Assembly (NCBI GenBank): GCA_020630675.1
Contig: JAHDIR010000030.1
Coordinates: 1-35,463 of the forward strand
Direction of reading: 5' to 3'
Length of the DNA stretch: 35,463 nt
Source of the DNA: Bdellovibrionales bacterium
GTDB lineage: Bacteria; Bdellovibrionota; Bdellovibrionia; Bdellovibrionales; UBA1609
Notes under the pieces: model-generated
Seen by the model: only the letters and a program-made list of their open reading frames with translations
Told to the model about the DNA's origin: nothing
Databases searched by the model: none
Shown: positions 1 to 35,463 of the stretch, one piece after another
Layout of the letters: each line of letters opens with the position of its first letter
Position numbering within the stretch: the stretch's first letter is position 1
Made by a program: the position numbers and the translations under genes

Positions 1-258
1 AAAAAATATTTTTACTTTCGTATTATTTTTTACTGAATCGACATCTCTTCCAATATCAATGAGGATATCTGGGAACATCTCTGGAAATAATCTGTCAGGA
101 AAAATTGCAAAAACACAAACCGAAAGCAATGAAGACAAGACTAACATTCTAGCAATATTGGTTCTGGAGCGAAAATTAACTTTTTGCAATGGTAAGAATT
201 GAAAAATTAGCCATCCAAAGCCAAGAGCAACGTTCAGCTGAAGAAAGACCTCTTTCAT
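1..258 (-). CDS. BlaR1/MecR1-like membrane sensor, N-terminal part (runs off window)
   Basis: Reading the minus strand from an ATG at 258 gives 86 codons with no stop before the window edge, so only the N-terminus is present. It starts MKEVFLQLNVALGFGWLIF, one hydrophobic segment (about residues 4-22), and has a second at about 38-55. Its ATG overlaps the TGA of the upstream BlaI-type repressor gene (ATGA), which implies translational coupling. Known families: genes joined to blaI/mecI this way usually encode M56 peptidase sensors of the BlaR1 type, integral inner-membrane proteins whose cytoplasmic zinc protease removes the repressor. The protease motif (HExxH) would lie outside the window, so the call rests on position and membrane topology only. 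Confidence 0.6.
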   Translation of the reverse strand, partial: MKEVFLQLNVALGFGWLIFQFLPLQKVNFRSRTNIARMLVLSSLLSVCVFAIFPDRLFPEMFPDILIDIGRDVDSVKNNTKVKIFF

Positions 259-638
259 GATCGGAGCCTTTCGTTAAGTAGTTTTTTTATTTCTTTTAGT
301 TCATCTATAGACAAATCTTCTACATCTAGTAGACGAGTCACCATTGTCGAAGCATCGCCCTTAAAGACTTTTTCGTTGAGGTACTTGAGACTTGTTTCTT
401 CATAAGTGGTACGATCTATTTTTGGTTTGACAGTAATTGTACGATCTTTTTTTTGGCAGCTGATAGCTCCCTTTTTCTCTAAAATTTTCACCATGGTTGC
501 CACTGTTGTATAAGCCAGTTCACGATCATCTGGGAGAGCATCAAATATTCCCCTAATTGAGCACTCTTGTAGGTTCCAAACTATTTGCATGAGTTCGAGT
601 TCTAACTCTGTGAATTGGCGATCAAAGTTTTTTGGCAT
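255..638 (-). CDS. BlaI/MecI/CopY-family winged-helix repressor
   Basis: A 127-residue protein, the usual length for this family. The N-terminal winged helix runs to about residue 75 and carries the recognition stretch LAYTTVATMVKILEKKG (about 41-57), a family hallmark. The C-terminal helical part (about 78-127) is where dimerisation and sensor cleavage occur in characterised members. The ATG at 638 has GGGAGA upstream. An array of TACTAAA/TTTAGTA half-sites sits at 662-700, directly upstream, so autorepression is likely. The overlapping next gene looks like the cognate BlaR1-type sensor. What is regulated is not visible: no beta-lactamase gene is in the window, though one could lie beyond position 1. 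Confidence 0.9.
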   Translation of the reverse strand: MPKNFDRQFTELELELMQIVWNLQECSIRGIFDALPDDRELAYTTVATMVKILEKKGAISCQKKDRTITVKPKIDRTTYEETSLKYLNEKVFKGDASTMVTRLLDVEDLSIDELKEIKKLLNERLRS

Positions 639-661
639 AATAATCTCCCATGAGAAGACTT

Positions 662-700
662 TACTAAACTTTTAGTAGATGTCTACTAAAAAATTAGTAG
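662..700. promoter_or_regulatory. Putative BlaI operator array (four alternating half-sites)
   Basis: The centre is an exact inverted repeat at 670-691, TAGTAGA-TG-TCTACTA flanked by matching T/A bases. The same half-site recurs on either side: TACTAAA at 662-668 pairs with TTTAGTA at 671-677, and CTACTAA at 683-689 pairs with TTAGTAG at 694-700. Four half-sites thus alternate in orientation within 39 bases. BlaI/CopY repressors are known to bind dyads with a two-base centre (TACA-N2-TGTA); the core here is TAGA-N2-TCTA. It lies 24 bases upstream of the repressor ATG. Confidence 0.7.
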
Positions 701-785
701 GGTCTAGCACAACCATGTTCACCGCGCTAAATATAAGGGAATTCAGAACTTTGGTTGGCTTATACTGGAAAGAGAATTGTTGTTT

Positions 786-830
786 CTGAGAGCTATCATT
801 TTGCCAGGTTAACCATGCATTTGCTCTCAG
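786..830. promoter_or_regulatory. Nested dyad in the blaI / small secreted gene intergenic region
   Basis: CTGAGAGC at 786-793 is exactly repeated in inverse as GCTCTCAG at 823-830. Inside the 29-base spacer is a second palindrome, GGTTAACC at 807-814, flanked by TGC and GCA at matching offsets. It could be a protein-binding site or an RNA hairpin in the leader of the rightward gene starting at 937. No function is known. Confidence 0.35.
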
Positions 831-936
831 CCCTTATTGAGTGTGTACATTTTTCAAGTCAGATACTTTCAAGTTTTATAAAAATTTATCCTAATATATA
901 AGAAATCAACGAGAACTACTTACTTGGAGAGATATA

Positions 937-1197
937 TTGAAACATTTATTACTTTTAGCGACCTTTATTTTCATTAGTGGAGCTTCATTTGCTCAAGACG
1001 CTATAGAGATCAGAAAAGAATTTGCCCATGGTTTGATTAATTTACCCGACAGCTTACAAGAAAAAGTTGCTGACTGTCTTAAGCTTGATTTTACAGATAG
1101 CAATGCATTTGTACAACTTTCAACTTATATTGACGATGCAAAAGCTCTAGGATTACTTAAACTTGAAAATTGTGTAACTTCACAAGTTATTAAATAA
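937..1197 (+). CDS. Small secreted protein, unknown function
   Basis: An 86-residue protein with a signal peptide (LLLLATFIFISGASFA, cut after about residue 19) and a mature chain of about 67 residues with two cysteines (in VADCLKL and LENCVTS) that could form one disulphide. The start is taken as TTG at 937 because GGAGA lies six bases upstream and there is no in-frame ATG near it. It is transcribed away from the BlaI gene across a roughly 300-base gap. I do not recognise a family. The mature chain looks helical and would sit in the periplasm or outside the cell. Confidence 0.6.
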   Translation: MKHLLLLATFIFISGASFAQDAIEIRKEFAHGLINLPDSLQEKVADCLKLDFTDSNAFVQLSTYIDDAKALGLLKLENCVTSQVIK

Positions 1198-1349
1198 TTT
1201 TTTAACTCGAATGATCGTCTTGTAATTTGTTATTCTAACCAAATTTAAGTCACTCCGTTTTCTTCAAAAAAAAACAAATCCTGAGTAATATCAACCGCTA
1301 AGGATTGCTCTGTCAAAAAGTAAATTTCTGCTAGAAAAACTAGTGTTTT

Positions 1350-2000
1350 TTATTCAATTTTAAGAACTGGTTTTTTTAGTTGCTGGTTATAAACATCATC
1401 TCCAATCAATTGTTTTTCTCTCATTTGTAATAATATTTTATTTCTCGCTTGCTCTAAGTCTTCAGGGCTCTTGCTTCTAGAGCCTAACCAAGCAATGGCC
1501 ATCAAGCTAGAAATTTCATGAGCCTCCAGACTTTCAAAGTTCTTTTTAAAATAAACTTTAGAGGCGCTTGGAAACCCATAAATACTATTCAGTGAAGGGT
1601 CTTTGCTATCTTTTTTTTCACCAAAAATTTGAATGTGATTGAAAGATAGCATTGCCATATCTTCTTTTGTGTACCACCAGGGTAAAAATTTATATATGAA
1701 TTTTTTTGTAAACCAGTTTGGACGTTTACTAAGTTTTTCTTGGCGAGATAATTGGTTTAGAGATCTTTTGATGAAAAGACATTTGAATTCACATTTACCA
1801 GTAACTGGCTCATCTTCAGTAAAATAAACTACGAACTTTTTAAGATCAGAATCAACAGCAACCAACTCAATACCTTGAGACTGCCTCTCCCAAAAACTTA
1901 CAATCTCACCGTTAACTCTATAGACTTCACATGCAAATAAAGTAACAAAGATGGCAAGCACAATTAGAATGGTAAACATAAGCCATCTTAAGGTTTTCAT
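1350..2000 (-). CDS. Degenerate GT51 (peptidoglycan glycosyltransferase) relative, membrane-anchored
   Basis: A 216-residue protein with one N-terminal membrane segment (about 8-24). The C-terminal two-thirds align by eye with GT51 transglycosylase domains: YTKEDMAMLSFNHIQIFG (110-127) resembles the family's yTKdeILelYLNxxyfG, YGFPSASKVYFKKNF (141-155) resembles YGieaAaqxYFgK, and LEAHEISSLMAIAWLGS and LEQARNKILLQMREKQLI follow in family order. The catalytic elements are missing. The ED at 62-63 is not followed by FxxHxG, the GSTxxxQ segment is absent, and the second catalytic Glu region reads KKFIYKF. I infer that the enzyme activity is lost and the fold kept, perhaps as a regulator or scaffold in cell-wall synthesis. 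Only a weak SD precedes the ATG. Confidence 0.6.
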   Translation of the reverse strand: MKTLRWLMFTILIVLAIFVTLFACEVYRVNGEIVSFWERQSQGIELVAVDSDLKKFVVYFTEDEPVTGKCEFKCLFIKRSLNQLSRQEKLSKRPNWFTKKFIYKFLPWWYTKEDMAMLSFNHIQIFGEKKDSKDPSLNSIYGFPSASKVYFKKNFESLEAHEISSLMAIAWLGSRSKSPEDLEQARNKILLQMREKQLIGDDVYNQQLKKPVLKIE

Positions 2001-2385
2001 ATAATATTTTTTCTCACAGAATATTTTTAGTCAAGTGAACACAAGGTTTTGAATTAAAACAAATGTTCAAAAGATAAAAGGGCATAAGCCAAAATAAAAA
2101 AATCCATTGCAACCCAACTAGTAACACTGCTCCGCTTTTCTTTCCCTTAAGTTTCTATATTTTCATGAAGCCAATCTATTGATTCATTAATATAATGATT
2201 TTATTCAACTAAATCTTGGTCAATGTGACGCAAAATGTGGAACTATCAACTGATAGCAACTTTAAATTTTTGTTAAACTTACATCAAAAATTGAATGTTT
2301 TTTAAAGAATTTCATATAACTCTTCTTTTTGACGTTGATAGGATAGTATTTCTTAAAAATAAACCATTTGGCCCTGTGAGAACTT
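2001..2385. other. Intergenic region, 385 bases, between divergent genes
   Basis: AT-rich and without a credible gene. It must hold promoters for the GT51-like gene (leftward) and the cysteine-rich protein gene (rightward). The only structure I see is a short dyad, CTATCA-AC-TGATAG, at 2243-2256. A TTGACG hexamer near 2330 has no well-spaced -10 partner. Confidence 0.5.
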
Positions 2386-3093
2386 ATGAAAATTCTTATT
2401 TTTATTTTATTTTTAACGGCATCCATTAATTTATTTGCTAAGAGTTTTGAAGAAATTATTCACGGGGCTAAAATTAAATGCCATGGTGGGCTTTCACAAA
2501 CATTTAACAACATGGCGCTCAATAAGACTGCATGGCGAATTTTTAGCCAAAAATTTTGCTTTAACAAATGCGACCAACAAAGCTTAAGTGAGTGGAACAA
2601 CCTAATGAATAGCAGTTATAAGCACCAACGAAGTGAACGGTATTATAAAAATTTTGGTAGAGATAAATTTTGTGGTGTAAAAAAATTAGAATTAATGCCT
2701 CAAAAAGATTATTTTAAATTAACCTATGAATGTGAAGATGGATCTTATGTTCAAAGGGAAAATGATTGTAAGCCCCTGTGCTTGTACAAATATTATGATA
2801 CCGACCAACCTCAGTGCCTAGTCAAAAATATAATTAAAACTCGCTTAAACCAGCCTCTAAAAATTATATGCTACGATGGTTTTACAGCCACAAATACACT
2901 CTCTGATTGTGACTCAAGATGTGATACATTAAAAATAAATACCACCTTTGATAATAAGTACCCAGGAAAGCGAGTAACTATTCCTGGTCGTGGTGATGCC
3001 CTTTTGGACAAGGCCTGGAGCAGAGAACTTGTTATTGAAATGGGGGCTTTACGTAAAAAATATTGCGGGGTGAAGGCGATCTTGGAGCTTTAA
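2386..3093 (+). CDS. Secreted cysteine-rich protein with three C..G..CxxxC repeats
   Basis: 235 residues with a signal peptide (MKILIFILFLTASINLFA). The mature chain has at least twelve cysteines in a repeating pattern. KCHGG is followed by CFNKC, ECEDG by CKPLC, and ICYDG by CDSRC, so each unit is C-x-x-G, a spacer, then CxxxC. Two units end in a similar tail (FCGVKKLEL near 95-103 and YCGVKAILEL at the C-terminus). This suggests internal duplication of a disulphide-stabilised module. It is presumably periplasmic or exported. I do not recognise the family. It is transcribed alone, convergent with the next gene 41 bases away. Confidence 0.7.
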   Translation: MKILIFILFLTASINLFAKSFEEIIHGAKIKCHGGLSQTFNNMALNKTAWRIFSQKFCFNKCDQQSLSEWNNLMNSSYKHQRSERYYKNFGRDKFCGVKKLELMPQKDYFKLTYECEDGSYVQRENDCKPLCLYKYYDTDQPQCLVKNIIKTRLNQPLKIICYDGFTATNTLSDCDSRCDTLKINTTFDNKYPGKRVTIPGRGDALLDKAWSRELVIEMGALRKKYCGVKAILEL

Positions 3094-3134
3094 TATGTTC
3101 TCTGAATTTTATACTAATTAGATCTAAATTATAG

Positions 3135-3482
3135 TCATTCTCCGTAAGACCAAACTGAAATTATTTTACTCATTATAAAACCTTCAGCAAAGGCTGCACA
3201 CTTCACAGACATAGGGTTGCTCGATTCATCTTTACTTAAAGGTAAAGAACCTGTCGTCGAAAAAAATGTTAAATTCGATATTAATTCAGAGGGAGCTTCT
3301 TTTTGTAATACTGGGTGAAGAACTAGTTTTAGGTAAGGCTTTATATCGTAATGCCCTTCGCACTCACTAATTTTATTTTTTAACAAATCGTCAAAAATCT
3401 CAACATCAGCTTGTGTCCCATAAGAAAATAATGGCAAAAAAAACACCAAGTAAGCTATTAATACAAATTGGTTCATAGACAA
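3135..3482 (-). CDS. Small secreted protein, unknown function
   Basis: 115 residues with a signal peptide (QFVLIAYLVFFLPLFSYG) and two mature-chain cysteines (SECEGHYD and VKCAAFAEG). The TTG at 3482 has GGGAG five bases upstream; an ATG two codons later at 3476 is eleven bases from it, so the start is uncertain by two residues. The C-terminal CAAFAEGFIMSKIISVW is hydrophobic and helix-prone. No family recognised. It lies downstream of and collinear with the secreted helical protein at 3521-4129 (38-base gap) and may share its transcript. Confidence 0.55.
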   Translation of the reverse strand: MSMNQFVLIAYLVFFLPLFSYGTQADVEIFDDLLKNKISECEGHYDIKPYLKLVLHPVLQKEAPSELISNLTFFSTTGSLPLSKDESSNPMSVKCAAFAEGFIMSKIISVWSYGE

Positions 3483-3520
3483 ATAGTCTCCCTATATAAG
3501 TTTATTTATTTTAATTACAC

Positions 3521-4129
3521 TTAATTTATTAGTCCATTAGTTAGTTCTGATAGTTTTTGCTCCCAATGTTCAACATATCTAGCTAGCAGTTCTGGAGAAT
3601 CATTAAAGTCTTGCCTGAGCAGTCGTCTTAACCTTATGTAGCTACTCATCTGCTGATCAAATGATAATGGACGCTCTGCTAACAAAGCACGATCATAAAA
3701 AAGTAACAATAAAAGCTCGGTTGCTTTTTCTTTTGTATCGCCCTCAGCCCACTCGTCCACACTGAGCTCAACTTTTGCTGGGCCAAGACGACTAAAAAAA
3801 TCGCTTGAAGCTTCCATTTCAAGCATCCTCAGCTTTGCTATAAATTCGCCGGCAATATTGGCAAAAGTTAAGTTATCCAAGGCTTGTCTTTGACTTAATT
3901 TATAATCCCTAGCTAATTTCACTAGCTCAGAAATCAGTTGCTCTGGAACATTCACTTGTGACTGCATTCTAGCTAACCATTGACTTTTAATTGTCACAAG
4001 CTCCAAGAATTTAAATGTTGGAATTACTTCTTGATTATTACAAACTAAACTAACTGCCAAAGCACTTTGCCCCATCAAGCTACTTGTGAATAAAGTAAAC
4101 ACCAATGTAATTTTATATATAACTTTCAT
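3521..4129 (-). CDS. Secreted helical protein, unknown function
   Basis: About 202 residues. The ATG at 4129 is chosen because AAGGTGA precedes it at good spacing and it opens a normal signal peptide (MKVIYKITLVFTLFTSSL..ALA); a longer frame to 4150 lacks an SD. The mature chain begins VSLVCNNQE and is almost wholly helical, with repeated leucines and charged residues and no membrane segment after the signal. It is most likely a soluble periplasmic protein. No catalytic motif or known family is visible. It shares orientation and perhaps a transcript with the small secreted protein at 3135-3482. Confidence 0.6.
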   Translation of the reverse strand: MKVIYKITLVFTLFTSSLMGQSALAVSLVCNNQEVIPTFKFLELVTIKSQWLARMQSQVNVPEQLISELVKLARDYKLSQRQALDNLTFANIAGEFIAKLRMLEMEASSDFFSRLGPAKVELSVDEWAEGDTKEKATELLLLLFYDRALLAERPLSFDQQMSSYIRLRRLLRQDFNDSPELLARYVEHWEQKLSELTNGLIN

Positions 4130-4327
4130 TTTTACTTCACCTTGCAGCACCGACCAACGGCAACTGCCCTTTTACAAAAAGAAAAATCCATACAACAAAG
4201 GACATATTTTTCGAATAAACCTTTCTATGATGTACAAGCAAAAAATATACCGCTCAAATCAAATTTATTGGCTACAAGAGCTAAAATAGCCCCTTATTTT
4301 GTATTTTTTATATGGTTGTAATGGTTG

Positions 4328-4894
4328 CTAGTTTGCGAAATCAAGCCTAATTTTTTTTCCTGCTAGGCCTAAAACCAACCCCTTTTCTTGCCAAACTTTT
4401 ACAGCAACCCCCGACTGATAAGAATGACCATTTAATAATTTAAGGTTTTTATTAACAAGCTTAGCCTGATATAGGGTATACACCTCTAAGGTTTTTAAAT
4501 TCATTATTTTAATTTGCGCGGCCATCTTACCCTGCAAGCTGCAGTATCTTGCCCCCAAGACCTTCCAATTCGCAGTTGGTAGTTTTGCACTACTAATCAT
4601 TGTAAAATCTAATTTGTTCATTTTTTTTTGCAACACAGACAAGTCTTGAGACTCATATTCAGACGATAAACTTTTCATGTGATTATAAGCAATTTCCGCT
4701 ATTATGTCTTGAGGTGGTGTTTTAAAGTAAAAAAAAGTCAAAAAAAATAGCAAAACAAAGGAAGCTACCAAAGGTGTAGACCACTGAAATAAGAACTTTT
4801 TATTCAGTAAGTTCAGACGATCTAGTTGATGAACACTTAGCTCTTTATTTAAATAATGATTTTTGACAATCTCCTTAAGCTTACCTTGGTTCAT
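4328..4894 (-). CDS. Putative membrane-anchored anti-sigma factor
   Basis: 188 residues: a charged cytoplasmic N-terminus of about 38, one membrane segment (WSTPLVASFVLLFFLTFFYF, about 39-58), then a domain of about 130 residues on the other side of the membrane. Its start overlaps the end of the ECF sigma gene by 14 bases and has GGGAG seven bases upstream. One-pass membrane proteins coupled to an ECF sigma are usually its anti-sigma factor, holding it until an envelope signal arrives. It lacks the HxxxCxxC zinc motif of the zf-HC2/ZAS anti-sigma class; the only cysteine I see is in ARYCSLQ in the distal domain. Function is inferred from context and topology. Confidence 0.6.
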   Translation of the reverse strand: MNQGKLKEIVKNHYLNKELSVHQLDRLNLLNKKFLFQWSTPLVASFVLLFFLTFFYFKTPPQDIIAEIAYNHMKSLSSEYESQDLSVLQKKMNKLDFTMISSAKLPTANWKVLGARYCSLQGKMAAQIKIMNLKTLEVYTLYQAKLVNKNLKLLNGHSYQSGVAVKVWQEKGLVLGLAGKKIRLDFAN

Positions 4895-5327
4895 TATTTT
4901 TCTCCCTCAATTTATTTTTTAATCTAAATAGACGAGATGTTAATGTACCTTTCGGCTGTCCTGTTTCATCGGCAATCTCTTTTAGGGTGTAATCTTCTAC
5001 AGCCCACAAATAAAGTAACTCTCTTTCTTCAGGCCCTAGTCTTGATAATATATCTTTAACCTCAGATTTTTTAATCATTACATCTTCAAGGTCAGAGAGT
5101 TGACTATTTATTTGCAAATCACTGACTAAATCTTCTTTTCTATTTCTTTCATCAAAAAACTTATTGCGAATACATTTTTTTGCATAAGCCACTTTATTTA
5201 AAACAAAGGGACGACCCATAACTTTTTCAACGCCATGAGATACTAAGTCCATAGCCCATTCCTCTTTTTGAGAAAGGCTTAGTGCATATCGATATAATGA
5301 ATTTAATTGGTGTTTTGTATAACTCAA
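4881..5327 (-). CDS. ECF-type RNA polymerase sigma factor
   Basis: 148 residues, somewhat short for the family. Region 2 is the N-terminal half (HQLNSLYRYALSLSQKEEWAMDLV...FVLNKVAYAKKCIRNKFFDE). Region 4 is LSRLGPEERELLYLWAVEDYTLKEIADETGQPKGTLTSRLFRLKNKL, the typical ECF helix-turn-helix. The TTG start at 5327 overlaps the TGA of the preceding secreted-protein gene (TTGA), so translation is probably coupled; there is no strong SD. The downstream overlapping gene is a likely anti-sigma factor. This is a cell-envelope signalling cassette whose first gene may be both target and sensor component. The regulon cannot be told from here. Confidence 0.85.
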   Translation of the reverse strand: MSYTKHQLNSLYRYALSLSQKEEWAMDLVSHGVEKVMGRPFVLNKVAYAKKCIRNKFFDERNRKEDLVSDLQINSQLSDLEDVMIKKSEVKDILSRLGPEERELLYLWAVEDYTLKEIADETGQPKGTLTSRLFRLKNKLREKNNEPR

Positions 5328-5701
5328 TGCTTTAAGTCGTACTTACTTTTTTTTCCATTCACAGAATGAACGATTGGTTGAACTACGCGATAGCCTTTAT
5401 CTGTTGCACTCACTAAAAAATCAACATCATAACTATTTCCTTTTGCATCTTTAAAGTCAGCACAACTCGTAAATAAATTTCCACTTTCTTTAACACCTGC
5501 ATGGAAACCATCTGGGTATTTATTAGAACTTTTTAGGCTTAATTTTAAAATATGGCCCTTGTGAAGAATGGGCAAAAATCCATTCTTTTTAATTATATTA
5601 TTTACGTAAGTTTTCATTTGAGATTGTACTTGATCTTTCACTGAACTTGCAAAAAGGTTAAAGCTCATTAAAAAAATCAGTGTCATAGCTAGGTATTTCA
5701 T
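5324..5701 (-). CDS. Secreted protein heading the ECF-sigma operon
   Basis: 125 residues with a signal peptide (MKYLAMTLIFLMSFNLFAS). The mature chain of about 105 residues reads like a small alpha+beta domain (KKNGFLPILHKGHILKLSL; then GNSYDVDFLVSATDKGYRVVQPIVHSVNG) with a single cysteine (TSCADF). The second part suggests beta strands. AAGGA lies about ten bases before the ATG. Its stop overlaps the sigma factor start, so the two proteins are made together. I do not recognise the family. Context suggests a periplasmic input, modulator or first target of the sigma/anti-sigma pair; this is inference. Confidence 0.65.
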   Translation of the reverse strand: MKYLAMTLIFLMSFNLFASSVKDQVQSQMKTYVNNIIKKNGFLPILHKGHILKLSLKSSNKYPDGFHAGVKESGNLFTSCADFKDAKGNSYDVDFLVSATDKGYRVVQPIVHSVNGKKSKYDLKH

Positions 5702-5719
5702 TTTTATTTATCCTTGCGA

Positions 5720-5758
5720 GGGGGTAAGATTCATACCCCTAAGACGGCTGAAGTCGTC
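5720..5758 (-). promoter_or_regulatory. Two hairpins in the leader of the ECF-sigma operon
   Basis: Between the stop at 5774 and the ATG at 5701 lie GACG(743-746)/CGTC(755-758) with an 8-base loop, and GGGGTA(721-726)/TACCCC(734-739) with a 7-base loop. Read on the minus strand the second hairpin ends just before the AAGGA ribosome site of the 5701 gene. The first could terminate or process the upstream transcript, and the second could affect translation. There is no T-run. Confidence 0.35.
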
Positions 5759-5773
5759 ATTTGATTGCATTAT

Positions 5774-6289
5774 TTATTCATTACTTTCATTTTCTTCGGT
5801 TATACGATCGATGGTAACCTCAGTAAACAACCAATTTTTTTCGCTTTTTTCTAATTTTGCTAAAACCGAAAAAAGCTCTCGATATTTCGATGAGCTTTTG
5901 TCTTTTCCCGAAGCGAGAAGAAAATAGGAAGCCTCAGCAACGCCCTCATTAACATCTATGTTTGTGTTAGTTCTGAGGACCTTATTGGCGTAAATGAGTT
6001 TAGCCCCCAAAAACAAAGAAGCCTTGGCTTCTTCAAAGCCTGTTCCTTCATAAAAATTATTATCAAAATTAAAAACTTTAATAACGACATCATCTTTAAA
6101 CATTTTTTCAATTTGTTTTAAACGCAAGACCACAGCCATTGGCTTTAAGAGTTCATCAAAAGTTCCTACTTCTTCAATGGCATTTAGCATTTTAGTTATT
6201 TGTTTTTCATCAGAATTTAAAAAAAATTTCTTACTTGCAAAAAGTAATGAGATTAAAACAATTAAAATAACAATATATTTATTTTTCAT
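5774..6289 (-). CDS. Membrane-anchored NTF2-like (SnoaL-type) protein
   Basis: About 171 residues from ATG 6289: one N-terminal membrane segment (KYIVILIVLISLLFASKKF) and a soluble domain of about 140. The order of predicted elements fits an NTF2-like cone fold: helices (MLNAIEEVGTFDELLKP...LRLKQIEKMF), strand VVIKVFNF, a helix after YEGTGFEEAKASL, then strands NTNIDVNEGVAEASYFLLA, YRELFSVLAKLEK and NWLFTEVTIDRI. Such domains often bind small ligands or partners; no catalytic residues can be assigned. A TTG-initiated longer form to 6328 is possible but neither start has a good SD. It follows the beta-barrel gene by 56 bases and is probably co-transcribed with it. Confidence 0.55.
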   Translation of the reverse strand: MKNKYIVILIVLISLLFASKKFFLNSDEKQITKMLNAIEEVGTFDELLKPMAVVLRLKQIEKMFKDDVVIKVFNFDNNFYEGTGFEEAKASLFLGAKLIYANKVLRTNTNIDVNEGVAEASYFLLASGKDKSSSKYRELFSVLAKLEKSEKNWLFTEVTIDRITEENESNE

Positions 6290-6345
6290 TTTATAACTAT
6301 GTCGTAAAGATCCGTTTTGTACAAACAAGAATTTGTATATATCAT

Positions 6346-7011
6346 TCAGTTCACATCAAAAAAATTGAATAACCCTGAACGTTTTTTATTTCTTCGCCGA
6401 GGAGTTGGCTTAGGCCCAGACTCAGTAGCACGAGTGGTGCCAAATAAAAATACTAAATTAACTCCCACCACATGGCTTTGAAAAGAATGGTCTTGAGATA
6501 AGCCACTGACAAGGCCATAATTAAACTTGTATGATCCGACTATATAAAAATTATCTGACATACGGTAATCTAAGCCTATTTTAAGTCCTAAACGATGAAT
6601 GTCGTAATCAACATTCGAAAGCCCTGCTCCAGTACTAGTGGTTTCAGCCATAACATAGTGATAGCTGGCGCCTAGGGAAAGCCTTTTGTAATGCAAACCA
6701 TATTGCAAACCAGGGCTAATATATGTCACGTCTTCAGATTGCGTAGAGTTATTTGCATTATTTTCAAGCTTAGCGTATTCCGCCTGAAACCCAAGGTAAG
6801 TGTGCCAATAGTTTTTTGTTGTTAAGAGGTAATTGAAAGAAATATTAGCCGCAAGACCACCATAGTTAGCAGATGCATCGGTTTCTTTGTTAGTAAGTTC
6901 TGCCTCCACATAACCGGCACCTACTTCAAAATTATGACCTGAATCCATAGCAAACAAAATGGGGCGGTAAAAAAGAAAACTCAAAACAAAGGTCCATAAA
7001 TAAAACCTCAA
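6346..7011 (-). CDS. Small outer-membrane beta-barrel protein
   Basis: 221 residues with a signal peptide (WTFVLSFLFYRPILFA), then alternating aromatic/polar strands typical of an 8-strand barrel: NFEVGAGYVEAEL, YGGLAANISFNYLL, WHTYLGFQAEYAKL, YISPGLQYGLHY, LSLGASYHYVMAET, HRLGLKIGLDYRM, FYIVGSYKFNYGL, SHVVGVNLVFLFG. An odd basic tail (PRRRNKKR) and LFNFFDVN follow the last strand. The start is TTG at 7011 with GGGAG five bases upstream; it overlaps the TGA of the propeller lipoprotein gene (TTGA). The pair may form a unit at the outer membrane. No specific porin or adhesin family is recognised. Confidence 0.75.
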   Translation of the reverse strand: MRFYLWTFVLSFLFYRPILFAMDSGHNFEVGAGYVEAELTNKETDASANYGGLAANISFNYLLTTKNYWHTYLGFQAEYAKLENNANNSTQSEDVTYISPGLQYGLHYKRLSLGASYHYVMAETTSTGAGLSNVDYDIHRLGLKIGLDYRMSDNFYIVGSYKFNYGLVSGLSQDHSFQSHVVGVNLVFLFGTTRATESGPKPTPRRRNKKRSGLFNFFDVN

Positions 7012-7970
7012 TTAGACTCCCCTGAGGTCACGACAATATCAAATACAGAAAGTGTTTGTCCGTCAGCTATGAAAGGTATAGTGCCAATTCTATTTCCATC
7101 TTGATCTAATTGTTCAACAGTGTGACTTGAATAGGCAGCAATTAAAAGGTTTCCGTTGGGTAGTTCTACAATATCTGTAGGATTATTTATTATACTCGTA
7201 TTAGAAGACCAAATAATCGTTGCGTTATTACCATCCGGGTCTGCTCTATAAATTGAGTCATTGGCCCATCGTCCAAAATATAAACTTCCATTGCTATGTA
7301 AGTGAAGGGCATACAGTTGGTTGCCAACATTAACCTGTGATAGGCAGGTCACAGTGTCTCCTGAAATATCAAAGGTTGTTATATTTCCTGAGTTGTAGCC
7401 AGCCACAATTAAATGGTTGTTCTCGGTTAATACTAGCTTTGTTGGAACATTTAATGAGCACCCATCAGCATTTCCTTGAATAAAAGCACTACCTGTCACA
7501 AAAGGCTTTCTTGCTCCACTGGCATCAATTTTTTCAATGTTGTTACTTTCAATTGAGTATACATTTCCCTCACTGTCTCTAACGGCATCATAAATTCCAC
7601 CACTAAAATAATTAGAAGAAAAGAAATCACTGACTTCACCATCTAAGTTCACATACTCCAATTGATCTGGATTTTCTTGTCCAACAATAAAGGTGTCACC
7701 TGAAACATGAGTAATCGAGCGAGGAGTGCCCCCGGTAAAGCGAAAGTCGGTGATAACTTTAATAAAATTACCATCTAAATCATAGGCTGTTACACCCCGA
7801 TGAGAACCATTTCCACTGATTAAAACAATCATGGGTTCGATAGAACTTTCTGTTAAAAAAGAGCCTTCTTTTTTATCACAAGCTTGCGTCAAAAAAAATA
7901 AACTTACGTATATTAAGATAATCTTAATTAGAGAGATTGTTTTAGATAACGTTCCATTTAAATAAATCAC
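7008..7970 (-). CDS. Lipoprotein with NHL/SMP-30-like beta-propeller
   Basis: 320 residues. The N-terminus has a hydrophobic segment ending in LFFLTQAC, a lipobox, so Cys31 or so should be lipidated. The rest has repeated blade-like motifs: VTAYDLDGNFIKVI, EYVNLDGEVSDF, YDAVRDSEGNVYSIE, VLTENNHLIVAGYNSGNITTFD, LHLHSNGSLYFGRW, VELPNGNLLIAAYSSHTVEQLDQDGNRIG. This pattern of xxDGxx turns is typical of six-bladed NHL or SMP-30 type propellers, often used for binding. The start is GTG at 7970 without a good SD, so the N-terminus is uncertain. Its stop overlaps the start of the beta-barrel gene, which suggests a joint function at the outer membrane. Confidence 0.7.
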   Translation of the reverse strand: MIYLNGTLSKTISLIKIILIYVSLFFLTQACDKKEGSFLTESSIEPMIVLISGNGSHRGVTAYDLDGNFIKVITDFRFTGGTPRSITHVSGDTFIVGQENPDQLEYVNLDGEVSDFFSSNYFSGGIYDAVRDSEGNVYSIESNNIEKIDASGARKPFVTGSAFIQGNADGCSLNVPTKLVLTENNHLIVAGYNSGNITTFDISGDTVTCLSQVNVGNQLYALHLHSNGSLYFGRWANDSIYRADPDGNNATIIWSSNTSIINNPTDIVELPNGNLLIAAYSSHTVEQLDQDGNRIGTIPFIADGQTLSVFDIVVTSGESN

Positions 7971-8140
7971 ATATATCTATCGGTTATATTTAGTGTTTTG
8001 TTTATATCTCCGTCTCATCACTAGACATTTGTCGGTGACTATGCACTTTTTAACATAAATTTATCTCATATATAGACACAATTCCTGGATCTTCTTAAAA
8101 TAACTAGAGGTTTCTTCATTACAGTCACAAGGTTTGCTAT

Positions 8141-9634
8141 ATGAAAACATGTTTTTTCTTAATCACTTTTATTATTAGTTTATTTTTTTACCAGACTAGT
8201 TTTTCTGAACCTTGGATCTCTAATCGCTTTGCTCAAAACTGTGCTGGTTGTCATGCACCTGGTCGCTACAACCTACCTCCGAAAAAAAGACGATGTACTT
8301 TATCATGCCAAGGTTGTCACACTAATCCAAATGGCGGTGGTTTAAGGAACGAATACGGAAAATGGAATCAACAGCGCTGGTTAAAAACATTTCGTATTAA
8401 GAAAAATAAGTTTGATAAAAATGCACCCGCTCCTGATTTTGCACAACACTACATGCAATCAAGTAAAACTCTAAAGGTGGGAAAGAAAAAAGTTAGCGCC
8501 AACAAAAAAATTAAAAAAAGAAGAATTCCCCGCTTAACCACTACCAAGTCACTTGATCATAAAGAAAAATATTACAATCAATATTCAAACAGTGATTGGA
8601 AACAAAATGCTAAATCTAAAAAACAATTTTTAAGTCGAGTTCCTGCGGGCGATCCTTACAGATTGGAAAGAAAAAAACTTTTAACTGGCGGAGCTGACTT
8701 AAGGTATTTTTATGGAAAATTTACCGACGATAGCATTGCCAATGGGGCCGGTGATTTTGATTTAAATGTTTTAATGGGTGCTGATATTGGCTTGCGATTT
8801 AAACCTACAGAAGAGCATTTTTCTATTGTGCTAGAAAATAGATTTTCTGCTAATCCTCGTGCACAGACCGGACTGGTCGACGGAGGATTTCAAAGATCCA
8901 AAGTTAGATCAGCCTATGTACTTTCTGATAATCTGCCCTATAACTCTTGGGTGATGGCTGGAATTTATAGGCCTCAGTTTGGTTATTACACGCCTGACCA
9001 CACATCATTAACTGCCACTCTAACGGGAATGGATCAAGACTCTAGCTATAAAGCCATTGGCGTCGGTTCAGCTCCTAATGTTCCGTTTATTAACTTTCAT
9101 CTTTTAACCAAAAAAGGATATGACGGTGACCGTGGTAGAAATGGTTTAGATAATTTTCAAGATGAAACAGGTTATAATGTGAATGTTGGTGCTCGCTTTG
9201 TAACTTTAGGGCTTAACGCTAAATTTTCTTACTGGAGCACCAGTGGTAAAGATGGCAATAACCCCTTGCTTGAGTTTGACAGGAATATGTATTCCGCCAC
9301 TGGGGGGTTTCGCTTTAAACGTCTCATTGGTAATGTAGAATTTCTAAATTGGACTGTTGATAAAAGTGGGGAAAACTCTGGAGCCGTGGTGACTTTTGAT
9401 TCAAAAACTCAAATTTGGCGAGAAAACTATCTTATTTTTACCAGCTCAAGTGCAAACACAGCAAAAAATGGAAGCCCAGGTAAAGCTAGCGAAATTTCAT
9501 TTGGGTTAAAGAGTTATTTAGCGGCAGGCTTAAAGCTAGATATTATTTATCAAACAAGGTCGGAGAGAGAAGATCAAAACGACGAAACAAGAGATCAAAA
9601 TTTATTTTATATTCAGGCCCATGCTTATTTCTAA
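8141..9634 (+). CDS. Dihaem c-type cytochrome fused to an outer-membrane beta-barrel
   Basis: 497 residues. A signal peptide (to about 22) is followed by two haem c sites, CAGCH (34-38) and CQGCH (56-60). A lysine-rich linker (about 100-180) comes next, then a barrel-like region from about 185 to the end with alternating strands (GADLRYFYGKF, ADIGLRFK, FSIVLENRFSA, YNVNVGARFVTLGLNAKFSYW, FRFKRLIGNVEFLNW, ISFGLKSYLAAGLKLDIIYQ). It ends QAHAYF, with the terminal Phe that the BAM complex recognises in outer-membrane proteins. Covalent haem would need a Ccm system, not seen here. In known porin-cytochrome conduits barrel and cytochrome are separate proteins; here one chain carries both. Electron transfer across the outer membrane is inference. 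AAGG precedes the ATG. Confidence 0.75.
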   Translation: MKTCFFLITFIISLFFYQTSFSEPWISNRFAQNCAGCHAPGRYNLPPKKRRCTLSCQGCHTNPNGGGLRNEYGKWNQQRWLKTFRIKKNKFDKNAPAPDFAQHYMQSSKTLKVGKKKVSANKKIKKRRIPRLTTTKSLDHKEKYYNQYSNSDWKQNAKSKKQFLSRVPAGDPYRLERKKLLTGGADLRYFYGKFTDDSIANGAGDFDLNVLMGADIGLRFKPTEEHFSIVLENRFSANPRAQTGLVDGGFQRSKVRSAYVLSDNLPYNSWVMAGIYRPQFGYYTPDHTSLTATLTGMDQDSSYKAIGVGSAPNVPFINFHLLTKKGYDGDRGRNGLDNFQDETGYNVNVGARFVTLGLNAKFSYWSTSGKDGNNPLLEFDRNMYSATGGFRFKRLIGNVEFLNWTVDKSGENSGAVVTFDSKTQIWRENYLIFTSSSANTAKNGSPGKASEISFGLKSYLAAGLKLDIIYQTRSEREDQNDETRDQNLFYIQAHAYF

Positions 9635-9640
9635 TATTTA

Positions 9641-9672
9641 AAAGCCCAACAAATTTATTGGGCTTTTTTTTT
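9641..9672. terminator. Rho-independent terminator, bidirectional
   Basis: AAAGCCCAA (9641-9649) pairs with TTGGGCTTT (9658-9666) around an 8-base loop and is followed by a run of T. It sits between the convergent cytochrome-barrel and symporter genes. The A-run on the left makes it usable from both strands. Confidence 0.85.
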
Positions 9673-9675
9673 GTT

Positions 9676-11595
9676 CTAGAATATTTTCTCAACACTTACC
9701 AATTTGTCTTTTAAAAAATAAGCTGATTTAAAAGTTTCTTCAGCCATCTTAATTTGCGAATCATTAACATCATCTTTTTGAGTCACTTTGACATGATTAG
9801 ATCGCAAACCACCTAAGAACCAACGACTATCTGTAATATAAACCATATCTTTATCTTCAGCTTTTAGTTGATCTAAATTATTTTTTGAAAGGGCAACCAC
9901 TCCTGCTTTCATTCGAGAATCAATTTTCACAGTCAGATCTGTAACGTTCTTTCCAATGGTATGGTTTGGCTTACCACCTTTATAGTTAGTCATGGCCACA
10001 TCCAGTGTATCAATGGTGAGCCCTTTAACCTTTTCTCTGTTGTCAGCAAAAGCATCTGGCGTGAACCATTTTTGTAAAAACGTTACAAAAACACCAACAA
10101 CACCTGTGATAAGCATGCCATAAAGAGCTCTCATATAAATGTATTGATCATTTTTCGGGCCAGAAACAAACCATGCTAGTCCGTCAATCATTTCAGGGTA
10201 CCATACCGTAAGAATAGTGATTAAACTTCCCGTTAGCATTGAGATACAAGCTGCCAACGACGTAAAGCTTCGCCAAAAGGCTCCCAAAAATATAGTTGTA
10301 ACCACTGAAGGAATAATGATCATGATTCCCTTGTAGTGAATCGACATTAGGCTTCCTTTTTGAGTATTAAACCAAATCACCAACAAAATACCAGTGATAG
10401 TAGTAATCACAGAGGCCCATCGGGCAGCTTTTAAATAATGTGCATCACTGGCTTTTTTATTTACCAAAGGCTTATATAGGTCATAAATACCCACAGCCGC
10501 ACAGGCATTAATTAGGGTGTCAATGGTCGACATAAGGGCTGCCATCAATGCAGAAATAATAAAACCAAACACCCATGCGTTTTGCTTTACAGTCGCCCAA
10601 CAAACCACCAAAAATGTATGAAAAGTGTTATTAATTTCAATTAAATCATAACCAGGAAGAGCACCTAAAGCAGCTTGCTTGGTCATTAAAGCTTTTGCAA
10701 TCCAGCCTATGGCTCCCACAATAATAGCTGAAACAGGCAAAGTAATTAACACATTGAAGAAGGCTGCTTTTCTTCCCTCATCAACACTTTTAATCGTCAA
10801 GTATCTCATGAGAAAACCTTGGTTCATAAAACCAAAGGCAATACTTCCAGCTAAAGCTTCTCCCCAAAACAATCCAGCCGTATTAAATTTTGGATTTTCT
10901 GTGAGGTGAGTAAATGGTAATCGATGAGTTTCAGGCAACCAGCCCCACCATTCGCTAAAACCACCAAGGGCATAAATTCCAGCAAATATAGCCAGAAAAC
11001 CGGCCAAATATAGCATCACACCCTGAAATAAGTCTGTGAAAATAACAGCGGTTTGACCACCAAAAGTAACATACACTCCTATGAATAAACCTAAAATTGG
11101 AACCGAATAAAGTTGAGGTATGCCAAACAACCCTTCCATAGCAATTCCAATGGTATAAAAGTTATAGCCGATATAAAAAAACATATAAGCTAAAATAATC
11201 ACCAAAGAAATATAACGAGCAAAAGAGTTAAATCGACGCTCAAAATACTCTGGCACAGATTTAATGCGTGAAAAATAAATAATCGGTAACCAGCCAAAAA
11301 CAAAAAATGGTATGGCAAACCAATCATTCATATAATTGATCGTGCTGCTCATTCCGGTGTTATAGCCTTGCTGAGAGTATTTTAGAAAACTGTAAGAACC
11401 AATTCCTGTGGCCACCATACTGGCTGCTGGTAACCACCAAGAAAATCTTTGGCCACTGAAGAAAAAATCATTAATGTTATTATTAAACCGAGCAAAGTAA
11501 CTTCCAAAGGCTCGAACAATAAGAACATAAGCTAAACAAACAACACCAACAATGACGACCGCGCGCTGAGATAGGTCTACTCCATCAAATTCCAT
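9676..11595 (-). CDS. Sodium:solute symporter (SSS family) with C-terminal extension
   Basis: 639 residues with 13 or so membrane segments. Family features include FFSGQRFSWWLPAASMVATGIGSYSFL near 43-69 (the sodium-site helix), VYVTFGGQTAVIFTDLFQGVMLY near 174-196, and FIISALMAALMSTIDTLINACAAV, the conserved SSS motif in the later half. The last 120 residues (from about GLTIDTLDVAMTNYKGG) are soluble and not part of the transporter core. The substrate cannot be told. The start codon overlaps the stop of the upstream small membrane gene by one base (TAATG), so the two are coupled. The gene ends facing a strong terminator at 9641-9672. Confidence 0.85.
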   Translation of the reverse strand: MEFDGVDLSQRAVVIVGVVCLAYVLIVRAFGSYFARFNNNINDFFFSGQRFSWWLPAASMVATGIGSYSFLKYSQQGYNTGMSSTINYMNDWFAIPFFVFGWLPIIYFSRIKSVPEYFERRFNSFARYISLVIILAYMFFYIGYNFYTIGIAMEGLFGIPQLYSVPILGLFIGVYVTFGGQTAVIFTDLFQGVMLYLAGFLAIFAGIYALGGFSEWWGWLPETHRLPFTHLTENPKFNTAGLFWGEALAGSIAFGFMNQGFLMRYLTIKSVDEGRKAAFFNVLITLPVSAIIVGAIGWIAKALMTKQAALGALPGYDLIEINNTFHTFLVVCWATVKQNAWVFGFIISALMAALMSTIDTLINACAAVGIYDLYKPLVNKKASDAHYLKAARWASVITTITGILLVIWFNTQKGSLMSIHYKGIMIIIPSVVTTIFLGAFWRSFTSLAACISMLTGSLITILTVWYPEMIDGLAWFVSGPKNDQYIYMRALYGMLITGVVGVFVTFLQKWFTPDAFADNREKVKGLTIDTLDVAMTNYKGGKPNHTIGKNVTDLTVKIDSRMKAGVVALSKNNLDQLKAEDKDMVYITDSRWFLGGLRSNHVKVTQKDDVNDSQIKMAEETFKSAYFLKDKLVSVEKIF

Positions 11596-11918
11596 TAACT
11601 CACTCCCCCTTTAAATGGGATGCTCAAGGCTAGATATATCCAAACAGCATGCATCGTGAGAAGCCACAAAAACCCTCCACAAAGAATAACAAACCATTTC
11701 GTGTCGCGGCCCCGGCCAAATACGCAAGATTTTGTTTTAGTAATTAGTAATAATCCCAAAGAAAAAAAATAACCACCAAACCCATACATATAAAGGTAGT
11801 TGGTCCAAGGGTTTTCCAAACCAAATTGGGATATTAAGAACCTTGGGTAATAAAATACAAAAACCAGGGTGAATAGCACTAGGCCTGGCACCAATAAATT
11901 TAACTTTTTTTCAGACAT
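11595..11918 (-). CDS. Small three-helix membrane protein, likely symporter partner
   Basis: 107 residues with three hydrophobic segments (VPGLVLFTLVFVFYY, YLYMYGFGGYFFSLGLLLI, WFVILCGGFLWLLTMHAVWIYLAL) and no signal peptide. CCGGAG stands upstream of the ATG. Its stop overlaps the first base of the SSS symporter gene, so the two are almost certainly co-translated. Some SSS transporters have a small membrane partner encoded just upstream (YhdT with PanF, for example); this could be an equivalent, but I see no sequence match to a named family. Confidence 0.65.
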   Translation of the reverse strand: MSEKKLNLLVPGLVLFTLVFVFYYPRFLISQFGLENPWTNYLYMYGFGGYFFSLGLLLITKTKSCVFGRGRDTKWFVILCGGFLWLLTMHAVWIYLALSIPFKGGVS

Positions 11919-12068
11919 GAAAATCTCCGGAAATTTGGAATTATTCTCTTCTATATCTTAATAAATGGTAACTCAACAACAACAACCCTTTTCAGCCATG
12001 TATCGCTCACAAATCAATTACTCAACGCACTAAAAGTTAAATTTGAGGGAAAATTGTAAATATAACGC

Positions 12069-12097
12069 TTGCCACAACTTTAGCAAATGAATAGATT
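12069..12097 (+). promoter_or_regulatory. Candidate promoter for tRNA-Ser
   Basis: TTGCCA at 12069-12074 and TAGATT at 12092-12097 are separated by 17 bases, with the tRNA 5' end 7 bases after the -10. An alternative -10, TATAAC, lies at 12061-12066. Confidence 0.35.
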
Positions 12098-12104
12098 GGT
12101 CGGC

Positions 12105-12194
12105 GGAGAGCTGGCAGAGTGGTTGAATGCACCAGTCTTGAAAACTGGCGGGCCTTCACGGGTCTCGGGGGTTCGAATCCCCCGCTCTCCGCCA
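12105..12194 (+). tRNA. tRNA-Ser (anticodon TGA, reads UCA and other UCN codons)
   Basis: 90 bases, class II. The acceptor stem GGAGAGC (12105-12111) pairs with GCTCTCC (12184-12190), then discriminator G and encoded CCA (12192-12194). The anticodon stem CCAGT/ACTGG holds the loop CTTGAAA with TGA at 12139-12141. A long variable arm, as expected for serine, precedes the T-arm with GTTCGAATC. The short frame across it (12087-12269) is not a gene. The cognate synthetase gene serS is 5.5 kb away. Confidence 0.97.
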
Positions 12195-12484
12195 TTTAAT
12201 TTCGCAAATACGACATTCTTTTCAAGATACAAATCAGATCTCCTCATTCAACTGCATCTACTCACTTAACTGCATAGCGCAGAACGCCGCCTAACAATAA
12301 AATCACTCTTCAATGTTCGAGCAAAGGACCAGCTAATCAATGATATTCAAGAGATTTTAAAAATGTCCCTATGTAATAAAATGGGCAAGGTAGATGGCAC
12401 TGTAATCAACCTAAAATAAGGCTTTTCGGGGTTTTATCAGAATTGAAGCAAATGCCGTAGTTGTAACAGAGGATGGTCAATTGA

Positions 12485-12531
12485 AAAAAGGTACGGACAC
12501 TTCTGCAGTAAAAGCGTGTCCGTACCTTTTT
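12485..12531. repeat. REP-like palindrome A (GGTACGGACAC core)
   Basis: A perfect 16-base stem: AAAAAGGTACGGACAC at 12485-12500 and its exact complement at 12516-12531, with a 15-base loop that contains CTGCAG. A related copy lies at 13176-13216. With its T-run it can also act as a terminator in either direction. Its form resembles extragenic palindromes mobilised by TnpA-REP (RAYT) transposases; no such gene is in the window. Confidence 0.75.
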
Positions 12532-12533
12532 CC

Positions 12534-12553
12534 TGAGCGGTAGCTATCGCTCA
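12534..12553. repeat. 20-base palindrome next to REP-like element A
   Basis: TGAGCGGTAGCTATCGCTCA reads the same on both strands apart from one pair. It begins two bases after element A. Part of it (CTATCGCT) recurs in inverse as AGCGATAG near 12619-12626, so a larger fold is possible. Confidence 0.4.
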
Positions 12554-12630
12554 AGATTAATGATTTTTCTTAAAGAAAAAATAGTGTTTTGGGTATAGTA
12601 ATGAACATTCTTCACTTTTAGCGATAGAAC

Positions 12631-12909
12631 TTAAAATAAATTAAGTTGTTGTCTCAAAAATTTTCTATAACGATCGCTATATTGTGAATCTGCAATAATT
12701 GACTGTATCGCTTTAGTAAATCGGCTCTCTTTTTTATACTTACGTCTAACTCTATCAAATACGTTGATTCTAAAACTATATTCTTCAGAGTTATCATTTA
12801 ATATATTTAAAGATACAGTAAGAAGCTCATCAGAGGTCGTAGCTGCTGATTCTGCATTATTATTTTCTAGAGCCTTTATGATACTAAGGAGGATCGGAAA
12901 ACCTCTCAT
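12631..12909 (-). CDS. Small hypothetical protein in REP-bracketed module
   Basis: 92 residues, cytoplasmic by appearance: no signal or membrane segment. The first half (LLSIIKALENNNAESAATTSDELLTVSLNIL) is helix-prone and acidic; the second (FDRVRRKYKKESRFTKAIQSIIADSQYSDRYRKFLRQQL) is strongly basic and helical, which could suit nucleic-acid or partner binding. The ATG at 12909 lacks a ribosome site, because the SD there reads for the divergent gene on the other strand. So the frame may be poorly translated or not real. No family recognised. Confidence 0.4.
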   Translation of the reverse strand: MRGFPILLSIIKALENNNAESAATTSDELLTVSLNILNDNSEEYSFRINVFDRVRRKYKKESRFTKAIQSIIADSQYSDRYRKFLRQQLNLF

Positions 12910-12920
12910 TAGGAGGAGTT

Positions 12921-13124
12921 ATGAGAATAATACAAATTACACTTTCTTTGGCAATATTTATGTGTCTTGGATGTGCAAGTAAAGGGTTTAATCGAGATGA
13001 GCTTAAAAAACAAATAGGGGTCATAAACCCAGTTACAGATGATGCTGATATTGCATATAAAGCTAAAAAGAAAGCACTAAATAAACTTGAAAAACAAATC
13101 GCTAAAATGATTAAAGGTCAGTGA
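12921..13124 (+). CDS. Small lipoprotein
   Basis: 67 residues. MRIIQITLSLAIFMCLGC is a signal peptide ending in a lipobox-like LGC, so Cys18 should be lipidated. The 49-residue mature chain ends in a helical, lysine-rich segment (AYKAKKKALNKLEKQIAKMIKGQ). A textbook AGGAGG lies six or so bases before the ATG, the strongest ribosome site in the window, so expression is likely. It starts only 11 bases from the start of the opposite-strand gene and is followed by REP-like element B. Confidence 0.7.
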   Translation: MRIIQITLSLAIFMCLGCASKGFNRDELKKQIGVINPVTDDADIAYKAKKKALNKLEKQIAKMIKGQ

Positions 13125-13175
13125 TTTAAAAAAACCATTACTTCTTATTGGGATTATAAATATTAACTATAAAAA

Positions 13176-13216
13176 AGATACGGACACACTTTTACTACGT
13201 AAGTGTGTCCGTACCT
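13176..13216. repeat. REP-like palindrome B (TACGGACACAC core)
   Basis: A 13-base perfect stem, TACGGACACACTT at 13179-13191 with AAGTGTGTCCGTA at 13201-13213, and a 9-base loop. Outer bases G177/C215 and A176/T216 also pair past one mismatch. It shares the TACGGACAC...GTGTCCGTACC arms with element A about 690 bases away. It lies between two convergent genes and may serve as a terminator. Confidence 0.75.
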
Positions 13217-13227
13217 GAGGTCTTAAA

Positions 13228-13908
13228 TTAAAGTATTTTAACAATTCTAAATGCTAGCGTGTCGTTTTCATCATCAGAACCATCGGTGCGAAACTGTTCA
13301 GGTATTTCCACTCGAATATAAGCTGCTTCCAATCCATACCCATCATAAGGGATTTCATTGAATATACTTACTTCAATGTGATCAGCATCAAAGTCATCCA
13401 CATTTCTAAATTGAGTTTTTCCACCTCCCAAGCGCAAGCCTAATCGATCAGGTGTGTTTCGTTTAAAAATAAAGGCCTGAACATAACAAGTTCCACTGTT
13501 ACGAACACTATTTAGTGGCCGCCCAACCTCAGTGCCGACGGCACTAGTACCTAAGGTAGCCCTGCACCCTAAGCCTGCGCCCCAAGTTTCTTGAATATAC
13601 GATGTACTAAAACCAAGAACAGCTGCTGACCCTGTATGGTTAACAAAATTAATTTCATATTGAATACCGGCAGTAAAAAGTAAACTAAAATCATTAAGAC
13701 TCAATTTTAATGGGTTAAAAACACTTGATCTTGATTTTGCTATTGATAATGAAAGCTGATTCTTGGCAGGCCCTAAATCTATGACCTGCGCATGATTCGT
13801 GTTTTTAGGAACCATATACTCGCCGGTGCCCAGAATAAGGCTTGATGTGTTGTTAGCTAAAGACAAGCAAGAACCAAACAAAAGCCCTAGAAGTAAAAGT
13901 GATCTCAT
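13228..13908 (-). CDS. Secreted protein, probable beta-rich outer-membrane protein
   Basis: 226 residues from ATG 13908, chosen because GGAGA precedes it closely and it opens a signal peptide (MRSLLLLGLLFGSCLSLA); the longer frame to 13965 has no such start. The mature chain alternates hydrophobic and polar residues over strand-length runs (KNQLSLSIAKS, FSLLFTAGIQYEINFVNHTGSAAVLGFSTSYI, CYVQAFIFKR, RLGLRLGGGK, HIEVSIFNEI, GLEAAYIRVEI, DTLAFRIVKIL) and has two or three cysteines in the middle. A small barrel or beta-sandwich is plausible. It does not end in Phe. No family recognised. Confidence 0.6.
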   Translation of the reverse strand: MRSLLLLGLLFGSCLSLANNTSSLILGTGEYMVPKNTNHAQVIDLGPAKNQLSLSIAKSRSSVFNPLKLSLNDFSLLFTAGIQYEINFVNHTGSAAVLGFSTSYIQETWGAGLGCRATLGTSAVGTEVGRPLNSVRNSGTCYVQAFIFKRNTPDRLGLRLGGGKTQFRNVDDFDADHIEVSIFNEIPYDGYGLEAAYIRVEIPEQFRTDGSDDENDTLAFRIVKIL

Positions 13909-14111
13909 AATATCTCCAAGAAGAAGGGGGAAGTAAAAGGGTAATAACCCTAATAAAATTATCATTCTTCGTTATTTCTAATAAGTTATAACCTGTTTTA
14001 GCTGTATATAAAATAGGCATTGAAAATATGTTAAAGAGCACTCAGACTGTAAAAAAATTATACAAATTTCACTACTTCTCGGGGGCCAAACCTTAGGGCT
14101 TCTTTAAAAAA

Positions 14112-14630
14112 CTACAATTTTTCCTGAGCAATCAATTTTAATAAAAATGTTTCTCTCTCTATAGACAAACCACTGTTCGTATTTTCTTTGATCGTGTTTT
14201 GATTGTACTGAATGGCTTCAAATATATTTACCCAAACAGGCTGCATACCGTTTTTAACTTCATAATCTTCGTACTTGGTTGGGCCTAGCTCATCGCCGAT
14301 ATCACAAGTATAGCAATAGGAAAGCATATGTAAAATATCATGCTCCGGCTTATACCAAGGCCTAAATTCTTCATATTGACCAAACTCTTGAATATTATGA
14401 ATATTTTGAGCCCCTGTTTCTTCCTGCAATTCCCTAATTAAACCAGTGACTTTATCTTCTCCTGGTTCCAAACCACCCCCGGGCAAACTATAATCAGAAT
14501 ATCTTTTTGTATGTAAAAGTAAAATTTTGTCTTTTTTAAGAACTATAGCCCGAGCAGCCCATCTTTTTAAAATAGTTTGCCCCTTTAAGCTCTTAATACT
14601 TGGGTGCATATGGGTTTTTAGCATTTTCAT
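14112..14630 (-). CDS. Nudix hydrolase
   Basis: 172 residues. The Nudix box is intact: GGGLEPGEDKVTGLIREL continuing QEETGA (about 51-74), matching Gx5Ex7REUxEExGU with the metal-binding glutamates present. These enzymes cleave nucleoside diphosphates linked to another group, with Mg2+ or Mn2+. After the box, FGQYEEFRPWYKPEHDILHMLSYCYTC is the usual third strand region that sets specificity; the substrate cannot be read from it. It is cytosolic and transcribed alone, divergent from the Rieske oxygenase gene. Confidence 0.9.
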   Translation of the reverse strand: MKMLKTHMHPSIKSLKGQTILKRWAARAIVLKKDKILLLHTKRYSDYSLPGGGLEPGEDKVTGLIRELQEETGAQNIHNIQEFGQYEEFRPWYKPEHDILHMLSYCYTCDIGDELGPTKYEDYEVKNGMQPVWVNIFEAIQYNQNTIKENTNSGLSIERETFLLKLIAQEKL

Positions 14631-14711
14631 TTTCGCTCTCTTGAGTTTTTCTGGGCCTTTAAATAAAGACGTTTGTTTAATTAAAATTAATTATAAATGC
14701 ATCCTATTTTT

Positions 14712-14739
14712 TTGCTATCGATTTCTTTTGCCATATAAA
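14712..14739 (+). promoter_or_regulatory. Candidate promoter of the Rieske oxygenase gene
   Basis: TTGCTA at 14712-14717, a 16-base spacer and TATAAA at 14734-14739, about 48 bases before the GTG. Inferred from hexamer similarity only. Confidence 0.35.
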
Positions 14740-14787
14740 TAAGTTGTAGAATATATTTTGTAGTCACTTGTTAAGGGAGGGTTTTAC

Positions 14788-15897
14788 GTGGTTTATTCAC
14801 TGGATATAGCTAGAGAAATTAAAGGGTTTAACCCCGAACTGAACGTAAACCAGGCCTCTATGCCCCCGGCCTCTTGGTTTAGCCATAAAGATTTTTATAC
14901 ATTAGATCGTGATAAAATTTTTAATAAAACTTGGCAGCCTGTTGCTCGTATTGAGGAGATCAATAAACCCAACAGTTATAAAGCCGGCTGCATTTCTGGC
15001 CTTCCTTGGGTCATATGCTCAGATAAAAATGGTACTTTAAAAGCTTTTCACAATATTTGTAGCCACAAGGGTCGGGAAGTCGTTACAGGTACAGGAAAAG
15101 CCCCCGATGGCAGGATTGCCTGCGGTTATCATGGTTGGTTGTATGGTACTGATGGTGAGCTTAAAAGAATTCCCAGGCAAGATAGTAGCCTAGAAAATTT
15201 TAATAAATTAGAGCATGGCCTAAAACCCATGGCCTTAGAGGTCTGGGGCCATTGGGTTTTTATCAATCCTGATCCAAGCGCATCTTCTTTGAATCAAAGC
15301 CTTAAAGAACTCACCAAGAGGCTAGAATCACGACAGTGGATGAACTTAAAATTTCACTCTCATAAGTCTTGGGATATTGCCTGTAATTGGAAGGTTTATG
15401 TCGATAATTACCTCGACGGTGGCTACCATATTCCTCATATGCACCCGAGCCTAAACCAACAATTAGATATGAGCTCTTATAAAACCGAGCTTTTTGATTC
15501 TTACTCCATACAATCCTCACCACCCACTAAAAAAGACCAAGAGGTCCAAGGAGTTAGCGCGCAAGCTCGTATTGGCCAGGGTAGTATTTATGCCTGGATG
15601 TTTCCCAATTTTATGATTAATCTTTATGGTGACTGCCTGGATATTAACTGGGTTATTCCTATCAGCGAAAGTTCTTGTCGAGTTTACTATGAGTTTTACT
15701 TTCTAAGTTTAAATGATAAAGATTTTATTGCCTCAAGTATTAAACAAAGTGATATCACTCAGGTGGAAGACATCGAAATTTGTGAATCAGTGCAGGTGGG
15801 AATGAACTCTGGTCACTACACCCCCGGCAGATATGTACCCAATATTGAGCAAGGCGAACATCACTTTCACAAATTATTGTCCCAGTATTATCAATAA
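14788..15897 (+). CDS. Rieske non-haem iron oxygenase alpha subunit, choline-monooxygenase-like
   Basis: 369 residues. The Rieske [2Fe-2S] site is C91-x-H93 and C112-x2-H115 (NICSHKG, CGYHGWLYG). The catalytic iron site is DNYLDGGYHIPHMH (about 206-219), with H214 and H219 as ligands and D210 as the bridging acid; the third ligand is probably an acidic residue in QVEDIEICESVQ (about 325-336). The DNYLDGGYH form is typical of choline monooxygenase-type enzymes. Such enzymes need a reductase to supply electrons; none is encoded nearby. The GTG start has AAGGGAGG seven to ten bases upstream. The true substrate may be choline, another quaternary amine or something else. Confidence 0.85.
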   Translation: MVYSLDIAREIKGFNPELNVNQASMPPASWFSHKDFYTLDRDKIFNKTWQPVARIEEINKPNSYKAGCISGLPWVICSDKNGTLKAFHNICSHKGREVVTGTGKAPDGRIACGYHGWLYGTDGELKRIPRQDSSLENFNKLEHGLKPMALEVWGHWVFINPDPSASSLNQSLKELTKRLESRQWMNLKFHSHKSWDIACNWKVYVDNYLDGGYHIPHMHPSLNQQLDMSSYKTELFDSYSIQSSPPTKKDQEVQGVSAQARIGQGSIYAWMFPNFMINLYGDCLDINWVIPISESSCRVYYEFYFLSLNDKDFIASSIKQSDITQVEDIEICESVQVGMNSGHYTPGRYVPNIEQGEHHFHKLLSQYYQ

Positions 15898-15900
15898 TAT

Positions 15901-17526
15901 TTATTGGCCTATACTATGAACCCAGTCTTCGATATTTAAATATCCATCGTTATTTATATCCGACATGGCATCTTTAGGATCTTTGGGGTCTAAGCCATGA
16001 GCTAACTCCCAACTGTCTGGAATACCATCTTCATCACTGTCAGCTCTTAAAGCTCCCGCTCTCATCGTTGGCCAACCACCAACATTATTTTCACATCTAT
16101 CACTAGTATCATTAGGGCGATCATCAGGCCCCACACAATTTGGCATTTTTCCCGTTCGAGTTCTCAGCTCGTTAACCACTCGAGTATCTACAACATCTCT
16201 CTTTGGTAAAATAGCACCCACCGTAAGAGGTAAAGTTTCTTCTAAAAGGTTAACGGGAGTTTCACTGATTTTAGGAGCCTCAAAGCGAACAGCACTATGG
16301 TCGCCAAGGGCTGTGTTGTAAGGCTCGTTATAATTTGTGAAAAATAAAGCATACTGAGGTAGATCATTAGTTGGTCTATGATGACCTAAGTTATCTTCTG
16401 CATAAAATTGAGTGGGATAATTTAATCTTTGTATTTCAATATCTCCCCAATTAACGGCTGTATTTTGCTTAGAATCAGCCTGGCCTAGCAAAGGAATATA
16501 ATGGTTTTTAACCCAATTAATTTTTTGCCCCCTATGCTCACCATACTGCTGTCCCCCACGAGAAACATGGTGATATGATAAATTATTTACCACATCAATC
16601 ACTCCCGATGCTTTTACTAATGGGTTTCTCTGGTAACTATGTGCAAAAAAGTTATGATGGATTGATATTGAGTGCGCTCCTGAATTACCAATTAATAACC
16701 CACGACCAGCAGGCCCTCCCGGTGAAGAACCATTATCATAAAGACTTTCAGAAATAATATTAAAACTGAAGGTCACACGGTTGGCATCATACCAAGTATG
16801 AGCAATTTGGTCTGTTCCCCAAGAAATAGAATTATGATCAAATACAACGTTATAAACTTGTCCCGCCGGCCCAGCTATTCCTGCACCATCACGACAGCAG
16901 GCGCCTCCATTGGTTTGAGTGGACCCCGCCCTTAACCTTAAGTGCTGTATAAGAACATCATGAGTTTGTACCACTAAAGGAGTATCTATAGAATTAGGCG
17001 CCCCCCTTAATAAAATACCATCACCGGTGGCTGTTTGCCCATAAACCGAGACAAAAGGATTTTTGACAAGAATTGACCTTGAAACCGATATAGTACCGCC
17101 GACTTTAAAAATAACGATTCGTGGCCCATTTTTTTCAAGACAACTCCTTAAAGAGCCCGCCCCTTCATCTTTTAAGTTAACAACCACACATAATTGACCG
17201 CCACGTCCACCAATAGAGTCTGTACCAAAGCCCTCTGCTCCTGGAAATATTTTTAAATCAGCAATAGGTGGGTGTGTTGTTGGTCCGCCAGTCGGAGGAG
17301 TGTCTGTGCCATTGGAATCGGAGGGATCGTCGGGGGACGTGCCCGTATCAGGCGGAAAAGAAGGATTGTCATCACTAACCTCAGAAGATAAATCACCTTG
17401 ACCCAAAAGGCTATTGCCAGTGGTGAGTGAAGACATATTGTTGCCACAGTTAATGTAAAAAAAAGGAAGTGAACTAACTAAAAGAATGAGAACTATTTTT
17501 TTAAATTTATTCTTTGTATGCCCCAT
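15901..17526 (-). CDS. Pectate-lyase-like beta-helix lipoprotein
   Basis: 541 residues from ATG 17526, preceded by AGGGGAG. A signal ending PFFYINC gives a lipidated Cys. A Ser/Asp/Pro/Thr-rich linker follows (about 30-90), then a parallel beta-helix domain beginning FPGAEGFGTDSIGGRGG and continuing through GAGSLRSCLEKNGPRIVIFKVGGTI, VSVYGQT, VLIQHLRLRAG, VVFDHNSISWGTDQ, ISIHHNFFAHS and VDVVNNLSYHH, the order seen in pectate-lyase superfamily proteins. The C-terminus has calcium-loop motifs, DSDEDGIPDSWELAHGLDP and DINNDGYLNIEDW, as in dockerin or thrombospondin-3-like repeats. It would act on polysaccharide at the cell surface. Only 3 bases separate its stop from the Rieske gene's. Confidence 0.8.
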   Translation of the reverse strand: MGHTKNKFKKIVLILLVSSLPFFYINCGNNMSSLTTGNSLLGQGDLSSEVSDDNPSFPPDTGTSPDDPSDSNGTDTPPTGGPTTHPPIADLKIFPGAEGFGTDSIGGRGGQLCVVVNLKDEGAGSLRSCLEKNGPRIVIFKVGGTISVSRSILVKNPFVSVYGQTATGDGILLRGAPNSIDTPLVVQTHDVLIQHLRLRAGSTQTNGGACCRDGAGIAGPAGQVYNVVFDHNSISWGTDQIAHTWYDANRVTFSFNIISESLYDNGSSPGGPAGRGLLIGNSGAHSISIHHNFFAHSYQRNPLVKASGVIDVVNNLSYHHVSRGGQQYGEHRGQKINWVKNHYIPLLGQADSKQNTAVNWGDIEIQRLNYPTQFYAEDNLGHHRPTNDLPQYALFFTNYNEPYNTALGDHSAVRFEAPKISETPVNLLEETLPLTVGAILPKRDVVDTRVVNELRTRTGKMPNCVGPDDRPNDTSDRCENNVGGWPTMRAGALRADSDEDGIPDSWELAHGLDPKDPKDAMSDINNDGYLNIEDWVHSIGQ

Positions 17527-17717
17527 AAAACTCCCCTGAATTACCATTTATTTTAACACGTCGGTAATTAACTGGGGAGAGGACCTAGCCTTATGGCTCA
17601 CAAGAAATAGTCTAAAACACCTAGGTTGCAACTCAGCTATTTAAAGTGTCTCAAATTAAGACTGGTTTTTAGATAAGCAAATGAAAGCCAACGCTATATA
17701 AAACTTAAGCGAAAGCT

Positions 17718-19025
17718 CTACTTTATGAGGTCACGTCCACCCATATATTTTTTTAAGACAGAAGGAATTTTTATAGACCCGTCTTCTTGCTGGTAATTTT
17801 CTAATACAGCAATAAGTGTTCGACCAACCGCTAAACCTGAACCATTTAAAGTATGAACAAATTGTGGTTTAGCCTTTTCCCCTTTAGGACGAAAACGTAT
17901 ATTGGCTCGACGAGCCTGAAAATCTTCAAAGTTGGAACAAGAAGAGATTTCTCTAAATTTTTGTTGCCCCGGCAACCAAGCCTCAAGGTCATAACATTTT
18001 GCTGCACCAAAAGAAATATCACCAGAGCACAAGGCCATTCTACGAAAAGGAATTTCTAGATCTTTTAAAATTCTTTCAGCATGACTTGTGAGCTTTTCAT
18101 GCTCATTATAAGATTCCTCTGGATGAGTAAACTTTAAAAGCTCAACTTTATGGAATTGATGCTGACGAATAAGCCCTTGGGTGTCTCGGCCATAGCTACC
18201 CGCTTCAGAGCGAAAGCACGGAGAAAATGCAACAAAGTTTTCTGGCAATTGATCTTCGCTTAAAATTTCACCGGCGTAAACATTTGTAACAGAAGCTTCA
18301 GAGGTTGGAATTAGATAATAATCTGAATTTTCTAAATGAAAAACATCTTCTTTAAATTTAGGAAACTGACTGGTGCCGTAAAGGCTATTGCTATTAACAA
18401 TATAAGGAGGAATAATTTCAGTATAACCATGCTCATCACTATGAGTTTCCATCATAAACTGAATAAGTGCACGTTCGAGTCTAGCTCCCATTCCCTTCAA
18501 ATATGTAAACCTAGCTCCGGCCACTTTTGCTGCTCTTTCAAAGTCAAGAATGCCCAAAGCTTCTCCCAATTCGATATGGTTTTTGGCAGCAAAAGAAAAT
18601 TCTGTTTTTGAGCCATATTGGCTAACTTCTACATTATCATCTTCGCTGGCTCCGGCTGGAACACTTTCATGGCTATGGTTGGGCAAAACTGATAAAAAGT
18701 CTTTGAACTTAATGTTAATATTTTCTAACTCTTTTTCAAGAGACTTAATGTCGGCACTCAAGGTTTGCATTTCACTCAACGGGCCGCTAGCGTCTTCTTT
18801 AGCTTTTTTTAGTTTAGCAATTTCTTGCCCAACCTTGTTTTGATGAGCTTTGGCCTGGTCTACTTTTAAAACCATAGCTTTGCGATCATTGTTGATTGAT
18901 AATAAAGAATCTACTTGGCTCGGGTCATCCCCTCGATCTTTTAAGTTTTTTTTATAGGCTTCTAAAAAAGTAAGACCGGTTTTTTCATCAGTATTTGGGT
19001 TTGTTAGTTTTTTAAAATCAATCAT
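17718..19025 (-). CDS. serS: Seryl-tRNA synthetase
   Basis: 435 residues, normal for the family. The N-terminal long coiled-coil arm (about 40-115) that grips the tRNA-Ser variable arm is followed by the class II core: motif 2 around [23 protein letters not shown] and motif 3 [18 protein letters not shown] near the C-terminus. [10 protein letters not shown] contacts the serine site. It charges tRNA-Ser with serine; a tRNA-Ser(UGA) gene lies at 12105-12194. AGGTGA inside the end of the preceding gene serves as its ribosome site, four bases separate the two, and they should be one transcript. Confidence 0.97.
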
Positions 19026-19028
19026 GGT

Positions 19029-19322
19029 TTACTCACCTGGGGCTATAGAAATATAAGTATTTAAAAGCATAAATAGTAAAAACGTAAATAGTATCAAAAT
19101 CAAAACATTGGTCAGTGCCCATTTTTTTGTTAAACGCACAACCAAGAAAACTGTAACCAAAGTTACAAAAATTGAACTTAATTGGCCATAGCCAATAATT
19201 TCAACACCCACAGAATTAATAACTATTCCTAGGATAAGACCAAAAAAGCATCTCACGGCAAAAAGACACAAAGCCCATAAGCTAGATTTTTTTTGAGGAG
19301 TGTGGCCAATTATGTTTTCCAT
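19029..19322 (-). CDS. Small three-helix membrane protein upstream of serS
   Basis: 97 residues with three hydrophobic stretches (LWALCLFAVRCFFGLILGIVI, LSSIFVTLVTVFLVV, TNVLILILFTFLLFMLL) and a charged N-terminus (MENIIGHTPQKKS). Its stop lies three bases before the serS start, so it is co-transcribed. No known family recognised and no reason for the link to serS beyond operon position. The ATG lacks a strong SD. Confidence 0.6.
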   Translation of the reverse strand: MENIIGHTPQKKSSLWALCLFAVRCFFGLILGIVINSVGVEIIGYGQLSSIFVTLVTVFLVVRLTKKWALTNVLILILFTFLLFMLLNTYISIAPGE

Positions 19323-19437
19323 TTCTTGAGTATGACCGAAATTTAGACCACTGACAACTAATGACTCTGCTGTGGCTTTTAATAAACCACTTCTAGCGAG
19401 AAATTTTTACAGGTTAATTACATTTTTTTATTTTAAA

Positions 19438-22308
19438 CTACCTCAAAGAATTCAATTTGTTCATAACCTGTGATGCATCCACTGCCTGAGGGGACAAAGA
19501 CAAATAATACTCATAGGCCCAAATAGCCTTATCAGGGTTTCCTTTTAACTCATATATTGAACCTAGCTCTCGGTACACTGCCGATAAACCAGAGTCTTTA
19601 GCCCTAGCCCTTTCCAACATATTCATAGCCACGTCCAAAGCACCTGACTTGCTATAACACCTAGATATTTGCAAATAAATATGAGCTCCAAATTCCCTGT
19701 ATTGTAATGCTTGCTGGTACTCTCTTGAACAAAACTGATACAACCCCTGTTTTTCATAAACTTCACCAGCCAATAAATATGCGTCCACTTCTTGTGGATT
19801 ATTTTGTTTTTCTTGGCTAGCCCATTTGATGGCTAGCTTATAATCGCCCATTAAAAAATGAGTTTTCCCAAGATAATAACTCACCTTAGGAAAATCAGCG
19901 TTAATGCCAGCAACTCGTTTAAATTGCTTCAAGGCTCTTTGATAAGCTTTTGATTCTAGGTACAGAAGACCCAGCTCCACCAATGGCTCAACATCAATTG
20001 CATTTAAGCTCGCTGCTTTTAACAATATTTGTTTTGATAAGTTCAAACGTCTTTGACTTTTGTAACAACGAGCAAGTCCCATTAAAGCTGGTTTAAATTT
20101 GGGGTCAATTTCAATGAGTTGTTTAAATACATTTTCGGCTAAGGTGTACTGCTCATCTTTAAAAAAAGCTTGGGCCAAAGCTAGTCGGTATTTTTTTTCC
20201 GTTGAATAAAGACCAATGAGTTTGTTTAGGTATCTTACCGTCGCATCAATGCCATGAACATAGTAATAGGTTTCGGCGTAAATAAATTTAACATCCACCG
20301 AAGTGGGCTCAAGTTCCATGGCTTTTAAGGCAATACTATAGGCTTCTTGATATTTGCTAAGTAAAATTTGTGCTTTAATTTTTATCATCAATGCTTCAAC
20401 GTCATCATCATACCGGCTTAGAGATTTATCAGCGTATTTAATGGCCGACAGAGGGTTCCTTCTTGCCAACTCTAAGCTTGCAAACTCTTTGTAAATTTTA
20501 TGATGACCTTTCACATGGTTATGGGTTTTAGTCAGTAAGTCTTGTGCTAATTTAAACTGATACAACTCCCTATAAATTTTAGCTAATGCAACAACAACAT
20601 CTATTGCGCCTGGGCTTACTTGGACTAACTTAAGTAAAACACTTATAGCGTCTTCAGATAAACCTAACTCCCATAAACACTGGCCACTTTTTATTACAGC
20701 CTCTGAGTTTTTGGGGTTTACTTGTATGGCCTCTCTATAGTAGGCCTGAGCGGCGTTGCAGTCGCCCTCTCTTCGAAATTGATCACCCTTTAAAAGGTAG
20801 CTCTGTTCGGAGAGAGTGGCTTTTCCCTGCTCACCAAAAAGACTAATATAAAAATTTTCAATTTCGACATCAACAGGATTATACTTGTAAGCCTTCAAAA
20901 TATTTTTTTTAGCTCCATGAGCGTCGTTTAAATTTAAAAATGATTGAGCTAAGTAAAAATAAGCCTGACCTAAAATAAAATCATCAATTCTTTCTTTAAT
21001 ATTCAAGGCCACTTCAATTGATTCAATTGATTTTTTAAATTCTTTATAAAATTTTTGCCTAATCATACCAATATAAATCAAAGCCTTTTTATTTCTTGGG
21101 TTTTGGTTGAGTAGTAATTTAAATTTTTCAATGGCAGCAAGCCCCTCATCTAAGTGAAACATAGCTACACCCGACAAATAAGCTCCAGCCAACCATTGAG
21201 GCCAAGCCAGCTCCAACAAGCCTGCAGAGTCTTTTAGGGCTTCATACATTTGGTCATTTTTTAAAATTTGAGATTTAAAATAATAAGGAATTGTTGGCGG
21301 TGTATCGGTATTTGCATACCTTTCAATTATATTATCAATATAGCGGGAGGCCTTATCACTTTGCTTTTGCAAAATAAGAAAGGCCGCATGACAATTTGCA
21401 TAATTAAGCTTTGAGGAATCATACTGCTTTGCCATTTGACTAAATTTTTTAATTTTTTTAATCGTCACTTCAGACTGGTCGCTATGGGGCCAAAGGTTAT
21501 AGTGCGAAACACACAGCAAAGAGTATAGCTCTTCATAACTAGGATCAGCCTCTAATACTTGCACAATTTTTATTTGAGCCTGTATATAGCCTTGTACATC
21601 ATCTTGTAAAAAATATTCCGTCGCCTCTCTGGCAATAGACCTTACTGCTTCAGGGGGGAGTGTCTGGTTATTTTTTGGAATTAATATTTTAACTTTAGGT
21701 ACAGATTTTTTAGGGCCATTAAAAAGAAAAAATCCCACTAAACAACATATAATTAATGTCAGCCCCAAGGAAACTGGAGAAAAGAATGATTTTTTTTGCT
21801 TTTCTGCTTTTCTTTTATTCGTTTTTGGTTTTGTTTTCAGCTTTTTCTTTGATGGCTTTTTAGTTGGCTTTTTTTCCTGGGAAGAAATTTGTTTATCATC
21901 AGATTTTGTAATTGATTTTTTTACTGAGTTTGTTTTATTAACGTCTTCTTTAGTTTTATTGGGTGAAGGAAGGTCTAAAGGTTCAGATGATTTTTGTTCT
22001 GATTTTCGTAAGTCGTCGCTTGGTTCTAGAGAAAAGTTTTTTAGTGTCAGAGTTTCTGGGTCAATGTCCCAATTGGTTTCGTCATCATCTATATTTTCAG
22101 AGTTTTCACTTAAACAAGCCAATAAGTAATCATAAAAATCTGTATTGTGAGTTATTGGACGCCAACGACCCCCTGGGTGATTACAAATTTCTTCGGTGCC
22201 CTCGAGCTCACCACTTTTAATCTTAAACATCACCTCACGAGTGGCAAAAGGGCCTTGAATTTTGCCTTTGCTGGTACGAATCAGCCACTGTGAGTTTTTA
22301 ACTTTCAT
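19438..22308 (-). CDS. Membrane TPR protein with N-terminal GYF_2-like domain
   Basis: 956 residues. Residues 6-60 resemble GYF_2 domains (WLIRTSKGKIQGPFATREVMFKIKSGEL, then WRPITH). A charged Lys/Ser/Asp-rich stretch (about 65-172) leads to one membrane segment (about 178-197). From about 215 to the end are more than fifteen TPR-type helix pairs, such as AQAYYREAIQVNPKNSEAV, AYSIALKAMELEPTSVDVK and AIWAYEYYLSLSPQAV. The cytoplasmic side probably carries the GYF part and the periplasm the TPR array, which would bind proteins. It follows murA by 14 bases. GYF_2 with TPR is seen in Bdellovibrio- and myxobacteria-like genomes; function is unknown. Confidence 0.8.
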   Translation of the reverse strand: MKVKNSQWLIRTSKGKIQGPFATREVMFKIKSGELEGTEEICNHPGGRWRPITHNTDFYDYLLACLSENSENIDDDETNWDIDPETLTLKNFSLEPSDDLRKSEQKSSEPLDLPSPNKTKEDVNKTNSVKKSITKSDDKQISSQEKKPTKKPSKKKLKTKPKTNKRKAEKQKKSFFSPVSLGLTLIICCLVGFFLFNGPKKSVPKVKILIPKNNQTLPPEAVRSIAREATEYFLQDDVQGYIQAQIKIVQVLEADPSYEELYSLLCVSHYNLWPHSDQSEVTIKKIKKFSQMAKQYDSSKLNYANCHAAFLILQKQSDKASRYIDNIIERYANTDTPPTIPYYFKSQILKNDQMYEALKDSAGLLELAWPQWLAGAYLSGVAMFHLDEGLAAIEKFKLLLNQNPRNKKALIYIGMIRQKFYKEFKKSIESIEVALNIKERIDDFILGQAYFYLAQSFLNLNDAHGAKKNILKAYKYNPVDVEIENFYISLFGEQGKATLSEQSYLLKGDQFRREGDCNAAQAYYREAIQVNPKNSEAVIKSGQCLWELGLSEDAISVLLKLVQVSPGAIDVVVALAKIYRELYQFKLAQDLLTKTHNHVKGHHKIYKEFASLELARRNPLSAIKYADKSLSRYDDDVEALMIKIKAQILLSKYQEAYSIALKAMELEPTSVDVKFIYAETYYYVHGIDATVRYLNKLIGLYSTEKKYRLALAQAFFKDEQYTLAENVFKQLIEIDPKFKPALMGLARCYKSQRRLNLSKQILLKAASLNAIDVEPLVELGLLYLESKAYQRALKQFKRVAGINADFPKVSYYLGKTHFLMGDYKLAIKWASQEKQNNPQEVDAYLLAGEVYEKQGLYQFCSREYQQALQYREFGAHIYLQISRCYSKSGALDVAMNMLERARAKDSGLSAVYRELGSIYELKGNPDKAIWAYEYYLSLSPQAVDASQVMNKLNSLR

Positions 22309-22322
22309 AGACTATAATATTA

Positions 22323-23573
22323 TTAGATTCTTTTAATAGAAGCACCTAATTTTGTTAACTTATCTTCTAGTTTTTCATATCCACGGTCTAAATGATAAAT
22401 TCTATTCACGCAGGTTTCCCCCTTAGCCACAAGTCCAGCTAAAACTAAACAAGCACTAGCCCTAAGGTCTGTCGCCATAACAGGGGCACCCATCAGTTGC
22501 CCTTGTTCTCCTCTGACAATACAAACTCTTGTTTTTGGGGAGATCTCAGCATTTAAGCGAATTAGCTCTTGAACATGCATAAATCTGTTTTCAAAAATTG
22601 TTTCAGTAATAATACTGCTACCTTTAGATTGAGTCATTAAAGCCATAAATTGAGCTTGTAAGTCGGTAGGAAATGCTGGGTGCGGAGCTGTTGTCACATC
22701 AACAGCCTTCCACTCCTTACACTCACTCACACTGACACAATCTTCACCAACTTCAATATCAAAACCACTTTCTCTCATTTTTGAAATTAAAGCTTCAATG
22801 TGGTCAGGCCTACATTTATTCACTTTTACAGAACCACCAGTGATGGCACCAGCTATTAGTAGGGTTCCAGCTTCGATACGGTCTGGAATAATTGTATGTT
22901 CGGCAGGCTTAAGAGATTTTACTCCTTCAATAGAAATAATACTTCTTCCAGCTCCGCTAACTTTTGCTCCCATTTTATTCAGGTAATCGGCTAAGTCGAC
23001 AATTTCGGGCTCTTTGGCAGCATTTTCAATAATAGTGGTCCCATTCGCAAGTACTGCGGCCATCATTAAGTTTTCCGTTGCTCCGACAGATGGCATATCA
23101 AAAATGATACGAGCCCCTTTTAGACCCTGCGTTTTGGCTACAACGTAACCAGAGGTCACCTCACTTTCACAGCCCAACTGTCCAATAGCATCTAGGTGAT
23201 AATTAATCGGACGACTTCCAATGGCACAACCACCTGGCATACTCACGCGCGCTTGCTGATGCCTAGCTAACAAAGGCCCTAAACATAGAATACTGGCTCG
23301 CATTTTACGAACAAGATCATAATGAGCCTCATAGGTTTTTAATGGCCGAACTAAAATTTTCAATGTGTTTTTAGAAAATTCGGTTTCACAACCGAAAGAC
23401 TCCAATAAATCTCTCGTTGATTTAATATCCATAAGGTCAGGAACATTATGAAATATATGCTCTCCATCAGCGAGGAGGGTCGAAAATAAAATTGGTAAGG
23501 CAGCATTTTTAGCTCCCCCGGTGGAAACTTCGCCCTTTAATTTTTTTCCACCCGTGACTAACATTTTATCCAT
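22323..23573 (-). CDS. murA: UDP-N-acetylglucosamine 1-carboxyvinyltransferase
   Basis: 416 residues, full length. It transfers enolpyruvate from PEP to UDP-GlcNAc, the first committed step of peptidoglycan synthesis, in the cytosol. The catalytic cysteine is present at 116 (SMPGGCAIGSRP), which implies sensitivity to fosfomycin. Lys22 in STGGAKNAALP is the substrate-binding lysine. Other conserved segments are RPDHIEALISKM and the HPAFPTDLQAQFMAL loop. GGAGAACTT precedes the ATG. It sits in the leftward run after prmC, 26 bases away. Confidence 0.96.
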   Translation of the reverse strand: MDKMLVTGGKKLKGEVSTGGAKNAALPILFSTLLADGEHIFHNVPDLMDIKSTRDLLESFGCETEFSKNTLKILVRPLKTYEAHYDLVRKMRASILCLGPLLARHQQARVSMPGGCAIGSRPINYHLDAIGQLGCESEVTSGYVVAKTQGLKGARIIFDMPSVGATENLMMAAVLANGTTIIENAAKEPEIVDLADYLNKMGAKVSGAGRSIISIEGVKSLKPAEHTIIPDRIEAGTLLIAGAITGGSVKVNKCRPDHIEALISKMRESGFDIEVGEDCVSVSECKEWKAVDVTTAPHPAFPTDLQAQFMALMTQSKGSSIITETIFENRFMHVQELIRLNAEISPKTRVCIVRGEQGQLMGAPVMATDLRASACLVLAGLVAKGETCVNRIYHLDRGYEKLEDKLTKLGASIKRI

Positions 23574-23599
23574 AAGTTCTCCAAAAAAAGATCATCACT

Positions 23600-24454
23600 C
23601 TAACTTTTTTGAGTACTAACGTACCTTGGTAATTGAGCGTAGTCTTTGTGAATTTTTGTGTTTACAAAAGAAGGCCTGCTGTTAAGAAAAGACAAAATAT
23701 CTTGAGATTGGTCTTTGCCAAATTCCATAAGAACCAAGGCGCTTTCAACTATAACCTTCTCGATCATGATTAACCAACTCTTTATATCTTTCAAGCCCTT
23801 TTCTTCTGAAAATAAAGCCTGAGACGGTTCAAATTTTTTAACATTTTTTTCAACAAAGCCATTCACTTCATCAATATAAGGAGGGTTTGCTAAAACTAAA
23901 TCAAAATTGGTTTGAAAAATAGATATGTCCACCTTATTGAAGTCTTGGAAAATTAGGTCACAACGATTTAAAAGATCTAATTGTTTTGCATTTTGTTTTG
24001 TCACTTCTAGGGCTTTGGCGCTTATATCCAAACTAACAAGTTGAGCGTTTGGAAATTCACGGAGCACGCTAAGTCCCAAACAACCAGAGCCACACCCAAC
24101 ATCAAGTATATTTATTTTTTTATCTCTAGAAAAATGTTTAACCGCATGCTCAACCATTAACTCTGTTTCAGGACGAGGTATTAATACATGTGAATTTACA
24201 ATAAATTTGCTTTTATAAAAATGCTTAAACCCAACAATATAAGCATAAGGAACACCCTCGGCTCTCTGCTGAAGCCATGATTTAAGCTGAGCCATTTGCT
24301 GAGCGGTGAGCTCATAACTTTCGTTAAGTATGAGCTCATGTTTTTCCCAGCCAAAGTAGTCACAAATAAAAAGATCGGCTTCATATTTAGGGCTTGGAAT
24401 ATTACAAGACTTTAAACGGTGAAAGGCATGTAAAGTAAATTCTTTTACTGTCAT
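23600..24454 (-). CDS. prmC: Release factor glutamine methyltransferase
   Basis: 284 residues. It methylates the glutamine of the GGQ motif in release factors using S-adenosylmethionine. The N-terminal helical domain recognises the factor; the Rossmann domain has [14 protein letters not shown] (about 117-130) for SAM binding and NPPY at 190-193 for the glutamine. Its ATG overlaps the stop of prfA (ATGA), placing enzyme and substrate in one coupled unit. This pairing is common in bacteria. Confidence 0.95.
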
Positions 24455-25521
24455 TGAGTTTGATTTTTTAAAGCTTCTGCTTGAAAGTGAGCAAGAATGG
24501 GGTCAAGAACGATGCTCACTTTTCCACCCATAACATCAGAAATAGCATGAGTCGTAAAGCCTATACGATGATCAGTAATTCTTGATTGAGGAAAGTTGTA
24601 AGTTCTAATTCTTTCTGATCGATCACCAGTTCCTATTTGAGACAAGCGCTCATCAGAGGCGTCTTTCATTTTCTTCTCATCTTCTATGGCTTGCAATCTC
24701 GAAGACAAAACTTTCATAGCCTGTTCTTTATTGGAGGTTTGTGATTTGCCATCCTGACATGTAACAACAATATTTGTTGGCAAGTGAGTGATTCTTACAG
24801 CTGAATCAGTTGTATTTACTGATTGTCCACCGTTACCGCTTGATCGATAAACATCGATTCTTAAATCGTTAGGGTTAATTTTAACATCAACACTTTCTAC
24901 TTCAGGTATCACGGCAACAGTAATCGTCGAGGTATGAACTCGTCCTTGTGATTCTGTTTTTGGAACTCTTTGCACTCGATGAACACCACTTTCAAATTTC
25001 ATAAGACTGTAAACTTTTTGACCAGAAATACTGGCTATAATTTCTTTAAAGCCTCCGGCGTTACCAGGAGATGTAGAAATCAACTGCATCTTCCATTTTT
25101 GATCAGAAGCAAAAAAGGAATAGGCTCTAAATAATTCATCAGCAAACAAGCTGGCTTCATCTCCACCGGCTCCTGCTCGCAATTCTAAAATTATATTTTT
25201 ATCATCATTAGGGTCCGCTGGAAGTAAAAGAATTTTTAAGCTTTCTTCTAAGGCTTCTACTTTATCTCCTAACTCTGAAAGCTCTTCTTTAGCAAGTTGT
25301 CGAATTTCTTCGTCATTTTCACTTTCTAAAAGCTCTTTGTTGGAGTTAATATCTTTTTGACAAGATTTATACTCTTTGTAAGACAAAACAATTTTTTCAA
25401 TTTCAGCAATTTCTTGCATAAGCTCTGTATATTGCTTGGGGTCAGAAGTTATTGTTGGATCTTGTAACTTCATTTGTAAATGTTCGTAATTATTTTCAAC
25501 TTCATCTAATTTTTTAAACAT
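24451..25521 (-). CDS. prfA: Peptide chain release factor 1
   Basis: 356 residues. It recognises UAA and UAG stop codons in the ribosomal A site. The PxT tripeptide that reads the stop codon is P187-K188-T189 ([11 protein letters not shown]), and GGQ at 231-233 ([14 protein letters not shown]) triggers peptide release. AAGGGGACATT before the ATG is the ribosome site. It lies 116 bases downstream of rho, with a stem-loop in the gap. The motif PKT, not SPF, marks RF1 and not RF2. Confidence 0.97.
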
Positions 25522-25542
25522 AATGTCCCCTTAGATAGATGC

Positions 25543-25593
25543 TTTGAGGACAATCAAATTTGATTCCGTTTTTTTATACGCATTGCCCTCAAA
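25543..25593 (-). promoter_or_regulatory. Stem-loop in the rho-prfA gap
   Basis: TTTGAGGACAA (25543-25553) and TTGCCCTCAAA (25583-25593) pair over 11 positions (12 with 25554/25582); in the minus-strand RNA the one mismatch is a G-U pair. The loop also contains the palindrome ATCAAATTTGAT. No T-run follows, so it is not an ordinary terminator. It could be a processing or stability element between rho and prfA. Confidence 0.5.
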
Positions 25594-25637
25594 CGATCAA
25601 AAACTATTCACTTTTTATTAGAAAACAGTTTTTATCG

Positions 25638-27383
25638 CTAATTCGACATTGATGACATAAATTCGTCATTAGTTTTCGCATTTCTTAACTTGTCTAGTAA
25701 GAACTCCATGCTATCTACAACATTCATAGGTGCTAATACTTTTCTTAAGATCCAAAGTCGGTTTAAATCTTTTTTATCGATGAGTAAGTCTTCTTTTCTT
25801 GTTCCAGACTTATTAATATCCATACAAGGGAAAGTTCTTTTTTCCATAAGTTTGCGATCCAAATGTATCTCAGCGTTTCCAGTTCCTTTGAATTCCTCAA
25901 AAATAACTTCGTCCATTCGTGAACCAGTATCAACAAGGGCTGTAGCAATAATTGTTAAACTTCCGCCTTCTTCAATATTTCTAGCTGCACCAAAAAATCT
26001 TTTAGGCTTATGAAGAGCATTTGAATCTACACCACCAGAAAGAATTTTACCTGATGGTGGCACAACGGTGTTATAAGCTCTGGCTAATCTTGTAATAGAA
26101 TCTAACAAAATGACCACATCGTGTTTTTGTTCAACTAATCTTTTTGCTTTTTCAATCACCATTTCGGCAACCTGTACGTGACGAGTTGGTGGCTCATCAA
26201 AGGTGGAACTAATCACTTCACCATCAACATTACGAGACATATCTGTCACTTCTTCCGGTCGCTCGTCTATAAGTAGTACAATTAGCTTAACCTCTGGTTG
26301 ATTCTCAGCAATGGCCTTCGCTATATTTTGCATAATGACCGTTTTACCTGTTCTAGGTGGGGCCACGATAAGAGCTCTTTGCCCTTTACCCAAAGGAGCC
26401 ATTAAATCAATCACTCGAGTGGTGTACTCGTTGGGCTTATGCTCTAAGTTTAATCTTTCTTCTGGGTATAACGGAGTTAAGTTATCAAATAAAACCTTAT
26501 CTTTACTTTGCTCCGGTGGAGCGTGATTAAGAGTTTCAATTTTTAATAAAGCAAAGTAGCGCTCATTGTCTTTCGGAGGTCGCACTGTACCCACGATAGT
26601 ATCACCTGTTCTTAAGCCAACTCTTCGAATTTGAGAGGGACTCACATAAATATCATCTGGGCCAGGCAAGTAATTGTAATCTGGAGATCTTAAAAAACCA
26701 TAACCATCTGGTAAAATCTCAAGGCAACCGCCACCAAAAATATCACCCAACATGGCCGCTCTTTTTAAGATTTCAAAAACTAAGTCTTGTCTTCTGAGAC
26801 CAGCTGCATTTTCAATTTTAAGTTTTATTCCAAAGTCGACGAGGTCTTTAATATTTTTCGACTTTAAATTTTTTGAATCTAAGTTCTTTTTTTCTTCATC
26901 GGTTAAGCTAATATCACTCAGGTCAATCTCTACGGCCGGCTCATCATTTTCATTATATCTTGAACCACCAGAGTTTCCGTTGCCATTGCCATTGCGGTAG
27001 TTTCTATTTTTACCGCCGCCATTATTGTTTGAACCCTTGTTATTTTGTCTTCTGTAATCTGATTTAGAGCCACTTCTACGGCCACGGCCTTCAAATTTAA
27101 CCTCTTTATAGCCAGCTCCGCCCTCTTTTGGTGGCGTGTCTTTTGACCTTGGTTCTTTACTTCTAGGTTCTTTTTTGACTTCTTTAGTTTCAGCAGGCTT
27201 AGCTTCAGCGGCAGGCGCACTTTCTTTTTTAGCTACTTTTTCTTCGGCAGGGGCTTTACTTTCAGGCTTTTCTTTCGGAGTTTTAGCTTCAGCCTTTTCT
27301 TTCGGAGCAGCTTTTGCTTTAGTTGTTGCTTTTTTTGCTCTCGGTTTTTTCTCTTCAGTAGCCGTCTCTTCAGCTTTAGCCAT
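25638..27383 (-). CDS. rho: Transcription termination factor Rho with long disordered N-terminus
   Basis: 581 residues against about 420 in E. coli. Residues 1-160 are an added disordered region: Lys/Ala/Glu/Pro repeats to about 85, then an Arg/Gly and Asn/Gly-rich part (about 98-145). The Rho core follows: the N-terminal helical domain, RNA-binding [13 protein letters not shown] (226-238), Walker A APPRTGKT (341-348), Walker [15 protein letters not shown], and Q-loop [16 protein letters not shown]. It is a ring hexamer, RNA-dependent ATPase and terminator. An AAGGATAATAT ribosome site precedes the ATG. It heads the leftward run rho-prfA-prmC-murA-TPR protein-small membrane protein-serS. Confidence 0.97.
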
Positions 27384-27723
27384 ATATTATCCTTATGATA
27401 TGCTTTGGTATTATAGTTGGAATTTCCTTGGAAAATGAATAGGTATAATCACAGTTTTCATAGATTTTGCGGTTTCAAATTTTAAACCGGACTGTGTTAT
27501 GAACTAATAGTGCAATATTTCAATCTGAATAGCAAGACTAAAATCTGGTTTTAACTATGACCCCTTAATATTGAATCCTCTGCCGTCTCAAAATGTAGCA
27601 GTAAGTCTTCTATAGTGTAAATTTTTTAATCATGGATCTGAGAATATCGCAATAACTGTTAATATTACTTAACATTTTTGCCTCAAAACCGATAAATAAG
27701 CTACAAACATCGGGGGAGGATTT
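27384..27723. other. Divergent leader region between rho and the PilZ gene
   Basis: 340 bases, AT-rich, without a gene. It holds the promoters of rho (leftward) and of the PilZ gene (rightward, see 27669-27695). CGGTTT (27470-27475) and AAACCG (27484-27489) form a short hairpin in the rho leader. E. coli rho is autoregulated in its leader; whether this region does the same cannot be told. Confidence 0.5.
27669..27695 (+). promoter_or_regulatory. Possible sigma-28 (FliA-type) promoter of the PilZ gene
   Basis: ACCGATAA at 27688-27695 matches seven of eight bases of the FliA -10 element GCCGATAA. Eleven bases upstream is TTAACATT (27669-27676), a weaker five-of-eight match to TAAAGTTT. The ATG is 28 bases after the -10. 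Confidence 0.4.
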
Positions 27724-28095
27724 ATGAACAAAGAAGAAAATAACACGCCCGCTCCACGCGTTTCATTGGATTTACCTGTTGAATTTAGGAAAACCTACGG
27801 ACGCAGAGACGAGTATGGATCCCTTAAAAATATTAGTCTAACTGGCGCTTTTCTTGAATCTAATAATGCGACATTCTTACCGAACGATAAGTTGATTTTT
27901 CAAATGAGAGTCAGCGGTCGAGAACGTAAAATTAATGCAAAAGTTATCTGGAAAAACCAACTTGGATACGGGGTGAGATTTTTACCCTTTAACAAAACAG
28001 ACGTACAACTTGTGGATGACCTTATTTACTTCGTAAACATCAAAAAAGAGAGCAAAAAAACGTTACTTTCTTCTATCTTTAAAAAAGTGGGATAA
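27724..28095 (+). CDS. PilZ-domain protein
   Basis: 123 residues, a single PilZ domain. Early RxSLDLPVEFR, then the beta-strand motif YGSLKNISLTGAFLES (about 37-52, the D/NxSxxG site, here NISLTGA) and KVIWKNQLGYGVRFLPF. Most PilZ domains bind cyclic di-GMP through RxxxR and D/NxSxxG; the RxxxR is only partly clear here (RKTYGRR), so binding is likely but not certain. A strong GGGGGAGG lies before the ATG and a possible motility-type promoter upstream. It would link c-di-GMP to motility or surface behaviour. A terminator follows directly. Confidence 0.85.
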   Translation: MNKEENNTPAPRVSLDLPVEFRKTYGRRDEYGSLKNISLTGAFLESNNATFLPNDKLIFQMRVSGRERKINAKVIWKNQLGYGVRFLPFNKTDVQLVDDLIYFVNIKKESKKTLLSSIFKKVG

Positions 28096-28115
28096 CCCTA
28101 CCAGAAAGTAGATAT

Positions 28116-28147
28116 AAAAAAAGCCACCCTTTCGGTGGCTTTTTTTT
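28116..28147. terminator. Rho-independent terminator, bidirectional
   Basis: GCCACC (28123-28128) pairs with GGTGGC (28134-28139) around CTTTC, with an A-run before and a T-run after. It ends the PilZ transcript, and in the other direction that of the LysM protein gene. Confidence 0.85.
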
Positions 28148-29624
28148 ATTCAATTTGTGTGGTCGAAGTATTAAAGTCTATGGCTTTTCGAGACCTTTTT
28201 TTCCTAATAATTATGAACAATAAAACAGCTGCTAATAATATTATCCCCAAAGCACCCATCATCATTGTTTGATCTCTGTCGGCCATCGAAGCTAAAGACT
28301 TTGCTTTCTTTCCAAAGCTCTTTTTCTTTGCCACTTTAGGCATTGGCGGTGGTGGTGGCGCATTGACTCTTGGTGGCGGTGGTGGCGCCGTCTTTGCTAT
28401 TGGTGGAGGTGGTGGAATCACTTCCTCTATGGGCTCCGGCGGAGGTGGAATAGAATCTTCCGCAAACTCTTCTGGAGGTGGAGGAATTTTATCCATATTA
28501 TTTTGAGCTATTGGTTGCGGAGGAGGTGGTGGATTAAACTCCTCTTGAGGTGGCGGTGGCGGAACATCAAACTCTTCCTGAGGTGGTTCAGGAATTACCG
28601 GCGCTGGAGGAGGAATGTTATTACTCGCAAGATTTGTTGGAGCCCCTGCTCCGCCATCAGACCAATACCTTAACTCAAGTCCTTCAGAAACTTCCCCTTT
28701 TGATTCAATATTTTGATTGGTAGCCCAAACCTCTTTCCAACTTCCCGCATTTCCAAGTAATTTTTTTGAAACTGAACGTATATTATCACCGGGTTGGGTA
28801 ACATAAATTTCAGGAGAAAGATTTAAATCTTCATAGTAAGTTTGTAGAGTGTCTCTATCATTTGGTCTTTGTGGTGAGTTATAGTAAACCTTGTCTCCTA
28901 CTTTAACTCCGCGACCTAAAGTAGTATTCACACTTAATAGATCACTGGTTCGATCAGACCCATAAATTTTTTGACTGATTGAAGATAACGTATCTCCAGG
29001 CCTTGCAATATAAATAGCATTTGCCAATACCCCAGCCTTATTAAAAGGAGTAACCTTAGCCTTTTTTACAGAAACATAGTTTTTTACTACAGGCTCGTCA
29101 TTATAGCCTAGGTCGACGTTTTCTTGAGCACTAAAATCTTCGGGAGCTGGCTGCTCAAAGCTTTGATCTGTACTTGGAACTTCATTTTCAGCAAGTGCAG
29201 TAGGCTCAACCTCAGAAGGGTCTTCAAGATCAAGATCGTCAGCGTTATCACTTACCGTGTCAGCTGCAGCCACTTGTTCTGGTTCTTCAATTATATCTTC
29301 ACCTAATAAATCATCATCACTAACCTCACCAGTGGTGTCTTCAACAGCTGCGATGTCTTCACTCTCGTCACCAAAGTTATCTTCGATGCCCTCTTCTAAA
29401 TCATCATCATCTTCGAAGTCTTCACCGGAATCATCTAAGGCAGCCACATCACTATCTTCGTCATTCAGAGGATCATAGTCTTCATCTTCGTCACCAAACC
29501 CTTCATCGTCTGACTCAGTCACTTCTTGTGCTGTTTCATCAGAATCAGACTTTAAAAAAGAGCAAGAAACTATACTTGTAGAAAGAAAGCTCGATAATAA
29601 AATCGCCAGTAAAATCTTAACCAT
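28146..29624 (-). CDS. Two-LysM protein with acidic and proline-rich regions, membrane-anchored
   Basis: 492 residues from ATG 29624, which has AAAGGA upstream; a longer frame to 29642 has none. The order is: signal/lipobox-like segment (LSTSIVSC); a very acidic Asp/Glu/Ser-rich part (about 30-185); two LysM domains (about 205-250 starting IYIARPGDTLSSISQKIYG, and about 278-325 starting IYVTQPGDNIRSVSKKLLG); repeats of PPPPP (about 340-440); then a membrane segment (GALGIILLAAVLLFIII, about 452-468) and a basic tail. LysM binds peptidoglycan, so the protein probably spans between membrane and wall. The layout recalls FimV-like proteins. Having both a lipobox and a C-terminal membrane helix is unusual. 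Confidence 0.75.
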   Translation of the reverse strand: MVKILLAILLSSFLSTSIVSCSFLKSDSDETAQEVTESDDEGFGDEDEDYDPLNDEDSDVAALDDSGEDFEDDDDLEEGIEDNFGDESEDIAAVEDTTGEVSDDDLLGEDIIEEPEQVAAADTVSDNADDLDLEDPSEVEPTALAENEVPSTDQSFEQPAPEDFSAQENVDLGYNDEPVVKNYVSVKKAKVTPFNKAGVLANAIYIARPGDTLSSISQKIYGSDRTSDLLSVNTTLGRGVKVGDKVYYNSPQRPNDRDTLQTYYEDLNLSPEIYVTQPGDNIRSVSKKLLGNAGSWKEVWATNQNIESKGEVSEGLELRYWSDGGAGAPTNLASNNIPPPAPVIPEPPQEEFDVPPPPPQEEFNPPPPPQPIAQNNMDKIPPPPEEFAEDSIPPPPEPIEEVIPPPPPIAKTAPPPPPRVNAPPPPPMPKVAKKKSFGKKAKSLASMADRDQTMMMGALGIILLAAVLLFIIIRKKRSRKAIDFNTSTTQIE

Positions 29625-29830
29625 AACTGCAATCCTTTGCATCTATTAATGAGATGACTTAGATAACATTAGAGCATAAGCATTTCTATCTGAGAACGAA
29701 TATGTTAAAAAGCCAGGCTATGGGCTTAATAATTTATGACAAAACTAACATCTGGCTAGACCAAAGTTTTACAACATAGGATTAAAAAAATAATTTTTCT
29801 TTTTTCCCCTCGCTTATTAAAGGTAAATAC

Positions 29831-30283
29831 ATGAATTCAAAATACTATTTATTGCTTTTGCCACTAATCACTTCAGCTTGTATAAGTTCGCAATCCTATG
29901 ATGAATTTCAAGTTGGTCAGCAAAAAATTTTTGTTGAAGTTGCTGACTCTCCTAAAAAAAGAGAGATCGGTTTAATGAACAGAAAATTTTTAAAAAAAAA
30001 TCATGGCATGTTATTTATTTTTAACGATGAGCAACGTTTAAGTTTTTGGATGAAAAACACTCTTATACCTCTAAGTATTGGTTTTTTTAATAAAAAGTGT
30101 GAACTGGTTGATATGAAAGAAATGGTCCCGGCAGCTCCTCAAGTCACCCACCCTCCCCTTTATGCCAGCCGTAAAGCCGCAATTTATGCTTTAGAAATGA
30201 ATAAAAACTGGTTCAAAAAAAATAACATTGCTTTAAATGATAAGCTTGTAAATAAAAACAATAAGTATTCGTTTTGCCGATAA
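29831..30283 (+). CDS. DUF192 lipoprotein
   Basis: 150 residues. The signal ends LLPLITSAC, a lipobox. The DUF192 domain is clear: VEVADSPKKREIGLMNRKFLKKNHGMLFIF, then LSFWMKNTLIPLSIGFFN and MVPAAP, and the C-terminal YALEMNKNWFKKNNI. The family is common and secreted, but its biochemical role is not settled. AAAGG precedes the ATG. It is transcribed alone, divergent from the LysM gene. Confidence 0.85.
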   Translation: MNSKYYLLLLPLITSACISSQSYDEFQVGQQKIFVEVADSPKKREIGLMNRKFLKKNHGMLFIFNDEQRLSFWMKNTLIPLSIGFFNKKCELVDMKEMVPAAPQVTHPPLYASRKAAIYALEMNKNWFKKNNIALNDKLVNKNNKYSFCR

Positions 30284-30295
30284 AGTATCGTTTTT
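30278..30295 (+). terminator. Weak terminator overlapping a stop codon
   Basis: CGATA (30278-30282), AAG loop, TATCG (30286-30290), then five T. The DUF192 gene's TAA lies inside it. The stem is short. Confidence 0.35.
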
Positions 30296-31042
30296 CTAAA
30301 AGAATACTTGAACTCCACCCATAACACCTTGAATTTCTTTGCGGGAAAGCAAAGGACTATTTCTATACTTCAATCGATCTAACCTATGTAAACCAAAAAC
30401 ACGAAAATATTTATAATCTAAGAAAACTCTCAATTCATGTTTTCTTCCTGATCTTCTCAATGCGATATCTGACTCACTATTTTCTTCCATCTGAGTAAAG
30501 TGATAAGACAACCCTAAAACATCAAACAAATACAGCATGGCCTCGGCACCCCAAATGTAATTATTAACATTTTTGTTTACTCCACCATCCATTTCTTTCG
30601 TTTTATTAACACCAGCGAAAACACTAAAATGAGTCGTTTGCTCGGAAGTTCCCAATAATCGAAGACTTAAACTTAAATCACCATGATTTTCCTTTGAAGT
30701 TTCTGTTAAATAAAAATTACCTACTAACCCAAAAAACCGAGCATAAGCCACAAAACTCATTCTATAAACTTCAAATCTTGAACTATTGCCATCAATATCT
30801 AAATTTAAATTTCCATATTCTAAACCTAGAGAAAATTCATATTTTTGATTTTTTTTAAAATTTTTAGGTAAAACGCTGACAACTGGAGCTTTTTTCTTAG
30901 ATTTTTTTGGACTAAAAAGATCTTTGACTGTCCATTTTTTTTTAGATTTTTGTGAGGCCAAAAATTCTAGGTGGTCCTCAATAAGATAAGCATGAGAAAC
31001 ATTAAAAGAAAAAACAACTAACAATAAAATTAAGTATTTCAT
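30296..31042 (-). CDS. Secreted envelope protein, probable beta-barrel
   Basis: 248 residues with a signal peptide (MKYLILLLVVFSFNVSHA). A lysine-rich stretch (ASQKSKKKWTVKDLFSPKKSKKK, in two runs) is followed by barrel-like strands: EFSLGLEYGNLNLDI, FEVYRMSFVAYARFFGLVGNFYLT, LSLSLRLLG, FSVFAGVNKT, NYIWGAEAMLYLFDVLGLSYHFTQM, HELRVFLDYKYFRVFGLH. The protein ends GVQVFF, with terminal Phe, a sign of outer-membrane insertion. A seven-base tandem repeat lies just upstream of the start and may affect expression. The ATG has a weak SD. Confidence 0.65.
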   Translation of the reverse strand: MKYLILLLVVFSFNVSHAYLIEDHLEFLASQKSKKKWTVKDLFSPKKSKKKAPVVSVLPKNFKKNQKYEFSLGLEYGNLNLDIDGNSSRFEVYRMSFVAYARFFGLVGNFYLTETSKENHGDLSLSLRLLGTSEQTTHFSVFAGVNKTKEMDGGVNKNVNNYIWGAEAMLYLFDVLGLSYHFTQMEENSESDIALRRSGRKHELRVFLDYKYFRVFGLHRLDRLKYRNSPLLSRKEIQGVMGGVQVFF

Positions 31043-31084
31043 CTCTTAAGGATAGCGAATCTTTCTATGAAATCAATACTGAAT

Positions 31085-31139
31085 TTAGAGATTAGAGATT
31101 AGAGATTAGAGATTAGAGATTAGAGATTAGAGATTAGAG
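31085..31139. repeat. Heptanucleotide tandem repeat (TTAGAGA x about 7.9)
   Basis: Seven exact copies of TTAGAGA from 31085 to 31133 and a further six bases to 31139. It lies 43 bases before the start of the leftward envelope-protein gene (30296-31042), in its promoter or leader. Copy number could vary by slippage. Confidence 0.95.
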
Positions 31140-31152
31140 CACACTACTTTTA

Positions 31153-31182
31153 TTCTCAAAATTAAAACTTTAACTTTGAGAA
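31153..31182. terminator. Inverted repeat at the end of the ppx/gppA-like gene
   Basis: TTCTCAAA (31153-31160) and TTTGAGAA (31175-31182) are exact complements, with a partly paired interior. The gene's TAA lies in the structure. Only a short AT stretch follows on the minus strand, so termination would be weak. Confidence 0.35.
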
Positions 31183-32066
31183 ACTGCTAAACCAAAACGA
31201 ACGCCACGACAAGAAACCCTAAACCCAGGCAGTGTAAAGTGTTCGCAAATATTTTTAAGAATACTAACACCACAAACTAAAACATCTGCGCGGTCTGGGT
31301 GAACTCCTTTTAGTAGCTTTCTTTCGTTGGCCGTCATAGCAGCAAGTTTTTTTTGCCAAAGCTGTAACTCTTTTAAACTTAAAAAAGAACCTTCAACTTT
31401 TGAAACGTCAAATTCAATTTCTTGAATCATCGCAGATAAAGTTGTTGGTGTTCCTGCCACGGCTGTCACAGCTGTCATTGACGGCAAGCTTTCTTTTTTA
31501 TCTTGCAGTTGAGAAACTATGTAACTATCCATTTTTAATAAAACATCTGAAGAAACTCTATCGAAAGCATTAAAAATTTCAGCCAATCGAACACTTCCAA
31601 TGTCGAAACTCCAACCTTTTACATTTTGATCCTCTCGACCAATCACCTCAGTTGAGCCCCCACCTACATCTACAACCGATGACGAAGTGCTGGCAGAATT
31701 AAAACCAAATGATCCATAGTAAGTCAGCTCAGCTTCTTTTTGCCCGGAAATAATTTCAATAGGGATTCCATATTTGAGCCCAAGATCAATAAAGCGTTGT
31801 TTGTTGTTCACATCGCGTGCCGCGCTTGTTGAAACCGCGACAACTTTATCAACCTGATGCTCTTTTATAATTTCGCTATAATTAGCAAAACAAGATTCTG
31901 CTCGCTTTAAAGCCAGTTCGTGAAATTGTCGATTTTCATGAACTCCCTGACCTAGGCGAGTCACTGTTTGCAAATCACAATAAACCTTAGAAACTTCTTT
32001 GGATTCGACCTCAGCAATTAATAATAAAAAACTGTTTGATCCCAAATCAAGAGAAGCTACTTTCAC
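31170..32066 (-). CDS. Ppx/GppA-family phosphatase (single domain)
   Basis: 298 residues, covering only the Ppx/GppA ASKHA-type ATPase-fold domain; the C-terminal HD domain of the E. coli enzymes is absent. MKVASLDLGSNSFLLLIAEV is phosphate site 1, and VVDVGGGSTEVIG (about 135-147) is site 2. Such enzymes remove phosphate from polyphosphate or from pppGpp; which cannot be told. The start is GTG at 32066 with AAGGA overlapping the gatB stop, so it is the fourth gene of the gatCAB operon. Confidence 0.9.
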   Translation of the reverse strand: MKVASLDLGSNSFLLLIAEVESKEVSKVYCDLQTVTRLGQGVHENRQFHELALKRAESCFANYSEIIKEHQVDKVVAVSTSAARDVNNKQRFIDLGLKYGIPIEIISGQKEAELTYYGSFGFNSASTSSSVVDVGGGSTEVIGREDQNVKGWSFDIGSVRLAEIFNAFDRVSSDVLLKMDSYIVSQLQDKKESLPSMTAVTAVAGTPTTLSAMIQEIEFDVSKVEGSFLSLKELQLWQKKLAAMTANERKLLKGVHPDRADVLVCGVSILKNICEHFTLPGFRVSCRGVRFGLAVSQS

Positions 32067-32071
32067 AAAAA

Positions 32072-33502
32072 CTATCCTTTTAACTTTTCTTTCAAAAGTT
32101 TATTGATCATTTCTGGGTTAGCTTGCCCTTTAGAAGCCTTCATAATTTGACCTACAAAATACCCGAAAAGCTTATCTTTACCACCACGATATTGCTCAAC
32201 TTGGTTAGGGCTTGCTGCAATGACATCATCAACCATTTTTTCAATGGCTCCACTGTCTGTAATTTGCACAAGGCCTTGTTCTTTAACAATAACATCCGGG
32301 TCTTTATCTTCTTTTAATAAAAGTGCAAAAACTGTCTTTGCAATTTTACCTGAAATAACCTTGGTATCAATTAGCTCAATCAACTTTGCCAATCGTTTTG
32401 ATGAAACAGGAGATTGGCTAATATCTAACTTTTGTTCATTCAATTCTCTTTGAAGCTCCACCATCACCCAGTTAGAAGCTGACTTTGGATTTTTACTTAG
32501 CTTGGCTACATCTTCAAAAAAACTTGCCAACTCTTTTTCTTGGGTAAGAACTAAGGCATCGTACTCAGGGATATTATACTCTGACTGAAAACGAGCGGCC
32601 ATATCTCTAGGGAGCTCCGGCAATGACTTTTTGATTTCTTCCACCCACTCCTGCTTAAAAACTACAGGTAATAAATCTGGGTCAGGAAAATAACGATAAT
32701 CATGAGCTTGCTCTTTTTTTCTCATGGCGTAAGTCTTATTCTTTGTGGAATCAAACAAACGAGTTTCTTGGAAAATTTCTCCCCCAGACTCAATCACTTC
32801 AATTTGTCGACTTATTTCATATTCAATCGCTTTTTCTACAAAACGGAAAGAGTTTATATTTTTTATTTCTACTTTGGTTCCGAACTCTTTAGCTCCCTTT
32901 TTCATAACACTAACATTGCAGTCACAACGCAAGGAACCTTCTTCTAAGTTACCATCACATACTTCTAAAAACCGTAAAATTTGACGAACAGTTCTTGCAT
33001 ACTCAGCCGCTTCGGCGGGAGTTTTGATTTCTGGTTCAGATACGATTTCTAATAAAGGTACACCCGCACGATTTAAATTAATTAAAGTGTAGTCGCCATG
33101 ATGAGTGGACTTTCCGGCATCTTCTTCCATATGAGCACGAGTAATGCCGATGCGTTTAGTTTTTCCGTCTAAATTAAACTCAACAAATCCATGCTCACAT
33201 ATTGGCTCATCAAACTGAGAAATCTGATAACCTTTAGGTAAATCAGGGTAAAAATAATTTTTTCTAGAAAAAACAGATTTGTTTCTTATTTGGCAATTTA
33301 AGGCTAACCCTGTTCGAATTGAATTTTCGATGACCTTTTTATTTACTACAGGCAAAGCACCAGGCATTCCTAAAGAAACTGGAGACACATTTTGATTGTC
33401 TCCATTTCCAAAAGAGGTTGAGTCGTTTGAAAATATTTTACTTTCAGTATTTAATTGGGCATGAATTTCTAAACCAATCACTGGTTCCCAGTCGTTATAC
33501 AT
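32072..33502 (-). CDS. gatB: Asp/Glu-tRNA(Asn/Gln) amidotransferase subunit B
   Basis: 476 residues from ATG 33502, with GGGAGG seven bases upstream; the longer reading to 33520 has no site. It activates the misacylated tRNA by phosphorylating the Glu or Asp and takes ammonia from GatA. Visible features are EPVIGLEIHAQLNTESKIF at the start, FFYPDLPKGYQISQFD-type motif (YFYPDLPKGYQISQF), LEEGSLRCDCNVS, and the C-terminal YqeY-like tail ending KASKGQANPEMINKLLKEKL. It overlaps gatA by 8 bases. Confidence 0.97.
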   Translation of the reverse strand: MYNDWEPVIGLEIHAQLNTESKIFSNDSTSFGNGDNQNVSPVSLGMPGALPVVNKKVIENSIRTGLALNCQIRNKSVFSRKNYFYPDLPKGYQISQFDEPICEHGFVEFNLDGKTKRIGITRAHMEEDAGKSTHHGDYTLINLNRAGVPLLEIVSEPEIKTPAEAAEYARTVRQILRFLEVCDGNLEEGSLRCDCNVSVMKKGAKEFGTKVEIKNINSFRFVEKAIEYEISRQIEVIESGGEIFQETRLFDSTKNKTYAMRKKEQAHDYRYFPDPDLLPVVFKQEWVEEIKKSLPELPRDMAARFQSEYNIPEYDALVLTQEKELASFFEDVAKLSKNPKSASNWVMVELQRELNEQKLDISQSPVSSKRLAKLIELIDTKVISGKIAKTVFALLLKEDKDPDVIVKEQGLVQITDSGAIEKMVDDVIAASPNQVEQYRGGKDKLFGYFVGQIMKASKGQANPEMINKLLKEKLKG

Positions 33503-34970
33503 TGCTAGGCCTCCCTTCAAAAGATGTCATTTTTTCTAAAGCTCGAGCCACACCTAAAAGCTTTGTCTCTTCAAAGTGAGAAGCTGTTAATTGTATACCA
33601 ATAGGTAAGCCATCTTTAGATAATGACGTTGGCAAACTCAAGCCTGGCAATCCAGCCAAGTTTGTTGAAGTTGTAAAAATATCATTTTTATACATAGTGA
33701 TTGGATCAGATATTCTCTCGCCAATCTTAAAAGCCGGGGTCGTGGTCACCGGACTCAAAATAACATCACACTGTTTAAAAGCACTAACAAAATCTTGTCT
33801 TAACAAATTTCTAACCTGGCAAGCTTTGTTGTAATAAGCATCGTAATAACCGCTCGACAAAGTAAAGGTGCCCAATGAGATTCTTCGCTTCACCTCAGCT
33901 CCAAAACCTTCTCCACGATTTCTACAATAAAAATCGAGCAGGTCAGCCGCCGGTTTTTCTGAAAAATTTGAACGGTGTCCAAAACGAACACCATCATACC
34001 TTGCTAAATTACTTGAAGCTTCACTAGTGGCAATAATATAATAGATCGGCACCGAGTATTTAGTGTGAGGAATGCTGACTTCAACAAATTCACAACCCAT
34101 GCTCTCTAGGTTTTTTTTAGCCGACTCCACAGCCTTTTCAACGTCCGGATCTATACTGTCTTGAAAATACTCCTTAGGCAATCCAACCTTAAGGCCTTTT
34201 AAACTTACGTTTTCTGTGCTGCTTGACCATGATTCAACTTTTTCTTTGGATGTTGTTGAGTCAAACTCATCATAACCACAAATAGACTCTAGCACTAAGC
34301 TGGAATCTTCAATCGTTCTAGAAAGTGGACCCGCCTGATCCAAGCTCGAAGCAAAGGCAACAATTCCATAACGACTGACACGACCATAGGTTGGCTTAAC
34401 TCCAACCACTCCACAAAAACTAGCCGGCTGTCGAATGGACCCTCCAGTATCAGTTCCTATGGAAATGGGAGCCATTCTAGCCGCAACGGCCGCAGCAGAA
34501 CCACCGCTAGATCCCCCTGGTACAAATTCAGTATTCCATGGGTTTTTGCAATTTCCAAAAAAAGAGGTTTCATTACTAGAGCCCATAGCAAATTCATCTT
34601 GATTACATTTACCAATAACAATGGCTCCACTTTTTTCTAAACGATTGACCACTGTTGCCGAGTAAGGCGGGATAAAGTTTTCAAGCATTTTTGAGCCTGC
34701 CGTAGTTTTTAGCCCATTGGTGCAAAGCATATCTTTAACGGCAACCGGAACACCACCCAGTATCCCAATGTCTTCGCCCTTAGCCAATTTTTGATCAACA
34801 GCTTGAGCTTGATCCATGGCCTTTTCATTCAGGCTAATAAAGGCATTGAGCTCTCCATCATGACTTTCAATTTGCGATAAAAAAGCCTGCATAACTTCCG
34901 TGGCTTTAAATTTTTTTGAAACTAAACCTGCATTGATTTCTTTAGCTGTTAAGTTTGTAATTTCTGACAT
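33495..34970 (-). CDS. gatA: Asp/Glu-tRNA(Asn/Gln) amidotransferase subunit A
   Basis: 491 residues from ATG 34970 (GGAG six bases upstream); a GTG start at 34982 lies four codons earlier without a site. It hydrolyses glutamine to supply ammonia. The amidase-signature Ser-cisSer-Lys triad is present: Lys in GVPVAVKDMLC, and serines in PGGSSGGSAAAVAARMAP and GTDTGGSIRQPASF. It forms the heterotrimer with GatB and GatC, needed when glutaminyl- or asparaginyl-tRNA synthetase is missing. gatC ends 12 bases upstream. Confidence 0.97.
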   Translation of the reverse strand: MSEITNLTAKEINAGLVSKKFKATEVMQAFLSQIESHDGELNAFISLNEKAMDQAQAVDQKLAKGEDIGILGGVPVAVKDMLCTNGLKTTAGSKMLENFIPPYSATVVNRLEKSGAIVIGKCNQDEFAMGSSNETSFFGNCKNPWNTEFVPGGSSGGSAAAVAARMAPISIGTDTGGSIRQPASFCGVVGVKPTYGRVSRYGIVAFASSLDQAGPLSRTIEDSSLVLESICGYDEFDSTTSKEKVESWSSSTENVSLKGLKVGLPKEYFQDSIDPDVEKAVESAKKNLESMGCEFVEVSIPHTKYSVPIYYIIATSEASSNLARYDGVRFGHRSNFSEKPAADLLDFYCRNRGEGFGAEVKRRISLGTFTLSSGYYDAYYNKACQVRNLLRQDFVSAFKQCDVILSPVTTTPAFKIGERISDPITMYKNDIFTTSTNLAGLPGLSLPTSLSKDGLPIGIQLTASHFEETKLLGVARALEKMTSFEGRPSNV

Positions 34971-34981
34971 AAGCTTCTCCA

Positions 34982-35251
34982 CTAAACCACTGGAGGAACT
35001 TGAAATAAGTTCCCTTTAACTTCTGGTGCATTTTCCATCACTTGATCAATATTTTCCCATACAACCGGTTTATCATCCCTTAACTTTTGACCAACCTCAA
35101 CGGGAGTGACCATTGGCTCAATACCGGAAGTGTCGACTTCATTCAGTTCATTAAAATAAGAGAGAATAGAGTCCATTTGTGTTTTAAATTGTACTTTTTC
35201 TTCTTCGGTTAGGTTTAAGCGAGCAAGAGTTGCTACTTTGTCTATATCCAT
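34982..35251 (-). CDS. gatC: Asp/Glu-tRNA(Asn/Gln) amidotransferase subunit C
   Basis: 89 residues, usual length. VATLARLNLTEEEKVQFKTQMDSILSYFNELNEVDTSGIEPM continues to RDDKPV, the standard GatC pattern. It wraps around GatA and stabilises the complex. CTGGAG stands before the ATG. First gene of the gatCAB-ppx operon as seen. Confidence 0.95.
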   Translation of the reverse strand: MDIDKVATLARLNLTEEEKVQFKTQMDSILSYFNELNEVDTSGIEPMVTPVEVGQKLRDDKPVVWENIDQVMENAPEVKGNLFQVPPVV

Positions 35252-35274
35252 AATTTCTCCAGAAAAGTTAGTAT

Positions 35275-35400
35275 TTACTGATAAACCGGAAAGCTAGGTT
35301 TGTCTAGTTTACTTTTACCAACAAGCTGTCTTAAAAGGCCTATAAAAGGGCTCTTCCGTTCACAATATACATATTTTTTATCACCGATATCTAGCCCCCC
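35275..35400 (-). other. Short open stretch upstream of gatC, no usual start codon
   Basis: A 41-codon frame reading ...DKKYVYCERKSPFIGLLRQ LVGKSKLDKPSFPVYQ before TAA at 35275. It looks protein-like and a GAGGGGGG SD-like run precedes it, but no ATG, GTG or TTG is in frame. It may be a remnant, a gene with a rare start or chance. The rest to 35463 shows nothing else. Confidence 0.25.
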
Positions 35401-35463
35401 TCAAAACAAATAAAGTTAAGCTCAATTTTGTTCTTCTTCCCCTGAATTTATTTGTTATTTTTC

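Follow-up and report, generated by a model that had tools for sequence, protein, structure and literature searches.

The question posed by this locus is whether a single polypeptide joins two c-type haem sites to an outer-membrane β-barrel, and what such a chain would do in the cell that makes it. The window, that is the whole stretch of 35,463 nucleotides analysed here from a Bdellovibrionales bacterium, carries the gene in question on its forward strand (Table 1). We propose, with moderate confidence, that the product is a fused cytochrome-porin of the outer membrane carrying two c-type haems, and that electrons move through its haem plug between the periplasm and a small redox partner outside the cell.

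Table 1. Location of the dihaem cytochrome-porin gene, its 3' terminator and the predicted parts of its product (coordinates are those of the window).
Feature	Coordinates	Strand	Basis or remark
Fused dihaem cytochrome-porin gene	8141..9634	+	497 aa, ATG start, intact ORF
Predicted signal peptide, residues 1-22	8141..8206	+	Hydrophobic N-terminus
First haem c motif CAGCH, residues 34-38	8240..8254	+	C34, C37 and H38 invariant 25/25
C52, extra cysteine giving CX3CX2CH	8294..8296	+	Invariant 25/25, absent from one-haem relatives
Second haem c motif CQGCH, residues 56-60, followed by NPNGGGLRNxYGKW	8306..8320	+	Invariant
Lysine-rich linker, residues 86-168	8396..8644	+	24 K/R vs 5 D/E
Predicted 16-strand β-barrel, residues 181-497	8681..9631	+	Profile segmentation, strand phase, one-haem homology
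Predicted extracellular loop L3 between strands 5 and 6, with FGxxxPDHTSL	8981..9046	+	Strand assignment; motif common to the one-haem family
H287 in L3, proposed distal axial haem ligand	8999..9001	+	Invariant 25/25; equivalent kept by 33/33 one-haem relatives
H494, in pore-facing phase on the final strand close to the periplasmic rim; other proposed distal ligand	9620..9622	+	
Intrinsic terminator directly 3' of the gene	9640..9667	+	10-bp stem and T tract

The gene is flanked by a divergent gene upstream (7008-7970) and by a gene on the opposite strand downstream (9676-11595), and therefore stands alone. No conserved operon was found: across 21 neighbourhoods of dihaem genes, every other gene is found in three at most. 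Since the gene has its own terminator and lacks a conserved neighbour, the single chain is the likely working unit. The upstream gene (minus strand) encodes a lipoprotein-like β-propeller with weak matches to lactonase, NHL and Vgb proteins, and a similar β-propeller gene adjoins the dihaem gene in one other genome (G002, locus L059). Further upstream (4881-5327, minus strand) lies a small gene for an ECF-type sigma factor, followed by a short secreted-looking protein. No further ORF with a CXXCH motif exists in the window. A secreted cytochrome is encoded next to the two-haem gene at 6 of the 21 loci, a frequency not clearly above background. In three genomes a gene for a two-CXXCH lipoprotein-like cytochrome is divergent from, and directly adjoins, the dihaem gene (L064:9604-10350, L070:6181-6960 and L075:7051-7764).

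Twenty-five dihaem members, each 36-60% identical to the window protein, were aligned. They share an almost fixed N-terminal block (EPWLSNRFAQNCAACHAPGR..RRCTLSCQGCHVNPNGGGLRNxYGKW), which opens with AEPW or SEPW in nearly all relatives; the mature protein is expected to start near S22/E23-P24, just behind the export signal. The two CXXCH motifs are spaced by 22 residues in every member (25/25), and 20,000 shuffles that kept the composition never produced a pair of such motifs. Among the residues kept in all 25 proteins are C34, C37, H38, C52, C56, C59, H60, H287 and H494. C52 is unpaired and might either ligate a haem or serve the second haem site as a third point of attachment. Matches to MauG and cytochrome c6 span the CXXCH stretch only, and these identities were rejected; so was the GEGP diheme protein family NF041762, which scored 13.2 bits over residues 32-64 vs the 300 bits required. 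The host genome has a cytochrome c assembly gene and a haem-copper oxidase and is thus equipped to make and use c-type haem; pointers to iron oxidation were not seen in it. From the invariant motifs and the assembly gene we predict that haem is covalently bound at both CXXCH sites.

The dihaem family was found in 38 of the 148 nearest genomes and, by profile search, in 40 of 369 Bdellovibrionota genomes, families other than that of the host included, three of the 40 being weak partial matches that proved on inspection to be members of the one-haem family described below. Assembly fragments left out, the gene is present in single copy per genome. One relative (L009:553-2076, minus strand) has an in-frame TGA within the barrel and is either a pseudogene or an assembly error. 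The search beyond Bdellovibrionota consisted of one short-pattern scan of a named genome collection, in which the sole relative was in Bdellovibrionaceae bacterium UBA1609, and of plasmids and viral contigs, in which no relative was found.

Weak matches of this first family search led to a second, larger family with one haem motif. Its members carry a single CXXCH within FPEMIRHGYxNCTACHVSPSGGGxLxxYGR, followed by a barrel homologous to the dihaem one. Comparison of the two profiles gave an hhalign E value of 5.2e-22 with FGxxxPDH aligned on FGxxxPDH, and the same motifs were again aligned when the barrels alone were compared against a larger one-haem set (E 1.2e-11). At E 1e-8 the one-haem profile matches in 198 of 291 sampled Bdellovibrionota genomes, a few of these hits, such as that in the host genome, being the two-haem protein. 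When the whole host genome was searched with this profile, only the gene described here was found, through its second haem block (residues 53-89, E 4.8e-5). The second block is therefore shared, and the first, whose CAGCH is confined to the dihaem family, looks like the addition. The two families have in common the homologous barrel, the second haem block and the PDH histidine of L3, whereas the one-haem proteins (alignments A3 and A6) lack the first CXXCH, C52 and the long linker, and do not keep the H494 equivalent as an invariant residue. A secreted or lipoprotein CXXCH protein is encoded within about 1.5 kb of the one-haem gene at 18 of 30 loci (examples of one-haem genes among L079-L119 are L082:1145-2233, L083:1203-2330 and L115:1417-2595); such a pair is possibly a two-part surface electron-transfer module, seemingly undescribed.

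The C-terminal region of the dihaem protein is of the barrel type. Its segmentation score, obtained with a simple, purpose-written model using approximate residue frequencies, is 33.9 vs 4.6-17.4 for eight column-shuffled controls. The model called 18 strands, which became 16 after pieces in the 265-311 region were joined by hand. The contrast between the two strand phases exceeds that of all 2000 within-strand permutations, a result whose significance is overstated, as the strand limits were set by hand while looking at the pattern. The final residue is Phe, nearly invariant among relatives, and almost all dihaem members end in Q-x-H-x-[YF]-[FY]. Neither the window protein nor any of the 25 dihaem members matches Porin_O_P (PF07396), and profile comparison of the dihaem barrel with solved porins gave no match. 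One one-haem relative (L115, 29.3 bits) passes the Porin_O_P cut-off of 20.9 bits, and the best solved match of the one-haem profile is Porin O (4rjx), at a non-significant E of 0.09. An AF2 model of the full protein built from a two-sequence alignment has a mean pLDDT of 30; that of the equivalent barrel fragment of L002, likewise from two sequences only, reaches 44, with 14 of the 16 strands formed, strands 5 and 6 missing, and values that reach 50-79 in the C-terminal half but stay below 50 in the rest. Foldseek neighbours of this low-confidence model are mostly 16-strand porins, a hint only at TM scores of 0.3-0.4 (below 0.42) and large rmsd. A closed barrel is thus supported by homology and strand pattern and not by a confident structure model.

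These results confirm what the sequence-only reading observed and support its interpretation in part. Its two N-terminal haem motifs and its strand-rich region ending in Phe hold, and its union of a haem c domain with an outer-membrane barrel is well supported through conservation, strand analysis and homology to a one-haem family with Porin_O_P affinity. The homologues with the same two parts that it suggested looking for exist as a conserved family with both CXXCH motifs and a barrel-like region. Structure prediction, which it had also suggested, formed 14 of the 16 predicted strands, at low confidence, in the L002 fragment. Its lysine-rich linker is present here and retained as a linker throughout the relatives (68-128 aa), but lysine richness is kept only in part (7 to 28 K/R).

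The linker is the starting point for another explanation, a solute porin whose dihaem domain hangs free in the periplasm on a flexible lysine-rich tether and serves as an electron shuttle or redox sensor outside the pore. The variable length and frequent lysine richness of the linker, and its shortness in one-haem relatives, would fit a tether, but such an arrangement leaves the invariant barrel residues H287 and H494 unexplained, and we consider it quite unlikely. Exactly four histidines are invariant in the 25 dihaem members: those of the two CXXCH motifs, H287 and H494. Each haem requires a proximal and a distal ligand, so four is the number expected for two bis-histidine haems, and we infer that these residues may be that ligand set. 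The third extracellular loop of 16-strand porins folds into the lumen, and L3 carries H287. Another invariant residue, M212, was considered as a ligand and rejected, as it lies in the lipid-facing phase of strand 2. In 33 one-haem members the CXXCH histidine and the PDH histidine of L3 are invariant, and the C-terminal -4 position, equivalent to H494, is His in 22. A rule of one barrel histidine per haem is nevertheless not clean: a narrower set of 24 one-haem members also keeps a histidine in a predicted periplasmic turn (H344 of A6), the -4 histidine is frequent in the one-haem set, and C52 is an alternative ligand. The same surplus of invariant candidate ligands (C52, H287 and H494) would allow one haem to be unusually ligated, as in an outer-membrane haem-gated channel or a haem enzyme (a peroxidase, for instance, or a sensor of nitric oxide or oxygen) that leaves one haem free to bind a ligand; however, outside the CXXCH stretch the protein does not resemble MauG, peroxidases or sensor families, and this explanation is very unlikely in our judgement.

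For the fused cytochrome-porin that we prefer, the following route is proposed. The protein would be exported through Sec and acquire its haems in the periplasm by means of the Ccm machinery. The 16 C-terminal strands would be inserted in the outer membrane, with the small dihaem domain at the N-terminus plugging the periplasmic mouth of the pore. The distal ligands of the two haems would be H287, carried into the lumen by L3, and, at the periplasmic rim, H494, so that the haems would be lined up from this rim to mid-pore. Electrons would then be exchanged between a cytochrome c of the periplasm and a small, soluble redox-active compound entering the pore from outside, with iron, chelated iron, a quinone or a flavin as candidates and either direction of flow conceivable. 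The dihaem protein is probably, in short, a compact electron wire. If the electrons ran outward, the same pore might act as a reductase of ferric iron or another metal for uptake, in which chelated Fe(III) is reduced in the pore and Fe(II) enters the periplasm for assimilation. This class of barrel is widespread in a mostly heterotrophic phylum, where energy from iron oxidation would be improbable, and one family member has a weak match to the siderophore porin LbtU (E 0.00093); conserved iron-uptake neighbours, on the other hand, are lacking, and we regard a role in uptake as unlikely.

A broader proposal can be made tentatively, and we hold it to be somewhat less probable than not. The two families may form a Bdellovibrionota-wide class of single-chain cytochrome-porins in which the L3 histidine binds a haem at the constriction and the histidine of the C-terminal strand binds a second one at the periplasmic rim, making a two-step wire and an evolutionary series from one haem to two. 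Bdellovibrionota are best known as predators of other bacteria. If the cytochrome-porin reading is right, they commonly carry a minimal one-gene electron route at the outer membrane, at the genome frequencies given above for the one-haem and two-haem forms; the two-haem form would rank among the smallest multihaem outer-membrane conduits, and point mutation of its four invariant histidines would be a direct test of the plug-in-barrel model for fused cytochrome-porins.

Several known systems place haem at or through an outer-membrane barrel. MtrCAB, MtoAB, PioAB and the Pcc complexes do so with separate proteins, a 26-strand barrel and many haems. Magnetotactic Bdellovibrionota are reported to have homologues of MtrA and MtrB (PMC13200544). 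A complex of the MtrB/PioB type was rejected here, as the host genome has no gene matching MtrB_PioB (PF11854) and the window no separate CXXCH ORF. The phosphate-selective OprO/OprP porins of the Porin_O_P family represent the probable barrel type, an affinity reached via the one-haem relatives; they carry no haem. In the literature searched, with most subscription journals outside it, we found no account of fused cytochrome-porins with two haems, nor of either family in Bdellovibrionota, which is weak evidence that they are new.

The sequence-only reading had held that known conduits use separate proteins and that a one-chain version would be new. This does not stand, since Cyc2, already characterised, joins a monohaem cytochrome to a porin of 16 predicted strands and has been shown to oxidise iron (PMC8406198), and it had been named a fused porin-cytochrome with the cytochrome as plug, Cyt572 being a relative of the same plan (PMC5566968). 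Common to both are one chain, an N-terminal c-type cytochrome as the proposed plug and a C-terminal barrel, of about 16 strands by prediction, with OprO/OprP affinity. That the dihaem protein is an ordinary member of the Cyc2 iron-oxidase family is nonetheless highly improbable. It shares with Cyc2 the order of CXXCH domain and barrel, and 23 of the 25 members keep an A/S-x-P...R...CXXCH remnant upstream of the first motif, but all 25 have two CXXCH motifs vs the single one of Cyc2, and the features by which Cyc2 is identified, AXPXFAR[QK][TY] and PXL (PMC8406198), are found upstream of CXXCH and four residues after it, respectively, in none (0/25 each). Given the extra haem and the lack of these motifs, the dihaem protein is not filed as Cyc2; by analogy, we propose that it may work like Cyc2 without belonging to that family. 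The one-chain design is known from Cyc2, the form with two haems and fixed histidines seems not to have been described before, and the protein differs from the known one-chain conduits in haem number, sequence family, phylum and the invariant histidines of its barrel.
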